DNA from: Spongiactinospora gelatinilytica
GTDB taxonomy: Bacteria > Actinomycetota > Actinomycetes > Streptosporangiales > Streptosporangiaceae
Assembly (NCBI RefSeq): GCF_003236385.1
Contig: NZ_POUA01000001.1
Coordinates: 1 to 61,807 of the forward strand
DNA length: 61,807 bases
Direction: 5' to 3'
This document shows, one piece after another, positions 1 to 61,807 of the stretch. Position numbers and translations under genes: made by a program. Below the pieces are notes generated by a model. The model was not told the origin of the DNA and made no database searches. It worked only from the letters and a program-made list of their open reading frames with translations. Position 1 is the first letter of the stretch, and the number at the start of each line of letters is the position of its first letter.

Positions 1-461
1 CCGAAGAGTACCGGAGGGCCGCCGGGGCGGGCGGGTGCGGGGCCGATCGGGCCGGCGTCCTGGCCGTACGGCTTGCCGGACCAGATGCGGCGCATCACCG
101 CCATCTGCTCGTCCAGGCGGCGTCCCCGGGTGTGCATGTCGACGCCTGCGACCTGGTGGTCGTCGTGTCGGCCGCCGACGCCCAGGCCGAGGGTCAGCCG
201 GCCGCCGGTCATCTGGTCCAAGGTGGCGGCCTGCTTGGCGAGCAGGGCGGGCTCGCGCAGCGGGGCCAAAAGCACCTCGGTCTGGACCCGGACGCGGGAG
301 GTGGCGCCCGCCAGGACGGCAAGGGCGACCAGGGGTTCGGGGTTGTGGAAGACGAGCCGGTCGAGCAGGCCGAGCGTGCTGAAGGGGCCGGCGTCGGCGC
401 GCCGGGCCCAGTCCAGCAGGACGGGCGGGTCGCCGATGGGCAGGCCGATACCGATGTTCAT
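1..461 (-). CDS. LLM-class F420-dependent oxidoreductase, 3' end outside window
   Basis: The window cuts this gene, so only the first 153 residues are visible. The N-terminus MNIGIGLP and the later stretch TGGRLTLGLGVGGRHDDH are typical of luciferase-like TIM-barrel oxidoreductases that use coenzyme F420 (or flavin), which are abundant in actinomycetes. The start ATG at 461 has GGAGG about 8 bases upstream. The substrate cannot be told. The family call is firm; F420 rather than FMN use is inferred from the subfamily. Confidence 0.85.
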   Translation of the reverse strand, partial: MNIGIGLPIGDPPVLLDWARRADAGPFSTLGLLDRLVFHNPEPLVALAVLAGATSRVRVQTEVLLAPLREPALLAKQAATLDQMTGGRLTLGLGVGGRHDDHQVAGVDMHTRGRRLDEQMAVMRRIWSGKPYGQDAGPIGPAPARPGGPPVLF

Positions 462-513
462 GGGTGATGCCTCCGAGAGGAAGGGTCGGCAAAGACGGCT
501 GCCGCCCCTCCGG

Positions 514-528
514 CACCTCAGTGAGGTG
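514..528. promoter_or_regulatory. 15-bp inverted repeat upstream of the F420 oxidoreductase gene
   Basis: CACCTCA-G-TGAGGTG is a perfect inverted repeat about 55 bp upstream of the oxidoreductase start, inside the 151-bp gap to the next gene. Its position fits an operator; the binding protein is unknown. Confidence 0.35.
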
Positions 529-612
529 GGACGCTCTCGCCCTGCGGCGTACTTCTGGAGAGCGTCTCGTCGAAGTGGTCACACTGTAGGACGAACGCTG
601 TTCCTCGGCAAA

Positions 613-1575
613 TCAACCCTGGGTGACTCGGAGGATGAGGCGGCGGCCCTTGTGGGAGCCGGATTCCAGGGTTTCGTGGGCCTCGGCGGCGCGGGACAGG
701 TCCATTTCCTTGGTGTCCAGGCGGAGGCGCCCGCCGGATAGCTCGGCGTTGATCCATTCGGCGGCCTCGGCGAGCTCTTCGGCCGTGGCGAGGCTGATCA
801 CGAAGCCGATGATCGAGCGGTCGTGGACGTACAGGGCGCCCGCGTCGAGCGGGGCCGGGTGGCCGGTGGCCAATCCGGCGAGGACCAGGACGCGGCCCCT
901 GGTGGCGAGGGTGGGGACGGCCGCGGCCGGGGGCGTGCGGCCGGTGGTGTCGCAGTAGACGTCGATGCCGCCGGAGGCGAGGTCTTCCAGCGCTTCCCGG
1001 AGGTCGGCGGTGGTGGTGTCGATCACGGTGTGCGCGCCGTAAGATCGGCAGGTCTCGGCCTTGGCCGGGCCGCGGGCGGAGGCGATCACGCGGGCGCCCA
1101 GCCCGGTGGCCAGCCGGATCAGGCACGAGCCGACCGCGCCGTTGCCGCCCTCCACGAACAGCGTCTCCCCCGGCCGCAGCCGGGCGTGGTGGATCAGGCC
1201 GGTGTAGGCGGTGGCGGCGGGGTGCAGGACGGCCGCCGCCGCGACGGGATCGACGCCGTCGGGCAGCGGGTAGAGCCGGTCGGCCGGTACGCACGCCAGC
1301 TCGGCGGACGCGCCTTGGCGGCCGTCGTGCCCCAGGCTGTTGCACCAGACCCACCGATCAGTGCCGACCGGCCTGCCCACCAGGTCACGGCCGAGGACCA
1401 GCGGCATCGGGACGGGCGTGGCGTACGCGCCGGACCGGACGAAGGTGTCGACGTGGTTCACCGCCACCGCCGCCACCCGGACCGCGACCTCGCCCGGCCG
1501 GCACTCGGGGTCGGGCAGCTCGCCGTACCTGATCTCGGTCGCCGGACCGGGCCGTTCGATGTACGCGGCGCGCAT
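613..1575 (-). CDS. MDR-family quinone oxidoreductase / zinc-independent alcohol dehydrogenase-like protein
   Basis: A 320-residue medium-chain dehydrogenase/reductase of the NADPH:quinone reductase branch. The N-terminal GroES-like half contains AVAVNHVDTFVRSGAY. The Rossmann half has GGNGAVGS for NADP(H) binding at about residues 144-151. The zinc-binding cysteines of true alcohol dehydrogenases are absent. A GTG six bases upstream (1581) is also in frame, but the ATG at 1575 has GGGGG five bases before it and gives the usual MRAAYIERPG start. It probably reduces a quinone or enone; the substrate is unknown. Confidence 0.85.
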   Translation of the reverse strand: MRAAYIERPGPATEIRYGELPDPECRPGEVAVRVAAVAVNHVDTFVRSGAYATPVPMPLVLGRDLVGRPVGTDRWVWCNSLGHDGRQGASAELACVPADRLYPLPDGVDPVAAAAVLHPAATAYTGLIHHARLRPGETLFVEGGNGAVGSCLIRLATGLGARVIASARGPAKAETCRSYGAHTVIDTTTADLREALEDLASGGIDVYCDTTGRTPPAAAVPTLATRGRVLVLAGLATGHPAPLDAGALYVHDRSIIGFVISLATAEELAEAAEWINAELSGGRLRLDTKEMDLSRAAEAHETLESGSHKGRRLILRVTQG

Positions 1576-1598
1576 CGGCACCCCCTAAGAAGACTCCA

Positions 1599-1952
1599 TC
1601 AGCCGGCCGCCGTCGAACGCAGCGGGTCGTGCCCCACGGACATCAGCTCGTGCCGCCACTCGTCGTCGGCGACGGCGTCGCGCGGCGCGTCGGCCAGCCG
1701 GTCTTCCACGTAGTCGATCGTGCGGCGCATCACCTCGATGTCGTCGCCGGTGAGATCGACCTTCCGTTTGCCGAGGATGTGCAGCACGCCCCGGCCCAGC
1801 CCCGCGACGCCCAGATCGGGATCGGCGTCGAAGGCGTCTTCGCCGGACGCGTCGGTCAGCAGCCAGGCGCGAAGCTCCTCCGAGGTCATGTTGACGATGC
1901 GGTGGAACTCCTGCCACAGCAGGTCGGTCTGGGGCTCGATTCGATCGGACAT
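1599..1952 (-). CDS. DUF3140 family protein
   Basis: A 117-residue acidic protein with the DUF3140 signature LWQEFHRIVNMTSEELRAWL near the start and a DxEVMRRTIDYV helix later. The family is small and cytoplasmic, with no known function. A strong GAAGGAGGGG ribosome site lies 3-12 bases before the ATG. It lies 23 bp upstream of the MDR gene on the same strand, so co-transcription is likely. Confidence 0.85.
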   Translation of the reverse strand: MSDRIEPQTDLLWQEFHRIVNMTSEELRAWLLTDASGEDAFDADPDLGVAGLGRGVLHILGKRKVDLTGDDIEVMRRTIDYVEDRLADAPRDAVADDEWRHELMSVGHDPLRSTAAG

Positions 1953-2023
1953 CAGCCCCTCCTTCTCGAAGCTCTGGATCTCCCAACCGTCGCGCCTACC
2001 CCTCGGGCAGCGCGGAAACCAGG

Positions 2024-2938
2024 TCAGCGGTAGCCGGTGGCGTCGGCGGGCCGGTCAGGGTCTTGTACCTCGACCAGATAGCGCCAGGCGTCGGGCCGGC
2101 TGCCATCGACGTCGGTGAACCCGTAGACCTGGGCCAGCCCGCCGCTGGACAGCGACCGGCCGTTCCACCGGGCGCGCTCGGGGTCGGACGCCAGCGCCAC
2201 CACCGCGCGCCCGGTGAACGCCGGGGTCTCGGAGATGACGAAGTGCGGGACCTTCGCCGTGGCGTCGCGCCAGTTGGCCTCGGTCACGCCGTAGTGGTCG
2301 AGCATGGCCTCTGACCGCAGCCAGCCGGGGGACAGCGCCACGGCCGTGCCGCCGTGCGGGGCCAGCTCGTGGGCCTGGGAGAACGCGAGCCTGATGACGG
2401 ACCACTTGGACAGGTCGTAGAAGGTGTTGAGCCGGTAGTTGACCGCGTTGTAGTCGGTGGTGCCGTCGGTGACCTCCACGACCAGCCCGCCCGGCCGCCT
2501 GATCAGCAGCGGCAGCATGTGGTGGCTGGTGATGACGTGCGTGTCGATCGCCAGGTGCAGCAGGTGCAGGCCGTTTTCGAGGGAGTGCTCCCACACCGGG
2601 GTGTCCCACTCGGTGAGGTGGTCGCCGCCGAAGATGTCGTTGACCAGGATGTCGAGCCGGCCCTGCTCGCGGTCGATGCGCTCGGCCAGCGCGGCCACCT
2701 CGTCGGTGCGCAGATGATCGACCCGGACCGGGATGCCGACGCCGCCCGCCGCGGTCACCCGCTCGGCGGTCTCCTCGATGGTCTCCGGCCGGTCGACCTC
2801 CGAACGGCCCGCGCGGGTGCTGCGGCCGGTGACGTAGACCGTCGCGCCCGCCGCGCCCAGCTCGGCCGCGATCCCCCGGCCGGTGCCCCGCGTGCCGCCG
2901 GTGACCAGCGCGACCTTACCCTCAAGTGCTCCGCTCAT
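2024..2938 (-). CDS. SDR-family oxidoreductase
   Basis: A 304-residue short-chain dehydrogenase. The cofactor motif TGGTRGTGRGIA sits at about residues 14-25. The catalytic Tyr/Lys pair is in YDLSKWSVIRLAFS, preceded by a serine- and threonine-rich strand. The first 13 bases after GTG 2944 give an alternative start with two more residues; ATG 2938 is preferred because it begins MSGALEGKVALVTGG, as is usual. At about 300 residues it is longer than the common 250-residue form. The substrate cannot be inferred from the neighbours. Confidence 0.85.
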   Translation of the reverse strand: MSGALEGKVALVTGGTRGTGRGIAAELGAAGATVYVTGRSTRAGRSEVDRPETIEETAERVTAAGGVGIPVRVDHLRTDEVAALAERIDREQGRLDILVNDIFGGDHLTEWDTPVWEHSLENGLHLLHLAIDTHVITSHHMLPLLIRRPGGLVVEVTDGTTDYNAVNYRLNTFYDLSKWSVIRLAFSQAHELAPHGGTAVALSPGWLRSEAMLDHYGVTEANWRDATAKVPHFVISETPAFTGRAVVALASDPERARWNGRSLSSGGLAQVYGFTDVDGSRPDAWRYLVEVQDPDRPADATGYR

Positions 2939-2950
2939 GAGCACACGATG

Positions 2951-3895
2951 TCAAACGCCTCCGACAATTCCCGCCAGCGTCCGGTCCCAGTCGGCCAGGA
3001 AGCGGCCGAGCCCGTAGCGGGCCAGGGCGGCGGCGCGGGCCGCCTTGCCGGCCTGCCTGGCGTAGGCGGGGTCGGCGGCGAAGGCCCGCAGAGCCCCGGT
3101 GAGCGTGTCCGTCCGGGTGGAGATCACGCCGGCCTCGGGCGGCACCGCCTCGACGGCCTCGGTGGTGGCCAGGGCGACGACCGGCATGCCGAGCGTCATC
3201 GCCTCGATCAGCGACAGGCCGAGCGAGGTCCACCGGTAGGGGTGCAGGTAGACCCGCCGTCTGGCCAGTTCCGCGTGCATCTCCCGCTGCGGCAGGTCCT
3301 CGAAGGTCGCGTACGGCCCTTCAAAGGCCAGGCCAGTCACCTTCATCCCGAACACGTCCAGCGGGACCGCCTGAGCGAACTCCGGCAGCAGGTCCGTCCC
3401 CGCCACCCGCGTCCGTCGTACCGGCTCGTTGACCACCACCCCCGCCCGCGCCAGCTCACCGGTGTAAAGGTGCCCCGGATCGACCACTCCGTGCTCGATG
3501 ACCAGCGTCAAGGCCCGCCCCGAGTCCCACATGAGCCGGTTGAAGTGGGTGACGTGGACGATCGGGATGTCGTCGCGGTCCGCGAGCGGGTGCCGGGTCC
3601 GGGGCACGTCCCCGGCAGGGGTGTTGTGCTCGACGTACGCGGCCGGGACCCGCCGCCCCAGCCACCGCTCGGCCAGCTCGATCTCATGCGGGCGCTGGAG
3701 CACCAGCGCGTCCACCGGCTCCTCGCGCAGCCGGTCCCACGGGACCTCGCGTACGTTGTCCGGCCAGGGGTAGGTCCGTGCCCTGCCCCTGCCGTCCGGA
3801 CCCCGGTCCGGGGTGAGCGGCACCACGTACTCGTGCCCGCCCTGGACGAACGACGTCGTCCACGACCCGTGGACGTGCCACAACAGAACTCTCAT
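2951..3895 (-). CDS. Glycosyltransferase, GT4-like (GT-B fold)
   Basis: A 314-residue glycosyltransferase. The C-terminal domain has the sugar-nucleotide site HPYRWTSLGLSLIEAMTLGM, with the E-x7-E type acidic pair reduced to one clear Glu, then PVVALATTEAVEAV. The N-terminal domain begins MRVLLWHVHGSWTTSFV. The start ATG at 3895 overlaps the stop of gmhB as ATGA, so the two are translationally coupled. This start is chosen over longer in-frame options because upstream codons read as the shadow of gmhB. With gmhB it forms a minus-strand pair facing away from the main glycan operon and probably serves the same product. Confidence 0.8.
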   Translation of the reverse strand: MRVLLWHVHGSWTTSFVQGGHEYVVPLTPDRGPDGRGRARTYPWPDNVREVPWDRLREEPVDALVLQRPHEIELAERWLGRRVPAAYVEHNTPAGDVPRTRHPLADRDDIPIVHVTHFNRLMWDSGRALTLVIEHGVVDPGHLYTGELARAGVVVNEPVRRTRVAGTDLLPEFAQAVPLDVFGMKVTGLAFEGPYATFEDLPQREMHAELARRRVYLHPYRWTSLGLSLIEAMTLGMPVVALATTEAVEAVPPEAGVISTRTDTLTGALRAFAADPAYARQAGKAARAAALARYGLGRFLADWDRTLAGIVGGV

Positions 3896-4434
3896 CCCAG
3901 CGCCCTCTCCACGGCTTCGCCGATCGTGGCGGCGACCTCCGGCGCGTCCGCGACCTCGGCGGGCAGGGTGACGGGGGTGGGCACGAGGATGCCCCTGGCC
4001 CCGGCGGCCCGCGCCGCCGCCATGTCTCTGCCGATGTCGCCGATCACCGCGCAGTCGCCCGGCCGTACGCCGAGCGCGGCGGCGGCGCGCAGCACCAGGC
4101 CGGGGCGCGGCTTGCGGCAGTCGCAGCCGTCGTCCTCGGCGTGCGGGCACACCGCCCACACGTCGAACGGGCCGAGCAGTTCCTCGACCCGTTCGTTGAC
4201 CCGCCGCAGCGCGCCGGGGGCGATGAGCCCCCTGGCCACCCCCGACTGGTTGGTGACCACGCCGACCGGCACGCCGGCCCGTCGCAGCCGGTCCACGGCC
4301 GCGCGCGCCCCCGGCATGACGGTGACGAGCGCGGGGTCCGCGTTGTACGGGACGTCCCGCACGAGGGTCCCGTCGCGGTCGAACAGTACGGCAAGCGAAC
4401 GGTGATAGTCCGGCAAATCAACATTTGTCGCCAC
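3892..4434 (-). CDS. gmhB: D-glycero-D-manno-heptose-1,7-bisphosphate 7-phosphatase-like HAD-IIIA phosphatase
   Basis: A 180-residue HAD-superfamily phosphatase. Motif I is LFDRDGTLVRD at about residues 17-27, motif II TNQSG at about 61-65, and motif IV is in VIGDIGRDM. CPHAEDDGCDCRKPRPG matches the zinc-binding loop of GmhB. GmhB removes the 7-phosphate of heptose bisphosphate between the two HldE reactions, and gmhA and hldE homologues lie 5-6 kb away in the divergent operon. The start is GTG at 4434. Histidinol-phosphate phosphatases share this family, but the neighbours favour the heptose role. Confidence 0.85.
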   Translation of the reverse strand: MATNVDLPDYHRSLAVLFDRDGTLVRDVPYNADPALVTVMPGARAAVDRLRRAGVPVGVVTNQSGVARGLIAPGALRRVNERVEELLGPFDVWAVCPHAEDDGCDCRKPRPGLVLRAAAALGVRPGDCAVIGDIGRDMAAARAAGARGILVPTPVTLPAEVADAPEVAATIGEAVERALG

Positions 4435-4623
4435 AATTCCGCACTACCCGCCCCCAGCTCGGGGTAACAACCACGGAGAGTGACGGTTGCCAGTACAGAG
4501 CGCCTCCCACATGGACTTCTACAGAACGCGAGGTTTGAGAAGCGCTTCGCTCGGTAGCGGTGTCAGAGCCCGAGTGTCAGCAATGGCCCGACCGAACCAA
4601 ATCCACCGCCCGGGGGAGATGAG
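4435..4623. promoter_or_regulatory. Divergent intergenic region between gmhB and the carbamoyltransferase operon
   Basis: These 189 bp separate the two divergent halves of the heptose/glycan cluster and must hold both promoters. GGGGGAGATGAG just before 4624 is the ribosome site of the plus-strand operon. No convincing -35/-10 pair or operator could be picked out by eye. Confidence 0.5.
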
Positions 4624-6264
4624 ATGCGGTTTCTCGGAATCAACGCCATATTCCATGATCCGGCCGCCGCGCTGGTGATCGACGGGAAGGTCGTCGCCGC
4701 CGCCGAGGAGGAGCGGTTCAGCAGGCGCAAGCACGGCAAGCGCCCGGTCCCGTTCTCCGCCTGGGAACTCCCCGAACAGGCCGCCGCCTGGTGCCTGGCC
4801 CACGCCGGCCTGCGCCCTGAGGATCTGGACGGCGTCGCGTACTCCTACGACCCCGACCTGGTCAGGGCGGGCCAGCAGGGGCAGGACGCACGCTGGGAGC
4901 CGCTGCGCACCACCTTCGCCCGCCGCGCGCCCGCGTTCCTGGCCACGGCGCTGCCCGGCCTGGACTCCGCCCAGGTCCGCTACGTCCCGCACCACATCGC
5001 GCACGCCGCGTCCGCCGGGCTGGCCGCGCCGTACCGCGACTCGGCCGTACTCGTCTGCGACGGACGCGGCGAGGCCGTCTCCCACCTCGCCGGCCACTAC
5101 CGTGACGGCGAACTCACCGTGCTCGCCACCCAGGACCTGCCGCACTCCCTCGGCCTGATGTACGAGGAGGTCACCGAGCACCTCGGCTTCCTCCGGTCCA
5201 GCGACGAGTACAAGGTCATGGCGATGGCCTCCTACGGCACCCCACGCCACCTGCCCGAACTCCGCGAACTCATCATGGCCACCGGCGACGGCGGCTTCCG
5301 CGTGGACACGATCGACTGGTCGGTCTTCGCCAAGCCGCTGGCCAGGGGCGAACCGTGGTCCGAGGGCCACGCCGACCTCGCCGCGAGCGTCCAGGCCCGC
5401 CTGGAGGAAATGCTCCTCGACCTGGCCCGCTGGCTGCACGAACGCACCGGCGAGCGACACCTGACCATGGCCGGCGGGGTCGCGCTCAACTGCGTCGCCA
5501 ACACCCGCCTGCTGGCCGAAGGGCCCTTCGAGGGGATCTGGGTGCAGCCCGCGGCGGGCGACGCGGGCACCGCGCTCGGCGGCGCGCTGCACCTGGCGAG
5601 CATGTACGGCGAGCCGGCCGCCCCGATGCCGGGTGCCGCCCTCGGCCGGGGCTGGACCGACGCCGAACTCGCCGCCTGGCTCGACGCCGCCCGCGTCCCC
5701 TACGAACGCCCGCCCGACCTGCCCGCCGCCATCGCCGCCGACCTCGCGGAAGACCGGATCGTGGCGTGGTTCCAGGGCCGCGCCGAGTACGGCCCGCGCG
5801 CCCTCGGCCACCGCTCGTTGCTCGCCCACCCCGGCCACGCCCGCAACACCGAACGGCTGAACGACGTCAAGGGCCGCGAGCAGTTCCGGCCCATCGCCCC
5901 CATGGTCCTCGCCGAACGGGCATCCGAAATCTTTGCCCGCGGCCCGGCCGAAAGCCCGTACATGCTGTTCGTCCACGACGTACGGCCGGAGTGGCGCGAC
6001 CGCATCCCGGCCGTGGTCCACGTGGACGGCACCGCCCGCGCGCAGACCGTGGACCGGGCGGCGCAGCCGCTGCTGGCCGGGCTGCTGGCCGAGTTCGAGG
6101 CCAGGACGGGCCTGCCGGTCCTGGTCAACACCAGCCTCAACACGGCGGGCCGCCCGATGGTGGACGATCCGCGCGACGCGCTGGAGTGCTTCGGCTCGGC
6201 CCCGGTGGACGTACTGGTGCTCGGCCCGTACGTGGTGCGCAGAAGCGGGGTGTTCGCCTCGTGA
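4624..6264 (+). CDS. O-carbamoyltransferase, NodU/CmcH/TobZ family
   Basis: A 546-residue carbamoyltransferase that moves the carbamoyl group of carbamoyl phosphate to a sugar or antibiotic hydroxyl via carbamoyl-AMP. The N-terminal Kae1-like domain has MRFLGINAIFHDPAAAL and the metal-binding HHIAHAASA at about residues 123-131. The C-terminal YrdC-like domain has GRAEYGPRALGHRSLLA at about 387-403 and NTSLN at about 502. Full length for the family. It is the first gene of a coupled glycan operon; its stop overlaps the next start (GTGA). A cell-surface sugar is the likely acceptor, given the glycosyltransferases that follow. Confidence 0.92.
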   Translation: MRFLGINAIFHDPAAALVIDGKVVAAAEEERFSRRKHGKRPVPFSAWELPEQAAAWCLAHAGLRPEDLDGVAYSYDPDLVRAGQQGQDARWEPLRTTFARRAPAFLATALPGLDSAQVRYVPHHIAHAASAGLAAPYRDSAVLVCDGRGEAVSHLAGHYRDGELTVLATQDLPHSLGLMYEEVTEHLGFLRSSDEYKVMAMASYGTPRHLPELRELIMATGDGGFRVDTIDWSVFAKPLARGEPWSEGHADLAASVQARLEEMLLDLARWLHERTGERHLTMAGGVALNCVANTRLLAEGPFEGIWVQPAAGDAGTALGGALHLASMYGEPAAPMPGAALGRGWTDAELAAWLDAARVPYERPPDLPAAIAADLAEDRIVAWFQGRAEYGPRALGHRSLLAHPGHARNTERLNDVKGREQFRPIAPMVLAERASEIFARGPAESPYMLFVHDVRPEWRDRIPAVVHVDGTARAQTVDRAAQPLLAGLLAEFEARTGLPVLVNTSLNTAGRPMVDDPRDALECFGSAPVDVLVLGPYVVRRSGVFAS

Positions 6265-7253
6265 TCACCGTCGTCATCCCGACCATCGGCCGCCCGTGCC
6301 TGGCCGACGTGCTCGCCGCGCTCGCCCCGGCCCCGCCGGACGCGCGGATCATCGTCGTCGACGACCGCCCCGGCGCCGCGAAGCTGCTCAAAGCGCCCGG
6401 AGCCGAAGTCCTGCGCACCGGAGGCAAGGGCCCGGCCGCCGCGCGGAACGCCGGCTGGCGGGCCGCCCGCACCCCCTGGGTCGCCTTCCTGGACGACGAC
6501 GTGATCCCGCAACCGGGCTGGTGGGACGCCCTCCGCGCCGACCTGACCGAAGCCGAGGCCGGCACCGACAAGAGCGTGGCCGCCAGCCAGGCAAGGCTGC
6601 ACGTACCGCTGCCCGCCCACCGCAGGCCCACCGACGCCGAACGCAACACCGCCGGCCTGGCCGCCGCCGACTGGATCACCGCCGACATCGCCTACCGGCG
6701 CGAAGCCCTGCAACGCGTGGGCGGGTTCGACGAGCGCTTCCCCCGGGCCTACCGGGAGGACGCCGACCTGGCGCTGCGCGTCGCCGCCGCCGGATACCGG
6801 CTGGTCAAGGGCCGCCGCGTCACCCGCCACCCGGTACGCGACGACGGCCCGTGGGCCAGCGTGCTGCGCCAGCGCGGCAACGCCGACGACGCCCTGATGC
6901 GCCAGGTCCACGGACCCGCCTGGCGGTCCGCGATCGGCGCGCCGGGACGGCTGCGCGAACACGCGCTGACCACCGCCGCCGGACTGCTCGCGGTCTCGCT
7001 CTACGGGGCGATCCTCGCCGGGAGGTCGCACGGGCGGCGTACCAGGAGGGTCGCCGCGCTCGCCGCGCTGACCTGGCTCGGCCTGACCGCCGAGTTCGCC
7101 TGGGCCCGCCTCGCGCCGGGGCCGCGCACGACGGAGGAGATCCGGTGGATGTCGATCACCAGCGTGCTCATTCCACCGGTGGCCTGTGCGTGGCGGCTGC
7201 GAGGTGAACTGCGTGCCAGACGAGGCGCGCGGCGGACGGGCGAGGCCGCATGA
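6261..7253 (+). CDS. Glycosyltransferase family 2
   Basis: A 330-residue GT-A enzyme beginning ITVVIPTIGRPCLADVL. The nucleotide-binding VVDDRPG follows, then the metal-binding DDD in WVAFLDDDVIPQPGWWD, and the acceptor-side acidic motif YREDADLALRVAAAG. About 100 C-terminal residues include two hydrophobic stretches that may hold it to the membrane. The start GTG overlaps the carbamoyltransferase stop by 4 bases. It ends in an ATGA overlap with the next glycosyltransferase, so translation is coupled. Confidence 0.88.
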   Translation: MITVVIPTIGRPCLADVLAALAPAPPDARIIVVDDRPGAAKLLKAPGAEVLRTGGKGPAAARNAGWRAARTPWVAFLDDDVIPQPGWWDALRADLTEAEAGTDKSVAASQARLHVPLPAHRRPTDAERNTAGLAAADWITADIAYRREALQRVGGFDERFPRAYREDADLALRVAAAGYRLVKGRRVTRHPVRDDGPWASVLRQRGNADDALMRQVHGPAWRSAIGAPGRLREHALTTAAGLLAVSLYGAILAGRSHGRRTRRVAALAALTWLGLTAEFAWARLAPGPRTTEEIRWMSITSVLIPPVACAWRLRGELRARRGARRTGEAA

Positions 7254-8317
7254 CCGCCCTGCGCGAGGAGGTCCGCCGGGAGAAGGTCCTGGTGGCGCGG
7301 ACCGACAACGCCGGTGACGTACTGCTGGCGGGTCCCGCCATCAGGGCCGTCGCGGCCCGCGCCGAGGTCGTGCTGCTGGCCGGCCCGTACGGCAGTGCGG
7401 CGGCCCGCCTGCTGCCCGGCGTGTCGGAGATCATCACCTGGCGCGTCCCGTGGATCGATCCCGAGCCGCCGCCCGTCACCCACGACCATGTGGACGAACT
7501 GCTCACCGCCGTACGCCGGGCCGCCCCCACCGCCGCCGTGATCCTGACGTCCTTCCACCAGTCCGCGCTCCCCCTGGCGCTGCTGCTCCGCCTGGCCGGA
7601 GTGCCCAGGATCGCCGCGATCAGCAACGACTACCCCGGCTCCCTCCTGGACCACCGCCACGCCGTGGACGAGGACGCCGACGTCCCCGAGCCGGTGCGCA
7701 TGCTCACCCTCGTCAGGGCCGCCGGTTTCCCGCTGCCGCCCGGCGACGACGGACGGCTCGCCGTACGCCGCCCGCTGCCCGCCGTCGGCCGCCTGACCGG
7801 CCCGCCGGGCTACGTGGTCGTCCACCCCGGCGTGACCGCGCCCGCCCGGGGGTGGCCGCCGGACCTGTGCGCGCGGGCGGTGACCGCGCTGACCCGCGCC
7901 GGCCACCGCGTCGTGGTCACCGGCACCCCCGCAGAACGCGCGCTCACCGCCCACGTGGCCGGTACCCACGCCCGCGACCTGGGCGGTGCCACGACGCTCG
8001 CCGAACTGGCCGCCGTGCTCGCCGGGGCCGCCGTGCTGGTCGCCCCCAACACCGGCCCCGCGCACCTGGCCGCCGCCGTCGGCACGCCGGTGGTCAGCCT
8101 GTTCGCGCCGGTCGTCCCGGCCGCCCGCTGGGCCCCCTACGGCGTCCCGGTGGAACTGCTCGGCGACCAGCGCGCGCCCTGCCGCGCCAGCCGGGCGAGG
8201 GTCTGCCCGATCCCCGGCCATCCCTGTCTTTCGTCCGTGACCGCCGACGACGTAGTGACCGCGGTACACCGGCTGACGGCACACCGCCCGGCCGCACTGG
8301 AGGAGGCGATCCTGTGA
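7250..8317 (+). CDS. Glycosyltransferase family 9 (heptosyltransferase-like)
   Basis: A 355-residue GT-B enzyme of the ADP-heptose:LPS heptosyltransferase family. The N-terminal motif is VARTDNAGDVLLAGPAIRA. The C-terminal domain has VVHPGVTAPARGWPPD and the family signature APNTGPAHLAAAVGTPVVSLF at about residues 265-285. In Gram-negative bacteria GT9 enzymes add heptose to lipid A core. This Gram-positive relative lies beside gmhA, gmhB and hldE homologues, so it probably also uses an activated heptose. It is coupled on both sides by 4-base overlaps (ATGA and GTGA). Confidence 0.88.
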   Translation: MTALREEVRREKVLVARTDNAGDVLLAGPAIRAVAARAEVVLLAGPYGSAAARLLPGVSEIITWRVPWIDPEPPPVTHDHVDELLTAVRRAAPTAAVILTSFHQSALPLALLLRLAGVPRIAAISNDYPGSLLDHRHAVDEDADVPEPVRMLTLVRAAGFPLPPGDDGRLAVRRPLPAVGRLTGPPGYVVVHPGVTAPARGWPPDLCARAVTALTRAGHRVVVTGTPAERALTAHVAGTHARDLGGATTLAELAAVLAGAAVLVAPNTGPAHLAAAVGTPVVSLFAPVVPAARWAPYGVPVELLGDQRAPCRASRARVCPIPGHPCLSSVTADDVVTAVHRLTAHRPAALEEAIL

Positions 8318-9510
8318 GAATCGACCTGGTTTCCGAGCACGCCGACCCGCTGGCGGCCGTCGGCGGCGTGGACGCGGGCGGTCAGAACGTACACGTCGCC
8401 GCGCTCGCCACGGCCCTCGCCGCGCGCGGGCACGAGGTCACCGTCCACACCCGCCGCACGTCCCCGGACGGGCCGCAGGCCGTGCCGATGGCCCCGGGGG
8501 TGACCGTCGAGCACGTACCGGCCGGGCCGGCGATGCCGCTGCCCAAGGACGAACTGCTGCCGCACATGCCGGCCTTCGCCCGGCACCTGGCCGCGCGCTG
8601 GGCGGCCGACCCGCCGGACGTGGCGCACACGCACTTCTGGATGAGCGGCCTGGCCGCGCTCGCCGCCGCCCGCGAGGTGCCGGTGCCCGTCGTGCACACC
8701 TATCACGCGCTCGGCACGGTGAAACGACGCTGGCAGGGCGATGCGGACACCAGCCCGGCGCGGCGCGTCGGCATCGAGACCGAGATCGGCGTACGGGCCG
8801 ACGCCATCGTGGCGACCTGCCACGACGAGGCCGAGGAACTGCGCGCGATGGGCGTGCCGCTGTCCCGCGTGCGGGTCGTGCCGTGCGGGGTGGACCTGGA
8901 ACTGTTCCGGCCCGACGGCCCGATGGCCGCCCGGGACGGCGACCGGCCCCGGGTGCTGAGCATCGGCCGCCTGGTCCCCCGCAAGGGCGTCGAGACGATC
9001 ATCGAGGCGCTGTGCCAGGTGCCGGAGGCCGAGTTGGTGATCGCCGGTGGCGACGTACGCGACGCGGAGGCCGTACGGCTGGCCGGGCTCGCGGCCCGCC
9101 GGGGCGTGGCCGACCGGATCCGGCTGATCGGCAGCGTGGCCCGCGCCGACGTGCCCGCGCTGCTGCGCTCGGCCGACGTGCTGGTGACCGTGCCGTGGTA
9201 CGAACCGTTCGGCATGGTCCCGCTGGAGGCGATGGCCTGCGGAGTGCCGGTGATCGCCTCCGCGGTCGGCGGCCACCTGGACAGCGTCGCGGGCTGCGGC
9301 CTGCTGATCCCGCCGCGCCGCCCCCGCGCGCTCGCCGCCGCGCTGCGCGAACTGCTCTGCCACCCCGATCTGCGGGCCGGCCTGGAGAAGGCGGGCGAAC
9401 GCCGGGCCCAGGCCCGCTACGGCTGGCCCACCGTGGCCGCCGCGACCGAGACCGTCTACCTCAACGCCATCGCCGCCCGGCGGCAGCGGATGGCCGTGGC
9501 AGGAGGGTGA
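8314..9510 (+). CDS. Glycosyltransferase family 4
   Basis: A 398-residue GT4 enzyme. The N-terminal half has GGVDAGGQNVHVAALATALAARG and the sucrose-synthase/MshA-like VAHTHFWMSGLAAL. The C-terminal half has SIGRLVPRKGVETIIEAL, then the E-x7-E nucleotide-sugar motif in EPFGMVPLEAMACGVPVIAS. The start GTG at 8314 overlaps the upstream GT9 stop and has AGGAGG upstream. MshA itself is not implied; it is one of several transferases building the glycan of this cluster. Confidence 0.88.
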   Translation: MRIDLVSEHADPLAAVGGVDAGGQNVHVAALATALAARGHEVTVHTRRTSPDGPQAVPMAPGVTVEHVPAGPAMPLPKDELLPHMPAFARHLAARWAADPPDVAHTHFWMSGLAALAAAREVPVPVVHTYHALGTVKRRWQGDADTSPARRVGIETEIGVRADAIVATCHDEAEELRAMGVPLSRVRVVPCGVDLELFRPDGPMAARDGDRPRVLSIGRLVPRKGVETIIEALCQVPEAELVIAGGDVRDAEAVRLAGLAARRGVADRIRLIGSVARADVPALLRSADVLVTVPWYEPFGMVPLEAMACGVPVIASAVGGHLDSVAGCGLLIPPRRPRALAAALRELLCHPDLRAGLEKAGERRAQARYGWPTVAAATETVYLNAIAARRQRMAVAGG

Positions 9511-9513
9511 CCG

Positions 9514-10065
9514 ATGCACCATCACCTGGCCAAACTGAGCGACGCCATCCGCGAGCTGGACGGCGAGACGGTGAAGATCCACGCCTGGGGCCAGAAGCTG
9601 GCCGCCGTGCTGACCGGCGGCGGACGGCTGCTGGCCTGCGGCAACGGCGGTTCGGCCGCCGAGGCCCAGCACCTGACCGCCGAACTGGTCGGCCGCTTCC
9701 GCGCCGACCGCCGCCCCTACGCGGCCATCGCGCTGCACGCCGACACCTCGACGGTCACCGCGATCGGCAACGACTTCGGGCCCGAGTCGGTGTTCGCCCG
9801 CCAGGTACACGGGCACGGCCGCCCCGGCGACGTACTGATCTGCCTGTCCACCAGCGGGACCAGCGCCAACGTGCTGGCCGCCGCCGCGGCCGGGCGCGAG
9901 TGCGGCCTGCTCACCTGGGCGCTCACCGGCCCCGCGCCGAACCCGCTGGCCGACCTCTGCGACGACGCCCTGCCGGTGCCCGCCGCCGACTCCTGCACCG
10001 TCCAGGAACTCCACCTGGCGCTCATCCACATGCTCTGCGACGTGATCGAGGAGGTGCCGCAGTGA
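9514..10065 (+). CDS. gmhA: Sedoheptulose-7-phosphate isomerase-like SIS protein
   Basis: A 183-residue sugar isomerase (SIS) protein. ACGNGGSAAEAQHLTAELVG is the phosphosugar/zinc site at about residues 45-64, CLSTSGTSANVLAAA the second SIS motif, and QELHLALIH a metal-ligand helix near the C-terminus. GmhA converts sedoheptulose 7-phosphate to D-glycero-D-manno-heptose 7-phosphate, the first step to activated heptose. Length and motifs fit GmhA well. It starts 3 bp after the GT4 gene and its stop overlaps the hldE start, making the pathway role very likely. Confidence 0.88.
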   Translation: MHHHLAKLSDAIRELDGETVKIHAWGQKLAAVLTGGGRLLACGNGGSAAEAQHLTAELVGRFRADRRPYAAIALHADTSTVTAIGNDFGPESVFARQVHGHGRPGDVLICLSTSGTSANVLAAAAAGRECGLLTWALTGPAPNPLADLCDDALPVPAADSCTVQELHLALIHMLCDVIEEVPQ

Positions 10066-11393
10066 CCCGCGGGCCCATCGTGGTGATCGGTGACGTGCTG
10101 CTGGACATCGACATCGACGGGGACGCCGATCGCATCGCGCCCGACGCCCCGGTTCCCGTGGTGGTGGAGTCCGGCCGCCACCAGCGTCCCGGCGGGGCGG
10201 GGCTGGCCGCGCTGCTCGCCGCCGCCGACGGGGCCGACGTCACGCTGGTCACCGCCATCGGCGACGACCCGGCGGGCGACGTCCTGCGCAAGCTGCTGGC
10301 GGGCCGGGTGCGGCTGGCCGCGCTCCCGCTGCGCGGACGTACGGCGAGCAAGACCCGCGTCCGCGCCAAGGGCCAGACCCTGGTGCGGGTGGACGACGGC
10401 GACGGCCGGGCCGGGCCCGGCCGGATCCCCCACGACGTGCTGCGCGACGCGGCCGTGGTCCTGGTCTCCGACTACGGGCGCGGGGTCGCCGACCTGGCCC
10501 GCCCGCTGCTGCACGGCCTGGAGATCCCGGTCGTGTGGGACCCGCACCCGAACGGCGGCGCCCCGCCGTACGGCTGCGCGCTGGTCACCCCGAACGCCGC
10601 CGAGGCCCGCCTGCTCTGCGACGCCGCCGAGACTCCCGGCGAGGCCGCGGTACGGCTGGCCCGTTCCTGCCACGCCGAAGCCGTGGCGGTGACGCTCGGC
10701 GACGACGGCGCGACGGTCGCCCGCGGCACGGGCGAACACGTACGGGTGCCCGCGCCCGAGGTGGCCGCGGGCCGCGACTCCTGCGGCGCGGGCGACCGGT
10801 TCGCGGTGGCGGCGGCGCTCGCGCTGCGCGACGGGGCCACCCCCGAGGAGGCCGTCGCCGTCGCAGTGCGCGAGGCGGGCCGGTTCGTGGCGGCGGGCGG
10901 CGCGGCGGCGATCCGGGTCAAGGCCGCGCCGGACCATCCGCGCACCCCGCGCGAGGCGGCCGAGGCGGTACGCGCGTCCGGCGGGCGGCTGATCGCCACC
11001 GGCGGCTGCTTCGACCTGCTGCACGCCGGACACGTCAGCCTGCTGCGCCGGGCCAGGGCGCTCGGCGACGCGCTGATCGTGTGCGTCAATTCCGACCGTT
11101 CGGTACGACGGCTCAAGGGCCCCGGCCGCCCGGTGGTCCGCGAGGCAGACCGGGTCGCCGTGCTCAACGCGCTCGGCTGCGTGGACGCCGTCGTCGTCTT
11201 CGACGAGGACGACCCGTCGGCGCTGATCGACCGGCTGCGGCCGCACGTGTGGGTGAAGGGCGGCGACTACGCCGCCGCCGACCTGCCCGAGACCGAGGTG
11301 ATGCGGCGGATCGGCGGCGAGGTCGTCATCCTGCCCACCCTCCCGGGCCACTCCACCACCGGCCTGATCACCGCGGCGCGGGCCATCGCATGA
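10062..11393 (+). CDS. hldE: Bifunctional heptose-7-phosphate kinase / heptose-1-phosphate nucleotidyltransferase
   Basis: A 443-residue two-domain protein. The PfkB-type kinase domain (about 1-310) opens with IVVIGDVLLDIDIDGDADRIAPDAPVP and ends with the catalytic DSCGAGDRFA. The HxGH-type nucleotidyltransferase domain (about 315-443) has GGCFDLLHAGHVSLLRRAR and NSDRSVRRLKGPGRP. The same order occurs in proteobacterial HldE/RfaE. The kinase makes heptose 1,7-bisphosphate, GmhB removes phosphate 7, and the second domain adds the nucleotide (ADP in HldE; not proven here). It starts at a GTG overlapping the gmhA stop. Confidence 0.9.
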   Translation: MTRGPIVVIGDVLLDIDIDGDADRIAPDAPVPVVVESGRHQRPGGAGLAALLAAADGADVTLVTAIGDDPAGDVLRKLLAGRVRLAALPLRGRTASKTRVRAKGQTLVRVDDGDGRAGPGRIPHDVLRDAAVVLVSDYGRGVADLARPLLHGLEIPVVWDPHPNGGAPPYGCALVTPNAAEARLLCDAAETPGEAAVRLARSCHAEAVAVTLGDDGATVARGTGEHVRVPAPEVAAGRDSCGAGDRFAVAAALALRDGATPEEAVAVAVREAGRFVAAGGAAAIRVKAAPDHPRTPREAAEAVRASGGRLIATGGCFDLLHAGHVSLLRRARALGDALIVCVNSDRSVRRLKGPGRPVVREADRVAVLNALGCVDAVVVFDEDDPSALIDRLRPHVWVKGGDYAAADLPETEVMRRIGGEVVILPTLPGHSTTGLITAARAIA

Positions 11394-11421
11394 GGACATG
11401 ACAACCGAGAGGGGACCTATC

Positions 11422-12102
11422 GTGCTGGGCAACATCCTGATCACCGGTGGCGCGTCCGGGCTGGGCCAGGCGACCGCGGAGGCCGTGGCCAAGGCCGGGG
11501 GCCGCCCGCTGATCATCGACGTCAACGCTCCCGTCGGCGACTACGACCATGTGATCGCCGACCTGTGCGACCGGGAGCAGGCCGAGAGTGCCGTACGTGA
11601 GCTGGCCGGCCGGGCGGACGGGCTGTCCGCCGTGGTGACCGCGGCCGGGGTGGACGCCTGCGGGCGGCTCGACGCCGTGCCCGCCGCCGCCTGGGAGCGG
11701 GTGATCCAGGTCAACCTGCTGGGCACCGCCTCTGTGGTGCGGGCCGCGCTGCCGTACCTGGCCGAAAGCCGCGGGCGGGTCGTCACCGTGGCCTCCACGC
11801 TGGGGCTGCGCGCGCTCAGCGACGCGAGCGCGTACTGCGCGGCGAAGTTCGGCGTGGTGGGGTTCACCCGCGCGCTGGCGGCGGAGCTGGCCGGGCAGGT
11901 CGGGGTCACCCTGCTGATCCCCGGCGGCATGCGCACGCCGTTCTTCGACGGCCGCGACGAACAGTACCGGCCCGGCCCGGACGCCGGGCTCAACCAGCCC
12001 GAGGACGTCGCCGCCACCATCGTCTTCGCGCTCGGCCAGCCGGCCGGCTGCGAGGTGCGCGAACTGGTGGTCTGCCCCGCCACGGAGACGTCATGGCCAT
12101 GA
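11422..12102 (+). CDS. SDR-family oxidoreductase in the heptose cluster
   Basis: A classical short-chain dehydrogenase with [18 protein letters not shown] at the N-terminus, [16 protein letters not shown], and the catalytic [15 protein letters not shown]; the catalytic serine is in [11 protein letters not shown] place the start at GTG 11422 (226 residues) because GAGAGGGG lies 7 bases before it. An in-frame ATG at 11398 would add 8 residues but has its purine run too close. The product may oxidise or epimerise a sugar of the cluster. No HldD homologue is present, so this or one of the later epimerases could replace it. Confidence 0.82.
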
Positions 12103-13085
12103 ACACGGCCATGGACACGGCCATGAGCCGGCCCGCGCTGGTCGCCCTGCGCGGGCTCGGCCTCGGCGACCTGCTCACCGCGGTGCCCGCGCTGCGGGCG
12201 CTGCGCCGCGCGCACCCACGGCACCGCATCACGCTGGCCGCGCCGTCCTCGCTGCGGCCTCTGCTGCCGCTGATCGGCGCGGTGGACGAACTCGTCCACA
12301 CCAGCGGCACCGGTCCGGTTTCGCTGGACGGCGCCGACATCGCGGTCAACCTGCACGGCAGCGGCCCGCAGAGCACCACCGCGCTGCGCCGCATCCGCCC
12401 GGGCACGCTGCTCACCCACGCCCACCCCGGACTGCCCGGGGTCGAGGGCCCCGACTGGCGGGCCGACCTGCACGAGGTACACCGGTGGTGCGCGATGCTG
12501 CACTGGTACGGCATCGCCGCCGACCCCGACGACCTCACCTTGGACCTGCGCGCCGAGCGGCGGGACGCGACGGTGATCGTGCATCCCGGCGCGTCCTCGG
12601 CGGCCCGGTGCTGGCCGGCCGCCCGGTACGCGGAGCTGGCCGCCGAGCTGAGCGCGGCCGGGCACCGGGTGCTGATCACCGGCAGCGTCGCCGAACGCGT
12701 GCTGGCCAGGCAGATCGCCGACCTCGCCGGACTGCCGGGGGACCGCGTGCTGGCCGGCCGTACCGGGCTGGGAGAGCTGGCCGTACTGGTGGCCCGCGCC
12801 CGGATGGTGATCAGCGGCGACACCGGCGTCGCGCACCTGGCCGTGGCCATGGAGACGCCGTCCGTGGTGATCTGCGGCCCGGTCTCGCCCGCGCTGTGGG
12901 GGCCGCCGCCGGGCCGCGAACGGCACGTGGCCCTGTGGGCCGGCCGTACCGGCGACCCGCACGCGAACGGCCCCGACCCGGGGCTGCTGGACATCGGGGT
13001 GCGCCAGGTGCTCGACGCCGTGTGCGCGACCTTGGACGGCGAGCCCGCTCGCCGCCCGCGATCGACGGATGGGGTGAAGACGTGA
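12093..13085 (+). CDS. Glycosyltransferase family 9 (second heptosyltransferase-like)
   Basis: A 330-residue GT9 enzyme with [19 protein letters not shown] near the start, [21 protein letters not shown] in the middle, and [21 protein letters not shown] near the C-terminus. It is a paralogue of the GT9 gene at 7250. The first 30 bases hold a run of ATGGCC/ATGAAC/ATGGAC words giving four possible starts (12093, 12099, 12111, 12123). GGAG before 12093 favours the first, while 12099 makes an ATGA overlap with the SDR stop. It ends in a GTGA overlap with the next gene. Confidence 0.87.
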
Positions 13086-14047
13086 CGACACCGACGACGG
13101 GCACCGTCGTGGTGACCGGCGGAGCCGGATTCCTCGGCTCCTACCTGTGCGAGCGCATGCTGGCCAGGGGCGCCCAGGTGATCTGCATGGACAACTTCCT
13201 CACCGGCGACCCGGCCAACGTGGAGCACCTGTTCGGCGCTCCCGGGTTCCGGCTGCTGGACTGCGACCTGACCGGATTCGTCCACGTCCCCGGTGACGTG
13301 GATCTGGTACTCCACTTCGCGTCGGCCGCCTCGCCCGCCGACTACCTGCGCCACCCGATCGAGACGCTGAAGGTCGGCAGCCTCGGCACCCTGCACGCGC
13401 TCGGCCTGGCCAAGGAGAAGGGCGCGCGGTTCGTGCTGGCCTCCACCAGCGAGGTCTACGGCGACCCGCTGGAACACCCGCAGCGGGAGACGTACTGGGG
13501 CAACGTCAACCCGGTCGGCCCGCGCAGCGTCTACGACGAGGCCAAACGCTTCGCCGAGGCGCTGACCACCGCCTACCGCAACGCGCACGGCGTGGACACC
13601 GGCATCGTGCGCATCTTCAACACCTACGGCCCACGGATGCGCCCCGCCGATGGCCGGGCCATCCCCACCTTCGTCGGCCAGGCCCTGCGCGGCGAGCCGA
13701 TCACGGTCACCGGCGACGGCAGCCAGACCAGGTCCGTCTGCTACGTGGACGACACGGTGGCGGGCATCCTGGCGCTGGCCGACAGCGGATTCGCCGGGCC
13801 GGTCAACATCGGCAACCCGGAGGAGCTGACCATGCTCGCCCTGGCCGGACTGATCAAGGACATGACCGGGTCACGTTCGCCGATCCGCTTCATCGAGCGC
13901 CCGGTGGACGACCCGAAGGTACGGCGGCCGGACACGTCGCTGGCCGAGGAGAAGCTCGGCTGGCGGCCGGTCGTGCCGGTGGAGGAGGGACTGCGCCGCA
14001 CCATCGCGTGGTTCGCCGCCGAGCCGGTCACCGAGACGGTGGGATGA
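13082..14047 (+). CDS. NAD-dependent sugar epimerase/dehydratase, UDP-glucuronate decarboxylase-like
   Basis: A 321-residue extended [24 protein letters not shown] binds [18 protein letters not shown] follows, and the catalytic S/Y/K set is in [10 protein letters not shown] and [27 protein letters not shown] and [13 protein letters not shown] are strongly like UDP-xylose synthase/GalE enzymes. It may convert the nucleotide sugar made by HldE or supply another sugar for the GTs. The GTG start overlaps the GT9 stop by 4 bases. Confidence 0.85.
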
Positions 14048-14057
14048 GGGAGGAACG

Positions 14058-15092
14058 ATGCGTGTAGTGGTTGTCGGGGCGACCGGGAACGTGGGGACCA
14101 GCGTGGTCGCCGCGCTGGCCGCCGACCCTTCGGTGAGCTCGGTGCTCGGGCTGGCCAGGCGCGAGCCGGAGTGGCGGCCCGCCAAGGTCGAATGGCAGCA
14201 GGCCGACATCGGCAAGGACGACCTGCGTCCGCACTTCGCCGGCGCGGGCGCGGTGGTGAACCTCGCATGGCTGTTCCAGCCCACCCGCGACGCGGTGGTC
14301 ACCTGGCGCAACAACGTGCTGGGCGGCATCCGGGTGTTCCGCGCGGTGGCCGACGCCGGGGTGCCGGTGCTGGTCCACGCCTCCTCGGTGGGCACGTACT
14401 CGCCGGGCCCGAAGGACCGCAGGGTGGGCGAGGACTGGCCCACCCACGGGTGGCCGCGCGCCGCCTACGCAAGGGAGAAGGCGTACCTGGAACGGGTGCT
14501 GGACGCCTATGAACGGGAGCATCCGGACATCCGCGTGGTGCGGATGCGGCCCTCGTTCATCTTCAAACGGGAGTCGGCGGTCGAGCAGCGCCGGCTGTTC
14601 GCCGGGCCGTTCCTGCCGAACCGGCTCACCCGGCTGGCCCGGCCGGAACTGGTGCCGTTCGTACCGGACACCCCCGGGCTGGTCTTCCAGGCGGTACACG
14701 GCGACGACATCGGCGAGGCGTACCGGCTGGCGGTCACCAAGGACGTGTCCGGGCCGTTCAACATCGCCGCCGACCCCGTCATCGAACCCGCCACGCTGGC
14801 CGCGCTGCTCGGCGCGCGGCTGGTCAAGGTGCCCGGCCCGCTGCTGACCGGCGTGGTGGCCGCGGCCTGGCGGCTGCACCTGGTGCCGGCCTCGCCGGGC
14901 CTGGTGGACCTGGTCCTGCGGCTGCCGCTGATGGACGCCGGCCGGGCCCGCGACGAACTCGGCTGGCGGCCCCGGCACACCGCACTGGACGCGCTGCGCG
15001 ACTTCGCGGCCGGGCTGCGCGACCCGCGCGGCATGGACACGCCGCCGCTGTCCCCGCGGCCGGAGGCGGCTAAGGCGTCAGCAGCACCTTGA
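14058..15092 (+). CDS. NAD-dependent epimerase/dehydratase family protein
   Basis: A 344-residue atypical extended SDR with VVVGATGNVGTSVVAAL at the N-terminus, the catalytic region HASSVGTYSPGP and YAREKAYLERVL, and RPSFIFKRES. GAGGGAGGAACG is a clear ribosome site before ATG 14058. The last gene of the glycan operon; its final 23 bases overlap the convergent zinc dehydrogenase gene. The substrate is uncertain, as this subfamily acts on sugars and on small carbonyl compounds. Confidence 0.8.
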   Translation: MRVVVVGATGNVGTSVVAALAADPSVSSVLGLARREPEWRPAKVEWQQADIGKDDLRPHFAGAGAVVNLAWLFQPTRDAVVTWRNNVLGGIRVFRAVADAGVPVLVHASSVGTYSPGPKDRRVGEDWPTHGWPRAAYAREKAYLERVLDAYEREHPDIRVVRMRPSFIFKRESAVEQRRLFAGPFLPNRLTRLARPELVPFVPDTPGLVFQAVHGDDIGEAYRLAVTKDVSGPFNIAADPVIEPATLAALLGARLVKVPGPLLTGVVAAAWRLHLVPASPGLVDLVLRLPLMDAGRARDELGWRPRHTALDALRDFAAGLRDPRGMDTPPLSPRPEAAKASAAP

Positions 15093-16251
15093 TCGCCCGG
15101 TCCCGCTTCTTCTGGAAGATCTTGTAGCCGTGCGGGGCGTGGCCCAGCGGCAGGATGTGGGTGGCCAGGTCCTCGGTGCCGAGCGGGTCGGAGTCGTCCA
15201 GCACCAGCGGCAGCAGGTCGTCGATCCAGCGCCGTACGTGGGCCTGGCCCATCCGCAGGGTGACGCCCTTGTCGAACATGCGCAGCATCGGCATCGGGTC
15301 GGCCATGCCGCCGTACACGCCGCTCACCGAGATCGTGCCGCCGCGCCGCACGATGTCGATGGCCTGGTTCAGCGCGGCCAGCCGGTCCACGCCCGCGGTG
15401 GTCATCATCGGCGCGGCCACCCGGCCGGGCAGCAGGGCGGTCAGCGTGTGCGCGAGGTGCGCCATCGGCGAGCCGTGCGCCTCCATGCCGACCGCGTCGA
15501 TCACGCTCACGGTGCCCCGGCCCGCGGTGAGGTCCCTGACCGCGTCGGGGACGTCGTCCACCGCCGAGGCGTCCACGATCTCGACGCCGTGCCGCTGGGC
15601 CATCGCCAGCCGTTCCGGCACGCCGTCCACGCCGATCACCCGCAGCCCGCGGTGCCGGGCCACCCGGCAGCACATCTGGCCGATCGGGCCGAGGCCGAGC
15701 ACGGTCACCTCGCCGCCCTCGGGTACGTCGGCGAACTCCACGGCCTGCCAGGCGGTGGGCAGTACGTCCGACAGGTAGACGAACCGCTCGTCCGGCGGCC
15801 CCTGCGGGACCTTGATCGGGCCGAACTGCGCCTGCGGCACCCGCAGGTACTCCGCCTGCCCGCCCGGCACCTCGCCGTACAGCTTGGTGTAGCCGAACAG
15901 GGCCGCGCCCATGTTGTACTCCCGGTTCTGGGTTGTCTCGCATTGGGCGTACAGCTTGCGGTCGCACATGTAACAGTGGCCGCAGGAGATGTTGAACGGC
16001 ACCACCACCCGGTCGCCCGGACTGATGTGGCGGACATCCGCGCCGACCTCCTCCACGATGCCCATCGCCTCGTGGCCGAGGATGTCGCCCTCGCCCATGA
16101 ACGGCCCGAGCACCTCGTAAAGATGCAGGTCCGAGCCGCAGATGCCGGTCGAGGTGACCTTGATCACCGCGTCTGTGGGCTCCTTGACGGCCGGATCGGT
16201 GACCTCCTCGACGCGGACGTCGCGCTTACCGTGCCAGGTGACGGCCTTCAT
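15070..16251 (-). CDS. Zinc-dependent alcohol/formaldehyde dehydrogenase
   Basis: A 393-residue zinc MDR enzyme. GICGSDLHLYE and GHEAMGIVEEVG hold the catalytic zinc ligands, and CGHCYMCDRKLYAQC carries the four structural-zinc cysteines (about residues 99-113). GLGPIGQMCCRVARHRG is the NAD site. It resembles glutathione-independent formaldehyde or threonine dehydrogenases. AAAGGAGC sits before ATG 16251, and this ATG shares one base with the phosphoketolase stop (TGATG), so the two are co-translated. It could reoxidise or feed the acetyl-phosphate branch, but the substrate is not shown by the sequence. Confidence 0.87.
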   Translation of the reverse strand: MKAVTWHGKRDVRVEEVTDPAVKEPTDAVIKVTSTGICGSDLHLYEVLGPFMGEGDILGHEAMGIVEEVGADVRHISPGDRVVVPFNISCGHCYMCDRKLYAQCETTQNREYNMGAALFGYTKLYGEVPGGQAEYLRVPQAQFGPIKVPQGPPDERFVYLSDVLPTAWQAVEFADVPEGGEVTVLGLGPIGQMCCRVARHRGLRVIGVDGVPERLAMAQRHGVEIVDASAVDDVPDAVRDLTAGRGTVSVIDAVGMEAHGSPMAHLAHTLTALLPGRVAAPMMTTAGVDRLAALNQAIDIVRRGGTISVSGVYGGMADPMPMLRMFDKGVTLRMGQAHVRRWIDDLLPLVLDDSDPLGTEDLATHILPLGHAPHGYKIFQKKRDRAIKVLLTP

Positions 16252-18578
16252 CACTGCTCCTTTTCGCCATTTCTTGCGGGCCAGGTCCAACTACTGATCT
16301 CGGGCGGGTCCTCGCCGTGCTCGCGGGTGTGCGCACGGGCCCGCAGCCGGGCGTCCACCATCCGCTGGCGCAGGTGACCGGCGGTGGCCCCGATGCCGGG
16401 CACCCGGTCGATCACGTCCATGACGAGGTGGTAGCGGTCGATCCCGTTCAACATGGCCATGTCGAACGGGGTGGTCGTGGTGCCCTCCTCGCGGTACCCG
16501 CGCACATGGAAGTTGGCGTGCCCGGTCCTGCGGTAGATGAGGCGATGGATCGACCACGGGTATCCGTGGAAGTTGAAGATGATCGGCCGGTCGGCGGTGA
16601 ACAGCGTGTCGAACTCCGCGTCCGCCATCCCGTGCGGATGCATGGACGGCGGCAGCAGCCGCATCAGGTCCACCACGTTCACCACGCGGACCTTGAGCCG
16701 CGGCAGGTGCTCGCGGATCAGCGCCGCCGCGGCCAGCGTCTCCATGGTCGGGGTGTCGCCCGCGCAGGCCAGTACCACGTCAGGGTGCTCACCCGCGTCC
16801 GTGGAGGCCCACGGCAGGATGCCGAGCCCGCGGGCGCAGTGCGCGACGGCGTCGTCCATCGGCATCAGGTCGTGCGCCTGGTGCTTGCCCGCCACGACGA
16901 CGTTGACATAGTCGCGCGAGCGCAGGCAGTGGTCGGCCACCGACAGCAGCGTGTTGGCGTCCGGCGGCAGGTACACCCGCACGACCTCGGCCTTCTTGTT
17001 CATCACCACGTCCAGGAAGCCGGGGTCCTGGTGGCTGAAGCCGTTGTGGTCCTGCCGCCAGACGTGGGAGGACAGCAGGTAGTTCAGTGAGGAGATGGGC
17101 CGTCGCCAGGGGATCCTGCGTGCGCTCTCCAGCCACTTGGCGTGCTGGTTGAACATCGAGTCGACGATGTGGATGAACGCCTCGTAGCAGTTGAACAGGC
17201 CGTGCCGGCCGGTCAGCAGGTAGCCCTCCAGCCAGCCCTGGCACAGGTGCTCGCTCAGCACCTCCATGACCCGACCGTCGGGGGCGAGGTGCTCGTCGGT
17301 GGGCAGGGTGGCGGCGTTCCACGTCTTGGCGGTGGTCTGGTACACCGCCGACAGCCGGTTGGAGGCGGTCTCGTCCGGGCCCATCAGCCGGAACGCCGTC
17401 GGGTTGCGTTCGAGCACGTCGCGCAGGAAACCGCCGAGCACCCCCGTGGGCGAACTCGTGCGGGCGGCGGGGCTCTCGACCTCTACCGCGTAGTCGCGGT
17501 AGTCGGGCAGGCGCAGCGGGCGGAGCAGTTCGCCGCCGTTGGCGTGCGGGTTCGCGCTCATCCTGCGCCGCTGCTCCGGTACGGCGGCGCGCACGATCTC
17601 GGCCGGGCGTCCGTCGCCCTCGAACAGTTCGCGCGGGCGGTAGGAGTGCATCCAGGCGGCGAGCGCGGCCAGCTTCTCCGGGCGGGTGCGCACCTCGGTC
17701 AGCGGCACCTGGTGGGCCCGCCAGGTGCCCTCCACCGGCAGGCCGTCCACCTCGTGTGGGCCGGTCCAGCCCTTCGGCGTGCGCAGCACGATCATCGGCG
17801 GGCGGCCGGTGGGATCGTCCCTGAGCCGGTCGAACACGGTGTCCAGTACTTCGGCCATCCGCCGGTGGACGGCCAGTGGCTCCGCGCCCGCGACCAGGTG
17901 CGGGTGATAGCCGTAGCCTTCCAGGAGGGCGGCCAGCTCCTGTTCGGGGATGCGGGCGAGGATCGTGGGGTTGGCGATCTTGTACCCGTTCAAATGCAGG
18001 ATGGGCAGCACCACGCCGTCCCGGCCGGGGGTGAGGAACTTGTTCGCGTGCCAGCTCGCGGCCAGCGGACCGGTCTCGGCCTCCCCGTCGCCGATCACGC
18101 ACGCCACCACCAGCTCCGGGTTGTCGAACGCCGCGCCGTAGGCGTGTGCCAGCGAATACCCCAGCTCACCACCCTCGTGGATGGAACCGGGCACCTCCGG
18201 CGCGACGTGGCTGGGGATGCCGCCGGGGAAGGAGAACTGCCGGAACAGCGCGCGCATGCCCGGCTCGTCCTGGGTGACGTCAGGATATTTATCGGTATAG
18301 GTCCCTTCCAGCCAGGCGTGCGCCACCGCCGCCGGCCCGCCGTGGCCCGGGCCGACGATGTAGATCATGTTCTCGTCGCGCTCCCTGATGACGCGGTTGA
18401 GGTGCGCGAAGCAGAAGTTCAGGCCCGGGGTGGTGCCCCAGTGGCCGAGCAGCCGGGGTTTGACGTCCTCGGCGCGCAGTGGCCTGGTCAGCAACGGGTT
18501 GTCCAGCAGGTAGATCTGTCCCACCGACAGGTAGTTGGCGGCCCGCCAGTACGCGTCCACGGATTCGAGTACGTCCAT
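16251..18578 (-). CDS. xfp: Phosphoketolase (xylulose-5-P / fructose-6-P)
   Basis: A 775-residue thiamine-diphosphate enzyme that splits xylulose 5-phosphate (and often fructose 6-phosphate) with phosphate into acetyl phosphate and a sugar phosphate. Family marks are [20 protein letters not shown] near residues 44-63, [19 protein letters not shown], and the ThDP/Mg motif [19 protein letters not shown] at about 163-181. Length is normal. It diverges from acetate kinase across 92 bp; together they turn pentose phosphate into acetate plus ATP. Confidence 0.95.
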
Positions 18579-18670
18579 TACCGGACAGTTCCTCCAGTCA
18601 GGCTTTCAAACCCGTCCGTGTCGTTCGGGTGGGCTGTTTGGGGTGGTTGGTCTCGGGCACGCGACCAACC
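18579..18670. promoter_or_regulatory. Divergent promoter region xfp / ackA
   Basis: The 92-bp gap between phosphoketolase and acetate kinase must carry both promoters. GGTTGGTCTCGG and GCGACCAACC flank an imperfect dyad near 18649-18670 just before the ackA start. Co-control of the two genes is likely but no regulator can be named. Confidence 0.45.
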
Positions 18671-19792
18671 ATGGCAAGCTCCGATCCGGTCGTGCTCACG
18701 GTCAACGCGGGGTCCTCCAGCCTGCGGCTCAATCTGGTCCGCGGCGAGCAGGTCCTGGCCGGGCGGCACACCGAGCAGAGTCTTGACCCGGATGCGGCGC
18801 AGGAGACCGTGGCGGACTTCCTCGGCGAGGTGGGAGATCTCGACGTCGCGGCCGTCGGGCACCGGCTGGTACACGGGGGCGTCGCCGTACCGGCCCCAAT
18901 GGTGGTGGACGACGAGATCGTCGCCCAGGTCGCCGCCCGCGAAGACCTCGCGCCGCTGCACATCCCGCCCGCGCTGGCGCTGGTGGAGGCGGTACGGCGG
19001 TGCCTGCCCGACGTGCCGCACGTGCTGTGCCCGGACACCGCCTTCCACGCCGGGCTGCCGGAGTACGCGGCGACGTACCCGCTGCCCGAGGAGTGGCGCC
19101 GCCGGTACGGCCTGCGCCGGTACGGGTTCCACGGCCTGTCCTATGCCTGGGCACTGCGCCGGGCCGCCGGCCTTCTGGACCGGCCGGTGCCGGAGTTGCA
19201 AATGGTGCTCACCCACCTCGGCGGCGGGTGCTCGGTGTGCGCGGTCCGCGACGGCCGCAGCGTGGACACCTCGATGGGCTTCACCCCGCTTGAGGGCGTG
19301 CCGATGAGCAAACGGTCCGGCAGCATCGACCCCGGCATGCTGCTGTGGCTGCTCACCGGCAACCGCCTTTCGGTCAGCGAGCTGCGCGAGGGCCTGGAAC
19401 ACCGTTCGGGCCTGCTCGGACTGTCCGACGGCAGGTCGGGGGACACCCGCGACCTCGTCAAGGCCGGCGACCCGACCTCCGAACTGGCCCTCACGGTCTT
19501 CGCGCACCGGGTGAGCAGGGAGATCGCCGCGGAGGCCACCAGCCTCTCCCGGCTGGACGCCCTGGTCTTCACCGGCGAGATCGGCTGGGACCAGCCGGAG
19601 GTACGCGAGGCGGTGTGCGACCGCCTCGGCCTGCTCGGAATCGGGCGCCCGGCGATCGGCGATCCTGGGATCGACCGCGTCGTCAGCGCGCCGGACGCGG
19701 AAACGGCGGTATTGGTGATCGAGCCCCGGGAAGAGTTGCAACTCGCCCGGGAGACCCTCTCGGTGCTTTACCCAGCGGTGGGATATGTCTGA
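18671..19792 (+). CDS. ackA: Acetate kinase
   Basis: A 373-residue ASKHA-fold kinase that converts acetyl phosphate and ADP to acetate and ATP. VLTVNAGSSSLRLNL binds phosphate, GHRLVHGG, RRYGFHGLSYAWAL and the second signature LTHLGGGCSVCAVRDGRSVD carry family residues, and SMGFTPLEGVPMSKRSGSID follows. It is about 25 residues shorter than the usual 400. The loss is spread over loops, and the last signature reads VFTGEIGWDQPEVR instead of the common FT-GIGEN. The start ATG at 18671 begins MASSDPVVL; longer in-frame starts overlap the divergent gene. Confidence 0.9.
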   Translation: MASSDPVVLTVNAGSSSLRLNLVRGEQVLAGRHTEQSLDPDAAQETVADFLGEVGDLDVAAVGHRLVHGGVAVPAPMVVDDEIVAQVAAREDLAPLHIPPALALVEAVRRCLPDVPHVLCPDTAFHAGLPEYAATYPLPEEWRRRYGLRRYGFHGLSYAWALRRAAGLLDRPVPELQMVLTHLGGGCSVCAVRDGRSVDTSMGFTPLEGVPMSKRSGSIDPGMLLWLLTGNRLSVSELREGLEHRSGLLGLSDGRSGDTRDLVKAGDPTSELALTVFAHRVSREIAAEATSLSRLDALVFTGEIGWDQPEVREAVCDRLGLLGIGRPAIGDPGIDRVVSAPDAETAVLVIEPREELQLARETLSVLYPAVGYV

Positions 19793-19881
19793 CTATTTCC
19801 CGCATAGTATGCCGACCTGGGGAGCAAGCGTGTTTTCGGGTGTTGGGGGACGTCCCGGACATGCGCGAGAGGGGAAGCTTG

Positions 19882-21909
19882 ATGGGGAGAGTTCGCGGGC
19901 TGGGGCTGGGGCTCGAAGTCTTCGATCCCGCGCCGGTGGGCGTACTCGTGACGGCCGGGCCCACGCACCGGCTCGTCTACACCAACGCGGCCTACCGCGA
20001 GTACTTCGGCGACCGGAAGATCGGGGCGCCGATGTCCGAGGTGTTCCACGACCTGCCCAATCTCGGCGCGATCCACCTGTTCGACAAGGTGCTCGCGACC
20101 GGCGAACCGGCCCTCGCCAGCGACCTGCCCGTACCGGCCGACCACCCCGACCTTGACATCAGGGAACGGTACTTCACCTTCAGCCTCTCACCCATCGCCC
20201 TGCACGACGGGGAGCGCGGCGTGCTGACCGTGGGCATGGAGACCACCGCGCAGGTCGTCGCCAAGCGGCGCATCCACGAACTGTCCGAGGAACGGCTGCG
20301 CGTGCTGCGCCGCTACCGCAGCCTGGTCAACGTCGGCGTCGAGGTCGTCTGGGTGGCCACCGCCGACGGCCGGGTGGTCGACATGAGCCCCGGCTGGGAA
20401 CGGGTGATCGGCAGGTCCGCGGAGATCCTCAAACGCGGCAACTGGTCGCCGGTGATGCACCCCGAGGACGAGCCCGCCGCCGTCGCCTCCTGGCTGCGGG
20501 CGCTCGCCGAAGTACACCCGCTGTGGGAGGCCACCTTCCGGATGCGCACCCCGGCGGGCGACTACGAGCACTTCCACGCCCGGTCGGTACCGGTACGCGA
20601 GAACGGCAAAGTGGTCGAATGGGTCGGTACCGTCTCCAACGTCGAGGAACGCTGGCAGGAGAACCGGCGCAGAGAACTCCTCGAACGCGCGGGCGCGGTG
20701 GCGGGCGGCGTGTCCGGACTGGAGGACGTGGTGACCGGCCTGGGCCGCGTCATCGTCCCCGAACTCGCCGACACCTGCTCCTTCTACCTGCTGCTCGACT
20801 CGGTCGAACGTCCCGACAACGCGCCCATCGTCGCGGAACGGGTCGCCGCCGCGGTACGGGACGGGCTGCCGATACCGCCCAAAGGCGGACACGAGGTATT
20901 CGGCCCCAACGGGCCGTTCGCGCGTACCGTACGCGAGGCATCGCCGGTACGCGTACCCAACCCGCCCGGCATCCCCTCCGGCATCCTCCGCACCGCCACC
21001 GAGAAATGGGTCGCCTCGACCGGCATGCACGACGTCGTCATGCTGCCCCTGGTGGTGGACGGCGTCGTGGCCGCCGTGGTGGCCGTCGGGGTCTGCACCC
21101 CCCGCCCCGCGCTGGAGATGAGCGACGCCAAACTCATCACCCAGATCCTCGACCACGCGCACGGCCCGCTCAGCAACGTCATCCGCTTCCAGCGCACCCA
21201 GCGCATGGCGCTCGCCCTGCAACGCAGCCTGCTCGCCGACCCGCCCCAGGTGGCGGGCCTGGAGATCGCCGCCCGATACCGGGCCAGCCCGGCCGCGGCC
21301 GAGGTCGGCGGGGACTGGTACGACTCGTTCGTACTCCCCGATGGGGCCCTCGTCCTCACCATCGGCGACGTCGCCGGGCACGACCTCCCCGCCGCCGTCA
21401 CCATGAGCCAGCTTCGCAACATGCTGCGCGGCCTGGTGGTGGACCGCAAGGAACCGCCGGGCGACATCCTGCGCCGCCTGGACACCACCATGGAGAGCCT
21501 GCACACGGTCGGCACGGCGAGCTGCGTACTGGCCCGCGTCGAACAGATCCCCGACGGCTGGCGGCTCAACTACTCCGCCGCCGGCCACCCGCCGCCGCTC
21601 CTGATCACGGCCGCCGGCACCGGCCGCTACCTGGAGGAGGCGCACAGCGCGCTGCTCGGCATCGGCCTGGACGAACAACGGCCCAGCGCCTTCACGCAGC
21701 TCGAACCCGGGGACACGCTGCTGCTCTACACCGACGGCCTGATCGAACGGCCGGGCGAACACCTCGACGTGGGCCTCGCCCGCCTATGCGACCACGCCAC
21801 CGCCCTGGCCACGGAACCGCTGGACGCCTTCTGCGAAGAACTCGTCACGGGCCTCCCCACCACCGGCAAAGACGACATCGCCGCCATCGCCCTCCGCCTG
21901 CCGTGCTGA
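19882..21909 (+). CDS. PAS-GAF SpoIIE-type serine phosphatase (PP2C)
   Basis: A 675-residue signalling phosphatase with a PAS-like sensor at about 10-115, a second PAS domain with PAC-like tail at about 145-260, a GAF-like domain at about 275-430, and a SpoIIE/RsbU PP2C domain at about 455-675. Metal-binding acidic motifs are AEVGGDWYDSF and TIGDVAGHDLPAA, with LLLYTDGLIE near the end. Such proteins dephosphorylate anti-anti-sigma factors. No sigma-factor regulator is adjacent, so the partner is unknown. The start at ATG 19882 has GAGAGGGGAA upstream; ATG 19861 is possible. No membrane segment is seen. Confidence 0.88.
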   Translation: MGRVRGLGLGLEVFDPAPVGVLVTAGPTHRLVYTNAAYREYFGDRKIGAPMSEVFHDLPNLGAIHLFDKVLATGEPALASDLPVPADHPDLDIRERYFTFSLSPIALHDGERGVLTVGMETTAQVVAKRRIHELSEERLRVLRRYRSLVNVGVEVVWVATADGRVVDMSPGWERVIGRSAEILKRGNWSPVMHPEDEPAAVASWLRALAEVHPLWEATFRMRTPAGDYEHFHARSVPVRENGKVVEWVGTVSNVEERWQENRRRELLERAGAVAGGVSGLEDVVTGLGRVIVPELADTCSFYLLLDSVERPDNAPIVAERVAAAVRDGLPIPPKGGHEVFGPNGPFARTVREASPVRVPNPPGIPSGILRTATEKWVASTGMHDVVMLPLVVDGVVAAVVAVGVCTPRPALEMSDAKLITQILDHAHGPLSNVIRFQRTQRMALALQRSLLADPPQVAGLEIAARYRASPAAAEVGGDWYDSFVLPDGALVLTIGDVAGHDLPAAVTMSQLRNMLRGLVVDRKEPPGDILRRLDTTMESLHTVGTASCVLARVEQIPDGWRLNYSAAGHPPPLLITAAGTGRYLEEAHSALLGIGLDEQRPSAFTQLEPGDTLLLYTDGLIERPGEHLDVGLARLCDHATALATEPLDAFCEELVTGLPTTGKDDIAAIALRLPC

Positions 21910-21911
21910 AT

Positions 21912-22108
21912 TGCGCTCGCTCCGCTCGCGCCCCCGCCTCCGGCGGGCGGGCAAGGACCGCCTCCGGCGGAGTAGACGCGCTACCGCGCCAGGGGCCCCG
22001 CCTTCGGCGGGTGGAACTCGCTACCGCGAGCCTAAGAACCCCGCCTTCGGCGGGAAATGGACCTCGCTGGCGCTCGGCCTGTTTTTCCAGGCCCGGGCTT
22101 CGCCCGGG
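21912..22108. repeat. Cluster of short GC-rich hairpin repeats after the phosphatase gene
   Basis: About nine small inverted repeats follow one another: CCGCCTCCGGCGG, CCCCGCCTTCGGCGGG (twice), CGCTACCGCG, CTCGCTACCGCGAG and CCCGGGC-TTC-GCCCGGG at 22092-22108. They lie directly after the phosphatase stop and can act as its terminator. A similar set occurs at 35885-35962, so these look like a dispersed extragenic repeat family. Confidence 0.7.
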
Positions 22109-22122
22109 CGTACGGCAGGCCC

Positions 22123-22208
22123 CCTCTCGCCGCCCACCGTTCTCAGTTACGCCCCGGTCCGGCATCTCGCATGAGCCGTGGTACTTCGCCGTTCCAGCAC
22201 CGGCTGAA
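22123..22208. repeat. ~87-bp direct repeat, copy A
   Basis: The stretch from CCTCTCGCCGCCC through TCGCATGAGCCGTGGTAC to CCAGCACCGGCTGAA recurs at 23238-23325 in the same orientation with about 85 percent identity by eye. The two copies bracket the Lsr2-like fragment and the vapBC module. Confidence 0.75.
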
Positions 22209-22299
22209 CCCGCCTCCTCGCCGCCTAGTCCTCTCCCGCCGTCGCCCACTCCCTCTCCCCTTCCTAGGTACCGTCTGCTCTCCCGCACCCTTTCCCGCC

Positions 22300-22433
22300 A
22301 AGGACGTCGACAGAGGTCGTATGGTCAAGCGGACCAGCAGCCGACCGTCTCGCATGTACGCGCGTGGGCTCGGGAACAAGGGTTCCGAATCGCTGCCCGC
22401 GGCAGGCTCCGGCCCGAGATCTGGGAAGCCTGA
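22300..22433 (+). pseudogene. Fragment of an Lsr2-like DNA-binding domain
   Basis: The frame ending with TGA at 22433 reads SHVRAWAREQGFRIAARGRL followed by a short helix RPEIWEA. This matches the C-terminal AT-groove-binding domain of Lsr2, including the RGR motif, which also closes the intact Lsr2 at 45120. No ATG, GTG or TTG start is found nearby in that frame, and the dimerisation half is missing. It is most likely the tail of a lost lsr2 paralogue. Confidence 0.55.
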
Positions 22434-22509
22434 CATGCCGCCGTCGGCACTATGTCTAAGAAGAACCCGTGGCCCGGTTCGACAGAACGTTGTGACGCGG
22501 ACGGATGTC

Positions 22510-22525
22510 ACTCGTTGCAACGAGT
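22510..22525. promoter_or_regulatory. Perfect 16-bp palindrome upstream of vapB
   Basis: ACTCGTTGCAACGAGT is a perfect palindrome 67 bp before the antitoxin start. VapB/VapBC complexes usually bind such palindromes in their own promoter, so this is a likely autoregulatory operator. Confidence 0.55.
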
Positions 22526-22591
22526 CCGGTTCGGCTACCGGCTACGCTAGAAGGGCAACTCAGGTGACGCGACCGAAGGAGTCGAGCGACG

Positions 22592-22837
22592 GTGGGCGTG
22601 GACCTCGAACACGAACCCATTCATGACCTCGCGCGCCGGGTAATCCGGTTGGCCGAGGAGACTCAGCACGCCGCTCAAGTGCTCGAACGCCGTCTGGAAG
22701 CGCTGGAGCGCCGCACCGGCACCGCCGGCAGGGCCGAACGCATCCTGAGCATTGCCGCCGACATGCGAACCCACCTGGGTCAGGACCGGCTCTCCGTTGA
22801 AGACCTGTACGACTCGGACACCGGCCTTCCCGCGTGA
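22592..22837 (+). CDS. vapB: VapB-type antitoxin (Rv0623-like)
   Basis: An 81-residue antitoxin candidate. The C-terminal half, AGRAERILSIAADMRTHLGQ then LSVEDLYDSDTGLPA, matches the Rv0623/VapB C-terminal region that plugs a VapC PIN toxin. The N-terminus is a charged, possibly coiled helix rather than a clear ribbon-helix-helix. GAAGGAG lies about 10 bases before GTG 22592; GTG 22598 is an alternative. The stop overlaps the vapC start as GTGA, the classic antitoxin-toxin coupling. The reading frame is intact, unlike the toxin. Confidence 0.75.
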   Translation: MGVDLEHEPIHDLARRVIRLAEETQHAAQVLERRLEALERRTGTAGRAERILSIAADMRTHLGQDRLSVEDLYDSDTGLPA

Positions 22838-23225
22838 TCGTCGATTCCAGCGCCCATCATCGCCGTCATCAACGGTGAGCCCGAGGCTGCCCAATTCGCC
22901 GACGCCATCGCCGCAACCGCGTGCCGTATCTCGGCTGTCAACTATGTCGAAGCGGCAATCGTGGCAGACAACCGCGGCGAGGCCATGCGCAACGCCTTCG
23001 ACACGCTCATCAACGAGATGGGCCTCGTCATTGAGCCCGTAACACCCAAATCAGGCCGGGATCGCGCGGCGGGCCTACCAGACCTACGGCAAGGGCAACG
23101 CCGCCAAGGCCGGACTCAACATGGGTGACTGCTTCGCCTACGCCCTCGCCAAGGACCTTGACCAGCCACTGCTCTTCAAAGGCGAGGACTTCCCACACAC
23201 CGACATCACCCCCGCACAGCCTTAA
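22834..23225 (+). pseudogene. vapC: VapC-type PIN-domain toxin broken by two +1 frameshifts
   Basis: The gene starts at GTG 22834 with MIVDSSA, the PIN N-terminal motif with its first catalytic Asp. An extra C in the CCC run at 22853-22855 shifts the frame. The continuation IIAVINGEPEAAQFADAI carries on in the next frame. An extra T at 23051 restores a third frame that reads ARRAYQTYGKGNAAKAGLNM then GDCFAYALAKDLDQPLLFKG and stops at 23225. Removing both bases gives a full 129-residue VapC with the acidic residues in place. As written, no active toxin can be made. Two separate single-base insertions could be real decay or sequencing errors. Confidence 0.8.
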
Positions 23226-23237
23226 CGGTTGACGAAT

Positions 23238-23325
23238 CCTCTCGCCGCCCGCCGTCCTCAGTGGCGGCCCGGTGTCCGGCATTTCGCATGAGCCGTGGTA
23301 CCTCGCCGTTCCAGCACCACCTGAA
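23238..23325. repeat. ~87-bp direct repeat, copy B
   Basis: Second copy of the repeat at 22123-22208, beginning CCTCTCGCCGCCC and ending CCAGCACCACCTGAA. It starts 12 bp after the vapC stop. No terminal inverted repeats or transposase accompany it. Confidence 0.75.
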
Positions 23326-23346
23326 GCGATCCTTTCCTGCCGCCCG

Positions 23347-23380
23347 CCCATCCCCCACCGCCCTCCTGGGAGGGGATGGG
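23347..23380. terminator. Hairpin between convergent vapC remnant and secreted-protein gene
   Basis: CCCATCCCC at 23347-23355 pairs with GGGGATGGG at 23372-23380, with an inner CCCTCC/GGAGGG stem. It lies between two convergent genes and could end transcription from both sides. There is no U-tract, as usual for this GC content. Confidence 0.5.
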
Positions 23381-23448
23381 GGTGTGCGGTCCAAGGTGCC
23401 ATGGACACCGGGCCAGGACGAAGTGCTCTGTGAGCGGGGGGCCGGGTT

Positions 23449-23904
23449 CTAGCAGCCTGGCATCACGGCCAGCAGGCGGGTCCGCATCGCGTGGTGGTAC
23501 TTCTTCCTGCCCTGGGTTCCGCCGTTGGTGGTGAGGCACCTGGTCCAGCGCTTCGGCCCCTGGAATCGGCGCTTGGTCCTGAAGAACAGCTTTACCCCCA
23601 CCCGTACCGAGCAGTGGTTGTTGAAGTACACCGTCGTGGACTTGTGGTTCTCGCCGATGCCCCACGACAAGTTGACGGACTTCGACCTGGGCTTCGGGCA
23701 GCGAACGGAGTCCCTCATGACGATGTCCCTCAGGGCGTTCTTCGCCGGGGTCGCGCTCTGGTGCTCGGGGGCCACGGCGGCGACGGACGGCCCGCTCCGG
23801 ACGGCGACGGACCCGCGTTCACCTGCGATGGCCTGGGCATCGACGGACGATACGACCAGGGCCGCCGAGGTCACCGCGACCATGATCAACGAGCGTTTGC
23901 GCAC
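23449..23904 (-). CDS. Secreted protein of unknown function
   Basis: A 151-residue protein with a Sec signal peptide: VRKRSL, a hydrophobic run MVAVTSAALVVSS, then DAQA as a likely cleavage site near residue 21. The mature part is basic, with four cysteines (VRCPKP, NNHCSVRV, RWTRCLTT and the C-terminal Cys) and beta-rich segments such as STTVYFNNH. I recognise no family. The start at GTG 23904 is chosen because GGAAG lies about 4 bases upstream and it removes an atypical N-terminal extension. It lies alone in a decayed region. Confidence 0.6.
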   Translation of the reverse strand: MRKRSLIMVAVTSAALVVSSVDAQAIAGERGSVAVRSGPSVAAVAPEHQSATPAKNALRDIVMRDSVRCPKPRSKSVNLSWGIGENHKSTTVYFNNHCSVRVGVKLFFRTKRRFQGPKRWTRCLTTNGGTQGRKKYHHAMRTRLLAVMPGC

Positions 23905-24043
23905 TTTGCTTCCAGCCCCTTCCGTAGGCGATGGCCAGATCGTTTCCGGCCTCGGCCACAAGATGGACAAAGGCGCGCCCGATGTGACATGCCCGGCACG
24001 CGGCTGCGCGACCTGCCTGGGAAGCTGTCATTACAGATGGTCA

Positions 24044-24049
24044 TATAAT
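24044..24049 (+). promoter_or_regulatory. Possible -10 box (TATAAT) before the zinc-ribbon regulator remnant
   Basis: TATAAT stands in an AT-rich patch unusual for this DNA, inside an inverted repeat TCATTA (24028-24033) / TAATGA (24046-24051). It lies about 70 bp before the remnant gene at 24118. No good -35 box is seen. Confidence 0.4.
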
Positions 24050-24117
24050 GATAACGGTGAGTGCGCTAGCGTGCGGCGGGACCGTTGGTGGGAATGAGGC
24101 GCGCGGGAAGGGGATCG

Positions 24118-24356
24118 ATGGCCCGAGGTGAGCGGTTGTGTCCGGCGTGCAAGTTACGCTGCTGAACCGTTACAACAATGATCGTCTATGCGCGCCGTGT
24201 ACCAAGGCCGTGAAGCCGGGTGGTGTCAACGCTCCCGAATGGCTGTGGGACTCGCTTCCGATGCGCCGCGCCCTTGCCGATCACGAGCCGGGTACGTTCG
24301 TGACGATTCCTCCGGGGCGTGGCGGGCGGCGACGTCGGCCGCGTGGGCGGCGGTGA
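24118..24356 (+). pseudogene. Frameshifted, truncated zinc-ribbon / HTH regulator
   Basis: ATG 24118, with GGGAAGGGG upstream, opens MARGERLCPACK, then hits a stop after a frameshift near 24155. The +1 frame continues VTLLNRYNNDRLCAPCTKAV and PEWLWDSLPMRRALADHEPG. The two CxxC pairs split across the shift look like the N-terminal zinc ribbon of a family of actinobacterial HTH regulators. Their HTH and C-terminal domains are missing, because unrelated low-complexity Arg-rich codons follow from about 24310. The call is by resemblance to such proteins, not a certain family. Confidence 0.55.
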
Positions 24357-24429
24357 TGCCGTACATCACGACGTGGCTGCCGCCCGGGGTGATGATCTCG
24401 GCGAAGTGGCCGTCTTCTTGCGGTGGCAT
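24226..24429 (-). CDS. Possible small protein, unknown function
   Basis: A 67-residue reading frame starting MPPQEDGHFAEIITPGGSHV with AAGGAG 9 bases before ATG 24429. The first 40 residues look like a genuine compact protein, but its 3' part overlaps the regulator remnant on the other strand and turns Arg- and Ser-rich. It may be a small gene truncated at the junction with that remnant. Weakly supported. Confidence 0.3.
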   Translation of the reverse strand: MPPQEDGHFAEIITPGGSHVVMYGITAAHAADVAARHAPEESSRTYPARDRQGRGASEASPTAIRER

Positions 24430-24451
24430 CACGGCGGCTCCTTGGGAGGGG

Positions 24452-25453
24452 CTACTCAAGGTGATCGGCGGTTCGACGTTGCGCACCCACTTTGCTCAAG
24501 GCGATGAGGTAGACGGCGATGAAGATGGCGCCGGAGACGGCTCTGAAGGTGTCGGCCACCAGGAGACCATTCAGTAGCACGGTCACCGCGGCCTGGGCCG
24601 TGCCGATGCCGAGGACGAAGGCCGCCGCGGTCGTCGGGCGGATCTCGTGGCGGCGGGAGATCAGCCACAGGCCCACCGTCACCGCGGCCACTGTGTAGAG
24701 GGCAGCGATCGGCCAGGGGGGCCGGACGATGGACACGAGCAGTTCGGTCCCGACGAACCAGGCCGCGTAAAGGGCCGCTCCGGCGGCGAAGGGCTTCCAC
24801 AAAGCAGGGCGTCGGTCCGAGGTGATGTAGGACGGGCGTGGGAGCCGGTCGGCCAGCAGGTACGCCAGTACTCCGATACCGAGCACGATCGCGGCCTGGA
24901 GTGCGAACACGCCGCTTTCCTGGACGGTTCGGTTCTCGCCCCAGAGGACGAAACGGGCCACGGCAAGGCCGCCGGTGACGATTGCCAGCGCCCAGGTCGC
25001 CTTCTTCGGCAGCCATGGCCTTCCCGCCTGGCCCGGGAACAGGAGATCGATCAGGACCACCGGCGTGACCAGGGAGAAGACCCCGTGCCAGGGCAGGATG
25101 AAAAGCGTCCAAGGGATGCGCAGCCCGGCCACCAGCCCGTAGGAATCGTAGGCCGGGTTCGCCGGATCGAGTGGATGGTAGAGGGTTTCGGAGATCAGGC
25201 CCTCGTTGAACAGGCCGTAAATGATGCCCAGACCCCACAGCCCGAGCAGCCCCACCCTTCTGTGGGCCGCCAGTTCGCGCAGCACCAGGATCGGCAGGCC
25301 GTACACGAAAATGGTGAAGGGCAGGAAGATCCCCGGCTGGAAGTAGTCGGAAGCCGGCATGGAACCGCTGAAGACCTCCGCCAGTAGCGGTGATACCAGC
25401 ATGAGCAGCAGGATCGGCTTCCAGTTTCGACGTAGCGCGTTCAAGGTGAGCAC
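24452..25453 (-). CDS. Polytopic membrane protein of unknown function
   Basis: A 333-residue integral membrane protein with about nine hydrophobic segments, starting NWKPILLLMLVSPLLAEVFSG. Conserved-looking features are the charged motif ISETLYHPLDPANPAYDSYG in a loop after the third segment and IPWTLFILPWHGVFS. It resembles uncharacterised actinobacterial membrane proteins sometimes grouped with CPBP-like proteases, but the protease motifs are not seen. The start is GTG 25453, or TTG 25444 with AAGGAG at good spacing. It stands alone between remnants. Confidence 0.65.
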   Translation of the reverse strand: MLTLNALRRNWKPILLLMLVSPLLAEVFSGSMPASDYFQPGIFLPFTIFVYGLPILVLRELAAHRRVGLLGLWGLGIIYGLFNEGLISETLYHPLDPANPAYDSYGLVAGLRIPWTLFILPWHGVFSLVTPVVLIDLLFPGQAGRPWLPKKATWALAIVTGGLAVARFVLWGENRTVQESGVFALQAAIVLGIGVLAYLLADRLPRPSYITSDRRPALWKPFAAGAALYAAWFVGTELLVSIVRPPWPIAALYTVAAVTVGLWLISRRHEIRPTTAAAFVLGIGTAQAAVTVLLNGLLVADTFRAVSGAIFIAVYLIALSKVGAQRRTADHLE

Positions 25454-25559
25454 TTCTCCTTTCCCGCTGCCCGACGCTAGAGAAGTGCTCCCCGGGACAG
25501 GACCGCCAAAGGATCTCCCTTTTCCAGGGAGACCCCCGACGAAAGTCGCACGACCCCGC

Positions 25560-25690
25560 CTAGCAGAACGCCTCGGCGACGGCGAGGCTGCCCTCGATGA
25601 CCGCCTGGCCGTCGATGAGTATCCGGTCGATGGTCACCTCGCCGGCGCAGTGGGCCGCGAACGTGGTGTAGTGGTCGGCGACCTCCAGTC
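25560..25690 (-). pseudogene. C-terminal remnant of an unknown protein
   Basis: About 42 codons ending at TAG 25560-25562 read EVADHYTTFAAHCAGEVTID then RILIDGQAVIEGSLAVAEAF. The codon use and the protein-like text suggest a real former gene, perhaps an NTF2/SnoaL-type fold, but I cannot name it. It directly abuts the next remnant in a different frame. Confidence 0.4.
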
Positions 25691-25713
25691 GACATGCTGG
25701 GCGTACGGGTCAC

Positions 25714-25862
25714 CGCCCCCGGATACCTCCGCTGGTACGCGGCCGGGCGCAGCGGGGAACCGGCGCTGGTCAGGGCGGCCACGCCGAGCACGAGCATGGC
25801 GTAGCCGCCGCCGAACCAGCCGACGCTGACGCGGACGTGCAGCACCAGCAGGAACTTGCGTA
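25714..25862 (-). pseudogene. N-terminal remnant of a DUF2269-like membrane protein
   Basis: The frame reads VRKFLLVLHVRVSVGWFGGG then YAMLVLGVAALTS, the first transmembrane helix pair of DUF2269-type proteins. It then degenerates before the expected remaining helices. No start codon with a ribosome site is present. Confidence 0.45.
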
Positions 25863-25993
25863 CGCGGGGCCGGACCCGCCGGCGGGGGTGATGTGGGTAC
25901 CGGTACCGGTCAACTCGGGGTGCCCTTCCCATCGACGGTCTGTCGTCCGGCGACGGCGTACCCGGTGATCACCCCCCGCTCTCCTCGGCTCAC

Positions 25994-27367
25994 TCAGGGT
26001 ATGAGCAGGCCCCAGTACAGCGCCCAGGGCACGAAGGCAGCCGCGGCGGTCAGCGTGAGCGCTCGCCGGGCTCGTTCGGTACGGCGGGCGGGCCAGGTGG
26101 CGAGGGCCGTGCGTACGGCGGCGGCCACGGTGGCGACGGCGGTGAGCTGGAGTGCCAGCCAGGGGAGCGGGCGGCCGAGTACGACCGGGCCGATGAGGTA
26201 CGCGCCGGTGACGATCTGGACGCCGAGGTAGGCGAGGAAGCCGAACACCGTGGTCAGCAGGCCGATCAGGAACCAGCGGGCCGGGTGGGCCCCCGGGACC
26301 GCGCCGCGATGACCGCGCAGCCGGCGGACGACGGCCATGGCGAGGTGCCCGAGCAGGGCGGCCAGGAAGATCAGAAAAGCGGCGACCTGTAGCCCCGGGC
26401 CCTCGTACCAGGCGGTGGGTTCGCTCGGCGAGCCGCTGCTCGCGGCCTGCTGCGGTGGAGTGCCCGGCTTGTCCCGTACGGGCAGGCTCTTGATCCAGGC
26501 GGCCTCAACCTCCGCGTACCCGGCCGGGACCAGGTCCGGGCGGTCGAAGCCGTCGTCGTGGGTGCCGTTGAGATTGTGCCGTACGCCCGGAATGAAGCGG
26601 ATCGTGTGCTGGTCGTTGCCCCCGCGTTCCAGGGCCTGCCGGATGATCCGCGAACTCTCGGCGGGCATCGCCTCCCGGTCCAAAGCCCCCCACACCGCGA
26701 GCACCGGCTGGCGGACCCGTTCCCAGCTCGCCACGGGATCGTGCGCCGCCTCGGCGAACAGGCCCGCGGCCTGGGCGAACCGGATGAGCCGGTGCCGCAT
26801 GGTGGTGACGAGGGACCCCTGGACCCCGGCGTGGTCCAGCCGTTGACCGTACGCCCAGGACTGCTGCCTGGCCGGGGTCGTGCCGATCGCGCCCGCCACG
26901 ACGAGGAAGGCCACCTCGGGTGAGCGGGCGGCCGCGAGCGGGGCCACCCACGCGCCCTCGGACAGGCCCCAGATCCCGACCCGCTCGGGGTTCACCTCGG
27001 GGCGGGCCCGCAGGGCGCGTACCGCGGCGAGGGCGTCTTCGGCCAGCGTGTCGTAGTCGCGGTTCACGGTGGAGTACCCGGTGGTGCGCTTGTCGTAGAT
27101 GAGGGTGGCGATGCCGCGCCTGGCGTACGCCTCGGCCTCGTCCCGGTACTCCGCGCGGGTGACCGGCCCCGCGCCGTGGACCATGACGATGCCGGGGGCG
27201 CGACCCCGCGTCTGAGCCGGGGCCACGATGGTGCCGTGTAATGTGACACCGCCGCCTCCGGTGAAGGAGACCTCCGTTGTGGCGGCATCGGCGGGCGGCG
27301 CGGGCGGCGCGGTCAGCAGGGACGCGAGTAAGGCGACCACAACAGCCGGTTTGCATGGGAGCAGCAT
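25994..27367 (-). CDS. Exported alpha/beta hydrolase with C-terminal membrane domain
   Basis: A 457-residue protein. It has a signal peptide (VVVALLASLLTAPPAPPADA), then an alpha/beta-hydrolase domain of the dienelactone-hydrolase/BAAT type: GIVMVHGAGPVTR (oxyanion strand), GIWGLSEGAWVAPLAA with the nucleophile Ser in GLSEG (about residue 148), an Asp in VLAVWGALDRE, and His in GVRHNLNG. After a proline/serine linker come about four transmembrane helices (residues 320-457). AAAGGAGAGCAG precedes ATG 27367. The active site is probably outside the cell; the substrate is unknown. It lies downstream of the ArsR-like regulator and may be its target. Confidence 0.8.
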   Translation of the reverse strand: MLLPCKPAVVVALLASLLTAPPAPPADAATTEVSFTGGGGVTLHGTIVAPAQTRGRAPGIVMVHGAGPVTRAEYRDEAEAYARRGIATLIYDKRTTGYSTVNRDYDTLAEDALAAVRALRARPEVNPERVGIWGLSEGAWVAPLAAARSPEVAFLVVAGAIGTTPARQQSWAYGQRLDHAGVQGSLVTTMRHRLIRFAQAAGLFAEAAHDPVASWERVRQPVLAVWGALDREAMPAESSRIIRQALERGGNDQHTIRFIPGVRHNLNGTHDDGFDRPDLVPAGYAEVEAAWIKSLPVRDKPGTPPQQAASSGSPSEPTAWYEGPGLQVAAFLIFLAALLGHLAMAVVRRLRGHRGAVPGAHPARWFLIGLLTTVFGFLAYLGVQIVTGAYLIGPVVLGRPLPWLALQLTAVATVAAAVRTALATWPARRTERARRALTLTAAAAFVPWALYWGLLIP

Positions 27368-27478
27368 GAACTGCTCTCCTTTCCTGGTGGGGTTGCGCAC
27401 ACGTCGAGACACGCCCTCGGGCGTGGTGGTGCGTGATTCCTGCGCATCGGGCCGCCGAGTGCCAGCTCGGCGGCCCGA

Positions 27479-28051
27479 TCACTGATCGTCGTCGGTCGCG
27501 GGGAAGGCCAGCAGCCGGGCGACGACGGTCCGGGCCTCCGGCGGTGTGTCCTCCTCGGGCCGTTTGTACCGGTAGAGCAGCTTCACGTACTCCTCAAGGA
27601 ACTCCGCCAGCTCCGCCACCGTGAGCCGCATCGTCGAGCGGGACCAGGCCAGCGCGTCGGCCCATTCCCCCAGCTCGGCACGGGCCACCTGAAAGCGGGC
27701 GAACTGCTCCAGGTCGTCGGCGAGGTCGAGACGGCTCATCTCCTCGACCGCCGCGCGCATCTCCGGGCTCTGTTCGCTGTACGGCGGGACGCGCCGGTCG
27801 GCCGGGACGTGCCGCCACCAGCGTTCCCGGCCTTTGGCCAGCTCGGGCACCTCCTCGATGAACCCGTGCTCGGCCATCTGCCGCAGGTGGTAGCTGGTGA
27901 CCCCGGTGCTCTGGCCCAGTGCGCGAGCCAGCGTCGTGGAGTTGGCGGGCCCGTCTCTGAGCAGGCGTTCGATCCGCTGCCGCATGGGGTGGGCGAGCAG
28001 CTTCAGCGCCGCGACGTCGGTGATCTGCTGCGGCTCCGGGCGATCGGGCAT
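27479..28051 (-). CDS. ArsR-like winged-helix transcriptional regulator
   Basis: A 190-residue regulator. The N-terminal winged helix has LKLLAHPMRQRIERLLRDGP, the recognition region STGVTSYHLRQMAEHGFIEE and the wing GRERWWRHVP. The C-terminal 100 residues form a helical ligand or dimer domain with no cysteine cluster. This build is common in actinomycetes with unknown ligands. ATG 28051 is taken as the start. Three TTTGCAAA-like sites lie just upstream, so it probably represses itself and perhaps the hydrolase gene after it. Confidence 0.85.
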   Translation of the reverse strand: MPDRPEPQQITDVAALKLLAHPMRQRIERLLRDGPANSTTLARALGQSTGVTSYHLRQMAEHGFIEEVPELAKGRERWWRHVPADRRVPPYSEQSPEMRAAVEEMSRLDLADDLEQFARFQVARAELGEWADALAWSRSTMRLTVAELAEFLEEYVKLLYRYKRPEEDTPPEARTVVARLLAFPATDDDQ

Positions 28052-28065
28052 GCGAGCACCATACA

Positions 28066-28100
28066 GTTGCAAAGCACGTTTGCAAACTGTGTTTGCAAAC
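28066..28100. promoter_or_regulatory. Three phased GTTTGCAAAC-type operators before the ArsR-like gene
   Basis: GTTTGCAAAC occurs as a perfect palindrome at 28078-28087 and again at 28091-28100, with a partial copy GTTGCAAAGC at 28066-28075. Centres are 12-13 bp apart. The sites lie 15-50 bp upstream of the regulator ATG, in the promoter space after the F420 reductase-like gene. Confidence 0.7.
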
Positions 28101-28101
28101 T

Positions 28102-28719
28102 CTAGGACAGGGCCTCGCGGAGCTGGGCGGCGGTGAACCGGGTGAGGTAGGCGGGCGTACCGGGCTGGAAGCGGCGGCCCTCGGCGAGCGGGCCGGTGTC
28201 CACCACGTCGAAGCCGAAGGAGTCGATGAGCTCGGTCACCGTCTTCTTGGCGTCGGCGTCGTCGCCCGCGATGGGCAGCGCGCGGCGCTCCGGATGGTCT
28301 GCGGGCAGGCCCTCGTCGGCGAGGTCCTGGAAGTGGATGACGTTGAACGCCTTGACCACCCGGGCGTCCGGGAGGTGGGCGGCGACGAGTTCGCTGCTCG
28401 TGGTGGTGCCGTCGAGCTGCGCGTACGTCCCGTCGCGCTTCGGGTAGTAGTTGCCGACGTCGATGACGACCTTGCCCGCCGTCGGCTCCGCGGGTACGTC
28501 GCGGTAGTGGCCGAAGGGGATGGAGACCACGATGATGTCGCCCCGGGCGGCGGCCTCGGCCGAGGTCGCCGCCGTGGCGTGTGGTCCCATCCCCGCCACC
28601 AGGGCGGACAGTGTCTCGGGGCCGCGTGAGTTGCTCAGCACCACCGAGTGACCGGCGTTCACGGAAAGGCGCGCGAGCGTGGCGCCGATGCGCCCGCTGC
28701 CGATGAATCCGATGACCAT
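28102..28719 (-). CDS. NADPH-dependent F420 reductase-like oxidoreductase
   Basis: A 205-residue Rossmann protein with IGFIGSGRIGATLARL and the NADP-phosphate-binding SNSRGPETL, then VVSIPFGHYRDVP, IDVGNYYPKRDG and KAFNVIHFQDLADEG. These match the Fno/NADPH-dependent F420 oxidoreductase family (COG2085), though many members do not use F420. It lies upstream of the ArsR-like regulator on the same strand, with the operators between them. Confidence 0.82.
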   Translation of the reverse strand: MVIGFIGSGRIGATLARLSVNAGHSVVLSNSRGPETLSALVAGMGPHATAATSAEAAARGDIIVVSIPFGHYRDVPAEPTAGKVVIDVGNYYPKRDGTYAQLDGTTTSSELVAAHLPDARVVKAFNVIHFQDLADEGLPADHPERRALPIAGDDADAKKTVTELIDSFGFDVVDTGPLAEGRRFQPGTPAYLTRFTAAQLREALS

Positions 28720-28765
28720 GCCGGTGTCATACCCGCCGGCGGCCCCGCCGCCCTATACCCCCTGA

Positions 28766-29704
28766 TCAAACGGCGGGTGTGGCGGTCGAGCCGTCGGCGA
28801 CCATCAGGCCGTAGTCGCCCGGGGCCACGTTGGTCATCGACTCGCGGCCGAGCACCAGGATGCTCGGCTCGTACGGCGCGGTGAGGACTTCCAGCTCCTC
28901 GGAGGTCGCCGGGTGGACGATCCGGGCGAGCACGGTGCCCTTGGCGACGCGCTCGCCGATCCGGTCCACGCCGTACTCGCACAGCATGGTGCCGCCCATG
29001 GTGGGCCGCAGCGTGCTGAGGGTGCCGACCACGACCTGGTCGGCGGGCGGCGCGACCGGCTCGCCGGGCAGCATGCTCAGCGTGCGCAGCACGTTGAGCG
29101 TGCCGTCCAGGCCCCTGGCCAGGTACTCGTCGATGCGCTGCCCGCCGCCGCCCAGCTCGCTGACCATGCAGGCGATGCCGTGGGTGAGCGCCCAGCCGGT
29201 CGCCGAACCCGGGTACGGCGTGCCCGCGTACAGCACCCGGCACCCGTACGCCTTGGACATCTCCGCGCCCTCGTCGTGGATGTAGGCGTAGTCCACGCTG
29301 GCGAGGTTGCCGCCCGAGTGGTAGTCGATGAAGTAGTCGGCCCCGGTCAGGATCTCGCACAGCACCGCGGCGAGCTGCTCGGTCACGCTGCCGCCCCGGT
29401 CGCCGGGGAAGGTCCGGTTGAGGTTCATGCCGTCCAGCGGCGTGTTGCGGGTGAGCGCCGCGTGGGCGTACGGGTTGGCGACCGGTACCAGGACGACCGT
29501 GCCGCGCAGCGCGGCCGGGTCGATGGCGGCGACCAGCCGGCGTACGGTCTCCGCGCCCATCGGCTCGTCGCCGTGGACGCCGCCGAACATCACCATGCGC
29601 GGCCCCTCTGATGCGCCGCGCAGGGTGTGCACGGTGAGTTCCAGGCGGTGGCCGTTGGCGAGCGTCGTGACGGGTACCTGCTCCACGGTGTGTGCGGTGG
29701 TCAT
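28766..29704 (-). CDS. AstE/AspA-type M14 deacylase (succinylglutamate desuccinylase / aspartoacylase family)
   Basis: A 312-residue zinc amidohydrolase. GGVHGDEPMGAE supplies the first His and Glu zinc ligands (about residues 42-53), FIDYHSGGNL the second His (about 134-143), and RNTPLDGMNLNRTFPG the substrate Arg/Asn site. A C-terminal beta domain follows. The family removes acyl groups from N-acyl amino acids, including N-acetyl-diaminobutyrate in ectoine breakdown. The start overlaps the permease stop as ATGA. It is the last gene of the transporter operon, so it probably deacylates the imported compound. Confidence 0.85.
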   Translation of the reverse strand: MTTAHTVEQVPVTTLANGHRLELTVHTLRGASEGPRMVMFGGVHGDEPMGAETVRRLVAAIDPAALRGTVVLVPVANPYAHAALTRNTPLDGMNLNRTFPGDRGGSVTEQLAAVLCEILTGADYFIDYHSGGNLASVDYAYIHDEGAEMSKAYGCRVLYAGTPYPGSATGWALTHGIACMVSELGGGGQRIDEYLARGLDGTLNVLRTLSMLPGEPVAPPADQVVVGTLSTLRPTMGGTMLCEYGVDRIGERVAKGTVLARIVHPATSEELEVLTAPYEPSILVLGRESMTNVAPGDYGLMVADGSTATPAV

Positions 29705-31374
29705 TCGTTGTTTCCCTTCTTGGTTGCGAGAATGCCGGAGCGGAGCAGCAACAGCGCCACGAACCCGGCGATGATCAGCGCGGCCCCGATGAGCAGCGTC
29801 GAGAGGGCTGCGAGCGTCGGGTCCTGGTACTTCTGCATGTAAACGAACATCCAGACGGGGAGCGTGCTCTGGTCCGGCGCGAGCAGGAACACCGTCATGT
29901 CCACCTCGTCGAAGCTGACCACGAAGGCGAACAGCGCCGCCGCGATCAGCGCGGGCCGGACCTGCGGCAGCGTGGCCAGCCGGAACGCCCGGAACGGCGC
30001 GGCGCCGAGGTCCTTGGCGGCGGCCTCCAGGGTGGCGTCGGCCCGCATCAGCGCGGCGGTGAGCACGATCACCACGAACGGCAGCATGATCACGACGTGC
30101 GTGGCGACCAGGCCCGCCGTACCGCCGAACAGGCCGAGCCGGTGCAGGAAGATGAACCCCGCGAAGCCGAACGCGACCTTGGGGACGACGGTCGGCGACA
30201 GCACCAGCGACTGGATCACGGACCGGCCCGGCATCCGGTACCGGACCAGCGCCGTGGCCACCGCGGTGCCGATGGCGACCGTGATGACCGTCGCGATCAG
30301 CGCGACCTGGAGGCTGAGCAGCGCGGCCTCGCCCAGGCCGTCCTGCTCGAACAGGTTCGCGTACCACTTGGTGGAAAAGCCCGGCGGCGGCCAGGTGCCG
30401 AACGACACCGAGGAGAACGAGTTCACCACGATGATCGCCAGCGGCAGCAGGACGAACGCGTAGACCAGCGCGAGCCACACGCCCCAGCCGCGCACCCCGC
30501 GCGGGGCCGCGCCCGCCGCGGTCACGCCGCCCTGCTCGGCCCGCGCGGTGCGGCGTTGCAGCCAGCCGAAGATCGCCAGCGCGACCACCGCGAGGATCAG
30601 CAGGGCGTACGACGACACCGCGGCCAGCGGCCAGTCCACGTTGTTGACGTTGTCGTAGATGTCGGTGGCCAGTACGTTGACCCGGCCGCCGCCGAGCAGG
30701 CTGGGCGTGGCGAACGAGCTGATCGACAGCGCGAACACCAGTTGCGCCCCGGCGAGCAGCCCCGGCGCGGTCAGCGGCAGCGTCACCTTGACGAACCGCC
30801 GCAGCGACCCCGCGCCGAGGTCGCCCGCCGCCTCGTCCAGCGCCGGATCGAGCTGGCCGAGCGAACTCAGGATCGGGAAGACCATGAACGGCAGCAGGAT
30901 GTGGACCAGCGCGATCACGACCGAACTGCGCTGGTAGAGCAGTTCCACCGGGCCGAGCCCGAACCCGCCCAGCACGCCGTTCAGCAGGCCGCTGTCGCCG
31001 AGCACCAGCTCCCAGCCGTAGGTGCGGGCGACCACGCTGGTCAGCAGCGGCGCGAAGATCACGAAAAGTCCGGCATAGCGCCATCCGGGACGGCGGATGC
31101 GGTGCAGCGCGAGAGCCGTGGGGTAGCCGACCAGCGCGGCCACGACCGTGCTGAGCAGCCCGAGCCGGACCGTCTCGGTCACCACACCCCAGTGGTAGCC
31201 GCTGGTCAGGAACTCCGCCCAGGTCGCGATCGTGCCGGGGATGTCCGCGCCGCCGGGGACGTACTCGTGGAAGCTGTACTCGAGCAGGGTCAGCATCGCC
31301 CCGACGAATACGGCGGCCAGCACGACCAGGCTGGGGGCGGCGAGGAGGTATGCCGAGCGGTGCCGGCGTAGCAT
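29701..31374 (-). CDS. Fused PotB-PotC-type ABC permease
   Basis: A 557-residue permease holding two complete binding-protein-dependent transport domains, normally two genes. Half one (about 1-285) starts YLLAAPSLVVLAAVFVGAML and carries the EAA loop EAAGDLGAGSLRRFVKVTLP. Half two (about 295-557) starts WGVWLALVYAFVLLPLAIIV and has AAAKDLGAAPFRAFRLATLP. The joint is a short polar linker (RRTARAEQGGVTAAGAAPRG). No stop or ribosome site separates the halves, so a single polypeptide is expected. It works with the ATPase and lipoprotein of this operon in polyamine-like uptake. Confidence 0.9.
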   Translation of the reverse strand: MLRRHRSAYLLAAPSLVVLAAVFVGAMLTLLEYSFHEYVPGGADIPGTIATWAEFLTSGYHWGVVTETVRLGLLSTVVAALVGYPTALALHRIRRPGWRYAGLFVIFAPLLTSVVARTYGWELVLGDSGLLNGVLGGFGLGPVELLYQRSSVVIALVHILLPFMVFPILSSLGQLDPALDEAAGDLGAGSLRRFVKVTLPLTAPGLLAGAQLVFALSISSFATPSLLGGGRVNVLATDIYDNVNNVDWPLAAVSSYALLILAVVALAIFGWLQRRTARAEQGGVTAAGAAPRGVRGWGVWLALVYAFVLLPLAIIVVNSFSSVSFGTWPPPGFSTKWYANLFEQDGLGEAALLSLQVALIATVITVAIGTAVATALVRYRMPGRSVIQSLVLSPTVVPKVAFGFAGFIFLHRLGLFGGTAGLVATHVVIMLPFVVIVLTAALMRADATLEAAAKDLGAAPFRAFRLATLPQVRPALIAAALFAFVVSFDEVDMTVFLLAPDQSTLPVWMFVYMQKYQDPTLAALSTLLIGAALIIAGFVALLLLRSGILATKKGNNE

Positions 31375-31390
31375 CGGCGGATTCTCCCTA

Positions 31391-31482
31391 GATGCGGGGT
31401 TCAGGTGCGGGGTTCAGGTGCGGGGTTCAGGTGCGGGGGTCAGGTGCGGGGGTCAGATACGCGAGGCTCAGATACGCGAAGC
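31391..31482. repeat. 13-bp tandem repeat plus duplicated stop-codon segment
   Basis: Five tandem copies of GGTGCGGGGTTCA (the first and last two with one or two changes) fill 31391-31455. They are followed by a 15-bp block GATACGCGAGGCTCA repeated as GATACGCGAAGC, which contains the end of the binding-protein gene. In coding direction the last codons Ser-Arg-Ile-stop are copied directly after the true stop. The array separates the lipoprotein and permease genes. Confidence 0.85.
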
Positions 31483-32574
31483 GATGTCGGTTTCCCAGCG
31501 CTTCTGCCACTGGGCGTTGTTGCGCCCCACGATCGCGTAGTCGATGTCCTGGAAGGCGTCCGTGGTGGACTTCTGGAACGCCGGCAGGTCCTTGAGCTTG
31601 GCCGGCAGCGGCGCCTTGACGTTGGCCGGGGCCTCGACGCTGACCTCGGCCCAGCGGGCGCACCACTTGGGGGAGATCATCTCGTTGATCATGTCGTGTA
31701 CGACTTCGAGCTGCTGCGGCGTCGAGCCCTGCACGGCCTGCATGTAGATCGGCAGCGGAATCGCGCCCTCCGACGGCACGACGTACGTCAGCGGGGCCCC
31801 CGAGTTGATCCACTGCTGCCCGGTGCCCGCGAAGTACGCGGTCATCGGGGCGGTGCCGTTGCTCAGCACGTTGAGGTACTGCGGGTTGGACTCCACCAGC
31901 AGCCGGATCTGCTTGGCCTCCCGTTCCCACAGGTCCCAGCCGGGTTCCATGTTGTCAAGCCCGCCCCCGTTGAGCTTGGCGGCCATGTAGACCGCGTACC
32001 ACGGGAACCCGAAGAACGACACTTTGCCCTGGTAGGCGTGGTCCCACAGGGCCGCCCAGGAGGTGGGCGCCTTGCTGATCTTGTCCTTGTTGTAGACCAG
32101 GCCGAACTGGTCGACGCCGATGCCGATGCCGTGCCCGTCCTCGCGCTGGAACCGCGGGTCGATGTCGGCGGAGTTGGACATCGCGGAGTAGTCCAGCTTG
32201 GCCCACATCTTGTCGTCGATGCCCTGCACCGAGGTCTGCGCGTTGAAGAAGCCGAAGTTGACCAGCGGCTGGTCCGGCGACGCCTTCTGCTGGGCCAGCA
32301 TCCGGGTGTAGCCGACCGAGTTGGACTGCTCGTAGATCTCGACCTGGACGTTGGGGTGCGCCTGCTCGTACTCCTTGGCGAATTCCTTGGGCATCTTGCC
32401 CAGGTCGCCGCCGAGGAAGGCGAACATCGTCACCTTGACCTTGCCGCCCGCCCCGGTCGATCCGGTGGACGGTTCCGGCCGCACACCGCCGCACGCCGCG
32501 GTGGCGAGCGCGAGTCCCGCGGCGCCGGCCGCGCCGGTGAGCAGCCGCCGACGTGAAATGGAACGTTCCGGCAT
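31468..32574 (-). CDS. PotD-like ABC transporter substrate-binding lipoprotein
   Basis: A 368-residue binding protein. The N-terminus has a twin-arginine-like SISRRRLLTGAAGAAGLAL and a lipobox ATAAC with the lipid Cys at about residue 29. The mature part (VTMFAFLGGDLGKMPKEFAK, VDQFGLVYNKDKISKAPTSW) resembles spermidine/putrescine-type binding proteins. GGAGG lies 5-9 bases before ATG 32574; ATG 32586 is in frame but has no ribosome site. The ligand is inferred from the operon to be a cationic or amide compound and is not proven. Confidence 0.88.
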   Translation of the reverse strand: MPERSISRRRLLTGAAGAAGLALATAACGGVRPEPSTGSTGAGGKVKVTMFAFLGGDLGKMPKEFAKEYEQAHPNVQVEIYEQSNSVGYTRMLAQQKASPDQPLVNFGFFNAQTSVQGIDDKMWAKLDYSAMSNSADIDPRFQREDGHGIGIGVDQFGLVYNKDKISKAPTSWAALWDHAYQGKVSFFGFPWYAVYMAAKLNGGGLDNMEPGWDLWEREAKQIRLLVESNPQYLNVLSNGTAPMTAYFAGTGQQWINSGAPLTYVVPSEGAIPLPIYMQAVQGSTPQQLEVVHDMINEMISPKWCARWAEVSVEAPANVKAPLPAKLKDLPAFQKSTTDAFQDIDYAIVGRNNAQWQKRWETDIASRI

Positions 32575-32596
32575 CACTGCCTCCATAGCCTTTTGT

Positions 32597-33642
<1,046 letters not shown>

Positions 33643-33646
<4 letters not shown>

Positions 33647-34947
33647 GTTTCACGCTCCATCGTGGCGAACGCCTCGGCGGCCGCGCCGAGCAGCAGGTCC
33701 ACGTCGTCCTCGGTGTGCGCGGTGGACAGGGCCGCGTGCAGCAGCGGCTTGGCGGGCAGCAGTACGCCGTGCTCGCGCGCGGTCTTGTGCAGGATCGCGT
33801 ACCGGCGGGCGTCGCTTGCCATCGCGGTCCGGTAGCCGGTGGCCGGGGCGGGCAGGAAGTACGGCTGGAAGTGGCCGCCGGCCCCCGCGAGCACGACCGG
33901 GATGCCGTGCCGCCCGGCCAGCTCGCCGAAGCCCTCGCGCAGCCGCTCGCCCAGCTTGTCCAGGTAGCCCTGGGCGGTGCCGTCGGCCAGCAGCGGCAGC
34001 GCGGCAGCGGTGGCGGCGACGGCGGTGCCGTGCCCGTTGTAGGTGCCGACCCAGCCGACCGGGCCGCCCGCGCTGGGGTCGGTGGCGGCCATCAGCTCGG
34101 CTGCGCCCTCCACGGCGGCGATCGGGTAGCCGTTGGCGAGCGCCTTGCCGTACGTGGTGAGGTCCGGCACGATCCCGTACACCTGACGGGCCCCGCCGGG
34201 CGCGAGCCGGAACCCGGTCAGCAGCTCGTCGAAGATCAGCACGATGCCCAGCTCGGTGGTGAGCGCGCGGAGCATGGCCAGGTACTCGGCGGTGGCCGGG
34301 ATGAAGCCGATGTCGATCAGTACCGGCTCGACCACGACCGCGGCCAGTTCGGCGGCGTGCTCGCGGAGCAGGCGTTCGGTGGCGTCCAGGTCGTTGTAGG
34401 GCAGCACGACGGTGTCGGCCGCGACCTTCGACAATCCGGCCGAACTGGGCGGGGCCGCCGGTCGTTCGGCCGGTCCGACCTGCTCGGCGGTCGCCCAGGT
34501 CGAGACCCAAAGCGGATCAAACCACCCGTGGTAGGAACCCTCCGCCTTGGCGACCTTCTCCCGGCCGGTCCGGTGCCGGGCGATGGCGAGCGCGTGCATC
34601 AGCGCCTCGGTGCCGGTGTTGGCGAACCTGACCTTGCCGAAGTCGGGGATGATCCGCGCCATCAGCTCGGCCGCGACCACCGCGGCCTCGGTCTCCACGC
34701 CGGTGGTCAGGCCGCTGCGCACGGCGGCGCACACGGCGTCGTCCACCTGCGGGTGCGCGTGGCCGAGCAGCACCGAACCGTTGCCCATGGTGCAGTCCAG
34801 GTAGCGGTTGCCCTCCACGTCCCACAGGTGGGCACCCTCGGCGCGGGCGAAGTAGGTGGGGTGCGGCGCCTGGAAGCGGGTGTTGGAGTGCACTCCGCCG
34901 GGGACGTGCCTGGTGGCTCGCTGGTAGAGCGCACGCGAGCTGATCAC
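33643..34947 (-). CDS. Class III aminotransferase, glutamate-1-semialdehyde aminomutase-like
   Basis: A 434-residue PLP enzyme beginning SSRALYQRATRHVPGGVHSN. It has SYHGWFD, the cofactor Asp in LIFDELLTGFR, and the Schiff-base Lys in TTYGKALANGYP (about residue 269). The GSA-aminomutase-like branch includes many catabolic transaminases. CAGGAG before GTG 34947 sets the start. Being between an IclR regulator and transporter genes, it is more likely catabolic (amine or diamino-acid transamination) than a hemL for heme. Confidence 0.87.
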
Positions 34948-34990
34948 GGGTGGGTTCTCCTGTTCATGTGGTGGTGGCGGGTCATGGTGC

Positions 34991-35764
34991 TCAAGGGGTG
35001 TCCAGGGACAGCCGCGCCGCCTCGGCGAGCAGCGTCGGCACGCAGGCCGTGGCGTTCTCCCTGGTGAAACGGGCGGCGGGGCCGGCGATCGAGATCGCGC
35101 CGACGGCGTGCCCGGCCCGGTCGAGCAGCGCGGTGGCGCGGCAGCGCAACCCCACGGCGTAGCTCTCCTCGTCGATCGCATAGCCGTCGGCCGTGGCGGC
35201 GGCCAGCTCGGCGTGCAGGGCGGCGAGCGTACCCTCCGCGTCGCCGTCGCCCACCGCCGCCGCCACCAGCGCGAGCCGCCGCTCGGCGGGCAGCCGGGAC
35301 AGCACCGCCTTGCCCATGGCCGAGGTGTGCGGGGTGATGATGTCGCCGATCCTGGCCACGGCGCGCAGCGAGTGGTCCGGTTCCATCCTGGACACCAGTA
35401 CGATCTGGTCGCCGACCAGCACCCCCGCGCTGACACTCTCGCCGGTCGCCTCCGACAGCGTCTCGACGGCGTCCTTCAGCCGGTCTGTACCGTGGACCTG
35501 GTCGAGCGTACGCACCGCCATGTGCAGCAGGCGGGGGCCGGGGGCGTAGCCGCTCTTGCCGAGCTGGATCAGCATGCCCCGCTCGACCAGCAGGGACAAC
35601 AGGCGGGACGCGGTGGACATCGGCACACCGGCGGCGGTGGCGATCTCACCGAGTTGCAGCGGGACGCGTTCGTGGGTGACGGCCACGTCCATCACGTCCA
35701 GCAGCCTGGCGAGGTAGCTGGTACGCGACTCATTCCCACTGAGTGGAAGCGGGGTTGCATTCAT
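34991..35764 (-). CDS. IclR-family transcriptional regulator
   Basis: A 257-residue IclR regulator. The winged helix (about 15-80) has LQLGEIATAAGVPMSTASRL then LSLLVERGMLIQLGKSGYAP. The effector domain has GDIITPHTSAMGKAVLSRLP and YAVGLRCRATALLDRAGHAV then GAISIAGP. It is the first gene of the minus-strand operon, 43 bp before the aminotransferase, and very likely controls it. The first codons and upstream DNA hold imperfect dyads around TTCCCACT/AGTGGAA (35733-35748) and TTGGGAAGCC that could be its operator. Confidence 0.9.
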   Translation of the reverse strand: MNATPLPLSGNESRTSYLARLLDVMDVAVTHERVPLQLGEIATAAGVPMSTASRLLSLLVERGMLIQLGKSGYAPGPRLLHMAVRTLDQVHGTDRLKDAVETLSEATGESVSAGVLVGDQIVLVSRMEPDHSLRAVARIGDIITPHTSAMGKAVLSRLPAERRLALVAAAVGDGDAEGTLAALHAELAAATADGYAIDEESYAVGLRCRATALLDRAGHAVGAISIAGPAARFTRENATACVPTLLAEAARLSLDTP

Positions 35765-35884
35765 TGGGAAGCCACCCTAGGAAGGGCATGTATCGGGTGT
35801 CAACGGTTCCGGCCCAACCAAAACCTCCCGAAGCAGACGTTTTACCTGCTGAGATCCCCCGCACCCGTGGTTTTCGGCCCCTAC

Positions 35885-35962
35885 GCCCCGCCGCCTCTAC
35901 CGGAAAGGCCGCGCTACGCGCCAAACCCCGCCTCCGGCGGGAGGCGCGCTGCCGCGCGCCCA
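35885..35962. repeat. GC-rich hairpin repeats, second cluster
   Basis: GGCCGCGCTACGCGCC, CCCCGCCTCCGGCGGG and GGCGCGCTGCCGCGCGCC follow one another, using the same words as the cluster at 21912-22108. They run up to the start of the small gene at 35963. Confidence 0.65.
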
Positions 35963-36193
35963 ATGGGCCTGACCCCGGGCGAACGCGTTCACCTCGCCGC
36001 GATGGAGACCACCTTCCCCGGCTGGCACCTCGTCGTGCGCGACGGCTGGTGGTGGGCCACCAAGCGGGTCCCGCCGACCTCGGAGCAGAAGGCGGCGGGG
36101 GTCTTGCACGATTTCGCCCGGCAGGGCCCCTACGAACCGGTGGCCGCGCTGACCGTCCAACTCGGCATCCTGGCCCGGATGGGAGCCGCCTGA
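35963..36193 (+). CDS. Small protein of unknown function, possibly 5'-truncated
   Basis: A 76-residue frame reading MGLTPGERVHLAAMETTFPG and WHLVVRDGWWWATKRVPP, resembling small conserved actinomycete proteins often found near HTH regulators. The last 30 residues are helical. The hairpin repeats run directly into the start and no good ribosome site is present, so the original 5' end may have been replaced. The function is unknown. Confidence 0.5.
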   Translation: MGLTPGERVHLAAMETTFPGWHLVVRDGWWWATKRVPPTSEQKAAGVLHDFARQGPYEPVAALTVQLGILARMGAA

Positions 36194-36400
36194 AGGCCGG
36201 AAGCGATCTCCTCGCGCCAGGCCAGGAAGTACGGCGTCTGAAGAGTCGGTCCCTCGGGGAGACCCAACAGATGGATTTCGGTGGCGGGGGCGGGGTGGGC
36301 CGGTAACCTGAGCGTAGTCATGCGAACGCACTGCGCATCCATACGTGAATCGCGGTACACAGACGAACGCTCGAACCCCAGCCGAGGGAGCCCCCCACGC

Positions 36401-37408
36401 ATGAAGATCGATGGCGAACCGCTGATCACCGCCACACCCGGGGAGGTGCTGGAGCGGGACATGATCCTGCGGATTCTGCACACCATGGAGGAGGTCACCG
36501 ACAAGGTGCTGGCCGACTTCACCGCCGCCGCGCGGAACAGGCAGGAGCTGTACGACGCCGAGGAGGTCCGGCATCCCGATATGGGGAAGCGTACGTCGCC
36601 CGAGGTGAGCATCGATCCGGTGGGGTCGATGATCAACCACCGGACGCTGCTGGCCGAGGAGTGCGAAGACCGGCTGGAGGACGCGGCGTACGCGTTCAGT
36701 GCCTGGTGGGCGGATGTGTCCGTGTGCGCGGTGGCGGCGGCGCTCACCGGGCTGTCGGTGACGGTGGTCCGCGTACGGGCGGCCGATCCGGCCGCGAACA
36801 TGGAGGATGACGAGCTGGCCCTGCTGCCGGCCGTCCCTGAGCACGTGCAGAAGTACGCCGAGCTGGCCGTCCTGCTGGACGAGCCGTTCCTGAGCGGGCA
36901 CGACCTCGGTCCCGGGCTGTTGCCGGTGGGCGGGCGGGAGTACGCCGAGCGGGTCGGGCTGCGGGTGCGCTCGCTGCCCGACGGCAGGGTGACCGTGGTG
37001 GCCGGTGGGTGGCCGGAGGCGCGGCGACGGCGGTTGTGGGGGCCGCAGTGGCTGGAGCACCGGGCGCCGGTACTGCCGGACACCGGCCTGCTCATCCGGC
37101 ACCTCGCGGAGGTGGACGCGCCGACCGCGGTGATCGCCGCGATCAGGGAGGTGGCGGTGGGCGTGGACAACACCGTCGAGGCCAAGGTCCACGCGGACGA
37201 GTTGCAGAAGCGCATGGAGGAGCTGGCCGACGACCAGAGCGAGGGCGTGGCGGACAAGGTGCGCCAACTGGAGGACCAGGCCAATGCCGCGTGGAAGCAG
37301 GGCGATGAGCTGCCCTACCGGCTGGCCGCGTACGCCCGCGTGCTGACCAGCCACCTGCCCACGCTCTACCGGCTCTGTGACAATCGATCGGCGGATGACA
37401 CTCCGTGA
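36401..37408 (+). CDS. Hypothetical protein
   Basis: A 335-residue soluble protein that I do not recognise. MKIDGEPLITATPGEVLERD opens it. The middle has PVGSMINHRTLLAEECEDRL and a mixed alpha/beta part around RVRSLPDGRVTVVAGGWPEA. The C-terminal third is strongly helical and charged (KVHADELQKRMEELADDQSE), suggesting a coiled coil. There is no signal peptide or membrane helix. ATG 36401 has GAGGGAG about 12 bases upstream; in-frame starts further upstream give an unlikely Arg/Ser-rich leader. It is probably a single-gene unit. Confidence 0.6.
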   Translation: MKIDGEPLITATPGEVLERDMILRILHTMEEVTDKVLADFTAAARNRQELYDAEEVRHPDMGKRTSPEVSIDPVGSMINHRTLLAEECEDRLEDAAYAFSAWWADVSVCAVAAALTGLSVTVVRVRAADPAANMEDDELALLPAVPEHVQKYAELAVLLDEPFLSGHDLGPGLLPVGGREYAERVGLRVRSLPDGRVTVVAGGWPEARRRRLWGPQWLEHRAPVLPDTGLLIRHLAEVDAPTAVIAAIREVAVGVDNTVEAKVHADELQKRMEELADDQSEGVADKVRQLEDQANAAWKQGDELPYRLAAYARVLTSHLPTLYRLCDNRSADDTP

Positions 37409-37461
37409 GCCACCGCGCCGACCGGTCGCCATGCGGCAGCCGGGCCGCATAGCCTCGGCGT

Positions 37462-37920
37462 ATGAGCGATCATGCTTTCGTCCCCGGTGACTTCGCCGTC
37501 CCCCGGTTCCTGGTCACCCCGCGGTTCCGTTTGGAACCCCTCGGCGCTGAGCACAACGCCGCCGACCACGCCGCCTGGACCAGCAGCATCGAGCATATCC
37601 GCGCGACCCCGGGCTTCCCGGACGGAAGATGGCCTCCTGTGGACGGCATTACCCTGGAGGCCAACCTCGCCGACCTGCGGCGCCACGCGGACCACTTCAC
37701 CGAGCGCCGCGGATTCACCTACACCGTTCTCGAACCGGCGAGCGGCGAGGTGATCGGATGTGTCTACATCTATCCCTCTGACAGCGACGACCACGACGCC
37801 GATGTGAGTTCCTGGATCAGGGCCGATCGAGCCGAGCTGGACGTGCCCTTGTACGAAGGCGTGACAGCCTGGCTGTCCACGCATTGGCCCTTCGAGAGGC
37901 CCCACTACGATCCGCGCTGA
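37462..37920 (+). CDS. GNAT-like N-acetyltransferase
   Basis: A 152-residue protein with GNAT-type elements: RFRLEPLGAEHNAADHAAWT, FTYTVLEPASGEVIGCVYIY as the central beta strands, and SSWIRADRAELDVPLYEGV, where an acetyl-CoA pyrophosphate loop would be expected but is degenerate. Closest in feel to RimJ/RimL-like GNATs. The substrate is unknown. Confidence 0.65.
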   Translation: MSDHAFVPGDFAVPRFLVTPRFRLEPLGAEHNAADHAAWTSSIEHIRATPGFPDGRWPPVDGITLEANLADLRRHADHFTERRGFTYTVLEPASGEVIGCVYIYPSDSDDHDADVSSWIRADRAELDVPLYEGVTAWLSTHWPFERPHYDPR

Positions 37921-37930
37921 GACCACCCCG

Positions 37931-37961
37931 TCCCGCAGGGACTACACCTGCTCCTGCGGGA
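37931..37961. terminator. Bidirectional hairpin between convergent genes
   Basis: TCCCGCAGG (37931-37939) pairs with CCTGCGGGA (37953-37961) across a 13-base loop. It lies between the plus-strand GNAT stop and the minus-strand aminotransferase, partly inside the last codons of the latter. Confidence 0.6.
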
Positions 37962-38724
37962 TCGCTTCGTAGCGGTCGCGGAGCAGGCCGATGATCGGGT
38001 GGTCGGCCGGGAAGGAATGGCCGTCGATGGCCGTGATGGGCCGTACGCCGATCGCGGTGTTCGTCGCGAAGGCGGCCCGCATGGCGGGGAGGTCGCGGGG
38101 GCCGACCGGGGCGGTGATGGTCGCGTCGTGGGCCTGCTGGAGCAGGCACATGGTGATGCCGGGCAGGATGGCGCCGCCGTCCGGCCAGATGACGCGTTCG
38201 CCGTCGAAGAAGCCGATGTTCCAGGTCGGGCCCTCGGTGACGGACGGCGCATCGCTCACGAACAGCGCGTCGTCGAAGCCGGCGAGTTGCGCGCGGCGGC
38301 GTTCGTGCAGGGCGCCGAACAGGCCGAGGTGCTTCACCTGGGGCAGATCGCGCTGGTAGCGGGCGGTACGCACGCGCATCGGGGACGGCGGCAGGGCGAC
38401 GGCCGGGCGGGTCGTGACCAGGACGTGAGGATGGGCCTCGGCACCCGGGCGACCCAGGTCGAGGGCCGGGTCGAACACGCTCACCCGCACCACGAGCGGG
38501 CCGGACGCCTCGCGCAGCGCGTGGCGTACGAAGTCGCGGACCTTCTCGCGGTCGAGGTCGGCCGAGAAGACGGTACCGCAGTCGCGTACGAGCCGGTCGA
38601 GGTGCGGCGTGAGGCCGCGGATCAGGCGGCCGGGCTCGACCCGCATCGAGGTGAAGTGACCGTAGTTGACCAGGCCCAGGGCCTGGAGGGCGGCGGGCTG
38701 GACGGGTACGCCGTCGAGTTCCAT
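37942..38724 (-). CDS. Class IV aminotransferase family protein
   Basis: A 260-residue fold-type IV PLP protein (branched-chain aminotransferase / aminodeoxychorismate lyase family). The Schiff-base Lys is in LPQVKHLGLFGAL. The phosphate-binding and substrate loops are in DDALFVSDAPSVTEGPTWNI and GGAILPGITMCLLQQA. It lies 4 bp after the LysR gene on the same strand. With RidA divergent, it may produce an enamine or imine intermediate that RidA hydrolyses. Confidence 0.85.
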   Translation of the reverse strand: MELDGVPVQPAALQALGLVNYGHFTSMRVEPGRLIRGLTPHLDRLVRDCGTVFSADLDREKVRDFVRHALREASGPLVVRVSVFDPALDLGRPGAEAHPHVLVTTRPAVALPPSPMRVRTARYQRDLPQVKHLGLFGALHERRRAQLAGFDDALFVSDAPSVTEGPTWNIGFFDGERVIWPDGGAILPGITMCLLQQAHDATITAPVGPRDLPAMRAAFATNTAIGVRPITAIDGHSFPADHPIIGLLRDRYEAIPQEQV

Positions 38725-38728
38725 GTGA

Positions 38729-39640
38729 TCAGGCGGGGGCCGGATGGGCCGTGGCGGCGATGGCGATGGCGGTGGCGGTGCGGACGAAGGCGGCCACGGC
38801 CGGGGAACGGGACTCCGCGGGCCAGGCCAGCACCAGCTCCAGCGGAGCGAGGTCGATGACCGGCCGGTAGGCGACGGCCGGGCGGGGATGCCGCCGGGCG
38901 ATCGACTCCGGAGGGAACCAGACGATGGTGCCCAGTTCGATCAGGCTGAAGATCTGCGCCAGGTTTTGCGGCAGGGGCCACGCGGAGGCCACAGCGGGAA
39001 CCACGGCAAGCCGGCGGAGATCGCCCTGGTCGGCGGGGGTGCCATCGGGGAGGATACGGCCCGCGAGGTCGGCCAGGCGCAGGCCGGTACGCGCCGCCAG
39101 TGGGTCGGTCGCCGCGATGGCGAGCCGGCGCGGCTCGGTCACGAACGGCTCCACGTCGAGGCCGCGGTCGTCGAACGGCCGGGACAGCAGCGCGATGTCC
39201 GCACTGCCGTCGCGCAGCGCCGGCTCCTGCTGATCGCGCCCGCCGAGCACCAGCTCGACCGGCAGGGCGGCGGCCTCGCGCCGGTAGGCGGCGAGGATCT
39301 GCGGCAGCAGCCCGCCGTCGTAGTCGGCCTTCATCGCCAGCCGCAGCCTGGGGTCGCCCTGCCCGGCATGGCGGGCTCGCCGGGCGGCGGCCGTGACCGT
39401 GTTGAGCGCCGTCCGGGCGTCGCGTAGCAGCGTTTCACCGGCAGGCGTCAGGGTGACCCGGCGCGTCGTACGTTCCATCAGCGTCACGCCCAGTTGCCGC
39501 TCCAGCTCCCGGATGGCACGGGACAGCGGGGGCTGGGCCATGCCCAGCCGTTCGGCGGCCCGCCCGAAGTGCAGCTCCTCCGCGAGGACCGCGAACGCGT
39601 GCAGGTGGCGCAGCTCCAACTCCGGGCGAGATGGATCCAT
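38729..39640 (-). CDS. LysR-family transcriptional regulator
   Basis: A 303-residue LysR regulator. The N-terminal HTH reads HLHAFAVLAEELHFGRAAER and LGMAQPPLSRAIRELERQLG, then a linker helix, then a periplasmic-binding-like effector domain from about residue 95 (RLRLAMKADYDGGLLPQILA). It is divergent from ridA across 74 bp and directly upstream of the aminotransferase gene, so both are likely targets. Confidence 0.92.
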   Translation of the reverse strand: MDPSRPELELRHLHAFAVLAEELHFGRAAERLGMAQPPLSRAIRELERQLGVTLMERTTRRVTLTPAGETLLRDARTALNTVTAAARRARHAGQGDPRLRLAMKADYDGGLLPQILAAYRREAAALPVELVLGGRDQQEPALRDGSADIALLSRPFDDRGLDVEPFVTEPRRLAIAATDPLAARTGLRLADLAGRILPDGTPADQGDLRRLAVVPAVASAWPLPQNLAQIFSLIELGTIVWFPPESIARRHPRPAVAYRPVIDLAPLELVLAWPAESRSPAVAAFVRTATAIAIAATAHPAPA

Positions 39641-39714
39641 ATCGCCAGGGATATCAGTGCTGTCAACTCTTCATCTTGGACATATCGCCGCTCGTGCTGT
39701 GAGGATGCGGTGCC
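39641..39714. promoter_or_regulatory. Divergent promoter region lysR-type / ridA
   Basis: The 74 bp hold ATATCGCCAGGGATAT near 39641-39656 and a further ATATCGCC at 39684-39691. The former is an imperfect dyad with ATATC arms, suitable for a LysR-type site. ATATCGCC itself occurs twice. Confidence 0.45.
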
Positions 39715-40122
39715 ATGACGACAGCACGCTCATCGATCAGCAGTGGCTCGGAGTTCGAGGAACGGATCGGCTACTCGCGCGCGGTCGTGGTCGACGGATG
39801 GGTCTATGTGTCCGGTACGACGGGCTTCGACTACCGCTCGATGACGATCTCCGAGGACGTGGTGGAACAGACGCGGCAGTGCCTGCGCAACATCGAGGAG
39901 GCGTTGCGCGAGGCGGGCGGCACGCTCGCCGACACGGTCCGGGTGACGTACATGCTGCCCGATCCCGCCGACTTCGAGCAGTGCCGGCCCACCCTGCGCC
40001 GGCACTTCGGCGACATCCGACCGGCCGCCACGATGATCTCCTGCCGCCTGGCCGACCCCCGGATGCGCATCGAGATCGAGGTCACCGCCCGGCTGGGCAG
40101 CGGCGGCGGCCAGGCTACCTGA
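39715..40122 (+). CDS. ridA: RidA-family enamine/imine deaminase
   Basis: A 135-residue RidA/YjgF protein. Marks are IGYSRAVVVDGWVYVSGTTG at the start, QCLRNIEEALREAGGTLADT in the middle, and the trimer-site MRIEIEVTARL near the C-terminus with its Glu. The catalytic Arg of RidA seems to be replaced, since CRLADPRMRIEIEV lacks the usual R-x-x-VEI pattern partner upstream; its activity is therefore not certain. RidA proteins hydrolyse reactive enamines made by PLP enzymes, which fits the aminotransferase next door. Confidence 0.85.
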   Translation: MTTARSSISSGSEFEERIGYSRAVVVDGWVYVSGTTGFDYRSMTISEDVVEQTRQCLRNIEEALREAGGTLADTVRVTYMLPDPADFEQCRPTLRRHFGDIRPAATMISCRLADPRMRIEIEVTARLGSGGGQAT

Positions 40123-40252
40123 GGACGATGTCGAGCAGGCCGGGGAAGCGGGCCTCCAGGTCGGCGCGGCGGAGGGTGAGGTAGAGCTTGCGGCCGGCCC
40201 GGCGCTGGTGGATCACTCCGCTCTCGCGCAGGGTCCGCCAGTGGCGACACGA
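40115..40252 (-). pseudogene. C-terminal fragment of an ArsR-family regulator
   Basis: The minus frame ending at TAG 40115-40117 reads CRHWRTLRESGVIHQRRAGR then KLYLTLRRADLEARFPGLLD, the recognition helix, wing and tail of an ArsR repressor. The N-terminal half is missing; at about 40252 the sequence switches to the hydrolase fragment on the other strand. Confidence 0.65.
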
Positions 40253-40365
40253 TGCCCGCCAAGGGCACCGACGTCCAGGTCATCGAGGTGGCCGACTGCG
40301 GCCACTACATCCCCGAGGAACGGCCCCAGGCGGTCATCGACGCCCTGACCGGCTACCTCGGCTGA
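40252..40365 (+). pseudogene. C-terminal fragment of an alpha/beta hydrolase
   Basis: Thirty-seven codons read MPAKGTDVQVIEVADCGHYI and PEERPQAVIDALTGYLG, ending with TGA at 40365. The catalytic His motif GHYIPEERP and the final helix are those of epoxide-hydrolase-like alpha/beta hydrolases. The rest of the enzyme is absent. Confidence 0.65.
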
Positions 40366-40487
40366 ACGTCCCGTCTCACAGAGAGCAGGAGGCTCGGTAA
40401 CAACACCATCTCGTAACGGCAAGTAGTGATTCGATCACACAACGCGCATGATCGGACAGGCAGGTTCCCCCCTACCAAGGAGCGATC

Positions 40488-40796
40488 ATGTACAGGACCA
40501 TCGTGCGCCGCCTGGCCGTCGGGTTCGTCACCGGCGCCGCGGCCGTGAGCGCGTTCGCGCTGCCCGCCGTCGCCTCGGCGGACCCATGGGACGACGGCCC
40601 CGGCAGCGACCAGATCGAGCAGGAGGCCCGCACCCACGGCGAGGGCTGTGTGGACGGCAGTGGCGCCAAGCAGCCCATCGGCGCCACGCGTACCTCGACG
40701 CTGAGCCAGGGCCGGCTGGTGAACCAGCGCTGCGGGGCGGGCCTGCTCGGCGGCATCGACTGGATCGACGACTCGTCGAGCGCCCGCCCGGCCTGA
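40488..40796 (+). CDS. Small secreted protein of unknown function
   Basis: A 102-residue protein with a clear signal peptide: RTIVRRLAVGFVTGAAAVSA, then FALPAVASA as cleavage site near residue 31. The mature part is about 71 residues, acidic, with two cysteines (GEGCVDG and NQRCGAG) that could form one disulfide. AAGGAG precedes ATG 40488 by 6 bases. No family recognised. A strong terminator follows. Confidence 0.7.
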   Translation: MYRTIVRRLAVGFVTGAAAVSAFALPAVASADPWDDGPGSDQIEQEARTHGEGCVDGSGAKQPIGATRTSTLSQGRLVNQRCGAGLLGGIDWIDDSSSARPA

Positions 40797-40861
40797 CTCG
40801 CCGGGCTGTCCCGTAACGGCCCCTGATCGGCAAGGATCGGGCCTGTAGGCGGGCCAGGAGC

Positions 40862-40898
40862 ACTCAAGGGCGGCCGACCGTGGGGGCCGCCCTTGAGT
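40862..40898. terminator. Strong hairpin terminator, 14-bp perfect stem
   Basis: ACTCAAGGGCGGCC (40862-40875) pairs perfectly with GGCCGCCCTTGAGT (40885-40898) across 9 bases. It lies between the convergent secreted-protein gene and the EboE-like gene and can serve both. Confidence 0.8.
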
Positions 40899-40938
40899 CC
40901 TTGGGTCTCGTTCCTTGGTCTGGCGCCGGGTGGGCGGG

Positions 40939-41889
40939 TCAGGCGGCGAGCTGGAGGCCCAGCGAGGTGAGGTTGCGGCGGGCCCAGTCGAGCTCCTCGG
41001 CGAGGGCGGAGACGAGCGCGCCCGGCCCCTTGGCCCGGACCGGCAGCGTGAGGTCGTGGGTCTCGACCTCGACGTGCGCGGTCCCCGCCACGGTGCCCGA
41101 CAGCATCGCCTTCAGTGTGTCCTCAAGCACCGAACGGGTGGTCGGCAGCTCGCCCCGCGCCTGCCCAGCGTGGTCGTGGACGTGGTTGAGCTTGACCACC
41201 GGGGCTCCCGCCCGGGCCAGCTCGCGCAGCGCCGTACCGGGCTCCTCCGGGCCGTCGGCGAGGTGGCAGGCGTCCAGGCAGACGCCGAGGTGCTCGGAGT
41301 CGATGCCGCCGACGCGTTCGAGGGCCTGCTCGGTGGTCTCCAGCACGCAGCCCGGCCACGGCTCGAAGCCGACGCGGATGGTCTTGCCGGTCACGCTGTA
41401 CAGGCCGCGCAGTTCGCGAGAGAGGCGTTCGAGCCGCTGGGAGGCGATGGCGTGCAGGTCGGCCGGCCAGTCGCGGCGCCAGCCGATCGGGATGGTGGAG
41501 ATGCTGCCGAACTCCACGTCGTCCGGCAGCAGGAAGGCGAGGATCTTGGCGAGGGCCATGGTGTAGCGATAGCGCTCGGGCTTGGCCCAGTCGGGGCCGG
41601 GCGACTCCTGGTTGCGGCCGCCCGTGCCGTTGAGGCTGACGACCTCCAGGCCGCGCTCCTCCAGCGAACGACGCAGCCGGACCAGCTCGATGCGGTCGGC
41701 GATGAGATGGTCGGCCACGCTGGGAGCGAGCCACAGGCCGACGCCCATCCGCTCGACTCCGAGCCGCTTGCGCACGGGCATCGCGTAGCGGGTGAGGTGC
41801 GCGATCAGGTTTTCCAGGTCTTCGGCGGGGTGAACACCGGCGTTGTAAGCCAGGTGAACGAGCGTGCCGTCGTCGTGGCGCATGCGCAT
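40939..41889 (-). CDS. EboE-like TIM-barrel protein
   Basis: A 316-residue protein resembling EboE of the ebo (metabolite-traffic) clusters and xylose-isomerase-like TIM barrels. HLAYNAGVHPAEDLENLIAH near the start, VVSLNGTGGRN, SISTIPIGW, FEPWPGCVLET, CLDACHLADGPEE and KLNHVHDHAGQA provide His, Glu and Asp residues fit to bind a metal. GGAGG lies about 6 bases before ATG 41889. The other ebo genes are not next to it in this window, so its role is open. An alternative is a sugar-phosphate isomerase/epimerase. Confidence 0.65.
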   Translation of the reverse strand: MRMRHDDGTLVHLAYNAGVHPAEDLENLIAHLTRYAMPVRKRLGVERMGVGLWLAPSVADHLIADRIELVRLRRSLEERGLEVVSLNGTGGRNQESPGPDWAKPERYRYTMALAKILAFLLPDDVEFGSISTIPIGWRRDWPADLHAIASQRLERLSRELRGLYSVTGKTIRVGFEPWPGCVLETTEQALERVGGIDSEHLGVCLDACHLADGPEEPGTALRELARAGAPVVKLNHVHDHAGQARGELPTTRSVLEDTLKAMLSGTVAGTAHVEVETHDLTLPVRAKGPGALVSALAEELDWARRNLTSLGLQLAA

Positions 41890-42137
41890 CCGGTGCCTCC
41901 AGCGTGCTACGTGTGTGAAGCGCTTCCCGCCGCCCGTTGTGGGGCCGGGCGGGAATCCCCTTCCCTGCCGAATTCGGCTGGTCTGCCCGAGCATGCCCCC
42001 GGAAAGCGGGTTTCGCGTCACCCCTGGAGCCCATTGCGGACTACGTCGCACGGGTGACCCCCGGGGGCCGACGCCACACTACGGGTGGCCACTTGTGAGC
42101 CACTGGGAGCAGACTTGGCCGTATTCGCTCTACGCAG

Positions 42138-42149
42138 TGTAGTACTACA
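42138..42149. promoter_or_regulatory. 12-bp palindrome TGTAGTACTACA
   Basis: A perfect palindrome 249 bp upstream of the EboE-like start. TACTACA/TGTAGTA half-sites are like those bound by BlaI/MecI-type repressors in actinobacteria, but no such regulator is nearby. It may control the EboE-like gene. Confidence 0.4.
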
Positions 42150-42197
42150 TCTGGTGGCGAGATACCGGGGGCCCGGCAAAAGATGTCCTGCAAATGC

Positions 42198-42231
42198 GAG
42201 ACCCCGCGTGGCATCCGCCACGCGGGGTCTC
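42198..42231 (-). terminator. clpC terminator, 15-bp perfect stem
   Basis: GAGACCCCGCGTGGC (42198-42212) pairs with GCCACGCGGGGTCTC (42217-42231) across a 4-base loop, 22 bp past the clpC stop. Confidence 0.85.
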
Positions 42232-42253
42232 GATCGGTCGATCCACCGGCAGC

Positions 42254-44761
<2,508 letters not shown>

Positions 44762-45119
44762 CTCGTCGCTCCTCACAGAGCGGTCAGGCGTGCCCGGGAG
44801 ATCCGGGCTCGTCATCCCGCATGGTAGCCCTGGCTCGGCGAACCTCGCCCTGTTGCCGAAAGAGGTGCCCCAGGGAAGACGGTTCCCCAAGAGCAGGGCG
44901 TTCACCCTCTATGAAACTACTGACCGGGGGTGAGGTGTTCCCGATACGCCCCAAGCGAACGACTGTTTCGGGCGACTCCGATGATCATGCGCTTATGGCG
45001 GCCGCCGGGGTCCTTAGGCGACCGTCATAAGCGCACGCTCCGACAGAGATCCGGCGCGTCCGCGCACGGCGACGCACGTCGCCGTGGCATGCCGTCTCTA
45101 GTGCAGCTCCGCACCGCCT
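44762..45119. other. 358-bp clpC promoter region and lsr2 3' region
   Basis: Holds the clpC promoter, two hairpins near the lsr2 side, and no further gene. TGCGCTTATG (44988-44997) and CATAAGCGCA (45026-45035) form a 10-bp inverted repeat. No HspR- or CIRCE-like heat-shock site was recognised with confidence. Confidence 0.55.
45065..45086 (-). terminator. Likely lsr2 terminator
   Basis: CACGGCGACG (45065-45074) pairs with CGTCGCCGTG (45077-45086), giving a tight GC hairpin 34 bp past the lsr2 stop. A second, looser inverted repeat at 44988-45035 may back it up. Confidence 0.65.
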
Positions 45120-45455
45120 CTAGTGGGCGGCTTCGTACTGCTCCACCACCGAAGAGGCGATCCGCCCGCGCTCGCTGACCGGAAGACCATGGGCCTTGGC
45201 CCAGGCCCGGATCTCCGAGCTCTTCTCACGCGTCATCGCGCGCTGGCTGCCCCGGCCTCCGCGGCGGCGGCCGGTCACCGCGGCCGCCCTGCGCGCACTC
45301 TGCACGAAAGGCGACAGCGCGTCCCTCAGCTTCTTGGCGTTCAGGTCGCTGAGGTCAATCTCATACGACGTGCCGTCAATCGCGAAGGCGACCGTCTCAT
45401 TGGCCTCCCCCCCGTCGAGGTCGTCGATGAGAATCTCCTGGATCTGCTTGGCCAT
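45120..45455 (-). CDS. lsr2: Nucleoid-associated protein Lsr2
   Basis: A 111-residue H-NS-like silencer of AT-rich DNA. The N-terminal dimer domain is MAKQIQEILIDDLDGGEANE and VAFAIDGTSYEIDLSDLNAK. A basic linker GRRRGGRGSQR follows. The C-terminal DNA-binding domain is IRAWAKAHGLPVSERGRIAS with the minor-groove RGR. AAAGGAAAG precedes the ATG. In other actinomycetes it sits beside clpC, as here. A fragment of a second Lsr2-like domain is found at 22300. Confidence 0.96.
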   Translation of the reverse strand: MAKQIQEILIDDLDGGEANETVAFAIDGTSYEIDLSDLNAKKLRDALSPFVQSARRAAAVTGRRRGGRGSQRAMTREKSSEIRAWAKAHGLPVSERGRIASSVVEQYEAAH

Positions 45456-45571
45456 CTAGGGCTTTCCTTTCGCTGGGCATTGTTTCATTCGATGCCAAAC
45501 ATATACCCGTCCGATCGCGGACACAATTCGACTCGGTAAGAGGTTTGCGACCGAGGCCGGGCGTGAGAGGA

Positions 45572-45709
45572 TCAGTTAGGCTCGCGGGCCTCATCGTGCT
45601 GGTTTGCACGCCTTGCTGCCGCTTCGGAACGCACGAGCTTCACGATGCCGTAGATGAACGCCGCGCCCACGACGACCGGCGGTAACAAGGCGGACAATAC
45701 ATCCATCAT
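45572..45709 (-). CDS. Conserved small membrane protein with a TTA codon
   Basis: A 45-residue protein, too short for most gene finders: MMDVLSALLPPVVVGAAFIY, then a basic tail KLVRSEAAARRANQHDEARE. It has one transmembrane helix (about residues 4-24) and a charged cytoplasmic end. GTGAGGACGA lies directly before the double ATG (45709/45706). As I recall, similar small proteins lie beside lsr2 in streptomycetes. Leu9 is encoded by TTA, the rare codon read by the bldA tRNA in filamentous actinomycetes, so translation may depend on developmental stage. The function is unknown. Confidence 0.7.
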   Translation of the reverse strand: MMDVLSALLPPVVVGAAFIYGIVKLVRSEAAARRANQHDEAREPN

Positions 45710-45996
45710 TCGTCCTCACGTCGGGGTCCTGGTCAGATTGGGTACGCCCGCTTTTCTCCCGGGCGTGCCGGTCTGCCACGCTACCGGCCGGACCGGGCCT
45801 CCAAGGGGGCTCCTGAGCACGACCTTAGCGCGGCCGTCCGCCGGTGTAGGCCACAGGGGCGACTACCTCCGGCCCTCCTCCCTACCACAGCTTAATGGCT
45901 GTCTCTCCAGCCCGCTTACCCGATGGAGTCTGTAAAACGTCTGTGAAAAATCAGGCGGCATGCGCAGATGATCACTATGATCGGCCGCAAACCCGG

Positions 45997-46596
45997 TCAG
46001 CGTGGCCTTCTGACCACCATCGTGCCCGCGACCTTGTCGTGCAGCCCCTGCTGGGAGGGCTTGTCCACCAGGATGAACAGCCCCACGACGAACAGGAAGA
46101 CCCCGGCCAGGAGATTGAGCACGGCAATGTCCATCGCCGCCATCGGGCCGGGGAGCATGGCCGCGCGTTTCGCCAGCGCGGCCGTTGTCAGAACACCGCC
46201 GCCCGCCGGGATCAGCCTGATCCGCAACACGTGCTTGCCGAGAGTCCGGCCGTACCGGGAATGCAGCACAACGTCATAGACCGCAAAGGCGGCTCCGGAG
46301 ATCAACCAGGCGATCAGACGGGGAAGCGAGGTATGCGCCCGGGCCCCATCCACGGCCGCCGCGGCGATGACGTCCGCCGGGCCGAAGAGGGCCGAGAACA
46401 CCACGAAGAGAATGTAATAGAGCACCACGAACGGGACGGCGTCGATGATGCGCGCGGCCATCCGCTCCCACCATTCGGCGGGAACCGCCGATGGATCATG
46501 CGGATCATGCGCGACAGAAGCACTACGGGCGGAGTCGTCCTCTGACGGCATGGCCGTCATGTCCGTCCTGTTGTCCGCTCTTCTGTCCCCGCTCAC
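45997..46596 (-). CDS. RDD-family membrane protein
   Basis: A 199-residue RDD protein. After an acidic, disordered N-terminus (about 45 residues) comes WWERMAARIIDAVPFVVLYY with the R...D pair, a second membrane segment, a loop with RYGRTLGKHVLRIRLIPAGG, and a last segment ending LVDKPSQQGLHDKVAGTMVV with the second Asp. RDD proteins are small transport or envelope proteins of poorly known function. It is a paralogue of the next RDD gene. GTG 46596 is taken as the start. Confidence 0.88.
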   Translation of the reverse strand: MSGDRRADNRTDMTAMPSEDDSARSASVAHDPHDPSAVPAEWWERMAARIIDAVPFVVLYYILFVVFSALFGPADVIAAAAVDGARAHTSLPRLIAWLISGAAFAVYDVVLHSRYGRTLGKHVLRIRLIPAGGGVLTTAALAKRAAMLPGPMAAMDIAVLNLLAGVFLFVVGLFILVDKPSQQGLHDKVAGTMVVRRPR

Positions 46597-46773
46597 TTGT
46601 GCGATCCCCTGCCGGCACGCATATGGTCACCTGTCCGCGGCCCCAATCCGGGACCGCTTGTTCGCGACGGCGGCACGCGCGGGCACGCCCGCGCCGATGA
46701 TGGCCTGTCCCGTTTCTGCCCCAATTTTGCGGGTCAAGTCCGTCTTCATCTGGACACTTCACTGAACACGAAA

Positions 46774-46801
46774 TAGGGCCGGTGGGGATCCACCGGCCCT
46801 A
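46774..46801 (-). terminator. Terminator of the Q-rich RDD gene
   Basis: TAGGGCCGGTGG (46774-46785) pairs perfectly with CCACCGGCCCTA (46790-46801) across GGAT, about 60 bp past the stop of the gene at 46859. Confidence 0.8.
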
Positions 46802-46858
46802 CGGGCGGCCCGGCCGGCCACTGACCGGCCCGGACACCGAACTTCTCGCTCTTGATGC

Positions 46859-48013
46859 CTACCTGGCCTTGACGACCATGGTCATGGCGAACTTGTCGCT
46901 GAGGGTCTGCTGCAGCGGCTTGTCCCAGAACTGCCACAGGACGTTCACCAGGACGCCCAGGCCCAGCAGGTAGCCCAGGAAGGGGACGCCGTAGAGAACG
47001 TACGGCCCCCACAGGGAGCCGGCCCGCTTGAGGGCGGTCGTCGAGTCCAGGCCGCCGGAGCCGGTGGCGCCGGACACGGGCACCACCCGGATGCCCATGG
47101 CCATCTTGCCGACCGTCTGACCGCGCATGCGGGTCATGACGACCTCGTAGACGACGTAGAGGAGCCCCCCGATGACCGAGGTCATGATGCCCGCCAGCAG
47201 GAAGCCGCCGCCGAACTCTCCCGTCGTCGGGTTGTAGGAGGTGACCAGGAGGCCGCTCAGGATCAAGCTGAGGATGAAGTTCACGACGCCGAAGATCGCG
47301 CCGTCGATCAGCCTCGCCACGAGCCGCTGCCACCACTCGGCCAGCGGGGCCGTCGGCGCCCCGTAGCCGGGCGCGCCCCACGGCTGCTGGCCGTAGGCCT
47401 GCTGCTGCGGGTAGCCCTGCTGCTGAGCGTACTGCTGCTGCTCGTACCCCTGCTGGCCGTAGGCCTGCTGACCGTACTGCTGGGCGTGACCCTGGTCGTA
47501 ACCGGACTGCGGGTGACCCTGTTGCTGCCCGTACTGAGCCTGCTGTCCGTAACCCTGTTGCTGCGGGTAGCCCTGTTGCTGGTTGTACTGCTGCTGCTCG
47601 TAGCCCTGCCGGCCGTACTGCTGCTGCTGGCCATAGCCCTGTTGCTGGCCGTAGTCCGGCTGCTGCTGAGCGTACTGCTGCTGCTCGTACTGCTGTTGCC
47701 CGCCGTAGCCCTGCTGCTGCGGGTAGCCCTGTTGCTGACCGTACTGCTGCTGTTGTTCGTAGCCCTGCTGGCCGTACTGCTGCTGCCCGTATCCGGGCTG
47801 CTGGCCATAGTCCTGGCCGTACTGCTGGCCGTACTGGGGCTGCTGCGGGTTGGATCCGGGGTCGGCCCGGTAGCCGCTCACCATGGTCGCGTCAGGGTCG
47901 GAAGGCCCGCCCTGACCCTGCTGGTAGTGGCCGTAATCAGGGTTCCCCGACGATCGCGCCGCGTTGTTGCGCTCGGGGTCGTCCTGCGGATACGGCGGTT
48001 GTCCCGTGCTCAC
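46859..48013 (-). CDS. RDD-family membrane protein with long Q/G/Y-rich N-terminal arm
   Basis: A 384-residue protein. Residues 1-223 are low complexity: after [17 protein letters not shown], a run of about 30 short words such as [12 protein letters not shown] and GYEQQQ with almost no hydrophobic residue apart from Tyr. Residues 224-384 are a normal RDD domain ([55 protein letters not shown]) with about four membrane segments. The arm faces the cytoplasm by the usual RDD topology (inferred) and looks prion-like. GAGGTGACGCG before GTG 48013 fixes the start. Short proline/glutamine arms are common in actinobacterial RDD proteins, but this one is long. Confidence 0.9.
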
Positions 48014-48117
48014 CGCGTCACCTCGCTTCGACTGCGCATGCGGCGTCGTCAGGCGCACATGCATTGGCTGCTGCACAACGTATCGATATAGGGATCAACA
48101 GTCACCTTTCCCCACGG

Positions 48118-48702
48118 TCAGCCCCTGGGGTCCGCCTCAAGGTGCAGGAGCATTCGCGTGTTGCCCAGTGTGTTGGGCTTGACATGTTCAAGATCGAGAA
48201 ACTCCGCCACACCCTCGTCGTACGAGTCCAGCAGCTCCGCGTAGACCTCGGGGGCCACCGGTGTGCCGTTGATGGGGCGGAATCCGTGTTTCGCGAAGAA
48301 GTTCACTTCAAAGGTCAGACAGAAGACGCGTTCAAGGCCGAGGTCGCGGGCCGTGGCGATGAGCGCGGACACCAGGCGGCGACCGATGCCGTACCCCTTG
48401 AACGCGGGATCGACCGCCACCGTGCGGATCTCCGCCAGGTCTTCCCAGAGCACGTGCAGGGCCCCGCACCCCACCACTCTGCCGTTCAGTTCGGCCACCC
48501 AGAACTCCTGTACGTCTTCGTACAGGGTCACCGTGGCCTTCTTCAGCAGCCGCAGCCCCGCACCTGAGTAGATGTCGACCAGCCGGCGAATCGCGCGCAC
48601 GTCAGCGGTTCTCGCCCGCCGGACGATGACCTCACCGCGTGCCCTCTCGTGCCCCTCGCCACGCGTGACAGGCCCGCCGGGCCCCTCCGTGACCTGCTCC
48701 AT
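48118..48702 (-). CDS. argA: Amino-acid N-acetyltransferase (N-acetylglutamate synthase), GNAT type
   Basis: A 194-residue GNAT enzyme like the short mycobacterial NAGS. It has VIVRRARTADVRAIRRLVDI, VTLYEDVQEFWVAELNGRVV, GCGALHVLWEDLAEIRTVAV, the acetyl-CoA loop KGYGIGRRLVSALI, and FFAKHGFRPINGTPV. The family acetylates glutamate in arginine synthesis. No arginine genes are near, as is usual for this solo form. The start is set at ATG 48702 by comparison with the family; longer in-frame forms add unlikely sequence. Confidence 0.88.
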   Translation of the reverse strand: MEQVTEGPGGPVTRGEGHERARGEVIVRRARTADVRAIRRLVDIYSGAGLRLLKKATVTLYEDVQEFWVAELNGRVVGCGALHVLWEDLAEIRTVAVDPAFKGYGIGRRLVSALIATARDLGLERVFCLTFEVNFFAKHGFRPINGTPVAPEVYAELLDSYDEGVAEFLDLEHVKPNTLGNTRMLLHLEADPRG

Positions 48703-49017
48703 GGAGGTCCAGCGTACGTGCTTCCCCCTTCCCTTTACGGCTCCCCCGTAACTCAGTCCCCGATCGTAACGAGACACGATGAGCGACATGCCGGTCACGG
48801 TGAGATTCATGATGCTTCGACATGTTCCGCCGTACGGCCCGGCCGCCCGACACAAGCCGCGCGGACCTGCCCAAACACCCACAGACCCAGACAAATCAGC
48901 AAATATGATCATCAGAAGTCGTGATCTCCTCGTGATACTTCGGTTGTGAAAGCTCTACAGACTTCGTGGTTCTGGTTGAGCGCGAACCACATGTGCACTA
49001 ATGTCCAGGCCGATGTC

Positions 49018-49158
49018 AGCCATCGCTGACCGCCGAATCCCCTACGGGGAACCGGGGACCCACCACGCCCCTGGGGTGAATCCGAGCCGGCCGTACGGCG
49101 GCCCGGTAGGGCTCCTCCGGCCCGAACCCGTCAGCTAACCCGGTAGGCGTCGATGAGA
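49018..49158 (+). ncRNA. Cyclic di-AMP riboswitch (ydaO/yuaA class)
   Basis: The leader of the NlpC/P60 gene contains the ordered conserved blocks of the ydaO class: CGCCGAATCC, GGGGAACCGGGGACCCACC, GGGGTGAATCC, CGGTAGGG, then CCCGAACCCGTCAGCTAACC and GGTAGGCGTC before GAGAGGAG. In actinomycetes this riboswitch sits upstream of cell-wall hydrolase genes and turns them off when c-di-AMP is high. Position, order and sequence all fit. Confidence 0.92.
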
Positions 49159-49169
49159 GGAGCTGGTCG

Positions 49170-50288
49170 GTGACGCGCACGCGCAGCCGTGGCGGAAAGC
49201 ATGCGGGTGGCAGTGTTCGTTCCGGTTCGGGCAGCGGCGGGCCACGGCGCAGGGGGCCCCGAGAACGCGCGGAAACGGCTTCTGAGGGCACGGGGAGCCC
49301 GGGTAGGCGTACCGGCCTGGCCCGCCTCGCGGTCGTCACGGCCGCGTTCCTGGCGCTGAGCATCGGCACGCCGCTGATGGCGGCGACCGCCGACCCCAAA
49401 CCCTCGCTGAAGGAGCTGTCGGCTCAGGTCGAGAAGCTGCACGAGGAGATCGGCACGCTGACCGAGCGGTACAACGGCGAGCGGGTCAAGCTGGCGCAGG
49501 CCAAGCGGGCCGCGGACCTGGCCAAGAAGACGCTGGCGACCAGTGAGTCCGACCTCGCGGGCAAGCGCCAGAAGGCCCAGCTCCTGGCCCAGAACGCGTA
49601 CATGAGCGGCGGCCTGGGCCCCGCCATGGCCCTGGGCGCGACCGGCGACGCCGACGCCTTCCTCGACCGCGCCGCCACCACCTACGCGCTCGAACAGCAG
49701 CAGGGCGAGCAGGTCGCCCAGGTCACCAAGGCCATGCAGACCGCGGAGCGGGCCCGGGAGAGCGCCAAGGCCCGGACGGCCGAGGTCACCGAGCTGGTCG
49801 ATGAGATCGAGGGCAAGCGCGACAAGATCAGCAAGCTGGTCAAGCAGGCCGAGAGCGACCTGTTCAAGGAGGCCATGCGGCGCTCCGGCAGCTCGGCGGG
49901 CAGCCGGGTCAAGGTCGAGGTGCCCATCCCCGGTGACGGCAAGGCGGCGCAGGCCGCACGGTACGCGCTCACCCAGCAGCTCAAGCCGTACGTCTGGGGC
50001 GCCGAGGGCCCCAACGGCTTCGACTGCTCCGGCCTGGTGATGTGGGCATACCAGAAGGTGGGGATCAGCCTGCCGCACTACACCGGCGACCAGTGGACGG
50101 CCGGCGCCCATATTCCCCGGGAGGAGCTACGCCCGGGCGACCTCGTGTTCTTCTACAGCGACCTGCATCACGTGGGCATCTACATCGGTGGCGGGATGAT
50201 GGTGCACGCCCCCCAGACGGGTGACGTCATCCACATCGCACCCATCGGCAACCGGCCGTATGCCGGGGCCGTGCGGATCGCCGACTGA
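49170..50288 (+). CDS. Secreted NlpC/P60 peptidoglycan endopeptidase
   Basis: A 372-residue cell-wall hydrolase. A long basic N-terminus precedes a signal segment (LARLAVVTAAFLALSIGTPL, about 50-70). Residues about 75-235 form a coiled coil (LKELSAQVEKLHEEIGTLTE onward). The NlpC/P60 domain (about 255-372) has the catalytic Cys in NGFDCSGLVMWAYQ, His in LHHVGIYIG and the third residue His in MVHAPQTGD. It cuts D-Glu-mDAP bonds in stem peptides (family knowledge). GAGAGGAG sits before GTG 49170. Control is by the c-di-AMP riboswitch in its leader. Confidence 0.93.
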   Translation: MTRTRSRGGKHAGGSVRSGSGSGGPRRRGPRERAETASEGTGSPGRRTGLARLAVVTAAFLALSIGTPLMAATADPKPSLKELSAQVEKLHEEIGTLTERYNGERVKLAQAKRAADLAKKTLATSESDLAGKRQKAQLLAQNAYMSGGLGPAMALGATGDADAFLDRAATTYALEQQQGEQVAQVTKAMQTAERARESAKARTAEVTELVDEIEGKRDKISKLVKQAESDLFKEAMRRSGSSAGSRVKVEVPIPGDGKAAQAARYALTQQLKPYVWGAEGPNGFDCSGLVMWAYQKVGISLPHYTGDQWTAGAHIPREELRPGDLVFFYSDLHHVGIYIGGGMMVHAPQTGDVIHIAPIGNRPYAGAVRIAD

Positions 50289-50494
50289 CGCGCTCCTCCG
50301 CGGGTCTTACAGGGCGGCCCGAGTGCCGTGTCGTGCGGAGGCGCGGGTGAGGGTCTGCGCCGGGTCTGACGTCGGGTACGGGCCCGGTCGGCCGTTTTCG
50401 GCCGTGTGCGGTGTTTCCGGCCGACTGTGCGGGGTCCGGCCGGGAAGAGCAGGCGGTGACGTCCGGTCAGTGCGGGACCGGCGGCGCCGCCAGA

Positions 50495-50743
50495 TCAGAT
50501 GAGTTGACGACGTGCCGCCCAGGCGACCGCCTCGATGGCGGTGGCCACGCCGATGCGGTCGCAGATGCCGCGCAGGCGGCGCCGCACCGTGCGGCCGCTC
50601 ACATCGAGCCGGCGGCCCACGCGGTCAACCGTGACCCCTTTCGCCAGCTCGGCGAGCAGGAGCAGGTCGTCGTCGCTGAGTCCGATCCCATGCACCTCCG
50701 TAGTGTCATCGTCGTGAAGGAAATCCACTCTTGGATAAGCCAT
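50495..50743 (-). CDS. Small LuxR-type HTH protein
   Basis: An 82-residue protein made almost only of a LuxR/GerE-like HTH: LSDDDLLLLAELAKGVTVDR then VGRRLDVSGRTVRRRLRGIC and DRIGVATAIEAVAWAARRQL. There is no receiver domain. The first 22 residues are acidic. AAGGGGGC lies 5-12 bases before the ATG. Such stand-alone HTH proteins are common in actinomycetes. Its targets are unknown; a TetR gene lies divergent from it. Confidence 0.82.
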   Translation of the reverse strand: MAYPRVDFLHDDDTTEVHGIGLSDDDLLLLAELAKGVTVDRVGRRLDVSGRTVRRRLRGICDRIGVATAIEAVAWAARRQLI

Positions 50744-50883
50744 CGGAGCCCCCTTCAGCCAACCACGGAACTCGACGATGCCCGGCGTGAGTGTGGTCTG
50801 TCTCTCGTCGTCGTCGTGAACGGTAAACGGGATTGAGAAAGGTCGTCAAGCGGCGACCGTCATATGAGTAGCCCACGCTATTG

Positions 50884-50901
50884 ACATAGCGCTCGCTATG
50901 T
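50884..50901. promoter_or_regulatory. 18-bp palindromic operator with overlapping TTGACA
   Basis: ACATAGCG-CT-CGCTATGT is a perfect inverted repeat 15 bp before the TetR start at 50916. TTGACA at 50881-50886 overlaps its left arm and could be the -35 box. This is the expected layout for a self-repressing TetR gene. Confidence 0.7.
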
Positions 50902-50915
50902 GGAGTACTCACGAT

Positions 50916-51530
50916 ATGGGACCGCCTTTACGGTTGACCCGGGCGGCGGCCAAGGCCCGCACTCGTGAGCTGCTACTGGCCGCGGCCGCCCAGGTCTTCG
51001 CAGAGCACGGGTACGCCGGCGCCTCGGTGGACGAGATCGCCGCCCAGGCCGGTTACACGATCGGTGCGCTCTACTCTCATTTCTCCGGAAAGGATGAACT
51101 TTTCCTCACGTTGTTCGACCTTCATGCCGCAGGTCATCTTCGCGACATCGAGGAAATCATCCGGCAATGTACCGGCGATCCGGACTTCGCCGCATTGGGT
51201 GACTATCTGGCCACGCTCGCGGACAACGACTCGTGCCGCTGGGCCCTGGAATCGGAGTTTCGCCGTCACGCAATGACACGACCCGAACTCATGGCGCGTC
51301 TGGCCGAACGCCGGGCCGCCGGTCAGACGGCGATAGCCGGGCTCATGCCCGGCCGGCGGCCGGGCACGGCCCAGTGCGCCGAGGACGACGCGGCGCTGGT
51401 GATCACCCAGTTGGAGGGGCTGATCCTGCAACGCAGGCTGAACCCGGCGTCGGTGCCGCCGGGTCTGTTCGCCGAGGCGCTGCGGCGGTTCTTCCCGCCC
51501 CCCACCTGGGCGGGCGCCGCGGCCCTCTGA
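50916..51530 (+). CDS. TetR-family transcriptional regulator
   Basis: A 204-residue TetR regulator. The HTH is AAAKARTRELLLAAAAQVFA, EHGYAGASVDEIAAQAGYTI and GALYSHFSGKDELFLTLFDL; the C-terminal ligand domain follows. ATG 50916 (MGPPLRLTR) is chosen over ATG 50898 because the latter lies within the palindrome 50884-50901 and has no ribosome site, while GGAG lies 10 bases before 50916. No efflux or enzyme gene is adjacent except lysS, which converges on it, so its target beyond itself is unclear. Confidence 0.88.
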   Translation: MGPPLRLTRAAAKARTRELLLAAAAQVFAEHGYAGASVDEIAAQAGYTIGALYSHFSGKDELFLTLFDLHAAGHLRDIEEIIRQCTGDPDFAALGDYLATLADNDSCRWALESEFRRHAMTRPELMARLAERRAAGQTAIAGLMPGRRPGTAQCAEDDAALVITQLEGLILQRRLNPASVPPGLFAEALRRFFPPPTWAGAAAL

Positions 51531-51536
51531 AGCGCC

Positions 51537-53042
51537 TTACGAGGTGGGCTTGACCAGCGGGAAGAGGATCGTCTCGCGGATGTTGCGACCGGTGAACGCC
51601 ATGATCATCCGGTCGATCCCGACGCCCACGCCACCGGTCGGCGGCATTGCATATTCCAGTGAGGTCAGGAAGTCTTCGTCAAGTTGCATGGCCTCCGGGT
51701 CGCCGCCGGCCGCGAGCAGCGACTGCTCGACGAGCCTGCCCCGCTGCTCCACCGGGTCGATCAGCTCGGAGTAGGCGGTGCCCAGCTCGGTGCCGAAGCC
51801 GATGAGGTCCCACTTCTCGGTGAGCAGCGGGTTTTCGCGGTGCTGGCGGGTGAGCGGCGAGGTCTCCACCGGGTAGTCCATGACGAAGGTCGGCTGCACG
51901 AGCGTGTGCTCGACCAGCGCCTCGAAGATCTCCTGGACCAGCTTGCCCTGGCCCCACTTCGGGTCCCAGTGGATCTCCCGCCGGTCGGCGAGCTTGCGTA
52001 CCTGCTCCAGCGGCGTCTCCGGGACGACCTCCTCGCCCAGCGCCTCGCTCACCGCGCCGTAGAGGGTGACCCGCGGCCAGCGCTCGCCGCCGAGGTCGAT
52101 CTCCGCGTCGTCGCGCCGGACCACGGTCGTGCCCAGCGCGGCCACCACCGCCCGCTGGTACATCCGCTGGGTGAGGTCGGCCATGTCGTTGTAGTCGAGA
52201 TAGGTGCCGTACGCCTCCAGCATGCTGAACTCGGGGTTGTGCGTGGAGTCGGCGCCCTCGTTGCGGAAGTTGCGGTTGATCTCGAAGACCTTCTCGATGC
52301 CGCCGACGACCAGCCGCTTGAGGTACAGCTCGATCGCGATGCGCAGGTAGAGGTCCATGCCGTAGGCGTTGATGTGCGTCTTGAACGGCCGGGCCGTCGC
52401 GCCGCCGTGGATGGGCTGGAGCATCGGCGTCTCGACTTCGAGATAGCCCTCGTCGTGCCAGAAGTCGCGTACCGCGCGCACGGTGTCGCTGCGCAGCCGC
52501 GCCATCCGGCGGGCGTCGTCGTTGACGATCAGGTCGACGTAGCGCTGACGGACCCGCGCCTCGGGATCGGTGAGCCCGACGTGCTTCTCCGGCAGCGGGC
52601 GCAGGCACTTGGAGGTGATCTGCCAGCGGTCGGCCAGCACGGAAAGCTCGCCGCGCCGCGAGGTGATCACCTCGCCCTCCACGCCCACATGGTCGCCGAG
52701 GTCGACGTCGCGCTTCCACGCCGCCAGGGACTCCTCGCCGACCTTGTCGAGCGAGATCATCACCTGGAGGTCGCCGCTGCCGTCGCGCAGCGTGGCGAAG
52801 CACAGCTTGCCGCCGACGCGGCTGAGCATGACCCTGCCCGCGACGGCCACCCGCTCGCCGGTCGCGACGTCGGCCCCCAGCCCCTCGTGTTTGGCCTTGA
52901 GCTCGGCGTTGGTCGCGGTGCGCGGGAAGTTGACCGGGTAGGGCTCGATGCCTTCGGCGCGCAGGCGGTCGAGCTTCTCCCGGCGGACGCGCATCTGCTC
53001 GGGCAGGTCCGGGGTCGGGGTAACGTCATCGGTCACAGTCAA
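51537..53042 (-). CDS. lysS: Lysine--tRNA ligase, class II
   Basis: A 501-residue class II lysyl-tRNA synthetase. The N-terminal OB fold binds the anticodon (VAVAGRVMLSRVGGKLCFAT). Catalytic motif 2 is in FEINRNFRNEGADSTHNPEF and motif 3 in GGVGVGIDRMIMAFTGRNIR. Normal length. The first codon as drawn is TTG 53042; GTG 53036 is two codons in and equally possible. It ends the minus-strand vitamin/cofactor gene row, 45 bp after coaX. Confidence 0.96.
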   Translation of the reverse strand: MTVTDDVTPTPDLPEQMRVRREKLDRLRAEGIEPYPVNFPRTATNAELKAKHEGLGADVATGERVAVAGRVMLSRVGGKLCFATLRDGSGDLQVMISLDKVGEESLAAWKRDVDLGDHVGVEGEVITSRRGELSVLADRWQITSKCLRPLPEKHVGLTDPEARVRQRYVDLIVNDDARRMARLRSDTVRAVRDFWHDEGYLEVETPMLQPIHGGATARPFKTHINAYGMDLYLRIAIELYLKRLVVGGIEKVFEINRNFRNEGADSTHNPEFSMLEAYGTYLDYNDMADLTQRMYQRAVVAALGTTVVRRDDAEIDLGGERWPRVTLYGAVSEALGEEVVPETPLEQVRKLADRREIHWDPKWGQGKLVQEIFEALVEHTLVQPTFVMDYPVETSPLTRQHRENPLLTEKWDLIGFGTELGTAYSELIDPVEQRGRLVEQSLLAAGGDPEAMQLDEDFLTSLEYAMPPTGGVGVGIDRMIMAFTGRNIRETILFPLVKPTS

Positions 53043-53087
53043 AGGTTACCGAGACCCGCGACGCGGTTTCGTCGCTCTGCGCGGTTG

Positions 53088-53870
53088 CTACTGGGTGTTG
53101 CGCTCGTACACGAGCCGCAGCCCGATCAGCGTCAGCCAGGGCTCATGCACGTCCACCGACCGAGCCTCGCCCGAGACCAGCGACGCGTGCCCGCCGGTCG
53201 CCACCACCGTGACCTCGTCGGGATCGTCGCTCAGCTCGGCGGCCATCCGCTCGACGATGCCGTCCACCTGGCCGGCGAAGCCATAGATGATGCCGGACTG
53301 CAGGGCCTCGACGGTGTTCTTGGCGATCACCGCCCGCGGCCGGACCAGCTCGACCTTGTGCAGTTGCGCACCGGCCGCGGCCAGTGCGTCTACCGAGATC
53401 TCGATGCCCGGCGCGGTCACCGCGCCGACGTACTCACCGCGCGAGGACACCGCGTCGAAGGAGGTGGCGGTGCCGAAGTCGACGATGACGCACGGCCCGC
53501 CGTACAGGTGGATGGCGGCCAGCGCGTTCACGATGCGGTCGCTGCCGACCTCCTTGGGGTTGTCCATGCGGACCGGCACGCCGGTCCGCACTCCGGGCTC
53601 CACGACCACGTTGTTGACGTCGCCGTAGTAGCGGCGGCACATCTCGCGCATCTCGTTCAGCACCGAGGGGACGGTCGAGCAGATCGCGATGCCGTTGACG
53701 TCGGCGTTGGCGAGCAGCGGCGACTGCCCCAGCAGTCCTTGCAGGACCACGGCGATCTCGTCGGCGGTGCGGCGGGCATCGGTGGCGATCCGCCAGTGCT
53801 CGATCAGGTCCTCCCCCGAGAAGAGCCCGAGCACCGTATGAGTGTTGCCGACGTCGATCGTGAGCAGCAT
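53088..53870 (-). CDS. coaX: Type III pantothenate kinase
   Basis: A 260-residue ASKHA-fold kinase catalysing the first step from pantothenate to coenzyme A. It begins MLLTIDVGNTHTVLGLF (motif with catalytic Asp6). MDNPKEVGSDRIVNALAAIH binds substrate and VIVDFGTATSFDAV binds phosphate. The ATG shares one base with the nadC-part stop (TGATG), so it is translated after the NadB-NadC fusion. Its neighbours panC and panD make its substrate. Confidence 0.96.
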   Translation of the reverse strand: MLLTIDVGNTHTVLGLFSGEDLIEHWRIATDARRTADEIAVVLQGLLGQSPLLANADVNGIAICSTVPSVLNEMREMCRRYYGDVNNVVVEPGVRTGVPVRMDNPKEVGSDRIVNALAAIHLYGGPCVIVDFGTATSFDAVSSRGEYVGAVTAPGIEISVDALAAAGAQLHKVELVRPRAVIAKNTVEALQSGIIYGFAGQVDGIVERMAAELSDDPDEVTVVATGGHASLVSGEARSVDVHEPWLTLIGLRLVYERNTQ

Positions 53871-56392
53871 CAAGCCCCCCGCAGATCCAGTGCGATGTCG
53901 AGCGCGGGGGCCGAGTGCGTGAGAGCCCCCACGGAAAGGTAATCGACGCCAGTCTCCGCCACATCGCGGGCCGATTCCAAGGTCAATCCGCCACTGGCCT
54001 CCAACCGTGCCCGATTTTTCACCAATGTCACGGCCGCCGCGGTGTCCTCGACGCTGAAGTTGTCGAGCAGGATCTCCTCGGCGCCTTCGGCGAGGACCGG
54101 TTCGATCTGGTCGATGCGGTCCACCTCCACCTCGATCGGCAGGTCCGGGTACGCCTCGCGCACCGCCCTGAACGCCTCGGCGACACCACCCGCGGCGACC
54201 ACGTGATTGTCCTTGATCAACGCCGCGGCCGACAAGGACATCCGATGATTGACTCCACCGCCGCAGCGTACGGCGTACTTCTCCAGCGCGCGGAGGCCGG
54301 GGAGGGTCTTGCGGCTGTCCCTGATGCGCGCGGCCGTACCCTCCACCGCGCGGACCCAGCGGGCGGTCATGGTGGCCACGCCGGACAGGTGGGTCAGGAT
54401 GTTGAGCGCGGTCCGCTCGGCGGTCAGCAGGTCGCGGGCCGGGCCGGTGACGGTCATCAGGACCTCGCCCCTGGACACCCGCTCGCCGTCCTTGACGTGC
54501 CGTTCGGCGGTCAGCCGCCCGCCGGACGCGTGCGCGAACAGCCCCTCGGCCACGGCCAGGCCGCTGACCACGCCGTCGGCGCGGGCCACCACGTCGGCGG
54601 CGGCCCGCTGACCGGCCGCGATGGTCGCCAGGCTGGTCACGTCGCCCACCTCGGACAGGTCTTCGGCCAGCGCGGTGTCGTACAGGGCGACCACGGCGGC
54701 CGGGTCCAGGCCCGCGCCGGCGAGATCGGCCTCGACGTGCTGCGGGAGCGTCGTGCGGGCGCGGTAGGTCATGATGATCCCCTCTTCGGACAGGGTGGCG
54801 TCCAGATGTCCCAGCCACCGGGTGTCGTCGCGGTCCGGATGGTCCTCGCGCCAGTGCGAGCCGCGGGTCTCCTCGCGCAGCGCGGCGGCGGCCACCAGCG
54901 CGGAGGCCACCGTCAGCAGGTTCGTCGCCTCCCAGGACTCCGTGCGCGGCTCGACCGCCACCGGGGTCCAGCGGGCGTCCCGCAGCGCGCGGGCCGCCTC
55001 GGCGAGGCTGTCGCGGCTGCGCAGAACGCTCGCCCCGCGGCTCATGTGGCCCTGCACCCGCGCTCGGGCCCTCGGGTCCACCAGGCCGGTCACGGTGCCC
55101 GCACGGGGCACAGGAGGCCCGGGACGGGGGCGCCGGGCGTGGACGTCGCCCGCGATGCGGTCGGCGAAGACCAGCCCTTCCAGCAGCGAGTTGGAGGCCA
55201 GCCGGTTGGCGCCGTGGACGCCGGTGCAGGCGACCTCGCCGCACGCGTACAGGCCGGGGACGCTGGTGCGCCCGTACAGGTCGGCGCGTACCCCGCCGCT
55301 GGCGTAGTGGGCGGCCGGGACGACCGGGACGAGCTGCGTCACCGGGTCGATGCCGTGCTCCAGGCAGACCGCGTGGATGGTCGGGAAGCGGGTGCGCCAC
55401 TTGTCGGCGCCGAAGTGCCTGCCGTCCAGGTGGACGTGGTCGGTGCCGGTCTCGCGCATCCGCCGCATGATCGCCTTGGCGACGACGTCGCGCGGCGCGA
55501 GGTCGGCGAGTTCATGGGCGTCCCGCATGAACCTTTCGCCGGTCTTGTCCACCAGGAACGCGCCCTCGCCCCTGACCGCCTCGGAGACCAGCGGCTGCTG
55601 GCCGGTCGCGTCCTCGCCCAGCCACAGCACGGTGGGATGGAACTGCACGAACTCCAGATCCCTGACCACGGCTCCGGCGCGCAGCGCGAGCGCCGCGCCG
55701 TCCCCGGTGGAGACGGCCGGGTTGGTGGTGGCCGCGTACACCTGGCCCATGCCGCCGGTGGCCAGAACCACCGCGTTCGCGCGTACCGCGCCGACGCCGT
55801 CCCGCGCGCCCTCGCCCATCACGTGCAGGGTGAGCCCGCAGGCATGACCGTCGGCGTCGGTGAGCAGGTCCAGGACGAGGGCGTGCTCGATGACGTCGAT
55901 CCGGGTGGCGGCGACGGCCTCGATCAGGGCCCGCTGCACCTCCGCGCCCGTCGCGTCGCCGCCCGCGTGCACGATGCGGTCGCGCCGGTGGCCGCCCTCC
56001 CTGGTGAGCTGCAACTCACCGCGCGCGTCACGGTCGAACCTTGCCCCGCGTTCCATCAGCCGCCGCAGCGCGCCCGGCCCCTCGGTCACCAGGGCCCGTA
56101 CGGCCGGCACGTCGCACAGGCCGACGCCGGCGGTGAGCGTGTCCGTCAGGTGCTCCCCGGGCGAGTCGCCCGGGTCGAGCACCGCGGCGATCCCGCCCTG
56201 CGCCCAGCGCGTCGAACCGGCCGCCAGGACGTCCTTGGTGACCACCATGACCGAGGCGGCCGGGTCCAGCTCCGCGTAGCGCAGAGCGACGCTCAGCCCC
56301 GCGACGCCCGAACCGACGACCACAAGGTCGGCGGAGACGGTCCATCCGGGGTCAGAGGCGGTCAGACGTGTCGGGATGGCTGGGGAGCTCAC
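53870..56392 (-). CDS. nadBC: NadB-NadC fusion: L-aspartate oxidase / quinolinate phosphoribosyltransferase
   Basis: An 840-residue single frame with two enzymes of NAD synthesis. Residues about 1-535 are NadB: FAD site ADLVVVGSGVAGLSVALRYA, TRWAQGGIAAVL, EFVQFHPTVLW and ACTGVHGANRLASNSLLEGL. After GHLDATLSEEGII the frame continues as NadC (about 552-840): LPQHVEADLAGAGLDPAAVV, RKTLPGLRALEKYAVRCGGG, HRMSLSAAALIKDNHV and EILLDNFSVED. NadA, the usual middle enzyme, is not in the window. GAGGGG lies before an internal ATG at the join, so a separate NadC could also be made. GTG 56392 has GAGGTGG upstream; GTG 56431 is an alternative start. Confidence 0.9.
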   Translation of the reverse strand: MSSPAIPTRLTASDPGWTVSADLVVVGSGVAGLSVALRYAELDPAASVMVVTKDVLAAGSTRWAQGGIAAVLDPGDSPGEHLTDTLTAGVGLCDVPAVRALVTEGPGALRRLMERGARFDRDARGELQLTREGGHRRDRIVHAGGDATGAEVQRALIEAVAATRIDVIEHALVLDLLTDADGHACGLTLHVMGEGARDGVGAVRANAVVLATGGMGQVYAATTNPAVSTGDGAALALRAGAVVRDLEFVQFHPTVLWLGEDATGQQPLVSEAVRGEGAFLVDKTGERFMRDAHELADLAPRDVVAKAIMRRMRETGTDHVHLDGRHFGADKWRTRFPTIHAVCLEHGIDPVTQLVPVVPAAHYASGGVRADLYGRTSVPGLYACGEVACTGVHGANRLASNSLLEGLVFADRIAGDVHARRPRPGPPVPRAGTVTGLVDPRARARVQGHMSRGASVLRSRDSLAEAARALRDARWTPVAVEPRTESWEATNLLTVASALVAAAALREETRGSHWREDHPDRDDTRWLGHLDATLSEEGIIMTYRARTTLPQHVEADLAGAGLDPAAVVALYDTALAEDLSEVGDVTSLATIAAGQRAAADVVARADGVVSGLAVAEGLFAHASGGRLTAERHVKDGERVSRGEVLMTVTGPARDLLTAERTALNILTHLSGVATMTARWVRAVEGTAARIRDSRKTLPGLRALEKYAVRCGGGVNHRMSLSAAALIKDNHVVAAGGVAEAFRAVREAYPDLPIEVEVDRIDQIEPVLAEGAEEILLDNFSVEDTAAAVTLVKNRARLEASGGLTLESARDVAETGVDYLSVGALTHSAPALDIALDLRGA

Positions 56393-56573
56393 AGGCCACC
56401 TCTTCTCGGCCCGGCTCCTGCTGCCGGACACATGTGGTGATTCAACCGCTTACACAGCAAATTTCGTCAGCATGACGATAACCGGGGGCCTGTGGTGATT
56501 CATTCCCGGGTGTGGGGTGCGTGCGGAAGGATCTTCCTTTGAGCCCCCGTGCCGCTCAGACATCGGAGGTATG

Positions 56574-57008
56574 TCAGGCGATGCCCATCGGGTGGGGCTC
56601 GTCGCCGCGCAGGGTGCCCAGGTCTCCGCCGGGGAGGGCGGCGGCCGGGTCGGTGTCCAGTTGGACGATGCGGTTGTCCCGATCGACATGGACGATCTTC
56701 GGCGCGAAGGCGCGCGCCTCGGCGTCCTCCATCTGGCCGTAGGCGATGATGATCACCAGGTCGCCCGGCTGGACCAGGCGGGCGGCGGCCCCGTTGATCC
56801 CGATGATCCCCGAGCCGCGCGGCCCGGTGATCGTGTACGTGACCAGCCTGGCGCCGTTGTCGATGTCGACGATGTGCACCTGCTCGCCGGGCAGCAGCCC
56901 GGCCGCGTCCATCAGATCCTCGTCGATGGTCACCGAACCCACGTAGTGCAGGTCGGCCTGGGTGACGATGGCCCTGTGGATCTTGGACGTGAGCATGGTC
57001 CTGAGCAT
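56574..57008 (-). CDS. panD: Aspartate 1-decarboxylase
   Basis: A 144-residue pyruvoyl enzyme that makes beta-alanine for pantothenate. [20 protein letters not shown] opens it. The self-cleavage site is the Gly24-Ser25 bond in HYVGSVTID, and [13 protein letters not shown] is the conserved C-terminal part of the core. About 15 residues longer than common at the C-terminus. GGTGGAG precedes ATG 57008. It lies 88 bp after panC. Confidence 0.95.
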
Positions 57009-57096
57009 GCGCTGACTCCACCCTTCGCTCGGTCGCGCCGCCACGCCGGCGTGCGCGCCGGCCTACAGGCTACTTTCCTGCTCTGGCGGGCGCGCC

Positions 57097-57945
57097 TCAG
57101 GATGCCGTCAGGGTGATGTTGTCGATCAGCCGGGTCGTGCCGACCCGGGCCGCGACCGCGAGCACCGCCTCGCCCTGGTGGTCGCCGGGCACCTCGGTGA
57201 AGGTCAGCGGATCGACCAGGGTGAGGTAGTCGAGCTTGAGCGGGGGTTCGGCGTGGGCGGCGGCGTCCAGTACCTCGCCGGCCGCCCGCCTGATCTCGGC
57301 CGGGCCGCGCTGGGCGGCGCCCGCGCGCAGGGCGCGGGAGAGCGCGAGGGCGGTACGGCGGTCGGCCTCGGACAGATAGCGGTTGCGGCTGGACAGGGCC
57401 AGGCCGTCGGGCTCGCGCACGGTCTCGCCGCCGACGATCGCGATCGGCAGGTCCAGGTCGAGGACCATCCTGCGGATGATCGCCAGTTGCTGGGCGTCCT
57501 TGCGGCCGAACACCGCCACATCCGGGCGTACCAGGTTGAACAGCTTGTTCACCACGGTGAGCACGCCGTCGAAGTGGCCGGGGCGGAACGTCCCTTCGAC
57601 GATCGTGCCCATCGGCCCGGCGGAGACGGAGACCTGGCGGTGGGGACGGTACATCGCCTCGGGGGACGGGGCGAAGACGACGTTCACCCCCTCGGCGGCG
57701 CATGCGTCCAGGTCTGCCTGGAAGGTGCGGGGATAGCGGGAGAAATCCTCATCCGGGGAGAACTGGAGGGGGTTGACGAAAATGCTGACCACCACGTGCT
57801 CGGCGTACTGCCTGGCGAGCCTGATCAGCGACCGGTGCCCCTCGTGCAGCGCGCCCATGGTCGGCACCAGCGCCAGCCGTCCGCCGCCCAGCTCGCCGCG
57901 CGCGATGTCCAGCTCCGCGCGGTCGCGCGCGACGATCACGTCCAT
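57097..57945 (-). CDS. panC: Pantothenate synthetase
   Basis: A 282-residue enzyme joining pantoate and beta-alanine with ATP. LALVPTMGALHEGHRSLIRL carries the HIGH-like motif (HEGH at about 34-37), SIFVNPLQFSP follows, VAVFGRKDAQQLAIIRRMVL binds ATP and LALSSRNRYLS holds the KMSKS-like site. The start overlaps the upstream DUF2520 gene by 10 bases. Confidence 0.96.
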   Translation of the reverse strand: MDVIVARDRAELDIARGELGGGRLALVPTMGALHEGHRSLIRLARQYAEHVVVSIFVNPLQFSPDEDFSRYPRTFQADLDACAAEGVNVVFAPSPEAMYRPHRQVSVSAGPMGTIVEGTFRPGHFDGVLTVVNKLFNLVRPDVAVFGRKDAQQLAIIRRMVLDLDLPIAIVGGETVREPDGLALSSRNRYLSEADRRTALALSRALRAGAAQRGPAEIRRAAGEVLDAAAHAEPPLKLDYLTLVDPLTFTEVPGDHQGEAVLAVAARVGTTRLIDNITLTAS

Positions 57946-58826
57946 ATGTTGCCTCCCAGCGCGTCCAGCAGGCGCTCGGCCGCCTCCGGTTTGAGCAGCC
58001 CCGCCGCGAGCGCCCGGTCGGCGGTCAGCCGGGCCAGCGCGATGTAGGCGTCGGCCGCCTCGGGGGCGGCCAGGATCAGCGCGTCCACGTGCTTGCGTAC
58101 CGTGCCCGCGTCGCCGCGCACCACCGGGCCGGTGAGGCCCGCGATGCCGAGCCGCAGGACGTTGTCCAGGGCCGCGCCGAGCAGCGGGCCGAGCATCCGG
58201 CCCGGGTGCTCCACGCCGATCCGGCCGAGCAGCTCCTGCGACTCGGCGATCAGCGTGACCATGTGGTTGGCCGCCCCGGCGAGCGCCGCGTGGTAGAGCG
58301 CGCGGTCCGCGTCGTCGATCCAGACCGGCTCGCCGCTCATCTCGATGACCAGCGCCTCGGCCACCGGGCGCAGCGTGGGCGGCGCGGTGACGCCGAACGA
58401 GCAGCCGACCAGGCGGCGCAGGTCGTCGTCCCGGCCGGTGAAGGTCATCACCGGGTGCAGCGCCAGTGGGAGCGCGCCGGCCTGCGCGGCGGGCTCCAGC
58501 ACGCTGAGGCCGTAGGCGCCGCTGGTGTGCGCGAGCAGCTTGCCGTGCAGATCGGCGCCGGTCGCCGCGAGCCCGGACACCAGGCCGGGCAGAACGTCGT
58601 CCGGTACGGTCAGCAGCACCAGCTCGGAGGCGCGTACGACCTCGTCCGGAGTGACGGGCGAGACGCCCAGCCGCTCCGCGGCCCTGCGCTGTGAGGCGTC
58701 GGAGACCCCGCTCGCCGCCACCACGCGATGGCCGGCCGTCACCAAGGCTGCACCGAGCACCGAACCGACCCGTCCGGCGCCGAGAATCCCGACGGCCAGC
58801 CGTGCCGGACGATCCCCTGCGTCCAT
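57936..58826 (-). CDS. Rossmann-fold DUF2520 protein (ketopantoate-reductase/ProC-like)
   Basis: A 296-residue NAD(P)-binding protein. LAVGILGAGRVGSVLGAALV is the dinucleotide site, LLTVPDDVLPGLVSGLA and AHTSGAYGLSVLEPAAQAGA follow, and the DUF2520 C-terminal helical domain begins about residue 160 (YHAALAGAANHMVTLIAESQ). Placed directly before panC, it may serve as the ketopantoate reductase that otherwise is missing from this row; this is context inference, not shown. GGGACGGGACG precedes ATG 58826. Confidence 0.85.
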   Translation of the reverse strand: MDAGDRPARLAVGILGAGRVGSVLGAALVTAGHRVVAASGVSDASQRRAAERLGVSPVTPDEVVRASELVLLTVPDDVLPGLVSGLAATGADLHGKLLAHTSGAYGLSVLEPAAQAGALPLALHPVMTFTGRDDDLRRLVGCSFGVTAPPTLRPVAEALVIEMSGEPVWIDDADRALYHAALAGAANHMVTLIAESQELLGRIGVEHPGRMLGPLLGAALDNVLRLGIAGLTGPVVRGDAGTVRKHVDALILAAPEAADAYIALARLTADRALAAGLLKPEAAERLLDALGGNIWT

Positions 58827-58936
58827 TTCGTCCCGTCCCGTTGAGAATGCCGGACGCCTACGAGTCCGGACGCCTGCTCCGCTGCCCCAGGTCCAGGGTA
58901 ACGAAAGGAACGGGGTGGACTTCGATCGGCACACGA

Positions 58937-58975
58937 CTCAGGTTTTTACCGAAACCTGAGATACCGATAAATCGG
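58937..58975. promoter_or_regulatory. Inverted repeats upstream of the DUF2520-panC operon
   Basis: CTCAGGTTT (58937-58945) and AAACCTGAG (58952-58960) form a perfect 9-bp inverted repeat, followed by CCGAT-AA-ATCGG (58964-58975). They lie 110-150 bp before the DUF2520 start and could be an operator or a terminator-like structure. Confidence 0.45.
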
Positions 58976-59129
58976 AAAGGGAAGGCGAAGTGGGACAAAG
59001 CCCTTGAGTTGGGCGCCCCAGAGATGAGGAGGAGGGTCACCGATCGACTCATCGAAGCGACGGGCGCCGAGCCCCGCGAAGGGGCCCGGCGCTCGCCTAT
59101 GAGCCCATCTGGAGAACGGACTCCTGAAG

Positions 59130-60790
59130 TTCTGGGTCGCATGGTTGCGATCCATGTGGACGGGACCACCGGCGCGGGGTCCCGTGTACCGGGGGCATGG
59201 CCTGACGGCCCCGTGGATGGAGATCATCGGCCCACTGCCCCGGCCGGGCCGGACCGCGCATGACGACGGTCCCTGTGTTGTAGTGGACCGTCCATGTCGG
59301 CGATCCGCGTTGTACCGAAGCAACCGGCCCCGGGACAGCGGCCCTTGCCGGGCCTGAACTTCCCGGACGACAGCCGGTGCGCACCGGACCACCCGCGACG
59401 AACGGCCCGCGTTGAGCCGGACCGTCCAGCGGTGATCCACCGTGCCCCAGGCCGCCGGGTGACGACGGCCCAGGTAGTGCCGGGACCGCCCGTAACGACG
59501 GCCCGCGTGGTAAGCCGGACCACCTCAGTGGTGATCCCCCCTCGCCCGCAAGCCACTTGATCGGCGGCCGGTGAGCGAGAGAAACAGCAGGTTATGAGCG
59601 ACAGACCGCCTTCGGCGACGGTCCGCGTTGACTCGAACCATCCCAGCGGCGATCCGCCGCACCCCCAGGCCGCCGGCAACGACGACCCGGGCACTACCGG
59701 ACCACCCGAACGGCGATCCGCCGCACCCCAGGCCACCGATAACGACAGCCCAGGTAAGACCGGAACCACCCCGGGCAGCGGCCCATACCGGGCCGAACCA
59801 CCCGAACGGCGATTCGCCTTACTCCCGGGCCGCCCATCATGACGACCCAGGTGACACCGGGCCACCTTGAGCAGTGGCCCACGAGTACGAGCCGCCCAAC
59901 CAGCGGCCCGTACCCACGAACCGCCGGTGAGGGCGGTCCGCCTTCTACCGGACCCGCCGGTGACGGCGACCCCAGGTAGCACCAGAACCACCGTGGGTAG
60001 CGGCCTGTGCCAGCCGAACCACCCGAACGGCGATCCGCTTGACTCCCGGGCCGCCGGCAACGACGGCCCAGGTAGCACCAGACCACTCCGGGTAACGGCC
60101 CGTGCCGGGCCGAACCACCCCGGAACAGTGATCCGCTTTGCACCGGACCGCCCGCGCGGACGGTCGGTGTGGCACGTGATCGCTCGGCACGCGATCCGTT
60201 GGTACGGCCACCTCGACGGCGGCCGGCAGGCCCATGACCACGACACGGTGACCCGTGTGCGCGAACCACCGGCACGATGTCCCGTGGCTCGGGATCATCA
60301 GCAGGACGATCCGCGGACTCGGGCCACGCGTATGGCGGTCCATGGGCGCCGGACCACCGGCTTGGTGGACCGTGGGCACGGATCGCGCGTGCGGCGATCC
60401 GCAGTGCCCGGCCGGCCACATGTGTGGCGACCGGTCGATCTGGACCTCCCGCCACATGTGTGGCGGCTGGTGATCTTGGACCGCCGTCAGGCGTCCCGCG
60501 ATGGGGACCCGCCGTCGATGGCGGTCCGTGAACCGGACCCGTTCACGTGCGTACTTCTACGAACTTCGCACGAACGGGTCGTGATACGGGCCGGTCGACC
60601 GGCGCCGCCCGTGGTCGGGCCGGCTCCGGCGAGGCGACCCGTGGTCCGGGCCCCCCTTTTAGGAGGCGGGTTGGTGCGCCCTGCCGTACAGGTCAGGACG
60701 CGAGGGCACTCGCGAGACGGCGAGTCCGTATCGGATCCGCGGCGTAAGCGCGGATCTCACCGACCCGCATGGGATGCGGGTCCTTGACGA
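59130..60790. repeat. Tandem array of ~32-bp degenerate hairpin units
   Basis: About 40 units of roughly 28-35 bp follow one another. A unit starts near GGACCACC or GAACCACC, returns about 20 bases later with CGGCGATCC, ACGGTCC or GACGGCCC, and often ends CGCGTTG..CC. Five copies of a 63-64-bp double unit (59419, 59635, 59699, 59795, 60016) are close enough to align by eye, and 59635, 59699 and 59795 are spaced by 64 and 96 bp, multiples of 32. Many units pair with themselves: GGACCG/CGGTCC, GGGCC/GGCCC, GGATC/GATCC, GATCGC/GCGATC. From 60710 on the hairpins grow longer (GATCCGCG/CGCGGATC, ACCCGCAT/ATGCGGGT). The period is not a multiple of 3 and no frame looks like a protein. Confidence 0.75.
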
Positions 60791-60896
60791 GGGGCCCGAG
60801 ACGAGGCTGGGCCCGCTGAGCACCCCGGCACGAAGTGCGAGGCGCGAGCGACCGGCCATCCGCCGACTGACCAGCCGCCTCGGTCACCGGGACCGG

Positions 60897-61154
60897 TCAG
60901 TTGTTGACCTTGGCCCCGTTGACGCACTTGCCCTGGGTGGGGTTGAGCACCGGAACCGCGATGACGTTGACCTGGTTGCCGCAGACGTTGATCGGCGCGG
61001 TGATCGGCACCTTCAGCTGGTTGCCGCCGAGGATGGACCCGTTGCCGCTGGTGCGGTCGCCGTTGTCGATGGTCGCGTGGGCGGGCGAAGCCATGAACAC
61101 CACACCCGCGATGCCAGCGGCGATACCCGCCTGCATGAGGACTTTCTTGAGCAC
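60897..61154 (-). CDS. Short chaplin
   Basis: An 85-residue secreted protein with signal peptide (VLMQAGIAAGIAGVVFMASP then AHA cleavage near residue 28) and one chaplin domain: GNGSILGGNQLKVPITAPIN, VCGNQVNVIAVPVLNP and GKCVNG, with the two conserved cysteines. Chaplins coat aerial hyphae and spores with amyloid-like films in streptomycetes and relatives. AAGGGGAG precedes GTG 61154. It has no sorting signal, so it belongs to the short class. Confidence 0.9.
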   Translation of the reverse strand: MLKKVLMQAGIAAGIAGVVFMASPAHATIDNGDRTSGNGSILGGNQLKVPITAPINVCGNQVNVIAVPVLNPTQGKCVNGAKVNN

Positions 61155-61357
61155 TCTGGCTCCCCTTTGTCTAGATGCGTTCTTCTCCGTCTCGCGTGGC
61201 GCCTTCGCCAGACGGGCCAGTCGATGCCGGGCGGCCGGACCGCGCCCGATGGGGGACCGGGCCGGGACGGCTTTCGCCTCTCGACTGCAGAGCAAGGTTA
61301 GCGCAAAGCGACGACAGCGGGTAGCAAACGCGTCACTCAGCGTGTCACGTTAGTGCC
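61155..61357. promoter_or_regulatory. Divergent region between chaplin and methyltransferase genes
   Basis: 203 bp between two divergent genes. Nothing beyond the expected promoters is seen, apart from the chaplin ribosome site. Confidence 0.4.
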
Positions 61358-61807
61358 ATGATCTCCCAGCGAGCGCATGAATACCCCGCCACCGACGGGG
61401 ATATAACGTCAGCAGACGTGTGGACCACCTGGCGAGCCGCGATGGAGCGGGCGCTCTACGGCAGGGATGGTTTCTACCTGCGCGAGCGCCCTTCCCGGCA
61501 TTTCCGTACATCGGTGAGCGCCTCTCCGGCCTTCGCCGAGGCCGTCGTGCGCATTCTGACCGACCTGGACGTACGGCTGGGCCACCCGCCCCGCCTTGAC
61601 CTGGTCGACATCGGCGCCGGCGAGGGCACCCTGGTCGCCCAGATCCTCACACTGGTACACGAACCGCCGCACCACGAACTGACCTCCCGCCTGCGGCTGA
61701 CCGGCGTGGACCTGGCCCCCCGTCCCCCCGGCCTGCCCGCCGAGATCGCCTGGCGCGGCTCCTGCCCCGAGACCGTGACCGGCCTGATCATCTGCAACGA
61801 ATGGCTC
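61358..61807 (+). CDS. SAM-dependent methyltransferase, MidA-like, 3' end outside window
   Basis: The first 150 residues are visible from ATG 61358. WTTWRAAMERALYGRDGFYL and SRHFRTSVSASPAFAEAVVR match the N-terminus of the MidA/NDUFAF7-like family (COG1565). LDLVDIGAGEGTLVAQIL is the SAM-binding motif I and LRLTGVDLAPRP motif II; GLIICNEWL follows at the window edge. The family methylates an arginine of a complex I subunit in mitochondria; bacterial targets are not known. Confidence 0.8.
   Translation, partial: MISQRAHEYPATDGDITSADVWTTWRAAMERALYGRDGFYLRERPSRHFRTSVSASPAFAEAVVRILTDLDVRLGHPPRLDLVDIGAGEGTLVAQILTLVHEPPHHELTSRLRLTGVDLAPRPPGLPAEIAWRGSCPETVTGLIICNEWL

Follow-up and report, generated by a model that had tools for sequence, protein, structure and literature searches.

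A tandem array of some fifty hairpins between a chaplin gene and the pantothenate operon of Spongiactinospora

Clusters of hairpins without U-tracts have been published as a form of intrinsic terminator (Gupta and Pal 2021, PMC8355165; PMC8269248), and U-lacking or I-shaped terminators are described for GC-rich actinobacteria (PMC8269248). In the former study the mean size of a cluster is about 3 hairpins for those identified and 5 for those predicted, with an exponential fall-off with hairpin number, and a hairpin lies at most 80 nt from the stop codon in 98% of correctly identified sites (PMC8355165). A further source reports that decay yields metastable intermediates where 3' regions carry stable stem-loops and that dispersed REP elements number over 650 in E. 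coli K-12 (PMC4681348). The array that we describe lies in a stretch of 61,807 nt from Spongiactinospora gelatinilytica (contig NZ_POUA01000001.1; hereafter the window). It resembles hairpin-cluster and U-lacking terminators in having tandem stem-loops less than about 15 nt apart that stand 3' of a stop codon and need no U-tract, but unlike clusters of about 3-5 hairpins it comprises about 50, spread over 1.7 kb and built of related units.

Several other systems invite comparison. REP and BIME elements are palindromes outside genes, in 3' regions, where they can lend stability to upstream mRNA or take part in termination, and the array likewise consists of extragenic palindromes in a 3' region; unlike the dispersed REPs, it was found as one array per genome. 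A single sponge RNA of the CsrB/RsmZ type carries a small hairpin in many copies; the array too repeats a small hairpin many times and would do so within one RNA, but a conserved loop motif was not seen in it. Like bacterial minisatellites or VNTRs, the array has head-to-tail units, higher-order repeats of 63 and 96 nt in the window and changes of copy number; unlike them, its pairing is kept strand-specifically between the window and Spongiactinospora rosea, and the repeat finder TRF reports no such array in S. rosea or Spongiactinospora sp. TRM90649, where the folding excess nevertheless persists. CRISPR arrays combine a period of about 30 nt and palindromic units with a constant repeat and unique spacers; the array shares the first two features and has neither a constant repeat nor unique spacers, and a CRISPR-like identity was rejected. 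Integron attC arrays and linear-chromosome telomere palindromes were also rejected, as their known features and the internal position of the array do not fit. A full-text literature search covering few subscription papers found neither this array nor a bacterial array of similar size that keeps its fold rather than its sequence. Hairpin-cluster terminators and extragenic palindromes are known kinds; the scale and the repeat-like evolution are unusual.

Location and hairpin content of the array

A preliminary description of this DNA had placed about 40 units of 32 bp between a pantothenate operon and a chaplin gene. The position is borne out by domain matches (PF03777, DUF2520/Rossmann and PanC), and the units are as described in kind but more numerous, with 51-54 hairpins about 31 nt apart. 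All three neighbouring genes lie on the minus strand, with the chaplin gene upstream of the array and the pan operon downstream:

57097-57945, minus strand: panC, pantoate--beta-alanine ligase (PanC domain match)
57939-58826, minus strand: DUF2520/Rossmann-like gene, adjoining panC, presumed first gene of the pan operon
59059-59097, minus strand: E1, a long hairpin of 14 Watson-Crick and 2 G-U pairs (-33.6 kcal/mol, z -3.95)
59130-60820, minus strand: tandem hairpin array, 51-54 hairpins, median centre spacing 31.5 nt
59400-60130, minus strand: high-turnover part of the array, where a small number of unit types follow one another in a partly regular order and form higher-order repeats of 63 and 96 nt
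60240-60820, minus strand: 5' part of the array in minus-strand reading, mostly near-identical in S. rosea except at about 60530-60570
60848-60876, minus strand: E2, a conserved segment some 20-50 nt 3' of the chaplin stop codon
60897-61154, minus strand: short chaplin gene (85 aa; PF03777), stop codon at 60897-60899

In the window array, 51 minus-strand hairpins reach -9 kcal/mol or better and 54 reach -6 kcal/mol or better. A count of hairpins by eye is no evidence, because GC-rich dinucleotide shuffles of the array's length still yield about 40; the summed hairpin energy, however, is 746.8 against 521.9 +/- 22.1 in 60 such shuffles of the minus strand, 10 SD above them, and the highest value in 15 further segments of the window, each of 1690 nt and taken on the plus strand, is 641. 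Spacing is also regular, with 82% of centre-to-centre distances at 26-37 nt against 48 +/- 7% in shuffles. The aligned units have a canonical core, GG-N-Y-C-R-Y-Y, loop, R-G-Y-G-G-N-Y-C, with stems of about 8-12 bp and a small loop, and each unit folds alone. The five stems quoted in the preliminary description are all present where it placed them; that the structure belongs to the minus strand was absent from it. An identical CCACATGTGTGGCG core is common to two array hairpins at 60412-60471, perhaps through a recent local duplication.

The array begins about 80 nt beyond the chaplin stop codon, and at least two stable hairpins stand in close tandem 3' of that codon on the RNA strand, the arrangement of a hairpin-cluster terminator. 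Between 58800 and 61400 there are 0 sites with the U-tract after a stem that marks a canonical intrinsic terminator, and no sigma-70-like promoter, the scan for the latter being weak evidence in actinobacteria. A search of 58000-61807 against Rfam gave no family match; its four hits, at E 2.7-4.9, all fell well short of the gathering scores.

The genus has three known genomes including that of the window, and a similar array in relatives, which the preliminary description had suggested looking for, is present in both genus-mates compared, S. rosea LHW63015 and TRM90649. In S. rosea the array lies at the same place, with 82% identity over 1801 bases and 46-50 hairpins; the flanks and most of 60240-60820 are nearly identical to the window, and the middle, at 59400-60130, shows unit-sized gaps and replaced units. 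Its summed energy is 750.7 against 508.8 +/- 24.9 in shuffles, with a spacing regularity that is not extreme (58% at 26-37 nt against 45 +/- 8%; shuffle maximum 67%). The array of TRM90649 has 19 hairpins in 568 nt, all of its spacings fall at 26-37 nt (47 +/- 13% in shuffles) and its interior gives no DNA alignment to the window or S. rosea arrays, so that hairpin number ranges across the genus from 19 to about 50. Minus-strand fold energies compared with 30 shuffles are -873 against -704 +/- 16 in the window, -878 against -683 +/- 16 in S. rosea and -324 against -239 +/- 11 in TRM90649; this excess is greater on the minus than on the plus strand in the window and S. rosea, and TRM90649 has hardly any strand difference.

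The fold excess remains where repeat finding fails. Within the window array TRF reports only 59635-59881 (periods 63 and 96), in the S. rosea array one 29-nt row and in the TRM90649 array three rows of 15-23 nt, and because it detects so little in the three arrays, we regard the units as too diverged for a conventional minisatellite. Elsewhere in the window, 31393-31456 holds a 13-bp tandem repeat (4.9 copies, 98%), and 47383-47844 holds dense 15-54-nt repeats whose minus-strand reading is, by eye, a repetitive Gly-Tyr-Gln-rich segment.

Pairing and strand

The preliminary description had proposed, from compensating changes, that pairing and not sequence is kept. Among motif-chosen GGNYC pairs 14-20 nt apart in the window array, 26 of 49 are Watson-Crick at N:N' against 11.7 expected (0 of 5000 permutations); the same test gives 18 of 49 in S. 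rosea (11.9 expected; 157 of 5000) and 7 of 19 in TRM90649 (5.8 expected; 1734 of 5000), and a control on the minus strand of window positions 1-58800 gives 34 of 125 against 34.7 expected. Unit alignments were made from 92 tiles defined by fold and length, of which 32 were used in alignment A2 and 28 in A4; 94.9% and 97.3% of their cells are paired, a level reached by 0 of 500 shuffles, although this measure counts only the second of two hairpins per tile and leans towards pairing because its rows were chosen by folding. The motif-only GGNYC test and the comparison of orthologous positions in the window and S. rosea are free of that choice. The units of an array are related by duplication, and within-array counts are not independent: under a tree null for 44 motif-selected units, 33 of 1000 simulations reach the Watson-Crick excess at the central stem pair, and 81 of 1000 do so with G-U included. 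When the kinship of the units is allowed for, the central pair covaries only modestly.

Between the window and S. rosea, one species pair compared over the 1286 alignment columns that have a local identity of 70% or more and lie clear of gaps, we set the number of broken pairs against an expectation in which the observed differences are dropped at random on the same bases. Minus-strand pairs are broken less often than expected in both stem sets (14 against 33.4 +/- 3.8 and 13 against 26.4 +/- 3.5; 0 of 2000 each), plus-strand pairs less distinctly so (26 against 31.4, P 0.10; 29 against 42.2, P 0.001). The bulk of the signal comes from the high-turnover part (6 against 20.4; 7 against 16.1), and the 5' part, conserved in sequence, has about as many broken pairs as expected when taken by itself (8 against 9.9). 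Double compensations number 2 against 1.0-1.1 expected, and changes that leave a pair intact show no excess (27 against 22.0, P 0.09; 22 against 28.3). The mark of selection is fewer broken pairs, not many compensations. The claim that pairing is kept is thus supported in part, by the sparing of minus-strand pairs between species and by covariation beyond that of shuffled alignments. The pattern points to pairing selected at the RNA level.

In stems called with G-U and A-C scored alike, the minus-strand G-U:A-C ratio is 60:14 in the window and 47:17 in S. rosea, against 13:13 in TRM90649, where there is no G-U excess, and 915:913 in the control of window positions 1-58800. In the changes between species, window stems show 18 exchanges between Watson-Crick and G-U against 1 between Watson-Crick and A-C, and S. 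rosea stems 14 against 2, with 8 more from Watson-Crick to other mismatches. This strand-neutral test is weaker than a 27:5 contrast that it replaced, which required pairing in both species and was partly circular. Stem sites are substituted at 5.2-5.5% against 12.4-12.6% elsewhere (P 3e-6, 1e-5), and a weaker test, at 75% local identity, gives 32 changes in 728 stem positions against 34 in 311 unpaired ones. Strand-biased mutation may contribute, because C/T changes on the minus strand outnumber A/G changes outside stems too (31:18, not different from 21:8 in stems; 18:6 against 14:10 at 75% local identity, again not different). In sum, the evidence favours an RNA on the minus strand, with a strand preference in two of the three arrays, the window and S. 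rosea; the favoured strand is that of the chaplin gene, as read-through demands. Since this evidence is strand-specific, a structured transcript would best fit among the readings first offered for the array, as neither of the others, a DNA-binding array or a minisatellite of palindromes, predicts G-U over A-C on one strand.

Distribution of the array and its flanking hairpins

Clustered model matches occur at one locus in each of the three genus genomes, among 150 first-look candidates scored per genome, rather than as a dispersed multicopy element of the REP/BIME kind; no second array was found in these genomes, the sole match elsewhere at E <1 being a single one (E 0.94) in S. rosea. Wider covariance-model searches matched 24 of 250 genomes of the family (three of them the genus), 14 of 246 of the class and 54 of 297 of the order (in each case one being the window genome). 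Outside the genus these were one or two scattered weak matches per genome, none clustered, a negative that is limited because only 18-22 first-look candidates were scored per genome, with stricter filters and rough E-values. The search models were trained on window and S. rosea units and may miss arrays of the same architecture in other letters; R2, the model without TRM90649 rows (R1 includes four), matched the TRM90649 array weakly, at 27.9 and 22.0 bits inside and 17.6 bits at the edge reaching E1, compared with 18.8 bits for an off-array match and 15.0 on the opposite strand, and gave no match below E 0.14 in 78 other loci. A scan for dense folding around 41 of the matched loci (the 29 loci L123-L151 and the 12 loci L156-L167) found no such array, 6 of those 29 also being read by eye. 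In locus L144, from a class-level relative, GGNCC palindromes are grouped over 0.25 kb between two genes, at about 1510-1760, with no 32-nt array by eye, and L167 holds what by eye is a coding repeat. A DNA similarity search with 59100-60900 matched 64 of 200 family genomes (three being the genus); the matches outside the genus, about 24-61 nt long and many at query positions 1091-1133, were taken as chance or coding similarity. As far as seen, the array is confined to Spongiactinospora.

The hairpins that flank it are distributed more widely. Among 81 loci (the best 80 of 121, and the window), a chaplin gene lies within 3 kb in 26, always on the same strand, one of these matches being weak (L090, E 3.4e-4). 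E1, on the pan-operon side of the array, was found in 33 of these 81 Streptosporangiaceae loci: it is present in 24 of the 26 loci with a neighbouring same-strand chaplin gene against 9 of the 55 without (L053 left out), in a statistic that ignores kinship. Over 32 distinct copies (including L053, probably a false match), its G-U:A-C ratio of 63:8 indicates a minus-strand hairpin. The motif of E2 occurs in 20 of the 81 loci; its region (60845-60880) folds as a minus-strand hairpin of -21.5 kcal/mol (z -3.36) within 80 nt of the chaplin stop codon (60897-60899), and we take E2 to be a putative chaplin terminator. In the 23 loci whose chaplin gene was found by tblastn, the start of DUF2520 and the chaplin match lie 314-510 nt apart in 19 cases, 811 nt in Thermocatellispora, 900 nt in TRM90649, 2024 nt in S. 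rosea and 2074 nt in the window. A conserved stretch at 58930-59097, upstream of the pan genes and ending in E1, is a candidate unannotated terminator or leader RNA, and neither it nor its counterparts in L110, L057 and L093 have an Rfam match. In these related genera, SAM-IV riboswitches flank the locus (L057 2029-2144; L110 2108-2223; L093 1039-1154, minus).

Interpretations of the array

We tentatively favour, at somewhat less than even confidence, reading the array as a greatly enlarged terminator or 3'-UTR barrier of tandem hairpins, which would act on the minus strand where transcripts read through from the chaplin gene to the pan operon. The array would be transcribed as RNA in the path of transcripts running from the chaplin gene towards the pan operon, and selection would keep the pairing of its units but not their letters, leaving units free to duplicate, be deleted and convert. 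Its likeliest job would be that of a highly redundant intrinsic terminator of the hairpin-cluster, U-tract-less kind combined with a 3'-end barrier: one hairpin after another would cause RNA polymerase to pause and dissociate and would bar the way to 3'-to-5' exonucleases, so that chaplin mRNA would be protected and the pan operon shielded from run-on of a developmental gene. The array probably grew in Spongiactinospora, the only genus in which it was seen, between two hairpins that relatives also have and that would predate it, E2 after the chaplin gene and E1 ahead of the pan operon; on the simplest account, the gap held barrier or terminator hairpins in relatives and Spongiactinospora amplified such hairpins. 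That some fifty hairpins far exceed the needs of termination counts against the terminator reading.

A possible though rather doubtful alternative is a non-functional satellite, hairpin-forming DNA that grows and shrinks through slippage and unequal exchange; correction by template switching during replication would keep its palindromes near-perfect, and mutation would be strand-biased to some degree. It would account for the turnover of units and the higher-order repeats, for an array seen in one genus only and sitting between hairpins where insertions may be harmless, for the unbiased stems of TRM90649 (13:13) and for the minus-strand C/T excess outside stems. Template switching, however, makes Watson-Crick palindromes alike on both strands, and it predicts neither the 18:1 preference for Watson-Crick/G-U exchange over A-C nor the difference between minus and plus strands in broken pairs; nor does a satellite account for a fold excess that remains where repeat finding fails.

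We consider it unlikely that the array encodes an independently transcribed long non-coding RNA whose many copies of one hairpin might, for instance, soak up RNase III or a protein that binds double-stranded RNA, a sponge with the logic of CsrB but different parts. Its repeated stem cores (GG-N-Y-C / G-G-N-Y-C), strand-specific pairing and variable copy number (19 to about 50) are consistent with such an RNA. In a study of S. venezuelae, mutants in RNase III and RNase J show strong upregulation of the chaplin and rodlin genes; its authors assign these genes to the indirect BldD regulon, so that the link is an indirect one only (PMC12096830). Loop sequence and length vary, however, the sigma-70 scan shows no promoter-like site (weak evidence in actinobacteria) and the array is placed where chaplin run-on would enter. 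Slightly less probable again is a "structural RNA satellite": a long repeat RNA would be transcribed, and selection would act on the foldability of each of its about fifty units even as sister species come to differ in the sequence and number of units. Such an RNA might bind a protein specific for double-stranded RNA, RNase III for instance, and link that protein to chaplin expression and aerial development.

An array of palindromic binding sites acting at the DNA level, in segregation, nucleoid structure, replication or regulation, is very improbable: hairpins set close to three turns of the helix apart, as they are in the window and TRM90649, would suit it, as would the GG-N-CC palindromic cores, but a strand-specific G-U preference and variable stem letters argue against a protein that reads DNA sequence, and there is no second array among the candidates scored in the three genomes. 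A decayed protein-coding repeat gene is hardly credible, as the open frames of 340 aa (minus) and 306 aa (plus) that overlap the window array have no Pfam match, the frames across the S. rosea array differ and the alignment contains single-base indels; a conserved protein, which the preliminary description had named as evidence against its own view, was accordingly rejected.

If the reading of the array as a tandem-hairpin terminator or 3'-end barrier is right, it would be an extreme natural case of such termination or 3'-end protection in a GC-rich bacterium, and one of selection on fold without selection on letters, which TRF and an Rfam search miss. It would also supply actinomycete engineering with natural insulators of diverse sequence, and would allow a test of how structured bacterial non-coding DNA arises within one genus.
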